Shown here one piece after another: positions 1-64,000 of a stretch of 64,000 bases of DNA. The number at the start of each line of letters is the position of its first letter. Position 1 is the stretch's first letter. The position numbers were made by a program, and so were the translations under genes. The notes under the pieces are model-generated. The model did not search any database. It was not told where the DNA came from and was given only the letters and a program-made list of their open reading frames with translations. Location: positions 25,694,266 to 25,758,265 of the forward strand of contig OX387197.1 in the NCBI GenBank assembly GCA_947561715.1. Direction: 5' to 3'. This stretch comes from Ascidia mentula (lineage: Eukaryota; Chordata; Ascidiacea; Phlebobranchia; Ascidiidae).

Positions 1-3000
1 AACCAAAGAAAGAATTGAGAAAGCTGAGGGAATGGATCAGTTTACTCAAAGTTATAGAAATTATGGAATTCATGTAACTGCTGAGAATGGAATTCATTGC
101 AAAGAATGGGTGCCTGCTGCAAAAGCTGTATATCTACGCGGAGCTTTTAGTAGGTTTTTTGTTTCTTGTCTACAATAGATTGTTTGAGTATCAATCAATT
201 TAATACATTGTTTCCTGCTGCCATAAATATTGTTTGTTTAAGTGTTCATTGCTTAGGTTGTGAAAATGCAAGCCAGTAATTTCCTGATTGTTTTTTCTCT
301 CAGACAACTGGGATAAATGGGGACATAAATTTGAGCAAAGGGAATTTGGAAAATGGGAATTGTTCCTTTCCGCAAATCCAGATGGAAGGTGTCCAATTGA
401 GCACAAGAGTGAAATCATGGTAAAATATATTGCAACACTATGAAGTGTTATATTTAATTTTTCTTAAATCTGTCGTTTATGATGTGTGTTTTGCAGCTGA
501 TCATTGAGACACACAGTGGTGAGTTCCTGGAGAGAATTTCACCGTGGGCATCTTATGTTACCCAACCCGATGGGCATGGAACTTACAAATGGATGTTTTG
601 GAATCCACCACCTACTGAAACTTACTTTGTAAGTGATATATTTGGATGCATGTGATTAGCTAAACCCCTAAAGCTCCACACAGTTTGGAAGAAGAAATAA
701 GATACTATCAAAACATTTTTTTGCAAAAATATCTTAAACACCCTACTATTTCAATGAACAGTTTGGTTGGTCCATATTGCCGAAAGCATTAGCATAATTT
801 ATTTATTTGAGACATTTTGACAAACACTTACCAGCACCAGTTCAATAAATCTTATGCTTTCTGTTTCTAGTTCAGCCACCAACGCCCACCCAAACCCAAA
901 AGTCTAAGAATCTATGAAGCTCATGTTGGCATCGCATCATGGGAGGGAAAGATCGCCTCCTACAAGAATTTTACTCACAATGTGTTGCCACGCATTAAGG
1001 GTCTTGGTTACAACTGCATTCAACTGATGGCGATCATGGAGCATGCGTACTATGCAAGTTTTGGATACCAAGTCACCAACTTCTTTGCGGCTTCAAGGTA
1101 ATGATTTTTCCAAACAACATTATGTTGGATCAAGATATTTGTTTTTAATTTTTTAAACATAATTAGTAAGTAAAGTTTACATAAGTTGTATCAGCTATGT
1201 TGCTTATGTCCAAGATAGTTTGTGCTAATGCAGGGTAATCACAAGTGTAGTCAAACTAGATGAACACTTTAAATTAAATGACAAATTGTATTTTAATCAC
1301 ATCAACTTTTGCTTGTTGCAAATAGATACAAACTGTATTGATTGTAATTTTTACAACCATTTTTCCATCAAGTCGATATGGTACTCCTGATGAACTGAAG
1401 GAATTGGTGGATACTGCACATGGCATGGGACTCTATGTATTGCTTGATGTAGTTCACAGCCATGCATGCAAAAATGTGTTGGACGGGCTCAACATGTTTG
1501 ATGGAACGGAATCTGGTTTCTTCCATTCTGGAAGCAGAGGCCGACATGAACTATGGGATAGTCGCTTGTTCAATTACTCTGAGTAAGTTTTGGCGATACT
1601 GAGGCTTTTCAAACTATTGGTTGCAATCCCATTTTGGGAAAAAGTAATTTGGGATTCACTGTACAAATTGGCTGCTGTTAAGAAGATTTCTATATTTCAC
1701 TTTTAGTTTCATCTTCAAAATGGGTTCACATAGAAATTTTTTATTCCTAATCGGATCACAAAACAAAATGTAGATCGTGTCTTCAATTTTTCCTCACATT
1801 TTTCAGGCCCCTATTTACAATTAATGAGAAGGCACAAAAACATACATTTTACACTTCAAAAAATTCATAAAATGTACTGACAGTTGTGGTGATCATCATT
1901 TTAACACATTTGTTGCTCACCAGATGGGAAGTTTTAAGGTTCTTGCTTTCCAACCTACGATGGTATATGGATGAGTACATGTTCGACGGCTTCAGATTTG
2001 ATGGCGTTACTTCGATGATTTACCATGACCATGGCATAGGTGAGGTTGCTGTAAAACTGTGCAACTGAAAATTAGTGTTTTATCTTTGCCTGCCTTGTAG
2101 ACCAATATCAATGTGATGCTTTACCTGGCAGCTTATCTTTAAAATTATTTATGTGGTTTTCAAGGCCTTACCATAAATTTATGTGTAGATACATTCAATA
2201 AGTTGTCTACACCAGTATTTTTTCTCCAAACAAGCGGCTAAATTTGCTTTCTCCAATGACAAAAACTTTCTACGTCAATGTTTTAAAACTTTCCATATGT
2301 TCAGCCCGTGGGTTTTCTGGAGATTACAATGAGTACTTTGGAATGCACATGGATGTGGAGTCACTGGTCTATCTCATGTTGGCTAACGACATGCTAAGAA
2401 GGTTCTGCCCATCTATTATAACAATAGCCGAGGTAAATATGTCTTTTATTTTGCACAAACCACTGCCAGAGTGCGTTGTTTTCATTGTTACAATGAACAA
2501 ATAGTAGGCAGCTCTTTTGTAGTATGATGGCACCATTGAAAAACAGGTTTAATAACTTATTCTCAAACATGTACTTATTACACATGACATGTTTTAAAAT
2601 CAATTAATAAACCCATGATATAAGGCTGATATGGCGCACTGGTTTGTTAAATATCTGAGGATGTTGCCACTAAATCAGCCAAGCATACTGATAAAAACCC
2701 TCTACCAAAAATTTAAAATGTATTTATTTCATCTTTGGTTTTTGAACAAGAAGAAAATCTTGATTCTTTGTAGGATGTATCTGGCATGCCTGGAATGTGT
2801 CGACCGGTTAGTGAGGGGGGGATGGGATTTGATTACAGACTTGCAATGGCAATCCCAGACAAGTGGATTAAGGTAATACAACATTACTTCTTACTGCACC
2901 ATCAATTGTGCACAAGCACCTAATATAGGGACGTGGCATTGGTTTTTGAAGCACAAAATCAATATTTTAAACGTTTAAGATTTTGAAAGAATTCCGTGAT

Positions 3001-5162
3001 GAAGAATGGGACATGGGGAACATCATTCACACACTCACAAATAGAAGGCATGGGGAAAAATGTATTGCATATGCTGAGAGCCATGATCAGGTAAACAATG
3101 TTGTTCAAAGTAAGACTAATGTTAAATACAGATGGTTTCCCTGAAGTGTTTAGTTGGTTGAAGTTTAATTTTCCCCTGTCCAATAAAAGCATGTTTTTAT
3201 TTTGGCATAGCTTTAATTATTTAAAAACATTGTAGGGCTGAACCATATAAATAACAGCATCACCAATTCAGTTTACTGATGAAGGAATGTGTATTGGCTA
3301 CCAATATATATGTAGACATATTATGTACATACTGTTAATCTTCCAATAGATGTCACCAAACCAACCAACACCGTACACCTTGTTTAACATGATTACCTTT
3401 TCCACTTCCAGGCACTGGTGGGAGATAAGAGTCTTGCATTTTGGCTGATGGACAAAGAAATGTATTCAAACATGTCAGAATGCAGTGCTCATACCCACAT
3501 TATTGACAGGGGAATTGCTCTCCATAAAATGATCAGACTTATAACACATGCACTTGGCGGGGAAGGATATCTCAACTTTATTGGTAAATCCTCAATGCTC
3601 ATAGTGGGTAATTAGGTAGTGTGAAAAGCATCAAGGTTTAAAGAAATAACTTATCATGAAAACGAAATGCAATCTGTTTAAAAATTCACAACAGTTTGTT
3701 TCAGGTTTAAAAAATTTTATTACAATGAAACCTTTTCCTGTTTCTGGTTGCCATGCCAGTATTACCACTATATACATATGTCAACTACGTTAATATCTTA
3801 GTACCAGGGCATTAGAAGAAGTCTGGCATTTGGCATTACAGCCAAGCTGTGGCATTGCACTATTGCTGAATTAAGCCAATGTTCCAATAAGCTATAAAAA
3901 AACATGCTTTCAGTTAGGTTTCAACATCTAGCACCGATTTGTGAAGAAAAAGGTTGTTTTGTTCCATCTCTTGGCTGTGATCCCAGTGAACCTTTGCTGA
4001 AATGAATATTAAAAACTATTGAATTTCATTTTCTTACCCACATCTTGCTTCTTTTAGGCAATGAGTTTGGCCACCCAGAGTGGTTGGACTTTCCCAGAGC
4101 TGGCAACAACTCCAGTTATCATTACGCAAGAAGACAGTTTAATCTTGTTGATGACGATCTTCTTCGATACAAATTCCTTAACAGGTTTGACTCAGCGATG
4201 CAGAAAACAGAGAACAAGTATGGATGGCTTGCTTGTCCACAGGTAAGTCTATATAATTATATGTTTAGGAAATTTGTTACTCTGGTTATTTGGAAGTCAA
4301 AAGGTTCGTTTTGGGTAATTTCTTGCAATGTTCATCAATATTATAGATAGAAATTTTATTTTGGTTTTAGGCCATGTTTGTTAAGAGTTGCCCCATATTT
4401 TTGTGGCAAAACCTCTTGCATTGTTTAATGAAATTATTAGTTAACAATTTTACTTTTTAATATAAAAGTAATAAGAATTACCTTTTTATTGCAGGGTTAT
4501 GTTAGCAGAAAACATGAAGGTGACAAAGTAATTGTGTTTGAACGAGGAAATGTTTTGTTTCTGTTCAACTTTCATCCAAGTCAGAGTTTTACTGGCTACA
4601 GGGTTGGTGTTGATCAGCCGGGGAAGTATCCTTTATCCTAACAAACAATTACTGTGGATAGTTTTACAGCCTCGCACAAAAACTTTCAAATTTGTCTTTA
4701 CTGATCTAAACATGTTTTTATATAAAAAAGGGTAAACAATGAACTTGCAAAAACTACATTGACATTTCAATAACTGCATTGTAATAGAACAAAACAAAAC
4801 AGGATATGATGTATTTCAGTTTTGTTTTACCATTACAAATTGTTTAAATGTGTAAGTACCTATTGATTGATGTGCCAATACTAGGTGACAATGCAATGTG
4901 AGTCAATAGTTTTCCTTAACCTTGGTGTAAACAAAGATACAAAATAGTTTTGGACACAGATGAGAAATACTTCGGTGGGCATGGAAGAAATGACTTGTCT
5001 GTGAGATTTTTAACTGAAAATCAACAATTTGACGGTCGTCAAAACTCAATGCTGGTAAGTCCAAGATCCTGTTCAGTTATTTACCCGGGTTATAACTTTA
5101 ATTTTCCGTAGGTCTACCTTCCCAGTCGATGTGCCTTGCTTATGGCTTTGGATGAAGAGTAA
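1..5162 (+). CDS. GBE1: 1,4-alpha-glucan (glycogen) branching enzyme, 5' end outside window
   Basis: Cytosolic GH13 enzyme that makes the alpha-1,6 branches of glycogen. Fourteen exons join in one frame: 1-149, 304-419, 497-628, 871-1097, 1373-1582, 1924-2039, 2305-2432, 2774-2872, 2980-3090, 3412-3583, 4058-4242, 4495-4625, 4937-5054 and 5112-5162 (stop TAA at 5160-5162). They give 647 residues; animal GBE1 is about 700, so roughly the first 50 residues lie upstream. The GH13 catalytic regions are all visible: DVVHSHA (exon 5), [10 protein letters not shown] with the nucleophile Asp (exon 6), ITIAED with the acid Glu across the exon 7/8 junction, and AESHDQALVGDK across exons 9/10. The N-terminal CBM48-like part is in exons 1-3 and the C-terminal all-beta domain in exons 12-14. 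No breaks or missing catalytic residues were seen. Confidence 0.96.
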
Positions 5163-6118
5163 TAGCTGCTTTTGCCATTGAACCATATTTGCTGTAACTG
5201 CATGGCTTTGTTTTTTTTATCAGACCTATATAAAATACCATTTTTTTTTCTTTATGAAAACACTACGAGAATACTAGTGCCTATTTTGCATATAATACAT
5301 CAGTTTTGTGGTCTTTTGTTTTTAACCGAAATATTGGCACTTGTTAATTTTTGTGTACTACAAAGTGCAGTAAATTATATTTGTCCTTTACGTTCTATCT
5401 CTTGTTCAGTGAAGTTTCCTTTAACCTTTACATGGTGTATTTATGTTTTAACATCAACATTATTATATCGTTGCAAGTGATATGAAATTTTTCAAGATGT
5501 TCTGTTAAATGTGTTTGGATTGTATCGTACACAATCATCATTCGGCACTGTGACAGGTTTTGAAGTCCTAATGCCAAACATCATCAATTTTAGCAAGAAA
5601 TATAACAAGCAAGTATTCTTACTGCCAATTACATGCTTCCCCACAAGGTTTTGTGCCTTGGTGCTGTGTTGTCTTTTCTGTACCCAAGGTTAATTAAACA
5701 GCCATTTTTTTGTGTCATTGTTTGTAGTGGTTTGCTTTTCTGCATTATATCTAACTTTGCTGGAAGAATATTAAACAATTAAATATATTATTAACATCAT
5801 TGTTTTTTGTTTTGTCAAGAAAGTAGTTGACACACAATTTTATGCTGTGTTATATAAAAACGTTCAGAAGGCATCAGTAGGGACTGTGTCCTGTAGACAG
5901 TGTTAACACGAGTACCAAAAATCATAACAGCTATTTGTAAGGTGTAGACACTATTTCCAAGACAAATTAGCCCCTTTCAAGTTATACTAGTTACATACAA
6001 TCCCAATAAGGTTAAGCCTTGGATGCATAATCTACACTGAACTAAAAAATTGCAATCTTATGCAATAACACAGAATATGTAAATTTTTAATTGCTCAACA
6101 ACAAAATATAAACATCAA
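5163..6118. other. Intergenic: 3' flanks of GBE1 and NDUFAF3
   Basis: AT-rich sequence between two converging genes; it should hold both 3' UTRs. No canonical AATAAA stands out directly after either stop, though an ATTAAA-like variant occurs near 5779. Open frames here are short and show no exon-like boundaries or family resemblance. Confidence 0.6.
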
Positions 6119-7150
6119 TTAGTTTTTGTCTCCTTCACCGATAAAAGGATTTGATCTTATTTTTTGTGGCGTTTGTGCAAGTCTTTGTTGTCTTGGAAAA
6201 TTGTCTGTGATTGGAATCAAGGCAGCGCCAACAATTTGAGAACCCTTTGTTCTCAGCAGGTTGTAAACACCACAAGCATTAGAAGTACGTTGGACTTCAA
6301 GTGCAATTCCTCGTGACTTCATTTCTTTGTGTATGGAAGGAGGTAGAGGTTGAAATGTGTCCCCTGTTCCTATGACAACTATATCTGCCAAAACACAGCA
6401 TGTTGGATGAAATTATTAAGCAAAATATCTTTACCAAAGTTTGAAGGCACTTGTATTCTTACAATGTAATGGAAATAGTATATATCAGCTTATTGCATTT
6501 GTTTTAGAGACACTAAAATATCAGAAAAACTAAAAAAGGATAGTTAAATTAAAATTTTTACAACCAATATAAACTTCTTACCTAGTTTAGGATGTACGAT
6601 GCTAAATAAGGACAAACTTTCAATTGTAATGTCTTCTGGCTTAACAATCTATGAAAGCGCAAAGAGCATTTCAACACACAGGTTTAAACATAAACTGCAT
6701 TATTCAATATGGATAACAAAACACTTGTTGCTTATTACAATCACACAAAAAGGAAATACACAATAAATTTACATTCCATCCAAACACGGCCAGGTCTGCA
6801 ATTGCAATTGGCCCATTGATTGTTGATTGGGTGAACTTAAAGCCTCCAACTGTGTAGCCCATAAGGTAGAGATGGTGAAGTTCTGAATCTTCAGATGCCA
6901 TTTCTATAGATGTCTTTTGTGACAAATCTTCATACTCCTCAAAATCCAACTTGGAATAACATCGAGTTTTTCTAAAAATTACACAGTTGATTATTGTTGA
7001 TTGCAAGTTTTTTAACACAATTCAAAGTTGGAAAAAAGAAGATCGTTTCTTGACAACAGGAAAATACATTATGATAATGTTCTAAACTTACCCCAACGAT
7101 GGCACTCTCTTACATAAACCTAACAATCTTACACATCGTGAATGTAGCAT
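6119..7150 (-). CDS. NDUFAF3: NADH dehydrogenase complex I assembly factor 3
   Basis: Mitochondrial protein of the DUF498/Mth938 fold that acts with NDUFAF4 early in assembly of respiratory complex I. Exons in transcript order on the minus strand are 7150-7092, 6971-6773, 6648-6582 and 6384-6119. They total 591 nt, a 196-residue protein with stop TAA at 6121-6119. The N-terminus is short, Arg/Leu-rich and without acidic residues, as expected for a mitochondrial presequence. The core carries the family pattern with NGPIAIADLAVFGWN in exon 2, IVVIGTGD across exons 3/4, and the ending GIALEVQRTSNACGVYNLL then VGAALIP. Length fits the family (about 180-190). The gene is divergent from SPMIP1, with about 700 bp between the two start codons. 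Confidence 0.93.
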
Positions 7151-7856
7151 TTTGCTGTTCGGAAGATTAAACGCAACAATTTATAACTTATTACAAGTGA
7201 TTGCGCACAATCAACGCAACAAATTTTACAAAACAGCCCAGAAGTTAAACCACATGACAAGGGACAGCACCTTTTTTTAACGCTTCGTTGCGTGATGTCA
7301 CACTTGACTGGTTAATTCGTTTCGCTTCGCTGCGGTTAACCATGGCAACGTCTTTCCGCCGTGCTTGCAGGTCAAATTGATTTCAGACTGACGCCGAGGT
7401 TTTCTTTGTTAGTGGCTGTGCTTTGAAGGGGCTGTTTTGACAGTAAAGTACTTTGCTGCGTGAAACTTCGCCTGTGTGTATTGTAGGATATGTCCCACTG
7501 TATTTGCGCATATCTTGTAGAGGTTTTGTGGAGTTTAGGGTGGAAGAAACAGTTTATTGTCATTTACTACCAAAAAGGCTTGGAATTGCAACAGGAATGA
7601 TTGGTCTCGCCAAACAAATGTCACAGTTGTGAATTTCCAATGGCTGTGGCTTATTCAGTAACAAATCTTTTTCACAACCTTGTTGGCAAATTGGATTCTG
7701 TACAATATTTTATCGTTTGGCATTGTATAGCACTGTTTAGTTACCTACATTATCATTACATGTCTCTTTCAGCTGCCAAAAATCGAGAACTGTAGTTCCC
7801 GCACTCTTTGTGACGTAATATTAAAAGTAGAGCGCTAACCTTGCAAAAACATAGTC
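7151..7856. promoter_or_regulatory. Divergent promoter region between NDUFAF3 and SPMIP1
   Basis: About 700 bp separate the start codons of two divergently transcribed genes, so both promoters should lie here. The only eye-catching short elements are CRE-like half sites (gtgatgtcac near 7294, tgacgtaata near 7811). No confident TATA box and no exon were found. Confidence 0.4.
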
Positions 7857-9230
7857 ATGGGACGGGAATTGAACATGGACACGCAAAGGCAGAATTTCTG
7901 GAAAGAAGCGATTAAGAAGGAGGCCTATGTTCGTCTAGCGTGGCACGAGAAATACAGAGGAGACGGAACCGGTAAAGATTCGGCCTCCAGGGAGGAGAAA
8001 AGGCTGAACAGGGCCAAAAAACTCACTGAGATGGTTCCAAAACCACCTACAAGGAGTCTGACTCTCCCGGTAATTTCCTACCCGAAGAGACGACAACCCA
8101 AGTACGACCTGGTTGTGAAGAAGAGCAAAGAAAGCGTGGCTGATCCAGATACATTGTTGGTTGAGATGCGCCCAGTAACCCCAGGTAACAAATGTTTGAT
8201 TGTTTGTGCATTAGGCTGTACTGGTCTTCGACGTCGCAAACTTTGAACTTTAAACTTGAAACCGTGTAAATGTGTCGACATTGAGAATTATCTATTATTT
8301 AATGTCTGTCAGTAAGCAGAAAAGGTTATATTTTTTTAAACGTTTGAAGAATTTTGTTAAATGAAGAACACCCATCTTCGAAACACAGTAATTTTTCGAA
8401 ATATTTGATTTGATGCAAATTCGTTATGTTTGACATCATGTCTAGTAATAGTTAGATTTCGGAGTGTCAAAGGAAGCTGTAACAACAGACGCGAATTGTT
8501 GCCAGCTGGTTCATGCAATAAGGCATAAAAAATTGTGGCTATTGTTGAAACGAGCATTTAACTTTCTGGTTCTGAAGTAAAACGTTTGATTGTAGCACGC
8601 ACGGTATATCAGCAGTGCATGAATATCCACCATGTACGCTTTGTTTGCTTTCAGTCTGTGTTCCTTCAGTTTAATCAAGGCCGTGTTGATCGAGGCGACG
8701 TAACTCGCTCGGCGCGAGTCGTATAAACGGTCGAAGCGCTTGTTTTATGAAACGCTCTGGTATGGCAACAAAATTCCATTGTTTTTCCGCGAAACCTTTC
8801 GCTGAGGAGAAAGTTGCGTGTTTGTTCTTCCGGCAACAGCCTGTGGTTCAGCGGGGGAGATACGTGACTCTGAACACAACGCATTCGTTCTAAAAATACA
8901 TAAGATCGGCCTGGCTATATGATAGTCCCACAGAAAACTAGGTGAAACTAAGAAAAAATAAGCCATGTTTTTAACTGCACAGGAATACGTCGAACGCTGT
9001 ACAACGGTTTTACAAAGGAAGGCAGAGGCCGCTACCAATACCTGCAAGCACGGACCTTCAAGAAACCTGAAGATAAGTACGAATATCCCCTCACCACGTC
9101 TTGGGAATACGGATGGAGGCTTGACGATGTGGTCAAGGAATTCCGGGCACCACAGTTCGGTCGTTCCAGAATTGTCAGGGACACTTTCTTCCGGCGAAAC
9201 GGAATTTTGTATGAGCCAATTACCGCGTGA
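7857..9230 (+). CDS. SPMIP1: Sperm microtubule inner protein 1 (ATP6V1FNB-like)
   Basis: Small basic protein of the family that lines the inside of sperm axonemal microtubules. Two exons, 7857-8184 and 8983-9230, join at phase 1 to give 191 residues. The N-terminus QNFWKEAIKKEAYVRLAWH matches the family opening (Q-x-FW-K-E-x-I-x-KE-x-x-x-R-x-AW). Exon 2 has the conserved C-terminal block: LYNGFTKEGRGRYQYL, then YEYPLTTSWEYGW, then RDTFFRRNGI. An in-frame ATG at 7872 is an alternative start (MDTQRQN). Human SPMIP1 is of similar length. The family match is remembered rather than searched, and the axonemal role is inferred from vertebrate data. Confidence 0.85.
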
Positions 9231-11337
9231 TCAGCTACGCGCGAGTCGAAAAAATTAATTAAAAAAATATTTTGGGAAACACTGCATTTTTTGTGATTGC
9301 AACTATTATGTAGACGCAAATATTTTCGCTCCTCTTAATTCTTCTAGCGCTGAATTTCTTTAACACCTGTAGAAAAGACAATCTGTTCCAAACTTTCCAC
9401 GTCAAATAATTGAAATAACTACTACATAGTTTTGCCGACCGCGATAATATACTCAATATAGATCAAGTGCAATGTTAAGTTCTGGATGAACAGCAGGAAC
9501 ATAACCTTCAAATGATTTAAAAATATGCACATGGAAAGAAGCAAGTGCTTACGTTTGTGCGCAATTTTGCACTAAAATTTGCACTTTTTTCACGAACAAA
9601 ACCTTGTACCGTTTTTCAACATTGCTCAAGCTACGCAACTGCTTATGATTTACCGCCTTACATGTTGCGCAACTGCAATTGCGCGTAAAATTGTAGTGAC
9701 GCCCGCGATAAACAAAAAAACACTATTGCAAAAAACTTCCAGCAAATTGCATTGCATTGCAAATCAGTAGGGTTAAAGTGTACCTTCTTTCTTAAAACTG
9801 ATTTTCATGCAAAGAATCTACCCGTAAATTCTTTAACTTTTGATTGTGTGTGTTGTATATTCACTTCGAGATTATTCTTGTGTTGTTTCCGAACAAATAA
9901 CAACTGCCGGAGATATAACCAGCCCGCATCCGAACAAATTTTCATTGCCCTTATGCCAAACGTATATAACCAACACATTAGTCGACTTTTAAAGTCGCAC
10001 CCAAGCCATTACGACCTTCCGTGCCTTGTTTGCTCTGTGATGTCACAATTTAAATGGCCATTGTTCGCAGACAATACACATCGCGTCCCCTCCCACTGTC
10101 TTCCCCTAATTGTTCGAGATTACCCTGCGCGGTGTGATGTCGGGATCTGCCATTATTCGATCGCCCTTCGTAATCTTCACCGTTTATTGTGTCCCTGGAT
10201 TTCTCTGGGGTCTTTGTGTTGTTGGTTTTCTCTCTTCTTGTGGTGTTTGTTGAGATGGTCTGTGCTTACGGATATTGTTCTTGGTGTGTTTTTCTTCCCG
10301 AGAGTCGCTAAGCCATGTCGAATCAAGTTTGAAGTGGCGAAGGTTTTCTACTCTCAAACTTTTAACATTTAAAGCTCCCGTGTGATTTTCTAGGGGGCAT
10401 AAAGCTTTAAAACAAGAATCAAGATGACCCATATTGAGTGTTTGAACAAACGAACAACGTTAACTCGATAAAGAAACACTGTGGACGTTTTGTGCAGGTA
10501 CTACAAAGAATTCATGCTCTAATAATTGCCATTGGTAAATAAATCTGGAATAGTGTAACAGCAGCTGCAGCAGCATCACTTATAAGGTTGTGGAAACGTT
10601 TCTTACACTGTAATTACTTCAGCTCAGAACTTATTTTAAGTTCGAGTCCAATTTGTTTTTGGAGTCCATTATTTGGTATAATAAATCTAATAAATTCGAA
10701 CATTTTTTTTTATATGTTTCATGTATTGCCCGGAATGCCAACCTTTTGACAACTTTGTTAAAGGGAGCAGGTAGCGCACGGCGAAGTAGTCCTGAAACAT
10801 AGTTCTCGTAGTTATCGCAAAAGCTGATGAGTGCGTTTCATAAATGTTTGAGCAACAAACACAAGAAACGAAATTCAAAAAGCAAAAAGAAACAGGACGA
10901 TTTTAGCAAAACAGTTTTAGGATAGCTTGACGTTTCTACGTATTGTGGGTTCCTTGTCAACTCAAATGAACCTTTTTCCACCGACCAAAACATGGAATCA
11001 TTGAGTTATTCTAAAAGCCATGGATAGTATGAGTAAATTTCATTCATTCAAAGCAAATTAACTTGTTATTGCACTGAACACAATAAAAAGTGACTTGTTT
11101 TGTATTTTAAAGGACAGATTGTGCCTCAAGCCAAAGCAAATATTCGGAGGTTTAAAAAAAAATTATGAAGTTTACTCCTAGCGACACGCGACAGCATTTA
11201 GGCGACATATGGGAGGTTTGCTTTTGTCTTGGTTACAAGTAACGCTAAATTCTGTTTATATCTGTTTCGTTGTAAATTTATAAAGATGACTATGCTTTTC
11301 AGGTTTTTTTAATGGTTTTCTGAAAAATGTTATCAAA
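9231..11337. other. Intergenic, no supported gene
   Basis: About 2.1 kb between SPMIP1 and the large coiled-coil gene. It contains a 206-codon open frame (9752-10372, +) that is Cys/Phe/Leu/Trp-rich and resembles nothing I recognise, and an 82-codon minus frame overlapping its end. A pyrimidine-rich 3' splice site (cttttcag, ending at 11302) lies 35 bp before the start codon of the next gene. It could mark a 5' UTR intron or a spliced-leader trans-splice acceptor, a mechanism known in tunicates. Confidence 0.45.
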
Positions 11338-14300
11338 ATGAAGTCAGAAGAAGACTTTCTGTCCATGTTTGCTATTTTGGATCGTACAAACAAGGGGTAT
11401 TTGACAAGCGATGAAGTTCAACAGTTTTATGAAAACTTGTTTTTTCACAATGTAGACTCTTTGTTGGTAAGCAATACATAAAATAACAGAAAAATGAACA
11501 GTAATGCTTACAAATAAACGTAATAATGATAAAATATGTAATTCATTACGATTTATGTTTTATTGATATTGTTGTTGTGTGATGGTATTTAGTTTATCGC
11601 AGACGTACTCTTATAAACCCGCGCAAATTTGAACATGATTCTTATTATGTAGGCAAACGCAGTTCTCCACCATGTGTGTGGAAGCCATCAGTGCCCTAAA
11701 AAACACTTTCAGGAAGTTCTATTAAAGTTGGAAGAATGGAGAATTATAGAAAGCAATTGTTATTGGGACTTTATGGCCTTCAATGTTGATGGATCAATGA
11801 ACATCTCATTAAGCAGTGCTCTATTACTGGCTAGGTCAGATAAACTGTTATGTTTCGTGTATACATAGTGTTTTTACATGATTACATGAAATACAAAATA
11901 TTCTGGGGAAAATGCTCATATTTGTAAGATAAAAAGGTTTATCAAGACTGTATATTGTTAAGTTCTTGAACGTTATTTTCTGTACAGGTCTGTAAGAGCA
12001 GAAAAATTTTCACTAGATGTTTGGAATCAATGGAAATCAACTTTAAACAACAATCAAAAGATTTCTTGGGATCAGTTTAAGCAGTATTTATACTTTCAAC
12101 CAGGTAAGTTAATTCAATGCCCAAATTTACTCATATTTTTTCGCTTTGAAAAACTTTATCAGTATCCTTAGAAATATATATATTATAACATTATAAGGTT
12201 CACAGGCTTCGCAGCCAAGGCATTGCAGCCAAGCTGGTCGCCAAATATAAAGGGCCTGCGCAGTGGGGCGATCCCGCCTTGCTATGCGTAAGCATGGCAT
12301 TACTTCTGCGTTATAACATTATATTGTTTTTTGTCAGGTGCAGGCAAACCAATCAGAAATGAAGCAGAATTTGAGGGAGCTGTGGCTGCTCTGTCCAACA
12401 GGGAGGCGGAGGTTGCATTTGATGAATATCAGTTTTATAAAGGTTCAATGGAGGTTGGTTTGAGACCACTACATTCTTTTTGTGGCCTTTGTTTATAATC
12501 ACCAGTATAAATTATATAGTGCAAAAGCGTCATTATGTTGGTAATTATAAAAACCAAACATGATTGTGTCGTGTTTCAGAGTGATGAAAACTATGCAACA
12601 ATGCTTCTTCAAGAAAAGCAGCAGTACCAAGAGGATGTGGAATATCATTCAAGGAGGCTTCTTAACAGGTTAGTCAACTTTTAACGTGTTTACGTATAAA
12701 CTTTATCATTTTTTCAATGCTGCTTTGTTGTTTGAACAGTAGACCCACTACTGCCAAAAACTGTGAATTTTTCTGTACTGTTTAGTTTGCAGATTTCACA
12801 GAACTACAAAGATTAGATTGGCTTGAGAAGAGGTGAACACAAACATTTTATTGCAGATGGAATGCTGCTGGGGTTGAGGCCGTTATACATGATGATGGAA
12901 CTGACATGGAAATGTTGGATAACAGCAGATTGAAGGATGATGTGACTGTGACTGAGCTGATATCTGGTATTGATGAAAAGTATGACATCCTCAGAAGCAA
13001 GCTGCTATGGGAAATGGTCAGACTGCAAAGTGGTGAGTGTATTAATGTTGCGTGATTGCTGTCATGATTTAAACCAGTGTATCCCAACCTTCCTTGGCTC
13101 ATTGCACCCCTGCAGATTTTACAAAGATATTGCAGTACCAAATGATGAAAATTGAAAGAAACTAATGAGCAACCACGACAAATGACACAACCCCCCTTCC
13201 TGTCTGATTCTTAATAGGGGCCTAATATGATTAATGAATTATGCCTTTGATATGGCATTACATTACACAACCAGGAAACATTGGCTAAAACTTAGAAGAG
13301 GTTGGGAACCACTAGGTTAAACTATGCCAAACCAATTGTGACATAAGCAAGGAGAAATGGAGATTGTGCAGCTGCATATTTTTTCTGCATTCCTTGGCCA
13401 TGCAGGCATTATGCATGTAACTTTACTCAAATATTTCTGCTGAGTTGGCTTGTATACCAAAATGTTTTTCAGACAAGTATGGCAACATTTTTGTTTTTTG
13501 CAGAAAATGATTCTTTGAGGCACAAGGTCACTCAAGCGGACATGCAAGGTCATTATGGTGAATTGCAAAGCAAGGAAAAGGAAATGAGAAGGAATGGAAC
13601 TCTTGAGGATGATGCTTCAACTTTGTATGGAGGAAATCTTTCATTCAAGTATGCTGCTTAGTTCAACAAAAATGCTTTAAATTTTAAATTGAAGTGTAAT
13701 GTGCCTTCTGTTTAGAAATTTATGCATATATTTTTCACTGTGCCAGATTTATTTTCAAATAATGTAACTTGATTTTGCAACTAAATAATCAAAATGTTTT
13801 AAATTTTCTGTAGCTTTAACCTCTCTGTACTGATGGGAGACACAGCTGATGCTTACCAACTAAAATGGGAGGCAACAGAGCAGAGATACAAAGCTTACCA
13901 AGAAGAAGGGAAAAGCTCTGAGGAAATAAGAGAAATATTTGAGAAGGAAAATCTCAGAAACATCAAAAGTATATCAATGTTTATTGATTTGTTAGAAAGA
14001 GGGTTATGGAATGCATTTAAATGAATGAATTTTTGTATTATGTAGGATTGTAAATGATCACTTTTTTAGGTTTTTGCAAAAATCAAAATGTCCTAATATA
14101 TTTGTGCAAAAAAGCCATAATATTGGAGAGCTGCAGCTCTCCTCATATATTGTTCCAAAGAATTTCAATTAAGAAATACATTTAGATTCAGCAACTACAA
14201 GCGGTAATCTCCTCACTGATCTCTGGAAACGACAGGAACAGGACAAACAATATCTATCGCAGAAGTTAAAATCAGCTCAAGTCAATGCCCAAAGTGAAAG

Positions 14301-15468
14301 AATCGCTCTCTTCTCTGCCTTATACAGACAGAGCAACAGAGCCCAGGAAGGATGCAACCTTGGTGTGGATTATTTGTTCGCTCTTCCATTCAACCCATCA
14401 GCATCAGGAGTAGCTGTTTCTGAACGAAAACAAGTGTTTGAACCATCAAGGTATATATTTAAAAGATTTTGTTTTAAATTGTAAAGTCAGATAATGTAAT
14501 GCATGACAACAGGTAGATAGAATTTGCACTTTTTAAAAAATTATTTATGCATTGCATGTCCAAATTATAAAGTTTATGCATTTTCCAAATGTACTAACTT
14601 GCTTTTTCGGTAATTGCCAGGTATTCAGAGGATTCTGTGAGACAGGAAAGGCTAGCTGGAGATCGTATTAAGATTGCTAAGCAACAGCAAAAGCTCTATG
14701 AGATGCCACAACTTGGTGACAGACTGGGTCAAGTTGTACAAACAAAAGATCTTGGTCTGGTTTCATCCTGGATTGAAATTACAAAACTGATTGAAGTTAA
14801 ACATGAATTGGAGCGTGATGTGAGTAATGATGTTGATTTAGTTTAGCAAATATTCCCTGGGTTGAAGTATGTGCCTATCAAATTATTCATTTTGGAGTTA
14901 AATTTCTCCTTATACAGATCTTATCCCTTCCTAAATATACTGTATTTCATTATCCTATACATTTATTTTTTGCTTTGCTGTAGATGATGATTTTCTTTCT
15001 GCACAAAAAAGTTGATCAACACAAATCATTTTCTTCTTTGAGTGAAGAGGATCTCAATGTCGCCCGTGGGAAGCTAAATGACCTCTATAATGGGTGGAAA
15101 GATAATATGCTTTCAAAATCACTAGCAGTGAGTACATGCATTGAAAACGTTTCACAAGAATTATTGTGTTATGTTTTTGGTTTATGTTTCATTGAAACAA
15201 GATGAATGTGAAAGCTTTGATATGGCTAAAAACAGTGTATTTTTTACACTTTTCAAGTACTTTTATTGCGAAATTTTGCTTTTTACAGGCCACAGAGAAA
15301 ACATCACATTTGCAAATACTTCATGATGCAACTGCACTTGTACAAGAGTTCTTGCGCAAACAGAAAGTTGGGAAAAGGGATAATGAAATTGCAGCAACTC
15401 TGTTAGCTCAACTGCAAATCTTACAAGATGTGCAATACCAGGAACTGGTAGAAAAAATGAAAAACCAA
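11338..15468 (+). other. Giant protein, N-terminal region: exons 1-12 (residues 1-632)
   Basis: Exons: 11338-11466, 11653-11834, 11988-12103, 12338-12453, 12580-12668, 12857-13032, 13504-13648, 13814-13968, 14186-14450, 14621-14819, 14984-15127, 15289-15468. After the EF-hand-like segment comes a mixed globular/helical region (WDFMAFNVDGSMNIS resembles a second, weaker loop), then coiled coil. Exon 6 has the first copy of the KYDILRSKLL motif that recurs later, and exon 12 the first LLAQLQ-x-LQD motif. Codons here are AT-rich. From exon 13 onward the exons become visibly more GC-rich, so the 5' third may have had a different history. Confidence 0.8.
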
Positions 15469-18400
15469 GTAAATATATTTTTTTTATTTGCTGTAATGTA
15501 CTACCTAAAACCTCATGTAGCCTAATTGTAATGATGAAATGGGAAAATTATCCACAATACTGCAAATGTCGTTTCTCTTATTTAAATGTGAAATTGTGGA
15601 AATAGTCAATACATCGAGAATTTAGTTTTGAAATTGTCAACCGTTATCGAAAAAATTGGAAAAGATGGGCTCGTCCGGGATTTGAACCCGGGACCTCTCG
15701 CACCCTAAGCGAGAATCATACCCCTAGACCAACGAGCCGCACATGTGTTTGGCGGTAAAACGACGTTTATAAATCACGCCGTCGTGATCCCATTGTCTCG
15801 GCGTTGTGAGATGTTGTTTGAAAGACAATCGCTTTATTCCAATGTTGACAAAGAGAAGTTGTTTGGCCTTTGTTTTGTCACAGTGCGACCCATTGTTTGT
15901 TAGTTACCTGGTTCAATATTTGAGAGTTACTATAGTTGCGTGTACGTAAATCAAATAACTTTTGGAAGCAGTAAAACATTACTGTTGGTGAAACAAGCAA
16001 TTCTAAAACGTAAATTTAATGCGCTGATATCGCATTTCGAATACCTACATTTTGAATAACTATAGGCTACGTGAAACCAAAAAGACTGCCTATAAAACTA
16101 GGACAGTACATAGTGCTTGTACTGCAAACATATTGCTAAGATAGAACACATTTGTTTGCAAACCGTTTTTGATGACAAATATGCTCCCATGCAAAACAGC
16201 GGTGTAGACCACACTCGGGCCTACCGTTTGGGAACTGTGGGACAGACATTAAATTTGAAATGTGGTAGTTTCTTGACAAATAGGAAAAAGTTGGGCTCGT
16301 CCGGGATTTGAACCCGGGACCTCTCGCACCCAAAGCGAGAATCATACCCCTAGACCAACGAGCCGCACATGTGAATCGTTCTGTTGTGTCGTTTATATGG
16401 CAAGCGGCATCTCTCCAATGGACTCGAATTGGTTTTGCTCTTCAGCGTTCTGAAAAGTGTTTCTGTTTTGTCTACATATTTTTTTGCCAACTGCAAAGTT
16501 AAGCAACGCACAAGACCGATGACTTCAAAATGTTGAAGTTTTTTCGATTTCAATTTAATGTGATTGATAATTGATTGTCAAGGGTTTAAAAAACTGTCAT
16601 TTTTTGGAACATTTACGATGGTCAATTATCATGACAAAGGCAAAAATATTAGATACCAATCTAACACCGATTATAGTAGATCTATGCTATAAGTTTACTA
16701 TAATGTCGCATTAAACGCACAAATTACAAAAGTTGTTTATTTTAAACTAGTTACGATAATGCAGCTGCTTAAGATGGTAAATATCTAACGACTCGCTCGT
16801 GATTGTAACTGAAACGAAAATCACCCCAATCTAGACCATTGTCCAATGAAAAGCGTTCTCTATCGAGCGACCTCATGATTATACTGCAATGTTCGCAGTA
16901 CACGCGTGTCGGCTCGTTGGTCTAGGGGTATGATTCTCGCTTCGGGTGCGAGAGGTCCCGGGTTCAATTCCCGGACGAGCCCGCGTTCTTTTTCTTCATT
17001 ATCTTTTATTGAATGGTAAGTTCGTGTTCTCGACATTTCTGGTCCACAAGCATTTGATGCCCTTTTCATTATTTGGATACAAAGCAAATATTTATGATAC
17101 ATAACCAAACATGAATCATAATTATTCGTTTAAGGTTAACACCTTCCATATTTCAAAGCTTCTTTTTCGGCGAACGTTGATTGCGCGGACCTGCCAACGA
17201 TTTTCGTCTGCAATGTATTAGTTTTTCATAAAATTTCGAATATGCGCATTGAGGACTTTTAGTTTATTATTGAACAGCCGCGTAAGCCTTGTCATCGTTC
17301 TTTAGCTGTGGCAAGTTTAAACCGCCAAAATACATTTCTATGTTCTTCAGGCGAGTGAGGACCTCTACCGACTCCGTAAATCTGAGTACCGAATCGTTCG
17401 TGATCTCCATATAGACAACATCGCAAAACTACTTTTCTTCATTCCCGAAGAAGTTGTTCCTCCTCTTATCGTTGCTGCTCCTACTCCTGTTCCTGAAATC
17501 AGTGAAGAGGAAAAATTGATAAGAGATATCATCACTACAAAGTGAGTCACAATCGTAACTATAGCAACGTGTCGTCGTCGGATTGAAACGAAAGTTTAGC
17601 GTAAAACATGTTACACCGAAACTGACCGTTTCGCGCCATTTTCCAGGTATGACATTGTAAGGTCCAAGTTGTGGGACGAAGTCGTCACCGAAGGAAAAGT
17701 TAAATTCGACGTTGACCGCGACAGCGCCATTCAGCGATTGCTCGAAGAGGAAAAATCTGTACGAAGCAAATTGGTTGACCAGAAGGCATTCTTCGAAAAG
17801 CTGCAGGTAATACAGGAGAAATCTTCATGGTGGCGGGTGGCATATTTATATATTTTCGTCATCCAGCACAATGTCACTCAATATGTCGATTATTTTGTGA
17901 TTTCAAATTGGTGTTCTGAGAAATTGTGGTGATAAATGCTGTTTTTAATGAACAACGCAAAATAGCTGGGCTCGTCCGGGAATTGAACCCGGGACCTCTC
18001 GCACCCGAAGCGAGAATCATACCCCTAGACCAACGAGCCGCGCGTGATTTATCACAACCAATTGCCAACAGATTTGTAAAACCTTGGAAATAAAAATACC
18101 ATGGGTGGTTTGCAGGAATGTAATTGTTGGTGGGTTTGAACTAGTGCACTTTTGTGTTGTGCTATAAGGCATAATAACAAGAACTAGACGTATACGTTTT
18201 GAGTAAATCACATCCTGGTGTGTTTTTTAAGTAAGTATATAATTTTTATTTACCAGTTTTTGTCCGCGAACAAACCCCAACCATCACAAACTTTAACAAT
18301 GTACAGTTGATTGACTCTTTGCCTTGTGAAGGGAAGTCCAGTATTTTTGAATCCATTTCGTAATTTGCAGATTGCTTATTCCGCACATGACCTTTTCGGA

Positions 18401-21400
18401 CCACTGCCGTCGGCGTTCCGCTCGGCTGCAACGCTGAATGCGGAGAGCGAAAAAACAGTCACGGTTGACGAGACACAGCTGCTGGACCGTGACGAGTTAA
18501 ACGTTATTTCCGAGTTGGAGCTTCGGTGCGAAGACGAGATACGCGTGACATCAGATATTGTGATGTCATCCGATGATCCCGGCAAACATACGGAACAAGA
18601 AATTACCAGACAAAAGTGGATGATGTCACTAATTGACAGCGACATCACTTTTACGTCATCGGCCGTGGATCTCGTGACACTGGACAGATGCTGGGTTGGA
18701 AAGAATTTCAAATCAAAGTAAGTTGGAAGTTGCCTTGGCAACAAACCCTCGGAATGTTGATTTCTTAAAATGTAGATTTAAAATTCCTGTGAATAGAATA
18801 TTGGTGCTGACAATTACGAACAATAAAATTGTTAAGTTTGCAGATAACCAAGTCATTTTTTTACTGATAGTTTGTGTATGTTGTGTTGAAAACCAGTGTA
18901 AAGGAGGAATGCAATGAAATATATTGACATTTTTCAATAGGTTGGGATTTAAACACTGTGTAAATTGAAAAAAAAACACGGTATTTTCCCGTAAACCTTT
19001 GTCAACTGTGTTTCGGTATTTTACATCATTTTTCTTTCAGACTTCGTCAAGATTTGAAACGTCACATTCGTTCTACACAAGAAAGATTTCCATTGGAAAA
19101 TCCCTTCAACGAAATGTCTTTATCACAATTGGGTAATGGTTTTGAATAATTTGTTGCTAACAGTAGTTTAAAAGTGGGATGATTGACTTCAAAAACTGGG
19201 CTCGTCCGGGAATTGAACCCGGGACCTCTCGCACCCGAAGCGAGAATCATACCCCTAGACCAACGAGCCGCGGGTGTTTTTCCACCAAGGATTAGAACCA
19301 ACTGAAAAGGAAACGTTTTCTAAACTAACTCACTGAGATTCCTCAATGATATTATATTGTCATCACTTTTGGTTTCTATTAGAGGCAAACGTTTAAACCT
19401 GCTGTGCTGTCGACTGTCCGAGGATAGTTTTTGATGACGTTTAATTAAGAGTCTTTGCAAGAATATTTAATATTTTCTCTCCGAAATATTAAATGTTCGA
19501 CGTTTTCCCAACGCCGCTTGTTGTGCGTGACACCGGTGGAAACTTTACATTTGCAAAATTACAATATAAATAACCTCGCGTCGAAACGCAGTTTATTACA
19601 AAGAGAACATGTTTCGCTAAAAAGAATCATAAAAGTAAAATGCTGAAAAAGTAAAATAGTAAAACTGGTCGAGCATATCAGCTGCTGGTGCTAACCACCT
19701 CCATGTCACTCTGAATAGCGATGTCAGGTTTGCAAGAAATCGAGACTGGCCACGTGGTTCTGCTTTGAAGGACAATCAGGTCAAATATAATTTTCCTAAA
19801 TCAGGTGCAGAAAACCAACAAATCGCGCCCTCCCTTCGAATCCTGGTTGACCGCTACCCCTCAGAATGGATTCGATTCCGAAGCCTTCTAACAGACGTCA
19901 CCGCACAAGAATTACGCGAGGCCGCTTCGTCTATGACGTCAGACGAGCGAGTAACGCGATTGGCTGAGATAAACGCGAAACGAAGGAAGATTGACGTCAG
20001 AAGTGAAGGTGATCCCCGACTGAATTGTTCTCTGGTGTTTAGTCCAGTGTTTCCCAAACTTTTTGGGACACACGGAGCCGGATTCGTGGATATATTGTAA
20101 CCTTGCTCGTCTAACTTGTTTTATATATATTTAAATATATGAACATGACTCACGGTTTTATAAACCTTCAAAATAAAAAAGCCCATGTAACTGCTGGGAA
20201 ATTTAGGAATTTTCAAACGTTTTGATTGTAACTACCATCATTCTCAGTGTGAATTCATTGTCAAACATTTCACATTGAGAATGATTTTCAGTTACAATCG
20301 AAACGTTTGAAAAATAAATTTCTTACCAGTTAAATGGGCATACTGTTTATTTTGATTATTCAAATATTTCAAATAATATCATTTAACTTAATTTGTGGTA
20401 TGACAGATGGCAAAGAAGATCTCTTGTCGTTGCTCGAAGAAGCGTCGGCTCTTAAACACGTTTCACGAAGTGAAATACTGCGCCAACTAGCGGGCGATGC
20501 GAGCGAAAAGGACGTGGGGATTTCCCTTCTCGCAGACTTGCAAGAAGAGCAACTTAAGGACGCCATCACGTGGTTCGATGAACTTAACGAGGTGTGACAT
20601 TTAAGTTTTGAATAGTTTCATTTGTACGTGACTAAATATAATTAATTGTGCAAGCTGCATACAGATCGCCAACTGTTTCGACCTATAAGGTCTCATCAGT
20701 GCAGCTGGTATGACTATCGGACGACTTTGCCGACCAAACAGTGAATTCAATGTATAAAAAATTGTAATTCAAACATTCTAAAACAACCCTTTCTATCGTT
20801 TCTTTACTTGTGTTGGTTTCACTGCCACATGAGGTTCTGATGATGCTGTTTTTGTTTTAAGCTGAACGGATTGGTCATTTTTATGCACATCATTTGATTA
20901 TCTGTAGAATTTTCATCAATGTGCGCCCATCTGTATTTGGGCTTTGCCTTTCTCATGACTTTGCTTCATTAAGACTCAGGCAGTATTTTTTAAAAAGCAA
21001 TACATCAAATTAAGGGCATTAACATCATTTACTTAAAAAAAAACTGTCCTTTCCAACGCTGCAAAAACTGGGCTCGTCCGGGATTTGAACCCGGGACCTC
21101 TCGCACCCTAAGCGAGAATCATACCCCTAGACCAACGAGCCGCACGCGTTCTTCCGCTGAAATTTCGGCCAACTTCAAACTGCCGTTCCCACTCAACACC
21201 TACAGGCATCGTCCAACCTCATAATTACTCTTGTCTGATTAAAAATGTGGGTGTATTTCACTTAGACCAATGGCCACAGTCTGACCACTGGAGTGGATGA
21301 CGTCATCAGACACATGGACACGTGTGAAAATATATTTGCGGTCTTGTGCAAATACGAGGGTGCAGCTGCTGACGATCATCTCATGCAGGTTCGATATATA

Positions 21401-24400
21401 TCGTATCGTTAGACAAATGTTTTAAAATGATGGTATCGTTTATGTTCTTCACTACAAGTCGTTTTTATCACTTGTGTTCGTTTCATGAATAAATGTTTTC
21501 AGGCCCTTGAGGACAAATATGACGCACTGAGGGACAAGTTGCTTATCGACGCCCTCATGCGGCAGATCGGGGAGGAGGCGTGGCGTCGGATGAGCGAAAA
21601 GGAGAGACAAGCCCGACTTCTCAAGTTGAAGTTGGAGGAAAGGAGATTGAGGAGGGAAGGTAAGATAAGAGGGTTAAGAGGAAGAAATAATTGTTCAGGT
21701 AGAAACAGAAGAAAGTATTTGTATTTTTGTTTTCAAAAAATGATAATATGCTGACGCTGATCCACTATTTTCTTTGATATTTTTGCCAAAATTTGGATTG
21801 TTGTATTTTACATATGGATACACTTTAATATTGTTGTATTGACATTGCGTAATAAACTATTTGTGATCTTGTTATGACATCATTATTTGTGTACACGTGA
21901 CTTTTTCTCCCATCGTTTTGTTCATGTACAGGAGAACCAAAGAGCTTTTCAAATACTTTGTAATGTTTGTCTAATGCAAATTTTTCAGGTAAATTGGACG
22001 AGCTTGCCAAACTGTTGGGTGACGCGTTCGCCAACGACAAGAAGTTGAAGGGGTTGATGGGACTTAGCAGGGATGAATATGAGAGGAGGTTGAAGGAGAG
22101 ACTTGAAGCGAGAAAGAGAGGTAACACGTGACGTATTCGACTGATAGTTTATGTCAGTGTTTCCAAAAAAAATTTCTGTGGAACCGTGCAAGGTTGTTTA
22201 AGTTGACAAAAAAACAAGGTTAAAAACATCAAAGAAGCGCCATCTCCCGAACTTGACCGCACTTTCTTATTTAACTACAAGCTGGTCTATTGGAAAAAGC
22301 CAAACTTGCAAGTCTTAAACTTGGATACTTGGTGGGGGGAGCATTGCCTATTTGACCACGTCATGGCCACGCTAAAAGGTCATGACCCCACATCAAAGTG
22401 ACAATAAGTTTGAAAACGGGTGTTGAGCGTACTTAACTTCAACAAAATCGATTAGCATTGAGTTGCACATAGGTGATAGTGATGGTACTTGAAAGTTGCA
22501 GAGATGTACAGACTTTAGCTTTAAACTTTCAACGAGCATTTTCAGTGTGTTGCTAAAGCATTTGTGTCTTGCGTTTGAATGTCATACTTATCAAATGTGT
22601 TAGCGTGAGGCGTATTCACTAAAATCCGTTCCTGTTCCAAATCAATCAAATAATCGCGACCTGAAACATATAATGATCCTAAAAAAAGGCATGTCAACAC
22701 CATTTAGGTGGATATACTGCCACGCGAAAAATTTCCATAAAAATGAGGCAAATACGGCCAAACGAAAAATGACGTCACGTGAAAAACCTAGAGGTTGTAT
22801 ACCACGTTTCCAGTATATTCCGCTTCAACGGTCACTTGAAATAAATATAGGCAAAACATCTTTTCGCAAGCAACACGTATCTTCTATGGAAGTCTTTGCT
22901 TGGCCGTTTGGTCAGCAAAGTCGTCTGATAGTCACACCAGCTGCACTGATGAGACCTTTTAGGTCGAAACAGTGGCCATCTGTCTGCAGCTTATACACAA
23001 ATTCATATTATTGGCTCCACATGCTTAACGTATCTTCTATATTCGGGCAGCAATTATATCAACATATATAATGATGGGATTATCGGGTATTGTGCGGTAA
23101 ACGTCATCACATACTCACTTTTATTCAACCGTGTCTACCCTGTAATTACCTGTTTTCTGTAATATTATTGGGTGCAAGTGTATAGTTTAAAGCATACATT
23201 TCTCTCAACAATAAAAATGTTGTAAGGGTTGTAAGAGGCAACCCCGGGTAACAAACAACCTCTAACACAGCACCAGGTTAGTCGTCGCCAGTGTTGTCTG
23301 TGGAGCTGATACGTTTTGTTTCGCTATAAAAAGGTTGTAAGTGAACATTACTCACGAAACTGTACGCAAAGATATGACAGCTACAGTATAAGGACAGCAT
23401 ATATCGACCACGCCTTTTATAAATCTCTTTCGAACTATCGCATTTTCTTCGTATATCGTATAACTGAGAATAGTTCAGGAAGTTGTGAGAGTTTATTTAT
23501 TTCGGATGCACTTCAAACGAAAGTCGTGAAAGCCTCTAGTTTACTGACCAAAGCTCGTTGTTTTTTGCACATGTTTAGACATACACTGGAACATTGTTTC
23601 TCAACCACCGATCTGCGTAAATTTTTTCACCGGTCCCAATTCATATTGTTTCACATTAATTGGATTTTTTCTGGTTCAAAACGCATACTTTTGCGATTTT
23701 TTTTATATTTTCGACATGTTCTGTTTATTACATTTTAGTTTAGGATTCAGAAAATCCCCGGACTGCTAAAATCGCTGGTTAAAATTTTACCGGTCCGCAA
23801 TTGCAAGGAGCTTGTTAACCACTGCACTATAGAAAACTGTGCCTTATTTCTTGCTCAACTTATTATAGGAGACGCGATCGCAGAAGAAGACGAGGAGGCG
23901 GGAGAAGATTTGGAAGAAGACGAATCTGGGATCAACAATCCTCTCGTGGATTTATCATCAAGATTTGAAGAGGAACGCGATGCTCTGATGAGATTACTAA
24001 ACGGGCAGGATGACTTGTGAGTTATTTCTTTGTTTGTTTGGTTTAATTGCGCTGCATCTTGAAAGATCAAACAAGCAGATCGGAAATTTTCATTGGACTG
24101 GAAGGCGGTTTCTGTCCAATATTGTGACGAAATAATGGCGATTTTTTTTGTTGAACAAGTAATAGCCATGCATGTGCCAGATAAAGCAAGCTTCTGATGA
24201 ACGAAAATCAATCTTAGACAACCCTTATGTATGTGACTACAGCGTTTGTTAGTGTTGTAACACATTTTAAAGGAGAGGTATCGCCCCATTCGCCCCCTCC
24301 TGGATCCACACCAGGCTCTACCCCCGGGTCTGATAAACTTTTCGATGTAAATAGTTAAACCTCGTTATTCCAAAATCTGGAATTCGACTGTTTTCTTTTC

Positions 24401-27400
24401 ATCAGTTTTTCTTCCACAATCACACAGGAGCTTTGTTGTTTTTCAGTTACATGAGCGAAAAAGAACGTCAGAGGGCGCTGTTACGACTCCGACAAGCGAA
24501 GTTGAGAGCGATCGAAGAAGAGAGATACGAGTCTGCCGCCATTGTAAGCGGACTCATCGACCGTGAAGCCAAGAACAGAGAAAGGTACAGAGCGAATTAT
24601 TATTTATTTGTGTTTGTTGTAAGGGTGTATTGCATGGGGTCGGTTAAGCATCAGTGGCAATGTTTTGTGGCCATGTTTTGTGGAGTTGCGTTCAGTGTTT
24701 CTGCGACTTCTTCAGGAGGGTTAGGTTATGCAGAGTTTATACTAAAGTTGATTTAAATAAAAATATGAGCAATAGATTACCGAACTGTTAGTAGATCGAG
24801 TACAAGCGGCGTTTGCTGGTTGTGCCGCAGTGTTTTCTCATTCTTTGATTGATTAAAACGTAATCAAGCTTTACTTTTATAATATACCAAGTTGGAACTA
24901 AATACGTGGCATGTTATAGTAATTCTGTTGCAAGTTTAAACACAGAATATGATAATAATAGCGCATATTTAACCTCAGACTTAATGCAAGTTGGACGCGG
25001 TTTCGTCGGTTATTGGATCTATTTATGCTGAAATGAAAACATAAAAATCATAAAAATCATAAATATCATGATATTGGCTCTATATTGCCTATCGCAGTTA
25101 CAGTTTGAAAGCATTCATTATTTCCATTTCGTACCCTTGAAAGTAAGCTCGTTGGGTTTTAGTGACGTCATTGTGTCGTATATTGACAACAGGTTGAAAA
25201 GCGACAAAGAGAGGCAGAGGGAGCTTGCACGGAGGAGGTTGGAGGATATGAGGAAGAAGAGAGCTGGAAAGATGTTCGTCTTCTCGGAAGATGATGAAAA
25301 GATTGTGGATGTGGAGGATAGAGATCTTATGCTGGTTCGTGGTTGTTTAAATTTCAAACGATTGTTGTTTTCTATTGGTTGATTTTTATTCTGTTGTGGG
25401 CATGGATTCATTTGTGTCAAATAAATCATGCCTAAAAAACAAATTGTTTTTTTTTGTCTTCATTTTTTCGCTACATTTTATTGTGATTTATTTGTTTATG
25501 CTGGTTTGTTTGTGTTGCCCAACTGATTTAAATGAGTTTAGTTTTTTGTTATTCAGTTGCTTCTCGTCAACTAATCAAATACGTAGATTTTGTTAGATTG
25601 GTTGCGTTATTTCACTGTTTCTGAACTTCATGCAAAACCACCTGATTTTGAAATACGTGTCATAGGAAGCTGTCTTGAAAAAACTCCACGCTTTATTTAA
25701 CTGGGAACGATCATGGATGAGCGATATGCTCGGGAAGATGAGCGATCCGTTTGCGATGAAAAATGACGTTTCAACGATCCAACTTCGGTCACGGTTGGTT
25801 GACGTCAGTGCAAAGGTCCCACGTGGCGAAGGTCAGTGCGAGGTCAAATTACTCAGTTTAAAGTTGGCCACTTCTAGTGGTTTGTATCCGCTCGTAATAC
25901 GATAAAACGTCATACACTAATATAGGACCTGACCTCTCGTAATTGCAATAACTTCAATTAACAAGCCGTAAACTTTTGCCCATAATTATCATTGATACGG
26001 TGGCTATTGTCATGTCATCAATATTACGTGGTGGTAAGGTTGTAGTTGGGCTGTTCTATGCCTTGGCATGCTAGAGAAATTATTGCTTTTATACTGTGGT
26101 GGTATTTCTATTCTGTGTTTCAACAGACAAGGGCGATGGTTAGTGTATTTATGAGCTCTTATATGTTACTTAAACCCTTAATTTGCAGTGGTGCTGCAAG
26201 AACACTATCAACATCTGGCGGAGGCCGCGCTTTACAGACAAGTGGGCATGAGCATCCGCGAGGAGGAGCTAGAGAGTCGTGATCAGCTGGATGCGGCGTT
26301 ATTGGCTGAACTACAAGAGATACAAGATGAACAGGAAGCAAAGCTGTCAATCAGGATCCCTGACATGGTACCACATACGTGTTTGTCGTCCTTTTCTCTT
26401 TACTCTTTCATCTCTGAGTGTTGCAAAAAAACTTTTTGAGGCAACATCGCAGCCAAGCTGGTTCTACTTTTTATAACATAAAAATCGTTTGGTACGGAAA
26501 GTTTTGAGTGGATAACTTTTAATAAGAAAGCCAAAATATTATGCAGGACATTCTTAAGCAAACGTTTTGGGCACTGCTGTACTCATCATCAGTGCTATAA
26601 AATCAGTTAGTGCTCGAAACAGCATATTGGCTTTGGATTTCTCAAAATCTTTCATTTGTCATTAATATTTCTTCAAAAGTTGTCCGTTATGCCAGCGTAA
26701 TGCGATAATGTTAGATATTTGTCGTTATGGTTGATTTGTCGTGTTTAACGAACCGTGAAACAATTTTCGTGCAGTCGCATCAGGATTTGGTGGAAGAACA
26801 GAAGAGAATCGTGTCTCTGTACAAAGCGGGGAAGTCCCGAAATGTTCCCGAGTCAGTTTTGACGGCGGATTTTGGGGGAAACCCCAACAGCGAGATCAAC
26901 GACGCCGTCCAGAACAAGTTTGACGCTATTATTGATTCCATCGTCGCCAAAGTTCTTCCACTCAAGGTAAAATAGGCACAGCTTAGATCGTGCCAGAATT
27001 TTTTGTTGCTGGAGAATGCTGTAAAGCTAAAGATATCATGCATATTTTCTCTGAATAACGACGTAAAACCTTGACTCAGTTACTATGGATTGCAACTATG
27101 TTTTAAGAAACATATTTCGGAAAACAAACAAACATTTCGTGATGAAAAATTGGTACATTTAATTTGAATTATTTGCCAATCAACAATACGTTATATAACT
27201 TTGTTACGTCATCAACATAATACGTCACCAGGTCGGCGGAGACAACTGGTCGAAGATGTCACGTGACGAACAAAAGCAAAAACTGGATCATCTCTCATCC
27301 AGCGTGAAAGAACTCATGCGTGAAGGTCGCTACGAAGACGCCTTGGCGTTGCTAGGCGACGGTCTGTCGGAAGAGGATAGGAAAGCGCTAATGTCGCTGT

Positions 27401-30400
27401 TGCTGGGCGACGTGAACGAGAGGAGGAGGGCAGATTTAGAAGAGAGAACAAGACGAAGAAAGGAGAGAATGACTAATGGTACGGATTAAATGTCACTTTT
27501 TATATTTGTTTTGCTGGTTGAAGGGGAAATTATCAACGCGGTGGAGCAGGAGTTATTGTTATTGATAAAATAGTTCGTTGATCGGAGAACTGTTTGACGG
27601 AAATATATCGACTGTCTGAAAAGATTCGCTTAAATTTATTTCCAAACCCCTTGTTTTTAAGTCTGATCCACTATAACTTTCATTTGATACTAATAGAAAA
27701 AGAATGTGAATTTTAGTGAAAATGTGAAATTGTTCAGGAATGTCAAAAGTTGACGCTTTTGCTCTCTTCGACGAGGAAGGAGAGAAATTCGAGGAAGTCG
27801 AGAAGAAGAGAAGAAAGAATGTTCTGGAAGGACTCGCTATGGATATGAACGCTGAGAGAGACGCCCTTCTTAATGCACTCAAAAGCGCCCAAGACAAGTT
27901 AGTCATAGCGTTTTTATTATGAAGTGCAAATCTACCAAGTATCCATTCCTCATGCGCTTATAAACTTATTCTGTGTCAATAACGTTTGCAAAAACTCAAA
28001 CAGTAACTCCCATCTTAAACTCCTGCGTGGTTAATTCCTTGGACGATTTTTCATTTTTCCCGCGCTATTAGGTTTGAAAAAGCCGTAACTACTGACGACG
28101 AACATAAAATATCCTATGACGATTTAAAACTTGTACAAAAACAAAATTGTTGTCTATTCTTCGACAGCCAAGTTTCTAACGCACGTATTATTGCATGTAA
28201 CAGAATGGATGCAGACAGACAACGCCAGGCTTATCTCGCCAAGCTTCGTCTACAGGAGCGACAACTCCGGAGAGAAAACGATCTCTCATCCATCGCACTT
28301 CTCCTCTCCATGTCTAAGAGTCACGACGACGCGTAAGAATGCTTATTCTGTGTCATTACATCAACACAGATTGCCCAAAACTTTCCTGTAAAAGTTTTAG
28401 ATAAGTTGGTGAAATGATTATTGGTCCCATGATGATATTCAAACACACCAATATTATGACAATATCAAACTTTGAGCAATTTTTATGATGATTTTTACCC
28501 GCGTCGGGTTCGAACCCGTGATATTCTGTGCAAGTCTTGGTCAGATTTTCTGGTACAGTCACACATGTTGTCTGTTGTCCGATTTTTAACATAAATATTT
28601 TTGTACTCAAGATTGGACAAAGAGAAACAGCGCCAGCTTGTGTTAGCTCGGGAGCGTCTCGAAGCGTTCAAACGCAAAAAAGCCGCCGGACTCCTCGAGG
28701 TTTCTTTTGTGTTTTTTTAATATTTGAGAAAAAATGTCAATGTGATGGTGCAGAGAGTACAAATACTCAGCGGATAAACGTTAAAAAGAGGGACTGCATT
28801 AAAATCCTTTCTACGTTTTAACTTAATTTTGTGCTCACAAACCATCGTTGTGCTGTCGTAACTGACGTCATACAACGTGTTACGGGATAAATTTACCGTT
28901 AAGCCAACGCCAAGAATTCCATCGTTTGTCTTAAGGAGGACGGGGATTTCCCCGTGTTCGACCTGTCCACGGATGACGTCACAGTGCTTGCTGACGCAGT
29001 TCTGGGAGAGATGGAATCTAAGCACGCGAACGAGAGGGTGGCCCTCATGCAGGTGGAGTTTGGTGTTATTGTTTTTCTGTTTGTTCTGCTTGTTGTCAAA
29101 GCTTTATTTCTTGTCATGCTGAATCCTCGTAACGACCAGTGTCCAAACACTAACTCTTGTAAGAATTCTATCGTGAAGTTAATTTCACTCATCAACCGTT
29201 GCACAGATTTTGGACAGCACCGCACCAGACACCGAATACCGCAAGAGGGCAGAGCAGAGCAACACAGCTGAGAGGAGGGAGCGAGTGAAGGATCTGCGGG
29301 AGATGAGGAGACAGTGGAGGAATGAGGATCCGCAAACTCTCGTGGAAACCCGGGAGGAGCAGATGGACATCTTAAAGGTTGGAACTTCAGCAGTACTTGG
29401 AGCCCTTTAACCGCATATTTTACATGATTTAGTTCACATTAATGCGCATCAGGCTTTTTTGTGGATGATTTTTCCTCAATACGAAACACCTCCACACGTT
29501 TTTGTTTGATGATTTCACCATAAATTATCGATTCTTTGTTGACTGATTACTACATGTAAAATTCAGTTGTGGACATAAGACTGATACAGCACACTTCATA
29601 ATGTAAAATGCCTTTGTTTCGTAATAACTGTCCTTCATGACGCAGGAAGCGTCAGCACTCCAGCTTGCCAACATATCTTCCTCACGGAGTATGTCGGAGT
29701 CGGAGATGCAGGCTTACATCCTCGCCGACCTCCAGAACGTCCAGAAGAAGGAGGAAAATATGCTCCTGGATGGACTCCTGGATAAAGTATGAGTTCTATT
29801 TACAAGAAGAACTTAAAACAATTTATTTTCGACTGCTGGTGTAAATATGTATTTATTGTTTTTCAAATTAAAACATGATATGCAGCAAGGGTCATAAATG
29901 TTTTCGAAACCAAATTAAATAATTGCAACCTGTCTGCCAAGCGACATGGTAAACGCTATTTATGTATGACGTCACAGAGTCCAGTCGTTTTACGAAAACT
30001 CGCCGAAGTCCAGCGTCAAGCGCGCGTCGACGGTTGGCATGACAACATTGCCGGATCGTTGCTCGGACTCGAGGACGCCCACCAGCGGAAGGAGGAGGAG
30101 GAAGAAGTCCTCCGAGCCCTGGAAGATAAATACGATGCGCTGAAGGACAAACTCCTCGCTGAGGTAGGTTTTAATTATGCGGAACGTTTGCTAAACAATA
30201 GGAATTGCTCTTCTGGCACTTAAGTTTTGAAAGTGTTCATTGAAACTCAGGGAGAAAGTCTCGTCGAATGATGGACGAAATCAATAAACACTTTCGTAAC
30301 TTAAGTGCCAGAAAAGCAATTCCTAATAATTATTATGCCTGGCAGCAAAAATAGCACTATGTTTGCTAAATATAATGATCAGCATATTAGCTTTGACTTT

Positions 30401-33400
30401 TCTATTTTCTCGTGAATAAATTTTTCGTATCCAAGTAAATTTTGCGTACATTTGCAAATGAATGTATTTCACCGTGGATCCGGAGAACGCAGTTTTTCCT
30501 GAAAAGTTCGTTGTGATCCAGGCTCTGATGAAGAAGTTGGGGGAGAAGGAGTGGAAGCAGTTGAGTGAGCAGGAGCGACAGCGCCGCATCACTCAGATCA
30601 AGAGGCAGGAGAAGAAGTTGAGAAGACAAGGGAAGCACGATGACGTCGCTAAACTCTTCAGGATGTTGGACATCAACGAGAAAGGTCGTTTTTTTATAAG
30701 GCGTGACAAAAACTGTTTGTGTGAAAAGTGCTTTAAATTTTACACGACGTGTAATTTTTTTCAAATGTGTAAGTATGATTTTTTGAAAGTAAAAGCTGCG
30801 AAATACCACAAAGCGTTTATTAATAGCGCATTCACTGTAATCATTTACCGCCAAGCCAAGCAGATTGTAAAAAGTTTATTTTTACTAACATAATAGCTAA
30901 TTTTCGTTTTTGTTTCTAAAGTACGGACTTGTTTTCAACTAATGTAAAAACCTCACAAATAATAAAGTCAAGCTTTAATGGCGACGTCTGTAAACAAACA
31001 AATTTTCCACTAAAAGACGTTGCTCGGATCTTCGGTGAGCAGAAGTCATCCCAACAAGAGGATTTAAAGAAGAGGATTGCTGAGCTGATCGAGGAGCGGA
31101 AGAGACAGGGACTCCCCACCGGAGATGATGACATCGAGAAAGCGTTGGAGGAAGAGGAGAGGTTGCAGCGGAAGACGAGAAAGGTGATGGGTTGCTATGA
31201 CAATGTGACGCTTTTGAATTTGTTCTGCAAATCAAAACCATTCATTATGTGCTTGTGTGCTGCCTGTGTAATGCGTGAAAACCCAACTGAAGCCACATGA
31301 TCACAGAAAAAGTAATATCGTGAGATCCTGTATAATGTGAGCATCATTATTGTCGTGTCGTGGGCAAGCTTATTTGTTGTGGTTTGATTAAAAACTGCCC
31401 CAACTTTTGACTTTAACTTCACTTTCACTACAAGAAATATCGCCAACCACCTATTAGTTCCAATGTCATCATGTTTACCAAACGCCATTTCACAGAACGT
31501 CCTTTTGACCTTGGACCGAAACCTTGAGTCTGAGAGAGAAGCTCTCTTGGCTGGTTTGAGGCGACAAGACGAAGCCATCAGCGAGGAAAGAAGGCGCCAA
31601 CTAGCGTTAGCCAAACTACGCCGAGATCGCCGCCAGATGGAGGCAGAGGAAAAATACAGTGCTGTGGCACTTGTGTTCCAGGCGGCAAAGCAAGACGAGG
31701 CAGCAATGTCTGCAAGGTAATAATGTCGTGTGTAAAATGAACTTGGACACCGACCCGATAGCTTTTTTGTAGTTGTAATGTAACATGTGTGTGTATTCTG
31801 CTTGGAAGAAAATACGCTGAAACACTTGTTACAATTGGTCTTATTTATACTCTGTAGGCAAATCACCTATTATCTGTACGTCTGACTCGATCTTTTATAC
31901 TGTTAATGTTAGTGGAATTTCACGTTTTCCTGTCAGGTTTATTCTGGTTTTGTTTGCTCGAAAGGGCACTCAATAAAAAAATTATTTTCCGAAAGTAATT
32001 TTGGACTAACTGACTTAGTTACGAGGATTCGCGGAAGAGACAGAGGGAATTGGCACAAGCTCGTTTGTCAGCTCGAAAAAATCAACGCAAACGAAAAGAA
32101 GCAATTTCATCCCTCACCGACCCGGATAAAATACTCGAGAAGCTCAAGAAAATTGCCGAAGAAAAAACTCAAGGCTCGTTTACTTTTATTTGTGTGACTG
32201 TGAATTGTCTGAGGTTAATAGCAAAGTTAGTATTAAATTTGTAGCAATAATCGTTTGGTCTGAACCTTTTTTTTATATTTTCCACCTTAAAATATACATC
32301 TTTCCGCACCAAGTTATTCTAACTCGTTCAGCACAATACACCGCCATCTGCTTCTAATCTGTCACTCCCTTAATAACGTATTTCATCCAACAATCTCAGG
32401 TCCTCCAGCTGAGCAACTGATCAGTGAGATCGGGATGAAGCACGATGAGGAGCGGGAGACTTTGATGATGATCCTACTCGCATCCGAGGACGGATCTTAC
32501 ACCAAAGATGCGGAGAAGGCATCCGATGAGGTGAGATTTACGAATATAACATGTGAAAGACTTAAAGTATAGAAATATTTGAGGTTCAGGTTACGTGAAA
32601 AGTAAAATTTTCTGATGTCAATTTTCAGAGCACAGTTCTAAGTTATGTCGGAAATACTGATCATAATCATCCTTGTGAAGAGTGTATCTCGTTGGTTGGT
32701 TACATCATCCGACATTACAAAAATTTCGAAGGATTCAATTACAAAAGTTTAAAATCATTCGTGTCGGATTAAAGCACAAAGGCAATGTTTCTCAACAATT
32801 TATGCCTCATGACTTCCCTACGCTATCGTTCAAGACCACCTTTATTATCCACGAAACAACACAAATGGCAACGAAGAAATAACAACCAAACAAAACCATA
32901 AGATTGTTATAAAACGCAATCTGTGTCGAACTGCTAGGGGCTTTCCGAAGAATTCCACATGGCTCTGGCCCCGGCCACCGTTGAGAAGCCCTGGTTTACC
33001 GTTTTAATTTTATCTTTATCAGAAACTTAACGGGATGGTCGAGGAATTCCGCGCATTGAGAAAAGACTGGAGGCAGGAACGTCTCCTCCGTGCGATCAAG
33101 GATGGAACGGATCGCCCTCTTACTGATGAGGAGCGGAAGAGACTCTCCAACTACGTGGCTGAACAGAACAAGCAGATGATCTCAACAGTTGCTCTTCTTC
33201 TTGAAAGTAAGATGATAACGGTTTTCTTGATAATCGCTGTGTTTCAAACAAGTTTTTACTAAGTTTTTGGAATGTTAATCTGGAAAACCGTAACACAGAA
33301 AACTCAAGCGATCAATATGTTTGTCGCATAACAATACTTCACTACAAGCTTAAAGACTTCGTGAAAAAAGCCGTTTACGATGTCGCTTAAAATTTCATTC

Positions 33401-36400
33401 CAATCGGCGCAGGCAAATGCAGATCTGGCGAAGCAGCGAGTGACGTAACGAGGGAAAGCACCTCGGTAGACTGGCTCGCTCAGCTTCAGCACACGCAAGA
33501 AAATGAGGAAAAGTTTACATCGGATGTGATCGGTGACAAGGTATGGACGCACGTGTTGCTTCGGACCAAGGCCACTTGCCACGTGGCTGTTTGACCCTGA
33601 AAAATAATGTAAACTTGAAGAGGCAACTCTATAAAAGCTTATTTTTTTAGTCAGCTAGTTTAATCGGAACTTTTTGCGAATTGGAATATGAAATCTCGAA
33701 CGATAACAGGCTATTTACATATAGTGTGTGACAAAACGTTTGCAGTAATATTTTCTTACCCCAAACACTGCCGACTATTTCATAATAAATTCTCAAAATT
33801 CAGAGCAACGATTACTTGGATATATTGACTGGGAACCAACGGAGATCCAGAAGGGAAGGATGGAATGATAATATCGGGAAAGTCGTCTTCGATCTCGACC
33901 TCCCATGGCAACGTAAGATTTGTTTAGTTTCTCGTTCTGGAATATTTCGCCCAATGGATAAATTGTTTGCGTAGATTTTAGTAGAAAATAATATTGGTAC
34001 CTTTTGGTTGTTTCAAAGTTGTTCATTCTTCTTGATATCGGGTTGTTGCTATTAGTATCTTCTTGAATCTTAACCACATCCAGTTACCATGTTTGACAAT
34101 TCCCTCGGCCATTCCTAGAAAATGTTGCGCCCGATTACAAAACAGAATGCAGAAAATTTACCGTAAAAAATGTTACCACAATTAGAAAAGGCAAAGTTTT
34201 AGAAGTTTTTTTGGTCTTCATACTAAACTGTGGGGCCCAATCAGGTCAAATTAGTCAAATGTGCCTTCGGACCGACTCTGCTTATTCCATAACATTTGCA
34301 GAATCCCAGCGTCCCGCTTCTTCCGGGAGTTTGGACTCGGAAGCTCAAGAATCCCTGGAGAAGATCGAAGCTGAGATGGGGAAGGTGGAGGAAGATTTGG
34401 AGAAAGAGAAGGAAGAAATCGAGAGGAAAAGTTTGTATCCCTCATTGGATTTTACTTTAAAAGCTTGTGTTGATTTCTATTTTACATTTTTGAGTTTCGA
34501 AAACACTTCGGCACTAACTCACCAGTTCTTGAAGCAACTGGTGAATTTGTGCCCCTAAAATATTCTATGAAAATAAGAAAACATAGATTGTTTCTTCAAG
34601 AATGTTTGGTTGCGTTTGAATTTATTTTTCCCGTGATTATTGTGCTTACATTTTTGTTCAGGGGCTCTGGGAGAAGATATAGACGCCGATGCAGAAATAT
34701 CAAAACTTCAAAAACAATTTGATGCCAAGAAAGCTGTAAGTTGCAATTGTACCTCAAAAAAGTGCTCTTCCTATGTTTAAAATCTTCTATTCAGATAATC
34801 GTAAGGTCGCGTCATTGTCAAGTAAAATTTTTTAACAATTTACTTCTGTTGGTGAAGTTTTAATGTTTTGTACTTTTTGCTTCTACAAAACGCGGTTTAA
34901 ATTAAAAAAAAATGACACAATAGCGAATATTTCCGACGATTGCAGCTGCTCTCATCGGATATGAAGAAGCAGAAAGCAATGATCCGTGAGAAGTTGAGGG
35001 AGAGGAGACAGAGGAAAGATGAATCGGAGTTTGAGGCTCACGCAGCAGCCGGGATGGTCCTCCTTGCTGATGAGAGAATGAAGAGCAGGGATGCGAGGAA
35101 CAAGGAGCAAGCTAGCAAACAGAAGAGTTTGGTAAGATGCAAATTATTTCATCTTTTTTGTCGAACCTATTTTTCTTGGTTGAATACAATAAAAATATTC
35201 ATTTAACTTTGTGCATAAAGATGGAAGAGAGATTAGCCGCACGAAGAGAAAAAAGGCGACAAGAGCAAGAGAGAGAAGAAGAAGAAACAGGCGAAGATAC
35301 CGAGGTAGGATTTATTGTTCGTATTTAATATTCAAATGAAAATTTTTATTGAAAATCTACACCGGGATTCGAACCCTGGATCTTCTGGCCACGAATCCCG
35401 ATCAGGGTTTCTACTTGGTATATGAGAAGGGAGCCTTGACTGACGTACCAATGTGGTTGTTAAACTACCATCAATGCTTACAGGGACCTCCGAAGGGTAA
35501 AGAAAGCAAACCAAGTACACCACTCGGTGGCGCCCGACCGACCCTCGCCGTCCCAGAAGTGGACAAGGATGAAATCTACAACGACCTCATCCGAAAATCT
35601 CGGGCGATTGCTGAAAAAGCTGAACAGGATCGGTTGCGCCATCTTGAACAAGTATGTGGTTTGTGACGTAACATTAGACATTAATGAATGAGGTGGTTCC
35701 CCCATCAAAGACTTCTTATGTGTGCAAGTGTAGGATTTCGATGTTTTGATCACTGTTGGATCGGTGGAAATTAAGGTTTCTGTTATGTGAAGGAGAAAAA
35801 TACTGATGTTGGAATATCTTAGAATATGAAAACCGCATATTATATTTTAAATAAAACTTTCAGATTGCGGAACCTCGGCTTTATGGGCAACTGGGCGTAT
35901 GCCATATGCTAAAATTCTACAACTTTTCAATATTTGACAAAACATAAAATCTAGCGGCGATTTCCCCCCTTGTCTTCCCGCAGGTTCAAACCCGCATCAA
36001 AAAGGGACGCGCCAGGAAACAGAATCAGGCGGTGGAGTTGATTCACCAGTTCGAAAGTGAAAAGACTATCGTGGATATGCGGGAGAGCATGAGGATCAGC
36101 AGACAAAAGACGATGCTGAGCGATCGAATCAGCAAGTTGAAGACTGAGAGAACGATGACCATGAAAGAGGGAGGAAAGAGGTAAAATTTTCTCCTCACCA
36201 AAGGTCGGGAACCTGTGGCTCGCGAGCCAGATGTGGCTCTTTTGGCTCGCAGATAAATCTAAGTTGGCATTTTTTAGCTCGGTTGTTACGAAAAAAAACT
36301 AACTTCCAACTAATTGTGATGTTTTTCAGGAAAGCGAACGACTTCAATAACTTGGTCGACAAAAACGAGGTCGAGGGCATGGATGAAAACGCACGGATGC

Positions 36401-37830
36401 AGAGGATCGCGGAGAAGCTACAGAAGAAGTTGGAGGAGGAAAAGAAGGAGGAATCAAAGGTGAGGACCCTGTTGTCATGACTACAAGTTGTCGTGCTTGA
36501 AATATTTGGAGCTAAAGAAAGTTGTGATCCGATGTTAAGCAAAGAAAAATTTATGAATGAGGTCGTGATGTTTAACTGGAGGTAAATCTAACTGAAATAT
36601 AGACTGAACGAAAAATAAACTAAAAGTCACAATTGCTATTCTATATGTCCGGTTGGAAATGGTCGAAATTATCATTAAATTATGTCAGATGTTAATTGCT
36701 AGCAAGCAATGAAGTCGGGTTTTCACTTGAAGTTAAATCCAACTGAAATATGAGACTTTACTTAAAATAGGAAGAACCGAACGATACATCATCAATACGC
36801 CATTTGCCTCGTGTTACAACAGCACGAATATATGCAAACACAGTTTAAAACAATTGGCCTGTTAACCCAAATGCCATTTATCGTATTTCTGTCACTTACT
36901 TTTGATACTGTCGAAAACACACATGTTAAATCACGTGTCTCGCCTCCAGCTGGCAAGAAAGCAGAGAAGATTGCGGCGAAAGTTGTCAGCCATAACCGAA
37001 CAAGTTGGTATTTGTGTTACGTGGCTGGCGTGAAGTCCACGCATCGGCTTTGGCCTCCGAGAGAAGCGAGATTTTTCTCGTTATTTTGCGGAATTAGATG
37101 CACGTTTCCAACCGACCTGGTCTCGGTTTGTGGTCAAGAGAGTGTTGTTTATTGTTTTTGTAGCATCTTTAAATCTGCTTTATTTGATAAAGGTGACTGC
37201 TAGTGTAATAGCTAGCACAGTGCCACTTCAACAGCTGCACTGATTAGACCTTACAGGTCGAAACACCCTGTCTGCAGCTCTTGATAAAGGTGTTTTCGCA
37301 TCATGCTTTCAATAGATTTTAACGAGTAGCCAGGAACCTTTACTGAGTAGGGTACCGCCTGTAGTTTGGGCACGGAATGTTGTTTTACCCACACAAATTT
37401 TATGCATATCATGTCAATTGGATGGAACCAGTAACCTCCCTGTTACCACAACTCATTACAAGTTAGATTTAGTTTCGAATTAATAAACATAGTATTTTCT
37501 CTGTGGTAAAACTACCGTGATATTAATTCCAGATAATAGTCAGATAGCATCGGCGCAGAAGAATAAATACTCTTACGCAATAACAAAATGTCATTGTTTA
37601 TTTTTGTGACGTCACAGAAGGAAGAGGAAGAGCGGGAGTCGACCTCGATTGACCTGAAGACGGCCCTGGACAACATGGATGCTGCAGCTGCAGAGGAGAG
37701 TCGTCCACAGACTTCCTCTAGGAGGTTGGAGAAGAGCGACAAGGAGAGCATCTTAAAAGAGAGAATGCAGAAGAGAAAGAGCAGACGAGAGAGGGAGGCC
37801 ACCCCAGCTGACCCGGATCAGGAAGAATAG
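11338..37830 (+). CDS. Giant EF-hand and repeated coiled-coil protein, unrecognised (51 exons)
   Basis: Fifty-one exons with GT/AG borders join in one frame totalling 8,148 nt (2,715 residues; stop TAG at 37828-37830). The sum is a multiple of three with no internal stop. Residues 10-30 look like a degenerate EF-hand loop (LDRTNKGYLTSDE). The rest is charged helix rich in Glu, Lys, Arg and Leu, with no signal peptide or membrane segment. From about residue 960 a unit of about 400 residues recurs three times (described in separate entries). The start is the first ATG after a strong 3' splice site at 11302; an upstream coding exon cannot be excluded. I do not recognise the protein. The composition suggests a cytoskeletal or ciliary filament, but that is a guess. 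It could be two genes, yet phases match across every junction. The exon 39 donor (32191) is the least certain. A possible polyA signal AATAAA is at 38337-38342. Confidence 0.8.
12183..12323. mobile_element. Short repeat element flanked by a 13-bp target-site duplication
   Basis: Inside intron 3 of the giant gene, the 13-mer ttataacattata occurs at 12183-12195 and again at 12311-12323. The 115 bp between (12196-12310) is GC-richer than the intron around it and includes gccaagctggtcgcc and cagtggggcgatcccgcctt. Part of it reappears near the right end of the window (63885-64000). The duplicated flanks indicate a single insertion. It has no coding capacity, so it is a SINE- or MITE-like unit of unknown class. 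Confidence 0.6.
15667..15738 (-). tRNA. tRNA-Pro (AGG)
   Basis: 72-nt tRNA gene on the minus strand with a GGCTCGT / ACGAGCC acceptor stem, A and B boxes (GGTTCAAATCC) and anticodon loop TTAGGGT, giving AGG. No intron. A run of T follows on the minus strand (A-run just before 15667), a Pol III terminator. It lies antisense in intron 12 of the giant gene. Confidence 0.96.
16293..16364 (-). tRNA. tRNA-Pro (TGG)
   Basis: 72-nt tRNA-Pro on the minus strand with the same body as the other copies and anticodon loop TTTGGGT, giving TGG. A Pol III T-run follows (aaaaa at 16284-16288 on +). The bases just outside its 5' end (gcacatgtg) also follow the AGG gene at 15667, pointing to a local duplication. 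Same intron 12. Confidence 0.96.
16911..16982 (+). tRNA. tRNA-Pro (CGG), the only sense copy
   Basis: 72-nt tRNA-Pro on the plus strand with anticodon loop TTCGGGT, giving CGG. The B box reads GGTTCAATTCC. Five T residues follow closely as the Pol III terminator. It is the only one of six in the same direction as the host gene, in intron 12. Confidence 0.96.
17968..18039 (-). tRNA. tRNA-Pro (CGG)
   Basis: 72-nt tRNA-Pro on the minus strand, anticodon CGG, B box GGTTCAATTCC like the plus-strand copy, terminated by a T-run. It lies in intron 14 of the giant gene. Confidence 0.96.
19198..19269 (-). tRNA. tRNA-Pro (CGG)
   Basis: 72-nt tRNA-Pro on the minus strand, anticodon CGG, with a TTTTT terminator directly after the gene. 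It lies in intron 16 of the giant gene. The tRNA body appears identical to the copy at 17968. Confidence 0.96.
20210..20313. repeat. Foldback (inverted-repeat) element
   Basis: Two arms of about 45 bp (20210-20254 and about 20270-20313) are near-perfect reverse complements. Each contains TTCAAACG-TTT-GATTGTAACT and the block CATTCTCA-TGTGAA. A short loop separates them. The unit would form a long hairpin and looks like a MITE-like foldback in intron 17 of the giant gene. Confidence 0.75.
20653..20706 (-). ncRNA. Type I hammerhead ribozyme, copy B (core intact)
   Basis: On the minus strand, reading down from 20706: stem I AGCTGCA, core CTGATGA, stem II GACCT-TAT-AGGTC, core GAA, stem III ACAG with an 8-nt loop and CTGT, cleavage base A, and stem I' TGCAGCT. 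All conserved core bases (C3 to A9, G12, A13, A14 and the A15.1-U16.1 pair) are present. The predicted cut falls after the A at 20660. About 40 bp upstream is related to copies A and D. It lies in intron 18 of the giant gene, antisense to it. No clear target-site duplication was found. Confidence 0.8.
21070..21141 (-). tRNA. tRNA-Pro (AGG)
   Basis: 72-nt tRNA-Pro on the minus strand, anticodon AGG, followed by a TTTTT terminator. It lies in intron 18 of the giant gene, about 360 bp from a hammerhead ribozyme copy. Confidence 0.96.
22875..23040 (+). mobile_element. Short hammerhead-carrying element A with 13-bp target-site duplication
   Basis: The 13-mer acgtatcttctat is repeated at 22875-22887 and 23028-23040. 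Between them are 140 bp with no coding capacity that start ggaagtctttgc and contain a complete hammerhead. The first 115 bp match element D in the ERMP1 gene with one difference. The flanking duplication indicates insertion as a unit. It lies in intron 21 of the giant gene, in sense orientation. Confidence 0.78.
22939..22991 (+). ncRNA. Type I hammerhead ribozyme, copy A (core intact)
   Basis: Stem I AGCTGCA (22939-22945), core CTGATGA (22946-22952), stem II GACCT-TTT-AGGTC (22953-22965), core GAA (22966-22968), stem III ACAG (22969-22972) with loop TGGCCAT and CTGT (22980-22983), cleavage base C at 22984, stem I' TGCAGCT (22985-22991). Every conserved position is met and all three stems pair perfectly. 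Loop III contains the self-complementary TGGCCA, a feature of minimal metazoan type I hammerheads thought to act as dimers. Self-cleavage is predicted between 22984 and 22985. Confidence 0.87.
26526..26634. repeat. Degenerate foldback element
   Basis: Outer arms AAAGCCAAAATATTATGC (26527-26544) and GCATATTGGCTTT (26622-26634) pair with a small gap, and an inner hairpin GCACTG / CAGTGC lies at 26571-26595. It contains aaacgttttg and catcatcag, also seen near 63820-63840. In intron 26 of the giant gene. Confidence 0.5.
28485..28565 (-). repeat. tRNA-related SINE-like fragment
   Basis: On the minus strand a B-box-like GGGTTCGAACCC is followed by CGACGCGGG and an A/T-rich tail. The rest of a tRNA cloverleaf is not present, so this is a tRNA-derived repeat remnant, not a functional tRNA. 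It lies in intron 30 of the giant gene. Confidence 0.4.
29646..32191 (+). repeat. Giant protein repeat unit 3: exons 34-39 (residues about 1789-2138)
   Basis: Exons: 29646-29786, 29978-30163, 30522-30684, 31017-31183, 31496-31716, 32019-32191. Motif B is AYILADLQNVQKKEE (exon 34). Motif A is ALEDKYDALKDKLL then LSEQERQRRI, then RRQGKHDDVAKLF (exons 35-36). Motif C is ESEREALLAGLRRQDE, then EERRRQLALAKLRRDR (exon 38), then DSRKRQRELAQARL (exon 39). Intron 35 matches intron 27 of unit 2 in motif position and phase 0; intron 38 matches introns 23 and 30 in phase 2. The first C-motif intron is missing here, suggesting loss. The donor of exon 39 is ambiguous: ...attt|gtgtga at 32191/32192, or a GC donor at 32174/32175. 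Confidence 0.72.
30200..30324. repeat. Foldback element, family 2, copy 1
   Basis: Arms of about 43 bp at 30200-30242 and 30282-30324 pair almost perfectly and contain CTCTTCTGGCACTTAAGTT. The 39-bp centre has GTCTCGTCGAATGATGGAC followed by GAAAT. A second member is at 61144-61290. Located in intron 35 of the giant gene. Confidence 0.75.
35340..35415 (-). repeat. tRNA-related SINE-like fragment
   Basis: Minus strand carries GGGTTCGAATCCCGG, a good B box, then GTGTAGATTTTCAATAAAAA. It resembles the fragment at 28485-28565 in layout (B box, GC-rich closing stem, A/T tail). No complete tRNA folds. In intron 47 of the giant gene. Confidence 0.4.
37233..37279 (+). ncRNA. Hammerhead ribozyme, copy C (G8 mutated, predicted dead)
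   Basis: Stem I AGCTGCA (37233-37239) and stem I' TGCAGCT (37273-37279), stem II GACCT-TAC-AGGTC and core GAA are intact. The first core strand reads CTGATTA instead of CTGATGA: base G8 (37245), required for catalysis, is T. Stem III is shortened to ACA/TGT with a CCC loop. Upstream sequence has diverged from the other copies, so this is an older copy. In intron 50 of the giant gene, sense. Confidence 0.78.
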
Positions 37831-39084
37831 TTTTTTGTATGTTTGCATAATCACGAACTAATTATTTTCACTTGGATCGCGTTTTGCTGTCTTTTTATAT
37901 ATGACATCCCCACTGTATTTTTATGTTTCGGTCATATGTCAATTTATCAAGCAATATGTTGATATTTAAGGTTTTTTTAGTAAAAGTACATCAACAAAAA
38001 CGCTGTAGTAAAGGAATTTTGCGATTCCGCAAGATATGGAGCCATGTTTACGAACCGATGTGCATTGTCAGTACTAGCCGGTCGATCGCAATATTCTAAT
38101 TGATTCCATCGACGAATATTTTCACACTGTCGGACATTATGTAGCGCTACGAATTTGTACGCGATGCAGTTTTCCGTTTGACTTCGCAATTTATAGTAAA
38201 TACTGCTTTAGATTCTAATCACTGTATTTTGTGCTTGTAATATAGACAAAATTGCGTTGATGATATTCCGCTTTCCTCGTTGTTTCTCACTTACGTAATT
38301 TTTATCTTTTTGTCGCACGTGATCACTTCGCTAGCCAATAAATATTGAGCACCAACTATTTCTTTTGGCGTTTTCTGGGTTTTAAACAACGATAGAATCT
38401 AAGGATTTGCCTAGACTGAGTCTACTTTATAAGCATTTTTTTGTTGACAGATCAAGATTTTAGCACTTGGAAGAAATCTAATTTTGTTCAAACTGGCGGG
38501 TTTAAAACCTTTATTAAGTCTTGTATTATGTTATGGCGCTTGCTGGCCCGGAGGTTATAGCTTCCCTGCTGCCTCGACTTCTCAGAGAATAAACCCTGCT
38601 GATTTCAAATACCTGCCTCGATCAGCTTCGGGGTCTTACCAGCTTTTTGTAACTTGGTTCTCTTAACAAAATGAATTTGCCAATCTGTTGCATAACTCGA
38701 TACGCTTGAGTAAACCCTTCTGTGACTCAGCATTTCCGTAAGCAAAAGTGTTGAAGGATTGCCTTCCCTTCAACATATGGAATGGACTTTAACCTTTTGA
38801 TTGATAGATAGACTTTGCAATACTTTATAATGGGTTTTGTATGGTTATGTGTACGCGCTATTTGATAGCGCTCGGTTTTATTCCTTTCAGTGTCATTCTG
38901 TCAGTGTTGGACAAGCTAAAATCGCAAATCAAAAATTTTTTTGTGCTCGACGTTTTCGTAGTGTTGCGTAAGACAGCGTGTTCCTATACAAACGGTTGGC
39001 GGGTTACGATTCTGATGTAACCACGAAAATCTGATTTTGTGACAGTATAAAAGTAATAACTGTCTTTAACTTCAAAGTTCAAAT
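37831..39084. other. Intergenic: 3' flank of giant gene and promoter of ABHD copy 1
   Basis: AT-rich sequence with a possible polyA signal AATAAA (38337-38342) about 500 bp after the stop. A 60-codon frame near 38484-38666 has no splice context or recognisable domain. Nothing else is supported. Confidence 0.5.
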
Positions 39085-42000
39085 ATGGATCACCAGCCTT
39101 CTGGAGGCAGTGGTGGAGAATTGGATGGAGTTGTTTACAATCAAGAAATGGAAGCGTATGTTTCTTGTGTTGTTTGATTATAAAAAAATACTTAATTTAG
39201 TGAAACAATTTTCCATACAAAATGTAATGCATTGTACTTTGCTTTCCATGTTGGATAAATGATAGATTAGGAAGTTTGTGATTATACAGAGGATTTTTTG
39301 TCGTCAACAGTTCATTTTGCGGAAAAATCAACCTATGTTAATGCATTAACAAATTATTTTATCATGAATTATCAAATAAAATACATAAATCACAACATTT
39401 TTTCCAATCTGGATTATAAGAATCTTGTCATATATCAACCAATATAATTTAAATTATTCGCAACAGACCCACCACAAGTTGGCTTGGAAGTTGGTGTCAA
39501 TGGAAACCAACATCAGATAATCATTTGGTCCAAGCGGAAAGCAGAATGTTAGAATGTAAGTTAAATTTATGTTTAGGTTTTAATTGCTAATGGTTTTTGC
39601 GTATGATCTGAAAACACGTTGATAAGATTATTTGGATATATTTATCTGTGCTGTGTTTATTGCATTGCCAATTGCCTGTGGCTTTAAGGCTCCAATTAGG
39701 AGTAATCTACCACACTAACCATTTTTATGGGCATTGACTGGTGTCAATCATAACACCAATACTTTTTGGTCAATGTTGACCAAGGTTTTGTGGCTGGGTC
39801 ACAGTCATATTTTGGGGGATGTTGGCCAATGTTTTGTCTTACTACCCACAGTTGTGAAGTGCTCCCTACACAAAATGTTTGTGTCTCTTCCAAGTGGTAA
39901 CAAGATATGGACTTTGATTGCAAACCGAGGAATCAAAAACAAAACCCCGCTGGTCATGGTCCATGGATTCGCTGGTGGTGTTGGTTTATGGGTAGGTTTT
40001 AAAATATCGGTCCAACTTATTTGCATTGTTTCTATGTTCATATTTGTTTAGTGTAAGTGTAATATTTTAAGTTCTGTGTTAATTGTGTTACCAGTGGTAG
40101 TTTAAATCATACCGGTATATACTAGTGTATCGGTAAAACCAAACACACATAATGTCCTTTGTAATGACTGAAAAAAAAGTCAATTGGTCTCTTGCACAAA
40201 TACTAAACTAGGGCTTTCTTTTTAGGCATTAAACTATGAGGCATTGAGCAAAACACGCTCTCTTTTTGCTTTTGACCTGCTTGGGTTTGGAAGGAGTAGT
40301 CGACCACAATTTGACACCGACCCTGCAGTGGCAGAGGAAACTTTTGTGGAGTCGATAGAGGAATGGAGAGAATCAGTGAATGTGGACAAAATGATTTTAC
40401 TTGGACACAGTTTTGGAGGTTATCTGGTCAGCTGTTATGCTATGAAATACCCTGAAAGGTAGGACACCATGCCAGTATTGTCTGCAGCTTACAAGTCTTG
40501 TTTATTAATCTCTTGGCAATGCTTGAACTGGTTGATATATTATTTTGTTCAATGTACTAACTTTATTAGTTCAGCATAAAACTTTAAGTTGTAACTGGGA
40601 CTAACCTACCCTTTAATAAAATATTCCAAATCACTCATTTTTTAATATATATACTTTGTAATAGGGCGCCATTATTAGCCTACAGTAAAGATACCAAGAC
40701 CATAGACGTTTGTCAGTAGAGTGCTCTATATATCTTAGTGACAAATATTCCTTTTTATAGAATTTACTATGTAAATTTTACCCCATTGTGCAAACAATTT
40801 TTACATGTTTTTTCTCCACAGAGTAAAAAGCCTCATCCTTGCTGATCCATGGGGATTCCCCAAACCTGATCCAGACAGTGAACGGGCGAGAAGGATTCCA
40901 CTTTGGATTCGTGCACTTGTGCGTATTTTAAGTCCATTCAACCCTCTTGCAGCTGTTAGAGCTGCTGGGCCGTGGGGTAAGCACTAATTTTAAGCAAGTT
41001 TGTAGTTATGTTAATTACATAATCCCTGTTTTTTACACACACAGCTGTAACGTGTGTTCACCTAAACTTTTAAAATCAGCTTAGTTCAGGTAGGAACTGT
41101 GAGCCATAATGATCACCTGCAAACAATTTACACTGTTTTGACCTATTTTGTCTGCTGCTCACTGAACTAAGCTTTTGTGCTTGCTATATTTGGCCCAGAT
41201 AAACTGTAATCAACCTTTTTAACAGTTTAGAGCTAAGAGTAAGGTGTGGTAAAAAAAGCATTTAATTTTTTGTTTTCAATCTCAATGCATATTTGATATT
41301 CTAGGACTCAAACTTTCAAAAATAAGATAGTTTAGTTTAGTGTTTTCCACATTGGGCCTAAGTACACTGTTTATTATGTTACAGCATGATTTAAACTAAG
41401 ATCCATGGATTAAGGTGTTATATAAAAATCTTTCGTACTTGCTTGTCTGTTTCAAAAAATTTTCAATTTTTCAGGACCAAACTTGATTAAAAGATTTCGT
41501 GCGGACTTTAAACAAAGATATCCTGAAGTGACGGCCAAGGATGAAAATACTGTGTTTGAGTATATTTACCACTGCAATGCTGGAATGCCAAGGTACGTCT
41601 TCAACCACTTAGCTGTATATGTGACATTTTTTAATCATGAAAATAATATCCCAGCACTAAAATTAATGTGCTATTTTAGTGGGGAAACAGCTTTTAAGCA
41701 AATGAACGAGAACCTAGGTTATGCCTACAGGCCAATGTTGTCAAGAATAAGTAAGTTTGTGGTTCTTATGTTTGTGGTAAATCAGTTTAAATTCAGTTAT
41801 TTATAAGCAATGGATTCATTTGTAAGATGTACTTAAGTGATGAAATCATTTTTTTAAAGGTGCCCTACATAAGGAAGTACCTGTGACCTTTATATATGGA
41901 GCAAGGTCATGGATGGACATCTCATCTGGACACCAAACTCAAAACCTTTTACCAGACAATAATGTAGAAGTTTATGTAAGTCACACATCTATTCAAAATC

Positions 42001-42305
42001 TTTTGCCAAATTCGCATAGCATTAAAAAAACGGTTTACTGGACATCCTAAAATATTTGAAAAAGCCACAACTTTAATTCCAATGGTAGCAATTTTATCCA
42101 CAATTTTGGTGATTTAAGCTGAAAATTAAACTTCTTGCTACTCTTAACGTTATCATTGTTTACATGTGATTGGAGCAAATTTATTTGTATTTCACTATAT
42201 TTATAGTCTGTGAAAGGAGCTGGACACCATGTTTATGCTGATAGACCGGATTTGTTTCAAGAAATAGTGACAGCAGTTTGTGATGCATCAGATGAAGAAA
42301 GTTGA
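39085..42305 (+). CDS. ABHD4: ABHD4/5-family alpha/beta hydrolase, tandem copy 1
   Basis: Nine exons: 39085-39155, 39467-39555, 39852-39991, 40226-40458, 40822-40976, 41475-41592, 41680-41750, 41860-41975, 42207-42305; 363 residues. It has the alpha/beta-hydrolase landmarks of the ABHD4/ABHD5 subfamily: [13 protein letters not shown] (oxyanion loop), [12 protein letters not shown], the nucleophile elbow [19 protein letters not shown], and near the C-terminus GAGHHVYAD, which holds the catalytic His and the H-x4-D motif of this subfamily. ABHD4 hydrolyses N-acyl phospholipids; ABHD5 (CGI-58) has lost the serine and activates the lipase ATGL. Serine is kept here, so an active ABHD4-like enzyme is more likely. 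PolyA signal AATAAA at 42537-42542. Copy 2 follows 881 bp downstream. Assignment to ABHD4 rather than ABHD5 is inferred. Confidence 0.92.
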
Positions 42306-43186
42306 ACATGAAGTTTCATCACTGAAATGCACTTGTCATACATAATAAGATTTACTTATTTATGTTTTTATATTTTAGCAGGGTTTTAGAACATTTGTTT
42401 TGTAACTGATTGTGACACACAAATGATTGTCCAAATTGGTAATTTTGTACGGTTGTCATTTGTTCTATTGGCAGACACTTACACCTCATCGGCAAAACAG
42501 AAATGTTTGCTATAGGGTCACCATGTTGGTTCGTTAAATAAACAGTTTCATTAATTTAAATTTTGGCTGTGGTCACTACAAAAACATGTAAGACATCATG
42601 AAGACTGTATTAAGTTCACATCTACCTTTCTTGGTGATGCTTTTTTCAAAAACGTTTGAAAGAAAGTTGTAACTTTTGATGCACTTGTACTATAAATAAT
42701 TTAACTTGTTCTTGTTTAGTTGTTGCTGCCGTACATTTGAAAATGGATTTTCTTTCGATTTTTGTTTTGTTTACCTTTAATGAAATGTCTTTTCGGTATT
42801 ATTTGTTAAAACTGTCAGGTTAACTGAAAAGTCGACTTTTCTTTGATTTGAATTCGTGGACAGTTGGTTTCATTAACACAGGAAAGAGAATTATAAACTA
42901 AAAAGAAAAACGTGACAGAAAAATAACCAAGGAGAAATTGCAACATTGTTGTCATCGTGAGTCAGCAAAATACATTTTCCGGTTTTGAGAAACATCGTGT
43001 TCGAAACTTTAGATTACAGTCACCAAATATGAATTTTCGGACAACATAAAATAGGCTTTTTTAGTTTAGCGCGGGTCATGAAACCTATGTAATAAGGAAA
43101 TGCTTATGACAACGTTTGCAGGTTGGGCGCGTGATAAATTTGTGTATTTGATAAGCAATATTTAAAAATCGTAATTTTCTACGAGT
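42306..43186. other. Intergenic between the tandem ABHD genes
   Basis: Holds the 3' UTR of copy 1, ending near AATAAA at 42537-42542, and then the promoter and 5' UTR of copy 2. The gap of about 880 bp argues against an operon of the tight tunicate type. No other feature was seen. Confidence 0.6.
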
Positions 43187-45742
43187 ATGGAGGAGACCGA
43201 AACATTGAGAAAAGCAGAAGATTTTTCCGATGAAGGGTTTGATTATGAAAGGTAATTATTTTGTGCATACTGAAAAAAATACTTCTGAACTTGCTATTTG
43301 AGTTGTATTAGATCTAAATAGTCGTTAACAATATCAGTAACTTCAGTAGACCATATAAACTTTACTGAAGTTACTTTTTTATCGTCCCAACCCAACTGAT
43401 TCTGTATTTTTTTTTCAATTTCTTCTAAGTTCATCAACTTGCTGTGTGCGTTGGAGGCCAACCTCGATGGAAGAGCTAATCAAGGCAGAAAATAGAATGC
43501 TAGCATGTAAGTGTAATATTCTTGTATATTTTTTAATTTGTGGAATGTGTTTGGTGGCTGAAGTGTCCCAGGTTTCATTGGGTTTCAATCTCAATAACAT
43601 TAATTGTATATAAATAAACTCCTGCACAAGCAAACCTTTTCTAAATAGCATTAAACCAACAAAATGTTAGGTCCAGTCTGTAATGTTTGTCACTATTTAT
43701 TTTCCTGCCAAAGCTTATCACAGATGTCTTGTGTGTTCTAGTTGTCAAATGTCCACTTAAAAAGAAGTATGTTGAACTACCAAGTGGAGAAAGACTTTGG
43801 ACAATAATTGCTAATCCTGAAGTTAATGACAAAGTACCTTTGGTAATGGTTCATGGATTTGCTGGAGGAGTTGGATTTTGGGTAAGCACCACAAGGCCAA
43901 TAAGGAATTTTAGTAAAAATCACAAATCTTATTCTACAGCAGGTAATCCTATTATCAATTGTGCATATTAGTGTTCTTAAATTTATTTATTTTTTAATGA
44001 GTGTTTAAAGTTTTATCAGGAGAGAGTCTGAGTTAAAAAAGTTGTTTAAGGTTTGGATAACTTAGTTAAAAAAGCCTGGTTCTATTTCTTCAGGCAATGA
44101 ACTTTGATGCTTTGAGCAACGATCGCCCAGTCTACTGTTTTGACTTGCTTGGTTTTGCAAGAAGCAGTCGGCCAACATTTGATGGCAGTCCAGAAATAGC
44201 AGAAGAAACATTTGTGCAATCCCTGGAAGAATGGAGAGAAGTTGTAAAGATTAAGGAAATGATATTGTTGGGCCACAGTTTCGGAGGGTATCTTGCATCT
44301 TGCTATGCCATCAAACACCCAAACAGGTATGACACTTTTTTATTTAATATCAGAACATCTGGTTATTATATTCTAAAGTTTAACCACACCCAGCATATAA
44401 ACTTTGTAAACATTAAACAAATCCCCATTACATTTAATCCAGTCGCTGAAAGTAGTTTGCTTTTTTCGCATATATACAAATCTGTTAATTAAACTTTTTA
44501 TTTCCTAAATTTTGTGTAGAACTTAAAAAAATGGTCCAAACATATGTATTTTGTTGTAGAGTAAAAAGCCTGATTTTAGCGGACCCTTGGGGGTTTCCTG
44601 AACCAGATCCAGATGCGATCGGTAGACTTCCATGGTGGATAAGATGCATATTGAGATTGGCGGAACCATGCAACCCACTTGGCGTTATCAGATGTTGTGG
44701 CCCTTATGGTAAGTTTTATATGTTTTTTTCAAAAGGTGAAGATGCAACAACAGTTTCGAGTCCACAGTTTAAGTGTATTTAATTAAAATAAGCATTTACC
44801 ACACACACTTTATTACAGGTCCAAGATTAATAAAACGATTTCGTGCTGATTTCAAACAGAGGTATCCACAAGTAACAGCTGAAAATGAAAATGCTGTTAC
44901 CAAATATATCTATCACTGCAATGCTGGCAAACCCAGGTTATTTTAGTCATATTTTGTTTTTAGGGGTTAGCTCACATATATGGTTTTAATAAAGTGTTTA
45001 AATTTTAGCGATTTTTTGTTAAAATTAAGATGTTGAAAATGTTATTTGAGTATGTTTACTGTAAAAATTATGCTCTGCCATTTCAGTGGTGAAGCAGCAT
45101 TCAAACAGCTTAACATGAACATTGGATATGCAAAGCACCCAATCATCAATAGAATAGGTAAGCAAATATTGTTGTGCCTTTTCAACATACATAGTTTGGT
45201 CGACATTTTCGAGCAGTGATATCTCCATGTTAATTGACTAGTCAACCAAACTAACGCACGTCATTCAGATCAACTAGATGTGAACATCCCTGTCACGTTT
45301 ATATATGGGGAAAAATCTTGGATGGACAGATCTTCTGGGGAACAAGTTAAAGAAATAATTCAAAACAAAGTTACTGTTAATGTGAGTTAATTTTGAGCAC
45401 TTTTATTATAAAAATTCGTGAGAAAATTTACTTAAAAACAAAATTCAAAAAAAAGTTTATCAAGGTACCAAGTAAAGTATTAATTTCCATCATGGAAAAG
45501 TTATTTATTTTTTCAAACTAATTTAAAAAATCCATGTAAAACTAATCTTTAAATAAAACAGCCGAAAAGTAATTTTGGGGCTTTGTACCACATGTCTAAC
45601 TTCATCCTAATTCCATCAGATTTTAAGAGGAGAAGTTGGCCACCATGTTTATGCTGATGATCCTAAAAACTTTAACAATTTTGTACTGGAAGCGTGTCAT
45701 GAAGCAGACGAGAATGTTCAAAAAGTCCAAAGTCAGGAGTGA
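43187..45742 (+). CDS. ABHD4: ABHD4/5-family alpha/beta hydrolase, tandem copy 2
   Basis: Nine exons: 43187-43251, 43430-43506, 43742-43881, 44094-44326, 44560-44708, 44819-44936, 45087-45157, 45269-45381, 45620-45742; 362 residues. Motifs match copy 1: [31 protein letters not shown] with the nucleophile serine, [13 protein letters not shown] and GHHVYAD. All eight introns fall at the same places and phases as in copy 1, and exons 3, 4, 6 and 7 have equal lengths (140, 233, 118, 71 nt), so the pair arose by tandem duplication. The first 40 residues differ most. A possible polyA signal is AATAAA at 46265-46270. Likely an active lipid hydrolase; how the two copies divide function cannot be read from sequence. 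Confidence 0.92.
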
Positions 45743-46744
45743 CCTTTTCTTAGTGCAACATTGTTTCCTCAAGTCAAAAAACTACCTTGCGTTGGTGCTT
45801 TCTCTATCAGCATTAGATAATTGTTTTTATGTATGAGAATAGTTTTGGTGATATCATAACAATGCAATTTTGTTTTCTGTTTGTAAATGTGTTGTCCACT
45901 TAACACCCTAACTTCCTCAATGATGAATTGTTCTGTAGAAAAATTGTAGTTATTCCCAACAAAAGGCAAATTAAAAACAATGCAAAATTGCTTTAATTAA
46001 GTTTATGATGCAACTAACATCCTCCTTAGAAAAGTATTTGTACAGCTTTGTTATCGTTATTCATGTACCTTTCTGTACTGTTAACATTTGATTAACTGAT
46101 TTCTGTACATATAAATTAGATACTGTAAATTCCGTTTTCAGGATTTTTATATGTGTACATGTTTAATTCAGTTTGCACTAATCAGAGTGAAGAAGCTAAT
46201 TTTTAAATGCACTTACACTGTTTTGTATTATGCTCTGCAAGTTCTCTTGTTTTCGTCAGGTTTTAATAAAGACTACATACATGTATAGATTGTGACATCT
46301 GCTAATAGTTTTGCCAGCACCATATGTAGTATAGGCTAAACAACATTCCAGTTTGTTGGCTGTGCATTCCCAGATGTAATAGAACTGTAACAAATATGAG
46401 TTTCCAATGCATAGAAAACCGCTCTTGTGTTTTTTCAGAAAGAAACGTTTGTCTGCTTGCTGCCGTTTTGTCCTCAAGCATTTCTTGTTGCTCACACTAA
46501 ACTCTGGTTACTAATGCAAATCTACCCGGGCACTGCAATAAACCCTATGATTTGTCAAATATCACAATTTAAGCTTACCACTCTAAAATTTGTCTTGGGT
46601 CCCAAATGATTCAACTTGTTTTCTGTCATCTTGTTTTAACAAAATACATTCCAGTCATCGACGTTCAGGAAACACATTTTTAATGGACCAATAAATTTGA
46701 ACTTACTTCTTACCAAAAAAATTGTCAAAAACACAAGTGGAACT
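45743..46744. other. Intergenic: 3' flanks of ABHD copy 2 and COX7A-like gene
   Basis: Two converging 3' ends. AATAAA on + at 46265-46270 suits ABHD copy 2. On the minus strand ATTAAA (46684-46679) lies about 60 bp past the COX7A-like stop. Nothing else is supported. Confidence 0.5.
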
Positions 46745-47249
46745 CTACAGGGTTACTGTAGTATAAACACTGTACAATGCAAATAAAGATATGCTTGTAT
46801 ACAAAGTCATGTTGATAATTTTGTCATTCTTTCCACTTCTGTGCACAGGAAGATGATGTTCTTTAACCTGCAAAAATATGGAAAATTCCTAACCATTGAA
46901 AACCAAGCAAGTACATACAAAACTATACAAATCTAATTAGGGTCAAATACTTTTTACATATCATGTTAATCTATGAAGCTAAATTTTGCAATATTACTAA
47001 ACAGCAATAAATTCACCAACCATTTTCAGGTGATGCTCCTGCTTAGCAGCACGTTTTGGCCAAACTTTTACAAATTCCTCACGGGTGCTGCATGTCCACT
47101 TGGTTTCTTGCAGGGTCTGGTTTCCCCGTCTTATGTTGTTGAAGATGGGCTGCAAAAGAAGGGTTGTGGTTTAAAAATATCCACATAATGTTAACAGATG
47201 AACATACTGCATTATTTGGACTTACCCTTACGGCTCGTGATAACAGCAT
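46745..47249 (-). CDS. COX7A: Cytochrome c oxidase subunit 7A-like protein
   Basis: Small nuclear gene for a single-membrane-span subunit of respiratory complex IV. Coding exons on the minus strand are 47249-47226, 47149-47021 and 46867-46745 (24, 129 and 123 nt), giving 91 residues with stop TAG. The N-terminus MLLSRAVRPIFNNIRRG is a typical mitochondrial presequence. The mature part has KRAAKQEHHLKM, then EHHLPVHRSGKNDK, matching the COX7A pattern KQ-x-x-F-x-x-x-x-G-(L/V)-PVH-x-x-GG-x-x-D, and then a hydrophobic segment TLYTSISLFALYSVY. The first coding exon seems to continue upstream as 5' UTR to 47289, with a noncoding exon possible before the donor at 47510. The family call rests on a short domain and is moderate; the splice sites and frame are consistent. 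Confidence 0.65.
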
Positions 47250-47289
47250 GTCGGACCTTTTTCACAGTCTTTTTGAAAAGCAGTATACC

Positions 47290-48266
47290 CTAACAGAAAT
47301 TATAAGCTGTCATATCGTGCACATAAATAAAATTAAATTAAGGAATGTCTACACTACATTTCCAAAGAAAAATTATCCTGCTACATTTCCCAAAGCGATT
47401 TATTCACATTTTGCAAAGCAATGTTTAAATCGTCAGGAAGTGTGAAGCTTGCAACAAATTACACAAAACAAACCGCCAACAATCAAAACAAATGAATTTA
47501 GTCACGTACCCAAGGTTGAGTTAACAAAGTTTATGTCGCTTTTTAACAAATTTTATATCGCATTTGTCGCTTGCGGCGAGTCGTGTAACGCTTTGACAGC
47601 AAAAGTAAAATTTACGATTTTAAGCAATTGTTGATTTTAGTATGACAAAAAAATGCATGAAAACTGTAATTTTTCTTCAAAGCGCATAGTAAGAAATGAT
47701 TATCCACGTGTTAGTACGTTTGGTTTTACATTTGTCATCTGGTTGAACAACCAAAGCGTATCAAAAATTGCACCGGTTTTTGATTAGGTCAAAAATCACC
47801 CTTGAGCGGTTGGTAGTACTTGACTGGAAAGTAATATGTGAAAATAATTAATTAAGACGCAGCTGTAGTAGAGATAAACGGCAACCGGTATGTAACACAG
47901 CTGTGTTATTAATATTTGCTATCCACATGTCCTTGTTCCGAGGATAAGGGGGAAGTACTTGGAACATGCAGCGAATCGCATCAAAACAGATGCTGAACGA
48001 CGTCCTTCGTGAATAACAACAAAGTAGGGCACGCGTGAAAGACAATGTGGTATCAAATGACAACACAGGCAGTTTTGCGTTCGAGTTCACTGCGTGAATT
48101 TTGACTAACCTTGTTTTTCGCCGCATGACTGTTTTGAAGTCACGTATGATCGATGTTTGACACACAGTAAATTATGATACATTTATAATCAACTTTTTTC
48201 AATCGGACACTTTAGTTTAAACGATCACTGACGAAGAGGAAGAGCAGGATATTCCAGCTTTTAGGC
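47290..48266. other. Intergenic: upstream of COX7A-like gene
   Basis: A good minus-strand donor (rc of cacgtac at 47503-47509) suggests a noncoding first exon of the COX7A-like gene just above 47510. A 105-codon minus frame at 47848-48165 has no supporting motif. The remainder is unexplained AT-rich DNA. Confidence 0.4.
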
Positions 48267-48480
48267 CACCATAAATACTTCGGGTATAAATTGGTCCAAC
48301 TCGGTGATAAAGTATAAAGTACATTCAAAACTTTAGCTAAAACGTATTAACACACGGAGAAGCAGAGAGAGAAGAACGCACAAAACTATACCCTCCTCTC
48401 AAGACACGTTTATAAGGTCGCGCTTGGTCACCCGTAGCTTAGTTTATTGTGTCAACCGTGTTTCGCATTGTTATAACGTC

Positions 48481-49347
48481 ATGTCGCCAAAGTTACTGTC
48501 CGCGACAGAATATTTTAATGCGATGCTTTATTTGCAGAACAATTGGGGTTGCCATCAGAAGCAAATTGGCCGATTTTCAAATTACGTGTTTACTGAATTA
48601 GACAATGATGGCGCAGCATCCAAGTCTGGTGCAATGAATGGTGCTCAGGCGTTCATACGCCAGCAGTACCCTATGGCCACTTACACCCATTGTTCCTCGC
48701 ATAAGCTGAATCTGGTTTTGTCTCATTCAAGCAAAGCGGACTTCGTGCGTCGGGCAATGAAACACCTGTCCAATGACATTGTGTTTTTTAATGAAAGTCC
48801 AAAACGGCAAGCTGTTTTGTCAAATGCAATAGAGGCTATTTTGCCTTAATCCTCGCACACAAGACTGAAAACCTTTTGTGAAACCCGTTGGGTCGAACGA
48901 CACGACGCTGTGCTGGTCTTCTGTGAACTATTTTTTCACTATTTGTTTTTATTAAGGTAGCGGAAGCTGGCCTGGCTGTTACTCACGGTCTTTCACATGC
49001 TCTTCAACAAAGTCTTGGTGAAATGCATTAAGCTGGTCGGTATCGCAAAAGATCAAATGCAAGATATGCTCCACAACGCAAGTGTCCAATTCAACAAAAT
49101 GTTTGTTGAACTGCCAACGACAGGGAATGAGCACGGTATTAATGTCTGTATACCTCCTGCCGCAAAACGAAATTCGGACATAACAACATACTTTCTTGAT
49201 AAAATCTATGTTCCATTAATCAAATCCATGTATGATGAACTTTGCGCAAGGTTTTCCTTCTCAGTTAATACCGTCGTAACGTTTCATGGATTTATTCCGT
49301 TTTTTCTAGGTAAGTTACTCAAATCTGAATTTCGTTTCAAAAGCAAG
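48481..49347 (+). pseudogene. hAT-type transposase remnant (ZMYM/DUF4371-like)
   Basis: The first frame has DNDGAASKSGAMNGAQAFIR, THCSSHKLNLVLS and FFNESPKRQAVL, the usual D-G-A, H-C-x-x-H-x-LNL and SPKR landmarks of hAT-type transposases. It ends at TAA 48847-48849. Past that stop the same frame goes on with LKTFCETRWVERHDAV, another family hallmark, so the stop is a disabling mutation. A second piece (48997-49350) has YFLDKIYVPLIKSMYDELCARF-like sequence in a different frame. N-terminal zinc fingers and the C-terminal dimerisation motif are not visible. It cannot encode an active enzyme. Confidence 0.72.
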
Positions 49348-49596
49348 TGAGAAACTGTCAACATTCACCATTTTTCAGATAATCGTAATGAGGTGAACAT
49401 CATCGAATTCATGGCAATGTATGGTCAAGACCTTGGAAGCCCAGCCATTGTTCACGCCGAAGTCCAACTTTGACGCAGAAAATGGGAGGGGGTACAAAAA
49501 ACTAACAGGCCTGATACAGCACTTGGTGCTTATCTTTGAGAGGACGGTGATGATTTTCCTAATGTAAAGACAGGTTAAACATTGTGCTATAGTCTG

Positions 49597-50268
49597 TTTC
49601 TGTCGAGGTTGATCGCTGTCACTCATTGTTCGTGCCATATATACGCTCTACCAGTACCTGTCGAGGTTGACTGCTAGCACTCATTGTTCGTGTCATGTAC
49701 ACGACCTGCCAGTACCTGTCGAGGTTTACCGCTGTCACTTATTGTTCGTGCCATGTACACACCCTGCCAGTACCTGTCGAGGTTGACCGCTGCCCTTATT
49801 GTTAATGTTATATACATGCCCTACCAGTACCTGTCGAGGATGACTGCTGTCACTCATTGTTCGTGCCATGTACACGCCCTGTCAGTACCTGTCGAGGTAG
49901 ACCGCTGCCCTTATTGTTAATATTATATACATGCCCTACCAGTACCTGTCGAGGATGACTGCTGTCACTTATTGTTCGTGCCATGTACACACCCTGCCAG
50001 TACCTGTCGAGGTTGACCGCTGCCCTTATTGTTAATGTTATATACATGCCCTACCAGTACCTGTCGAGGATGACTGCTGTCACTCATTGTTCGTGCCATG
50101 TACACGCCCTGTCAGTACCTGTCGAGGTAGACCGCTGTCTCTCATTGTTCATGTTATATACACGCCCTGCCAGTACCTGTCGAGGTTGACTGCTGTCACT
50201 AAATGTTCATGTCATACACACGCCCTGCCAGTACCTGTCGAGGTTGACCGCTGTCCCTCATTGTTCCT
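49597..50268. repeat. Minisatellite, 57-58-bp unit, about 12 copies
   Basis: The marker tcgagg recurs at 49603, 49661, 49719, 49777, 49834, 49892, 49949, 50007, 50064, 50122, 50180 and 50238, a period of 57 or 58 bp. Each unit contains CCAGTACCTGTCGAGG and a TGTTCGTGCCATGTACACG-type half. Units from 49777 and from 50007 are identical over more than 130 bp, so a four-unit block of 230 bp was duplicated recently. Open frames across it are by-products of the period. It lies inside the hAT remnant. Confidence 0.93.
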
Positions 50269-50542
50269 GCTACTTATCTACTGCAACAAAACTGGTTTCA
50301 TAACCAACAAAACATGGCTACATTGGAAAAATACAAGTTATGTGCCCTAATTATCAAACAATGCAATGTGTTTCAAAACAATGACGATTGTGCGTCAAAG
50401 CACCTGTTGTGCTACGTAAAAGATTTCGTTTGTTTTCGAGAAAAAAATTTTGATATCGTACTTGTGTACCTAAATTAATGAAGGTATTGACAAAAAAAGG
50501 GGGAGGGACCCCCCAGACCCCCCTGGATACGCCCATGGGAAA

Positions 50543-50840
50543 CACCATAAATACTTCGAGTATAAACTGTTTCCATTCGGTAGCAAAGTAAAAAGGACAT
50601 TCAAAACTTTAGCGAAAACGTATTGACACAAGGAGAAGCAGAGAGAGAGAGAAGAACGCACAAAACTATACCCTCCTCTCAAGACACGTTTATAAGGTCG
50701 CGCTTGGTCACCCGTAGCTTAGTTTGTGTCAACCGTGTTTCGTATTGCTATAACGTCGTTTCGCCAAAGTCACTGTCCGCGGCATAGAAAAACTAATGCC
50801 CCGTGTCCTTTTCATTCGAACAAAGCAGATCGCGTGCCAG
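50543..50840 (+). mobile_element. Second, rearranged copy of the hAT element's 5' part
   Basis: 50543-50799 repeats 48267-48521 with a few substitutions and small gaps (shared blocks include CAAGACACGTTTATAAGGTC). At about 50806-50840 the sequence then matches a part about 200 bp further into the transposase (around 48722), implying an internal deletion. A third fragment matching 48555-48600 lies at about 51490-51560 inside intron 1 of the CAP gene. Confidence 0.65.
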
Positions 50841-51102
50841 TTTGACCAAGGGTATCGGTGGGAAAAAGAGGCAATGATAAATATGCGCACTTGATAGGGA
50901 GAGAGGGTACTGACAGTGATGTGTTCCCTTCAAACTGCTGTTATCTACTTTGTTGCTTTGTATCAGCCCAGTGTCAGTGCATGAGCACACAACTTTAGGT
51001 TATTCTTGCATCTCGATAAGAGTCTGTCGCGTGAAAGCTGACACCTCTGCTGATACCGAAGGACCTTCAGTGAGAATTTGGACAGCATAAAAAAACAAGG
51101 AA

Positions 51103-54100
51103 ATGAAGGCAAGCGGGATACTATTCTTCGCCTTGCTCAGCGTAACTTTTGTAGCTGGTAAGTAACACAGTCTGTTGGTTGTTGTTGATATTTTCGTGTT
51201 GTCAACATGCTTTCAATCATGGCTGTGTTGTTTGTCGAATGAGTGGATTTGCGCATTTGCGGTTTTGACGTGTTGCATTTTAAAACTCACAAATCAAGTT
51301 CTGCATATTGTTTATTTTCTCGGAATTGTTCGTTGCCTGTATGCAATTATTTGCGTGATATTCAATAAGGGTTTCACTCATTGGTTTACAATTTACTTCA
51401 ACGTAGGTTAAAAATATGACAAGTCAAAGAATATGTGTCATGAAATGCATTATTTGCGGAACAACTTTTGACTGTTTCACGGTTAGCATCACAAGCAATT
51501 TGTCCGTTTTTTCTTCTTCAAATTACGTGTTTACTGAAGTACCTGAGGCACCGCAGCGCCCAGCAATTACGCATCATTTAATTTTCCCAATTTAACTTCC
51601 ATTTACTTGCAAGTGGGTTTTCAAGCGTAAATGACAGGCCAATAAACTGTGTAGGGCACTTAAAACCAAACCATTTCCCTCAAAATTGTAATTGATTGCA
51701 CTGTAACGTTGCACTGTAACATAGAAACAACTTTTTTCCGAATATGTCTAAATCCTTGCGTTTCAAAAAGCTTAAGAGCAGGTTTCAGAGCCGCCGAACA
51801 CTACTTTTGTGCCGCGAAAGTTTCACTAATGATGATAATTGGACGTATATGGTGCAAAATGGTATAAAGTATGACATACAATGTGTAATATTGCAAAGTT
51901 TTAACCAAAAACGGCTTATAATTGTAACCATTTTTTAATTATTACTGTAACTTACATTTTCTTCGGTAATGTTATATTAAAAAGCCATCAACATTTGGAA
52001 CCAAAAGTTATGAACCCCAGAACCGATCGTATAGTCGTGGGATATCCAGTACGAATTAAAGAAATTTGTTGAATTAAGTCTATACCTTGCATAAAATGCC
52101 GATACACAGGCTTTTATGCCCGTATTAAATAACACGTCAAGTAGTTTTGTTGTTAAATATTTATTGTGACGACGACGAATCCAGAAAAACTAATCAAGTG
52201 ACCTCTGACTCGAAAAGTTTGTGAACGACTAAACCCACCCAATTATTACATGGTTTTTCTTGAAAGCGAAATATATATGTCGTATATACCAAGGCTGACA
52301 GATTTTGGCCTGGAAATTAACGTTTCTTTGTTTGTGAATTAATCTATGGAATATATGAATATTCGTAGCAATAAAAATAGCTCAGAATACGTTTGATTTG
52401 TAGAAATGTTAAATGCAGAGGCAAAATAACGCGATCGAACGAGGCCTACATGGTCAGTAGTCCCTGAACTTGACCAATTCACACGTGTACTCAACTTATT
52501 GCTTTATTTAGACGGCCAAGTGTTCCGTGAGGTTGACATCTCACAGTACATCAAGTTTTTGGTGGATGAACACAACAAATATCGTTCATCGGTTGAACCG
52601 CCAGCCGCCAACATGAAAGAGATGGGCTGGGACCATGAGTTGGCTACCATCGCCCAAACCCACGCTAAGTGAGCGAGATATTGCGTAGAAAAGTGTTTCT
52701 TGTATGTTACAAAGTCGATTTATTTCTATCGATTAAGGTAGAGGTGCACAGGTTTAGACTGAAATCTGTCGCATTTGATCAAATTGATTACCGGGCTGGC
52801 AAAAATCTAAATTAAAACTATGTAAATTTGGTTGAGTGATAGTTAAATTAAATTCAGGTACGACATTACTCATCAATATAAACCTTGTTACTTTGTGCAA
52901 TTAAACATTAAAAAAAAAAATAATTTGTAACGTATTAACAAACCGCAATGGCCGAGCCAGCACGAACCGAATTACTCCTGAAAATTTCATGTTTGAATTG
53001 TTGTTTTACAGTGTGTGCGAATTTAAACATGACACGAATTTCTCCACATCGCTGTTCGATAAAGTAGGGGAAAATATATATTTTGGGAACATGAACGTCC
53101 AAACTACGGTGATGCTCGCTGTCGATAAGTGGTACAACGACGAGGTAAGAGATGATAATGGCACAATTTATTGAAAAAGTCCGGAATTTTGAAATAAGTG
53201 AAACGGCTACGAATAAGTCGAATGTCTGGCACTTACACAGAGCATGTACGTCCGCTTGGGATCCGTGGACCTTTAAGACCCCACATAAATTTTTCAAACC
53301 ACAATATTTTAATTGATAATTTCAGTTTGTATTGGGTCGCCACCAAAAATACCTTTAAACCCCAACCCATTGTCGGGGCAAGCTGAGTTGGCCAGGGAAC
53401 CAAAACCCTGCATGGGGAATGTAAGTTTATCTTGGTGCAATTAAACCAATTTACAGCTATTTCTGCACACAAATTTACACTGAATTGCCACACTATGACG
53501 TCACCATAATCCAACTGTTTCGCTCGAAAACAACTTTGTGTCATTGATCCCACGTAAGTGAATCTGAGAGTCATTTTCTATTCTGTTACAATTGTTGTGA
53601 CAATTTCCACCTCTTATACTTTATATGCCGAGCAGCGTGAAAACGTTTACTTCCATAGGCGAAATTTATTTATCTTGAGCAAGAAAGTTGACTGGTTTTA
53701 GCCTACGGAAGTAAACGTTTCCATGTTGCTTGTAGCACTAAAAATCTTTCTTGTTTTTTCCATTGCCTACGTCGTGATCAGGTGGCAAACTTCAACTTTG
53801 ATTTAAACGTATGCGAGGTCGGAGAGTGCGGGCATTACACACAGGTGGTATGGGCTACAACGTACAAAGTGGGATGCGCATTGACTCTTTGCGCGTGAGT
53901 ATTCTTCGATGGTTGGAGTTAGATTAGTTTATTTTATAAACTCAGTTTATAAAAAAAAACATGAAAAAAATAAAAAAAAACTGCGCCCAACTTAAATTAT
54001 TTTATTGCCAGTAAATTAACGCCCGAAAATGCTTTCTCCAAATAAGTTTGTTGCTGTAGTTATGAAGTTCTTATTTTCAGGAGAGTCACCGGTTTGGGTA

Positions 54101-56788
54101 TCCGTGGCTTAATGTTCAATTGCTACTACGGGCCGCCAGGCAACCAACAGTAAGTTTTACTATTTAACTTTTTTCGCCTTGAATTTTGCGACCACTGATG
54201 AATTTCTGCCGCCAATATGAACATTGGACAACACCACAATATAAACATTTTGCTGCAAAAGCTTTCACCAAAGACACCCAAAGTCAATTCTGTAAATTTT
54301 TTTGCGCCACTCAATATCAAGTTGTTAGCAATCCTTTGCACATAAAAATCGGTTGGTGAAGTGGATCTCAAACATTAATACTTCGTGCCTGTGTAATCCC
54401 CAAGAGCCTGTGGCCTCTGCTCAACTACAAAAACATAGATGACAAACATAAAAAACCCAACAACACCACTTTCAAGAAATTTGTATTTAACGCTATCAGT
54501 GCCGAATGTGCTTGTGCCCCCCCTACAAAACCCAGTCCCCCCAATGGGTTAATTGGCGGGCGTTGAGAAACTCTTGGTTAGTATGACCCCGGGTTTCATG
54601 TGACCTTGACTGTTGTTTCAAGGTTGAAGATGCATGATGGCACAAGTATCCCTTTATCTCCTTACATAGCTGGCCCTCCATGTTCTGCATGCGATGCCGA
54701 CGAAGAGTGTGATGTTGGGCTTAAACTTTGCGTCCGCTCATCCGACGTAGGCCTGAAGGAAACCCCCGGAGGTGAGAAAGGACAATTAAATGAAACTAAA
54801 TCATCACATCGAGTACCGAGCCATGCTGTCATTATTTGTCACAGAAAAGATTATTTGCCAAATACACCAGTACCAAAAACATTTTTGCGTCACTATAATC
54901 TATTAATTCCGGAAACTGACGTGTAGCCTAAACCCCAATTATAAACTTCAGGAAAACATGCTTAGAACAAAAATTATTTCAACACAAGAACATTTACTTG
55001 AATTGCTACGAAATGGCACAGCAGAATTTCGCAACGTATTTTCATACAAGTAACCCATTAGCTGCAAAACCATTAAAAAACATTTTAAGGCAATTCTCTT
55101 GAAAATTTTCCGACGACTCGCGTTCCAAGTAAAAAGATAACAGCTCAGGAAGGATTATGAACCAATAATCGCATACTTGTTACTTGTGATAGAATAAAGG
55201 GGCATTGTTCGGTGTTAGGAGAAATGACTCGATAACATTGCACATAAACTTGGATTATATGTACTTGGCGAACTAAGGCAGGGGTACGCAAATATTTTCG
55301 ACGTAACACCCAAGTGTTACGCAGAAAACGACTGTAAATTCGCGCGACCCTAAACCTAAAGTAAATTATAAACACCTTTACTGTCAGTCAGAACGTAGTA
55401 CTAGCCCCATAATAACTGTGGCGTAAGAATCGGACTCAGCAAAAACATGTAGACCTAACCTTATGCGTAAATTTATACTTATTTTGTGCGACCCAAAGTG
55501 AATTGTCTTGCGCCCGAACTGACTACGCAGACCCTGTCCTATGGGACAGCTGTCCCTGCTTTGACGTTTATGTTGTGATTGTGATAACTTGATTCGCTTG
55601 TATTCGCATACTATGGTAAAACAACACACTCCGGTTGTACATGGTTTGCATGGAATAAGATTCTCGCGTTTGTTATCACTTAATTGGTTCAGACTGAGGT
55701 GAATTTTTATTGTTTCGTCATACAGTCTGGTATTGGGCGTCGTTGGTCACGCAGCCTAGACGTTAACTTTTCCAGACTTAAATAATCCCAATTGACTATA
55801 CAAACATGTTGGTTTAACTAATACCACATAAAAGCGCTACTGATAGCTGAAGAGCACTAAATACACACCAATGTTCCCAGGGGATACATGGATACTTTGA
55901 TATTCCACAGAAACCTCACCCGCATCCGTGGAGACGACAACTTACCAACCAACAACAACTAAAGAAAAAACAACCCGGCCGTCAACGACGATGAAAAGCA
56001 CTACAATTTCCACCCAGACTCCAACTTCAAGTACAGCACGTCCAACTGTGACTCAACCTCCACCAATCTCATCTTGTCCAGACGACAAAGCAAAACAATA
56101 TCTAGCGGACTACAAGTAAGGGTTCAATCTGGGTATGATTACTTCCATTAAAATACTTACGGTTACGACATTGGCCGTTTAATAAAAAAACAAGGGGTGA
56201 AAAAGTGTCCTGATTTTGTGCGCAAACTATCCCGTTGTAATGTAGCAATACACAAAAATCTGTTCCTTGGAATTACAATCTTGCAACGAAGTTTATGTAT
56301 CGCAGAGAGTTCACCAACGTCACACGAAATTTAACTGTAATATTTCACAAGATACCCCTCCAGACACGTGTATACGTCACAATATGGCATTTTTTCAGTG
56401 GTTTATTGAAAGTACAGTTTCGATGACTAGTAAAATGTCACTTAACTATGTACTTAATATAGGTTTGGGAATTCTCGCCATATGTGTTGCGATCACTTAA
56501 AACGATGGTGATTAACTAAAAGTAGGTCGCCTCAACTTAGGATAAATAGCACAAACATACAGATTTTGACTAAGTCAAAACCCATATGATGAAACAGAGT
56601 GCGCAACACTCGAAGTGGGATTCTGTTTCCGCTCCATTTGAAGCAAAATGTCAACAGGATTAGGACACACCTGTTGTAGGTTTATGAAAATAATCGGTTT
56701 CTATAAAAATATGTTTTTCAGGCGATGGCAGAAATCGATGGAAAGATGGAAGAAAGTCATGGATAAATATGAGAACGGGCTTTGTTAA
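51103..56788 (+). CDS. Secreted CAP/SCP-domain (CRISP/GLIPR-type) protein with Thr-rich linker
   Basis: Eight exons: 51103-51157, 52512-52668, 53012-53144, 53782-53894, 54081-54149, 54623-54771, 55911-56115, 56722-56788; 315 residues. Exon 1 encodes a signal peptide (MKASGILFFALLSVTFVA). The CAP domain spans about residues 28-200: VDEHNKYRSSV with the first conserved His, GENIYFGN with the Glu, and CGHYTQVVWATTYKVGCA, the CAP signature with the second His, then FNCYYGPPGN. A Cys-rich hinge follows (CSACDADEECD), like the start of a CRISP hinge, but no full CRISP ion-channel regulator domain. Exon 7 is Thr/Ser/Pro-rich and probably O-glycosylated; exon 8 adds a short basic helix with a terminal Cys. 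Introns are long and partly filled by repeats. A possible polyA signal is at 57155-57160. Function unknown; CAP proteins act in secretions, immunity or fertilisation. Confidence 0.88.
53641..53720. repeat. Short inverted repeat
   Basis: AAACGTTTACTTCCATAGGC (53641-53660) pairs with GCCTACGGAAGTAAACGTTT (53701-53720), one mismatch, 40-bp loop. A small foldback in intron 3 of the CAP gene. Confidence 0.7.
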
Positions 56789-57415
56789 CGCTGAAATTGG
56801 TCGTTATATTTTGCTTCCATCGCAATATTAACAAATGTGCTTCACCATTCCAGTTGTAGTCACAATACCATGTTTGCTTGTCGAGTTTTCACCGTAATTT
56901 TCAATCTATTACTGTAAATTGCTGTGAATTGTCAACTGTTTTCCGCTGATTTTTTGCTAGCTTCAAATGTTTTTTTTTTGCTTGTCAGTACATTTTGTTT
57001 ACATTAAATGCTTTAGTTTGGTCTGTTTAGAATTAGATACATCATAAACACCGTGGTTTTTGGTGTCTGTTGACAAATGGTCGTCGAAATTGACGTGTCA
57101 TAAAGGCTATTTTGTACAAATATATGATAACAATTGCCAAATCTCTGCAATGCCAATAAACCTAAAGGCAGCTGAAGCAATATTAAAATATTTTCAGATT
57201 TTACGGGAAGGTAATTTTGCCACAAACAAATTTAGTACAAAATTAGCATAGAAAACTTAACAGCAGTCTATAAAATTACTTGGCGAAGAAATTCAGACTA
57301 GGGTATTTCCCGTATTCACCGAAGTGGAACAACCCGGTTGCAAAAGAAAATGAAAACTTGGTCGTGAGAAAAGTTAAGTTAGGTCAAGTGTGGCTTAATT
57401 TTGATTGCGTAAACA
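56789..57415. other. Intergenic between CAP gene and ERMP1
   Basis: Holds the CAP gene 3' UTR, with AATAAA at 57155-57160 as a candidate polyA signal, and the ERMP1 promoter. No other gene, RNA or repeat was recognised. Confidence 0.5.
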
Positions 57416-60400
57416 ATGGAAGACCCTTCCGTTCGAAGAAGGCATGTTTCTAAACCGGACGATGCAACCAGAAATGTTGAACGTCGTGGTAGAAACTGTG
57501 GTAGGCTGAGTGTTTTTAGGTTTCATTTATAGTTTTTCTCTCAAATTCAAAATCTGAAACAATTGTAATGTCAAACTTTCTGAATACATTTTTATTTCCA
57601 TTGAATTGTCCAAGCATGTGGCATAAAAATGAATTATCAACTGTGGATGCAACTTTTGTCCGGAATTTCATCTTCCTGTCCAGTTGCATAATTAATTTAA
57701 CAATGTATTACTCTGTATTCCAAAAGGTGGAAGAGGCAGCAAACCTGTACATCAGCATTTTGTTCCCAACAGTAGTTGGTTCCTGATGATATTTTTCTTT
57801 TACTTTTGTGCCACTGTGTTGGTATGGTATTCAAACTCAAATCTTCCACTTCCAAAACAGGCAAAAGAATCCAAACCACACGAGTTTGTCGAAGAATTAG
57901 CAAGGTATGTTTGTTTTCACATCCAATGAATTGAGATTTTTCTGAGATGTTGAATTTCTTATTTGTAACTTATTGTTTACGAAGTCTTTTGTTCTGGGAG
58001 TGATGGAAGACAGGTTCAAAAAGTATAAAGTAGTTTTTTTTATCATCAAATATTATCTTCCACTGAAAAATGCTTATAATAAATAGAACAGCTTTATTAT
58101 TTTTACATTCCGCAGTCACAGAATCGGAAGATGCCTCTTTAAGGCAAAACATATTTTTATGTTATTCAACATTTATAGAGCTTGTGGAAGTCTTTGCTTG
58201 GCCGTTTGGTCAGCAAAGTCGTCTGACAGTCACACCAGCTGCACTGATGAGACCTTTTAGGTCGAAACAGTGGCCATCTGTCTGCAGCTTATACACAAAT
58301 TTATAGAGCTGTCTGATTGATCGATATTTTCCACTTTGCATAGAACAGCTTTCGCACACAAATAATTTCAGGATTTTTATGATGAAACATTCATGTTTAG
58401 AAAACATTTGACAAAGTTTGTGAGTTTTGGGCATCGTGTAGCTGGGAGTACAGCTAACGAAGTTCATTCTGTGCGATACATTCTGCAAGAAGTTTTGGAA
58501 ATTAAAAAACAAGCTGGTTCTTCTGTTAAGTTTGAAGTTGACGTCCAGCACCCCACAGTAAGAAAGTTGTATACTTGTGATCAAAACCTTCATGAACGTT
58601 TTGTTTAACAGCGAACATGCTGATCACCAACTTGTATGAAATATATTATAAAAGTCAAAATTAAACAATAAATGTCATTCCTTTGCATGAACTGTTTTTA
58701 ATTGTTCACAGTTTTTTTTTACATTGTAGGGCTCCTTTAGTATTGATTTTCTGGGTGGTTTTGCAAGCTACTACACCAACATAACAAATACAGTTGTCAA
58801 AATATCACCTCCTGATGATCAAGGTCCTGCCTTGCTACTTAATTGTCACACCGACTCTGTGGTTGGGTCTCCAGGTAAGACACCATTTAGTTATACCTCT
58901 GTTTTGGAATGTTTTATTGCACACAGTTATTTGTTTCTGAATGCATTTGCAGTAGAGTATAATATAATTTTAAATGTCCCTAGATGAGGTGTAAACATGC
59001 ATTAGAGTTGATAATTAAATTTTTAAAATGGTATTAATTATTGCCCAGAGTCCCAAATGTTTTATGAATTTGCTACGTATTTTACACGAACTGTTATTTT
59101 CAGGTGCCAGCGATGATGCTGTCGCATGTTCTGTGTTATTGGAGCTCATGAGAGCATTTGTGTCCGATGATCAAACTCCATTAAGACACCCTACCATATT
59201 TCTGTTTAACGGTGCTGAGGAAAATATTTTGCAGGCCAGCCACGGTTTCATTACTAAACATAAGTGGGCAAAGCAGGTATGTCTTTAAAATAAAATTAAT
59301 ACGTCTAGCTATACTTGAAATAGATGCATATTAGTATTATGCAATATGATATTACCTTTGGCTTTTTTATTCAAAGTAATCAACTCCAAGTATTTTGCAC
59401 CCATGTCTTGCTATATTTAAAGACAATTTTAAAACTCTTAAAAGTTTAATACCCGATAAAACTTGTGATGTTTGGGATATATTTTGTGAATTTATGTTAT
59501 TCTGCATTATGAAGGTGAAAGCATTTATAAACCTGGAAGCAGCTGGTGCTGGTGGAAAAGAAATAGTGTTTCAAACAGGACCAGAGAATCCATGGTTGTT
59601 GACTTCTTGGATAAACCACGCCCCTTATCCGTACGGGACCGTTTTTGCACAGGAACTTTTTCAAAGTGGAGTTGTTCCTTCAGACACTGACTTCAGGTTA
59701 AGAAGTGTATGTAACTTTTTCTTTGCAGACAATTTAACATTTCCAAAAGAAACTAATGCCTCTAATTCTCAGAAAAACTTTTATGTAAATTGTACCTTGT
59801 GCAGAATGAAGAAATGAACACTGTCTGTAAAATATGCTCATGAAATATTTCTATTGTTTTTTTAGAATTTTCCGTGACTATGGTAAAGTACCTGGACTTG
59901 ATCTTGCGTACATAAAGAATGGTTATGTTTACCACACACAATATGATAACGCGAACATGGTTCATCCTGGGTGTGTCCAGAGGGCAGGTAAACCTTAAAG
60001 TTATGAACAATAGTTTACTTACTAAAAAAGCCATGTGAACCATGTTATTAATGTGCATGCCACCAAGCTGGATAATTAGTTTGTATAAAACACCGGCATA
60101 TATAGGTGTTTTAGCTGCTTTTGGCAACAGCAGGATAATGTTTAAGTCAACAGAAGGAAATCATGCATATTTTGTTTGCACTAATGTTGGCATGGGTGAT
60201 ATGTCATGCATGTAAGCTTATACAATGTCAGTTGCACTAACATAACCAGTAAGCATAGACTTTGTCATGATGCATCATCACTTCCACACAAACATAATTC
60301 ATTCTTGCAAAATAGTATGCATTGTGTTTGTGCCCAGTTTATCTATTAAAAAATATACTTGGCCAAAAGCAATTTTTGTGAGGATTAATTGACTTTCATT

Positions 60401-63400
60401 TAATGACAGTAAATTATGCAAAAGCCAAAATACATTAAATTTTTATCACCTATACCAAGGTACAGTTTTATCATCTAAAACATCTATTTGACCAAAAGCA
60501 ATATGTGTGAAAACTAAAAACTTCTGCATAATAAAGTTCTTCGTTCAAAATGCATTTATTACTCCTCCTGAGGTATACAATGCAAGCATTTTACAAGTTA
60601 TGTTAAAAATCTTACAGGTGACAACATTTTGGCGGTCGTGAACCACTTGGTCAAATCTCCATCCTCCTTGCTGAGTAAATCAGAGGAGTACAAGCACGGA
60701 TCAGCAGCATTTTTTGATTTTCTTGGGGTTCACATGTTTCTTCTGCCGATGAGGCTGCTTAGCATACTCAATATTGCCTGCTGTGGTGCCTCCTTCGTCT
60801 ACATTTTCAGAAGGGTTGTAGCTTTCAGCTCTGGAGGTTAGTGAGAAATAATGGCACATACTTGTTTACTTTTGAGGGTGGGGCTCTGCTTGTCTATGGC
60901 TTTGTAAAAAGTCAATCCCGGTGACTCACATGTGATTTATGAACTTAACATCTCAACATTAATATATTTGTACTTTTCCCAAACACTTTAACGGGTGATT
61001 AGTAAACTGTGCAACATAATGACTAGAAAGGGTTTTGTGGAACATTTCAAAATTACTATTGTTAGTTCTAATGTTAAGCACCTTATACAAAAAGACCCAT
61101 TCCCTAAAAATTAACCTCTTCAGTTTAACAACTATACAAATATGGGAATCGCTCTTCTGGCACTTAAGTTTCAGTTTATTGACACCGACATTTCATCTAC
61201 CATAACCCTGAGGAAGTCTCGCCGGATGGTAGACAAAACGTCGGTTTCAATAAACACTTTGGAAACTTAAGTGCCAGAAGAGCAATCCTATTAATTATTA
61301 TGCCTGACAGTTGAAATAGCAGTATATACAAATAAGCGTTGCTAATAATATGGAAAATTGAAACTCTTTCATAGAAAACAGTGTTGATATGTATGGGAAA
61401 CATTTGATCAAAGCAACTGCAGTGATCATCCTATCTCTGGTTGGAGCCTTGTTGTCTGCACTTTCTGTTGCTTGTGTCGTTATGTACTGTGGAAGATACA
61501 TGTCTTTCTACAGTCAACCACTGCTGGCTATTTTCCTCTACCTGCCGTCATCGGTTGCTGGAATGTACTTTGTCCACTCTTGTGCAAATAAATACATGTT
61601 TAAGGTTCGTTTCCCAAACCATTTATGTACTCAGCAATGCTAGTTATGATGTATTACGAGATATTTGAAAAGCATGTTTACCCCACATGTATGTTTAAAC
61701 TATTCACAAACTTACATTTAATTTTAGTTCAGAGCATTGAAAATAGCTTTATGTGATTTAATCCAATACTTTTAAATAGTTTTGTACCACATCCATTACT
61801 TACTTAATTATTTGAACAGAGAAATGTAGTTTAACTAATGTTAACCAAATATTATAAATTCAGGTAAAAAATCCATGGTTAACAGAAGGCGTGTTCTTTG
61901 ATGCCTCCCTTCTGTTATTTTCAATCATTCTGTTCCAACTCAACCGACTTCAAATTCAATCTAGCTTTCTGTTGTTGTTTATGATGGCGCCTTTAGTGGT
62001 GGGAAGATGTTATTTGCTCGGCACATTTTTTTCACCAGACTCAAGTAAATATTTTATTTTTTGAAAGTTTTGTTAACATTTAAAGGTTGAAATGGATTTT
62101 TCAGCCCAGACACCCAGTAATAAAAGACTTATTCCAAAAAATATTGTATGTTAAAATTTAAAGTATTGTTAGTCAATTTTGTTTTATGGCTTTCCACACA
62201 ATCCTAGCTTGTTGGTCTCATGTATATATTTAGATGTGGATGAGTGCAGTTGTTTAAAATTCAGTTTATGCCTAAACATTTCATTAATCCGAGTGATTTT
62301 CAGTTTGAATTGTTTTTTTTTTGCAGATACATCTCCCAGTGTCAGGGTTATGGCGCACCTTCTCCTTCTCTCACTCCCCATGATAATTTACATAGCTCAT
62401 GTTTTTGCCTGCCTTGAATTGTTCATCCCTCTTTGCGGTCGGTCAGGAAGTCTTGTCCCTCCCGACGTCATTGTTGCTTTTCTTGTTGCTGTTTTAACGT
62501 TTGTTGGAGGAATTTTCACGACAAACTTTTTGCATGCCCTCAAGTCAACCCAGTGGTGAGTTTACTCAGTGTGCAATGTTGTAAGGGGAGAACCAAGTAC
62601 AGTAAAGTATCTAAAAATTTTTTAATGTTAGTGAATAAACCACATATTATTAGGATTATGTTAGTCTCATACTTGTTATGAAAATTTTTTTTTTGTGAAT
62701 TTTTTGTAATAAACATTACTTTCATAAACTTTTTTTGTTAATATTGATGTATAATATTTTCAGGTTGCTGATTCTCCTCATCTCTTCCACTGCTTTAAGT
62801 GTAATCTACTCCGTTTCCAGTTATGGATTCCCATATTCCTCAAACCCCTTACAGCCCAAACCGAAAAGACTATTTTTGCAGGTACGCATACTCCAAACAA
62901 ACTTGTTTTCCTTTACATGATCACATCACATACTTGCATATAATCACATAACAGTTACTGCACACTTGTAGCTTTGATGTACGAGCTCGTAATTAGGGGC
63001 TGCATGACCTGTTCTTAAAGGGGGTGTTGATGCTGAATACTTAGGGCTGGCTAAGCATTTCATGCTATTTTGTGATTTCCCCCCCATACTGTGTATCAAG
63101 ATTATTATATTCGAGAGTACAGCAGTCAAGACATGCCTAATGACCTTCTTAGGGTAGATTGACAATAATTCATTATATCTGTATAGTGCTTCTTGTTGTT
63201 ATAGTAATTCTGACAATGAAAATGGTGAGAAATCACTTATATAATGTACTTATGACTATCAGCACTTCATGCTTTATTTTAGCAATATATATTTGCAGCA
63301 TACCCAACGTGAGTTCTACACAGTGGACGGATCACTTTCCACAACTGATTCTGGTTTGTGGGTTAACGCCCTCGATTATAGCGGTCTAAGTATCAAGGTT

Positions 63401-63703
63401 GGATCAGAAGACTTGGACAAATCGCCACTGCAGGAATGTAAAGGTAAAGCCTGTTGTTTTATGTCTTTAGTTTGTAACTTTTTCTTCGATATTTTATGGT
63501 TTTTTATCAACCTTATATTTTACACCAATATTCATAATTGTCCAATATGACAGGTCTGTTTTGCCACTGGCCATTTAGTGTACCAATCAACAAACTGGTT
63601 AAGCACCCCAAATATCTTCCTGTCGCTCCACCTGCATCTGACAGAATCACAAAGGAACCCCTAGTATATGGGCCAGTGCAACATACCAGCAAAGTCTTGT
63701 CAG
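57416..63703 (+). CDS. ERMP1: Endoplasmic reticulum metallopeptidase 1, 3' end outside window
   Basis: M28-family zinc peptidase of the ER membrane with a luminal peptidase domain and several C-terminal membrane spans. Exons: 57416-57500, 57727-57904, 58401-58557, 58730-58874, 59104-59276, 59515-59696, 59866-59987, 60618-60836, 61375-61604, 61864-62044, 62327-62555, 62764-62881, 63299-63443, 63554-63703; 771 residues, then onward past the window. Vertebrate ERMP1 is about 900. Exon 2 has the first membrane span ([18 protein letters not shown]). Zinc-site motifs: [35 protein letters not shown] and GYVYHTQYD. Exons 8-12 encode about six to eight hydrophobic segments; exons 13-14 begin the C-terminal luminal part. 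The exon 1/2 junction is uncertain; the exon 3 start at 58401 is chosen because it alone keeps frame. Intron 2 carries a hammerhead element. Confidence 0.94.
58170..58310 (+). mobile_element. Short hammerhead-carrying element D with 12-bp target-site duplication
   Basis: The 12-mer atttatagagct is repeated at 58170-58181 and 58299-58310. The 117 bp between (58182-58298) contain only the element: ggaagtctttgc at the left, a complete hammerhead, then cttatacacaa. It differs from element A at one position (c for t) over about 115 bp. It lies in intron 2 of ERMP1, in sense orientation. Confidence 0.82.
58237..58289 (+). ncRNA. Type I hammerhead ribozyme, copy D (core intact)
   Basis: Stem I AGCTGCA (58237-58243), core CTGATGA (58244-58250), stem II GACCT-TTT-AGGTC (58251-58263), core GAA (58264-58266), stem III ACAG (58267-58270), loop TGGCCAT, CTGT (58278-58281), cleavage base C at 58282, stem I' TGCAGCT (58283-58289). 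The sequence is identical to copy A throughout the ribozyme. The predicted cut is between 58282 and 58283, inside the ERMP1 pre-mRNA. Confidence 0.87.
61144..61290. repeat. Foldback element, family 2, copy 2
   Basis: Arms at about 61144-61190 and 61239-61290 pair and contain CTCTTCTGGCACTTAAGTTT, as in the element at 30200-30324. The centre has CCTGAGGAAGTCTCGCC, then GGTAGACAAAACGTCGG. In intron 8 of ERMP1. Confidence 0.75.
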
Positions 63704-63767
63704 GTAAGTTGTTTGAAACAAAATTTACTTGATAAATTGTACATGAAGGGAATAATAACTTTGAATA

Positions 63768-64000
63768 AAACAGCCAAAGCTAAGATGCTGTTAATCATTT
63801 TAAGTAAACGTTTTGTACCTTTGCTTGGTTCATCATCAGTACTACTACAGGGAGTAATAATTGTAACAAAAACTCAATATGAGTGGTGGATCCAGCTTGG
63901 CTGCAATGCTTTCCTGCGATGCCAGTGATTTTAATGATCTCCAAACAATAGCTTTGATCGCCAAATAAGGACCTGCCAATGGGGAAATCCTGCCTTGCCA
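63768..64000. repeat. Repeat fragments at the right window edge
   Basis: 63768-63850 shares aaacgttttg and catcatcag with the foldback at 26526-26634. 63885-64000 shares the reverse complement of gcattgcagccaagctgg and the direct blocks tcgccaaata and cctgccttgc with the element at 12196-12310. The window ends inside it, so its limits are unknown. It follows the last visible ERMP1 exon. Confidence 0.5.

Follow-up and report, generated by a model that had tools for sequence, protein, structure and literature searches.

A 5′-truncated non-LTR retrozyme in Ascidia mentula and insertion scars that suggest a Penelope-like manner of integration

The window, a 64,000-nucleotide stretch of the Ascidia mentula genome (contig OX387197.1), contains a hammerhead-bearing insertion of 140 bp, designated copy 1, which is probably (about 0.8, judged from sequence comparison) a 5′-truncated copy of a non-LTR retrozyme whose mode of integration resembles that of Penelope-like elements (PLEs). 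Related insertions of the same genome reveal two putative starts, one for each arm, a single apparent template copied in repeated passes, and symmetric, staggered target edges. These scars support the earlier suspicion that animal retrozymes are moved by PLE machinery (PMC7229834), and they suggest a two-start, two-strand mechanism. The kind of element is already known, and the informative insertion scars are the added part.

Retrozyme copies in the window and their parent unit

Positions within the element are given as m1–m285, the coordinates of a real tandem unit (locus L010, 1501-1785) in which m1 corresponds to window position 22887. The features of the window, including target-site duplications (TSDs), are as follows.

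22888..23027, + strand: retrozyme insertion copy 1, one-armed, apparently 5′-truncated; 3′ end at start site 2
22939..22991, + strand: type I hammerhead ribozyme of copy 1; predicted cut between 22984 and 22985 (m98 and m99)
22994..23003, + strand: equivalent of start site 1 (m108-m117), carried over from mapped ends; copied through in copy 1
22875..22887, + strand: left TSD ACGTATCTTCTAT of copy 1; preceded by AAC, a favoured target edge
23028..23040, + strand: right TSD ACGTATCTTCTAT of copy 1; followed by ATT, not the favoured GTT
58183..58298, + strand: retrozyme insertion copy 2, 116 bp long and one-armed; 3′ end at start site 1
58237..58289, + strand: hammerhead of copy 2; its 53 letters are identical to the hammerhead of copy 1
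58171..58182, + strand: left TSD ATTTATAGAGCT of copy 2; preceded by AAC
58299..58310, + strand: right TSD ATTTATAGAGCT of copy 2; followed by GTC

The original prediction described a complete type I hammerhead in copy 1, and the motif is as described, with stem I (AGCTGCA/TGCAGCT), CTGATGA, a 5-bp stem II, GAA and a 4-bp stem III. As ACGTATCTTCTAT, a 13-bp direct repeat, bounds the insert on both sides, copy 1 is delimited to 140 bp. The hammerhead and its flanking repeats are confirmed as real, beyond chance. The reality of the motif follows from its copy number, since a 44-nt ribozyme core with up to three mismatches gave 727 + 652 genome matches (at least 1,379 in 196 Mb), with none for a reversed-pattern control. 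A start-region pattern gave 702 + 643 matches, again with none for its control, and the first genome search returned at least 107 matches (40 of 1791 candidates scored), many of them clustered at a spacing of about 285 bp. A window scan with Rfam at gathering scores called six tRNAs and no hammerhead; the best sub-threshold scores at the hammerhead were 20.6 bits (Hammerhead_3) and 19.9 bits (RAGATH-1). Genome searches with RF03152 and RF00163 gave no matches at E ≤ 0.001, but the controls were equally silent. For the isolated ribozyme, the lowest-energy predicted fold has −18.0 kcal/mol versus −16.6 kcal/mol for the hammerhead fold, in a calculation that ignores tertiary contacts. The six tRNA genes lie at 15667-21141 on both strands with near-identical bodies, and by eye are tRNA-Pro-like with differing anticodons.

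In related insertions the unit is 284/285 bp long and arranged head to tail. It has a G+C content of 47.4% and a longest ATG open reading frame (ORF) of 46 aa across three tandem units, in agreement with the earlier description of a unit without coding sequence. Copy 1 covers approximately m2-m142 of the 285-bp reference unit, with one T missing and the rest identical; the claim that its 140 bp make up the whole element is therefore not upheld. By this alignment, copy 1 is a 5′-truncated insertion of the 284/285-nt retrozyme, which resembles “just a ribozyme” because reverse transcription apparently started about 44 nt past the cut and halted roughly half a turn on. Copy 2, which was missing from the first list of features, differs from the reference by one substitution over m1-m113 and has its own 12-bp duplication, ATTTATAGAGCT.

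Seventy loci were mapped, comprising the 30 best of the first genome search, chosen by similarity to the window copy, and 40 C1 regions among the exact-core matches listed, chosen by the exact ribozyme core. Removal of repeated views left 60 insertions, and one of 55 bp was dropped to give n = 59, in which L057 and L059 are alike and may be one duplicated insertion. Twenty-seven of the 59 are at least 285 bp long, with lengths up to 1,828 bp; 27 of 100 mapped arms are longer than one unit, the longest reaching 5.9 units, and for the least similar arm the median identity is 97%. Apparent variation at m265-271 was set aside as mostly an oddity of the reference, which has an extra A, as 53 of 79 strings read ACTGTAT (overlapping loci being counted more than once).

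Insertion ends, target sites and the copied template

The 59 insertions have 90 outer sense-strand 3′ ends, and 88 of these cluster at two positions separated by about 30 nt, with 44 at each. Ends fixed by a TSD of at least 9 nt lie at m108-117 (n = 34), m138-149 (n = 33) and m80 (n = 1), and ends without such a TSD, which are uncorrected, lie at m111-127 (n = 10), m140-150 (n = 11) and m82 (n = 1). Relative to the predicted cut, start sites 1 and 2 thus lie downstream by 10-19 and 40-51 nt. All 31 two-armed insertions are tail-out (− then +), and 29 of them pair site 1 with site 2; the remaining two combine site 2 with one odd end, and like is never paired with like (p ~2e-9 for 29/29 at even odds). 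As start sites form both outer ends, and two different ones in 29 of the 31 cases, the data favour priming from both target strands. The 28 insertions with a single outer 3′ end are divided between site 1 (15) and site 2 (13), a complex +-++ case (L008) being counted among them. Neighbours within 1.5 kb among the 83 C1 exact-core matches listed are oriented -+ in eight cases, ++ in eight, -- in one and +- in none. Folding of the start regions gave no claimable common stem-loop.

The 5′ ends, in contrast to the 3′ ends, differ widely among copies. A minimal ribozyme transposon that is complete in 140 bp is hardly credible: the unit does have its own TSD and is otherwise nearly identical to other copies, but this scatter of 5′ ends, the many insertions of at least 285 bp and the other start site at the end of copy 2 all speak against it. 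No pile-up of 5′ ends occurs at the ribozyme cut (2/96 in m96-102), and 85 of 89 arms span it. Locus choice by the ribozyme core favours cut-crossing arms; no way is seen in which it would favour one pairing. An open monomer cleaved between m98 and m99 would be expected to yield arms of only about 10-50 nt, so the crossing arms and the scattered 5′ ends argue that the template was intact at the cut, either as a circle or as an uncleaved multimer. A peak of 5′ ends at m51-55 (9/96) is only suggestive.

The multimeric form of such a template, a linear transcript of a genomic array with the two-start mechanism otherwise unchanged, has a small but appreciable probability. It would likewise be expected to give multi-unit arms and an intact cleavage site, but it requires source arrays of at least six units for the 5.9-unit arm and private variants in every unit, and circles are the form reported in other animals (PMC7229834).

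In several insertions, rare variants run through all passes. In both arms, L026 has m23C in 6/6 and m262A in 5/5 passes, L062 has m53T in 7/7 passes, and L086 has m28T in 5/5, m41A in 5/5 and m186A in 4/4 passes; m43C likewise occurs in 4/4 passes of L022 and 3/3 passes of L030. When a minor variant of one pass was looked for elsewhere, it was present in 104 of 304 comparisons with further passes of that arm, in 138 of 419 with the opposite arm and in 75 of 1379 with other insertions. Mismatch rates were 1.5% among passes of one arm, 2.4% across arms and 4.4% across insertions. As the rare variants recur in all passes and in both arms, one template appears to have been copied repeatedly from both target strands. 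Many variants that are confined to single passes count against this reading; they could be explained by later mutation or edge misalignment. A difference at one hairpin loop among the three units of the L009/L010 array likewise counts against it.

TSDs of at least 9 nt flank 40 of the 59 insertions versus 5 of 1161 shuffled flank pairs, and 24 of these 40 are 12 or 13 nt long (mode 12-13). The 13-bp repeat of copy 1 is therefore a true TSD, as had been proposed, and the proposed mobility is supported. Alignment of the copies for length and duplications, which had been recommended, gave recurrent TSDs and no fixed length. The original prediction had also considered that the ribozyme might be an end fragment of a long element flanked by coincidental repeats; copy 1 is indeed incomplete, but the element from which it derives is short, and its repeats are no coincidence. 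A long coding element with the ribozyme at one end was rejected, since the flanks are differing target DNA with TSDs and since, in a comparison of the ribozyme with 20 PLE loci (L031-L050), the sole match longer than 12 nt was one of 35 nt at 86% with a changed core, in L032/L039.

Both nicks favour ^GTT in a two-fold symmetric manner, with G, T and T at 35, 59 and 56 of 80 edges, respectively, and GT at 31 of 80 edges versus 6.4%. G at +1 is found at both edges of 7 of 40 targets, at one edge of 21 and at neither edge of 12. The 28 two-armed cases that have a TSD show 78% A+T in the duplication versus 62% in the flanks; microhomology is clear beside site 1 (mean run 2.8 versus 1.7 random) and weak beside site 2 (2.2 versus 1.8, p ~0.04).

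These features bear on a distinctly unlikely alternative, in which a single cDNA gives rise to the inverted copies by priming itself or by switching template, as has been proposed for rotifer PLEs (PMC3846280). Such a process would account for the inverted joints and for variants common to both arms. It gives no reason why both outer ends should be same-sense start sites of two kinds adjoining a TSD, nor does it predict a two-fold symmetric nick motif with microhomology at the starts.

A candidate route of integration and the PLEs of the same genome

In the preferred reading, the ribozyme, by its predicted activity, would trim transcripts to monomers, and ligation would close these into circles. 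A PLE reverse transcriptase/GIY-YIG endonuclease, probably acting as a dimer, would nick both target strands, and each of the freed 3′ ends would prime at a different one of the two internal start sites of the same circle. Copying would proceed round the template until it stopped, and the two cDNAs would become joined. For copy 1, only the site-2 cDNA of 140 nt would be visible.

LINE-type retrotransposons also give TSDs and inversions, and movement of the retrozyme by such an element through L1-like twin priming would explain both features. It is nevertheless quite improbable, as no LINE-like 3′ tail is present at the ends read, and a pair of fixed internal starts separated by about 30 nt, together with one-of-each pairing, fits the PLEs of the same genome.

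A GIY-YIG search of the genome gave at least 121 matches (150 of 382 candidates scored), with open frames of up to 892 aa. Among the matches listed, neighbours within 12 kb are arranged -+ in 17 cases, ++ in six, -- in one and +- in none. PLE-A forms an array on C67, in which the unit measures 2,870 bp and has an 892-aa ORF; the later part of this ORF matches RVT_1 and GIY-YIG, and its first 404 codons matched no Pfam family. PLE-A insertions end at approximately 2022-2031 or 2060-2071 of L046, which places the starts about 40 nt apart. Fifteen sampled rows represent 12 distinct insertions once duplicated loci are removed, and 11 of these 12 have one end of each kind, in the same layout as in the retrozyme. 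The single exception (L112/L113), with both ends at site 1, breaks the one-of-each rule and counts against the PLE-manner reading. Its target is a perfect palindrome, gcagttac-ATATATATATAT-gtaactgc. TSDs of at least 9 nt accompany nine of the 12 insertions, and the other three have only a 6-7-nt repeat.

PLE-A was rejected as the exact driver of the retrozyme. Its 18 edges have G at +1 in 17 cases, T at +2 in 12 and T at +3 in one, i.e., ^GTA/GTG instead of ^GTT (T at +3 is found at 56 of 80 retrozyme edges), and no common start sequence was seen; the start-site sequence of the retrozyme was absent from every PLE tried. PLE-D, another family, is offered as a lead to a possible driver: in a single insertion (L036), the starts are spaced by about 33, one edge reads ^GTTT and a 13-bp repeat is present. 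At L033, a tail of about 40 nt is seen by eye at one end and none at the other, and a TSD was not found. Extra fragments of 73-74% lie alongside the PLE-A copies at C52:16.04 Mb. Past the PLE-B end in L093, positions ~801-1005 have 72-80% identity to the sequence that follows the endonuclease in L032/L035/L039, and this stretch is perhaps one PLE beside another.

Whether the route extends to animal retrozymes in general is an evenly balanced question. They would be circular-RNA parasites of a dimeric PLE enzyme, the halves of which nick one strand each at AAC-N12/13-GTT and use different fixed starts. If so, every two-armed insertion should end in the two different starts, with both its arms running round the same RNA; the rule should be general for PLEs, where it could account for tails and inverted repeats and explain the “optional tail” and inverted copies. 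The copies described here serve as a natural integration assay, recording the two starts, the nick motif, the stagger and the one-of-each rule.

Relation to known retrozymes and PLEs

Metazoan non-LTR retrozymes were defined in PMC7229834 (Cervera and de la Pena 2020) as non-coding tandem repeats of 170-400 nt that bear type I hammerheads, occur in many copies alongside PLEs and have TSDs longer than 4 bp. The kinship with retrozymes that the original prediction had raised stands on this comparison, as the element has a type I hammerhead, 284/285-bp tandem units, no coding sequence and TSDs longer than 4 bp. Its G+C content is under the value of <50% in the text and over that of <45% in the figure legend of PMC7229834. 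Because retrozymes and PLEs are both tandem, co-existing and type I hammerhead-bearing, PLEs are regarded there as strong candidates for moving animal retrozymes. The two-spot 3′ ends, the tail-out two-armed insertions and the ^GTT target are not described in the accessible sections of that paper, and no report of the scar rule was found in the open-access literature searched, including such sections of PMC7229834 and PMC7761336. Plant LTR retrozymes are likewise non-autonomous and ribozyme-bearing, with circular RNA intermediates reported, but they differ in having type III hammerheads, LTRs, 4-bp TSDs and 600-800-nt circles (PMC7229834), none of which is found here; the present topology is type I, with TSDs mostly of 12-13 nt.

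Regarding PLEs, a lizard element has two neighbouring internal start sites, which match its genomic tail, and in vitro it cuts and extends both strands, with a dimer predicted (PMC11167929). In the accessible account of that work, the start did not vary with the strand, which counts against a reading with one start per strand, and ribozyme activity is not needed for insertion in vitro. For other PLEs, the tail has been described as an optional feature of one pLTR in an inverted pair, with self-priming on an antisense template as the favoured explanation (PMC3846280). The likeness of the retrozyme to GIY-YIG PLEs thus extends to the arrangement in tandem and in inverted orientation, the presence of a tail at one end of an inverted pair, a pair of neighbouring internal starts (here 30-40 nt apart), the cutting of both strands and the hammerheads (PMC11167929, PMC3846280). 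The retrozyme itself is not a PLE, as it has no reverse transcriptase/GIY-YIG ORF (none longer than 46 aa), though it may insert like one. PLE-A, by comparison, differs in its 2,870-bp coding unit, its start spacing and its ^GTA/GTG edges.

A second retrozyme family in L050 was considered and rejected, since the sequence looks like a diverged lone copy: 41 of its 43 non-self matches are at 71-74%, and the remaining two are short pieces at 88%. In this diverged copy (L050:500-765), the 22-nt stretch that separates the start sites has stayed unchanged, and the start region of the retrozyme may be under constraint.
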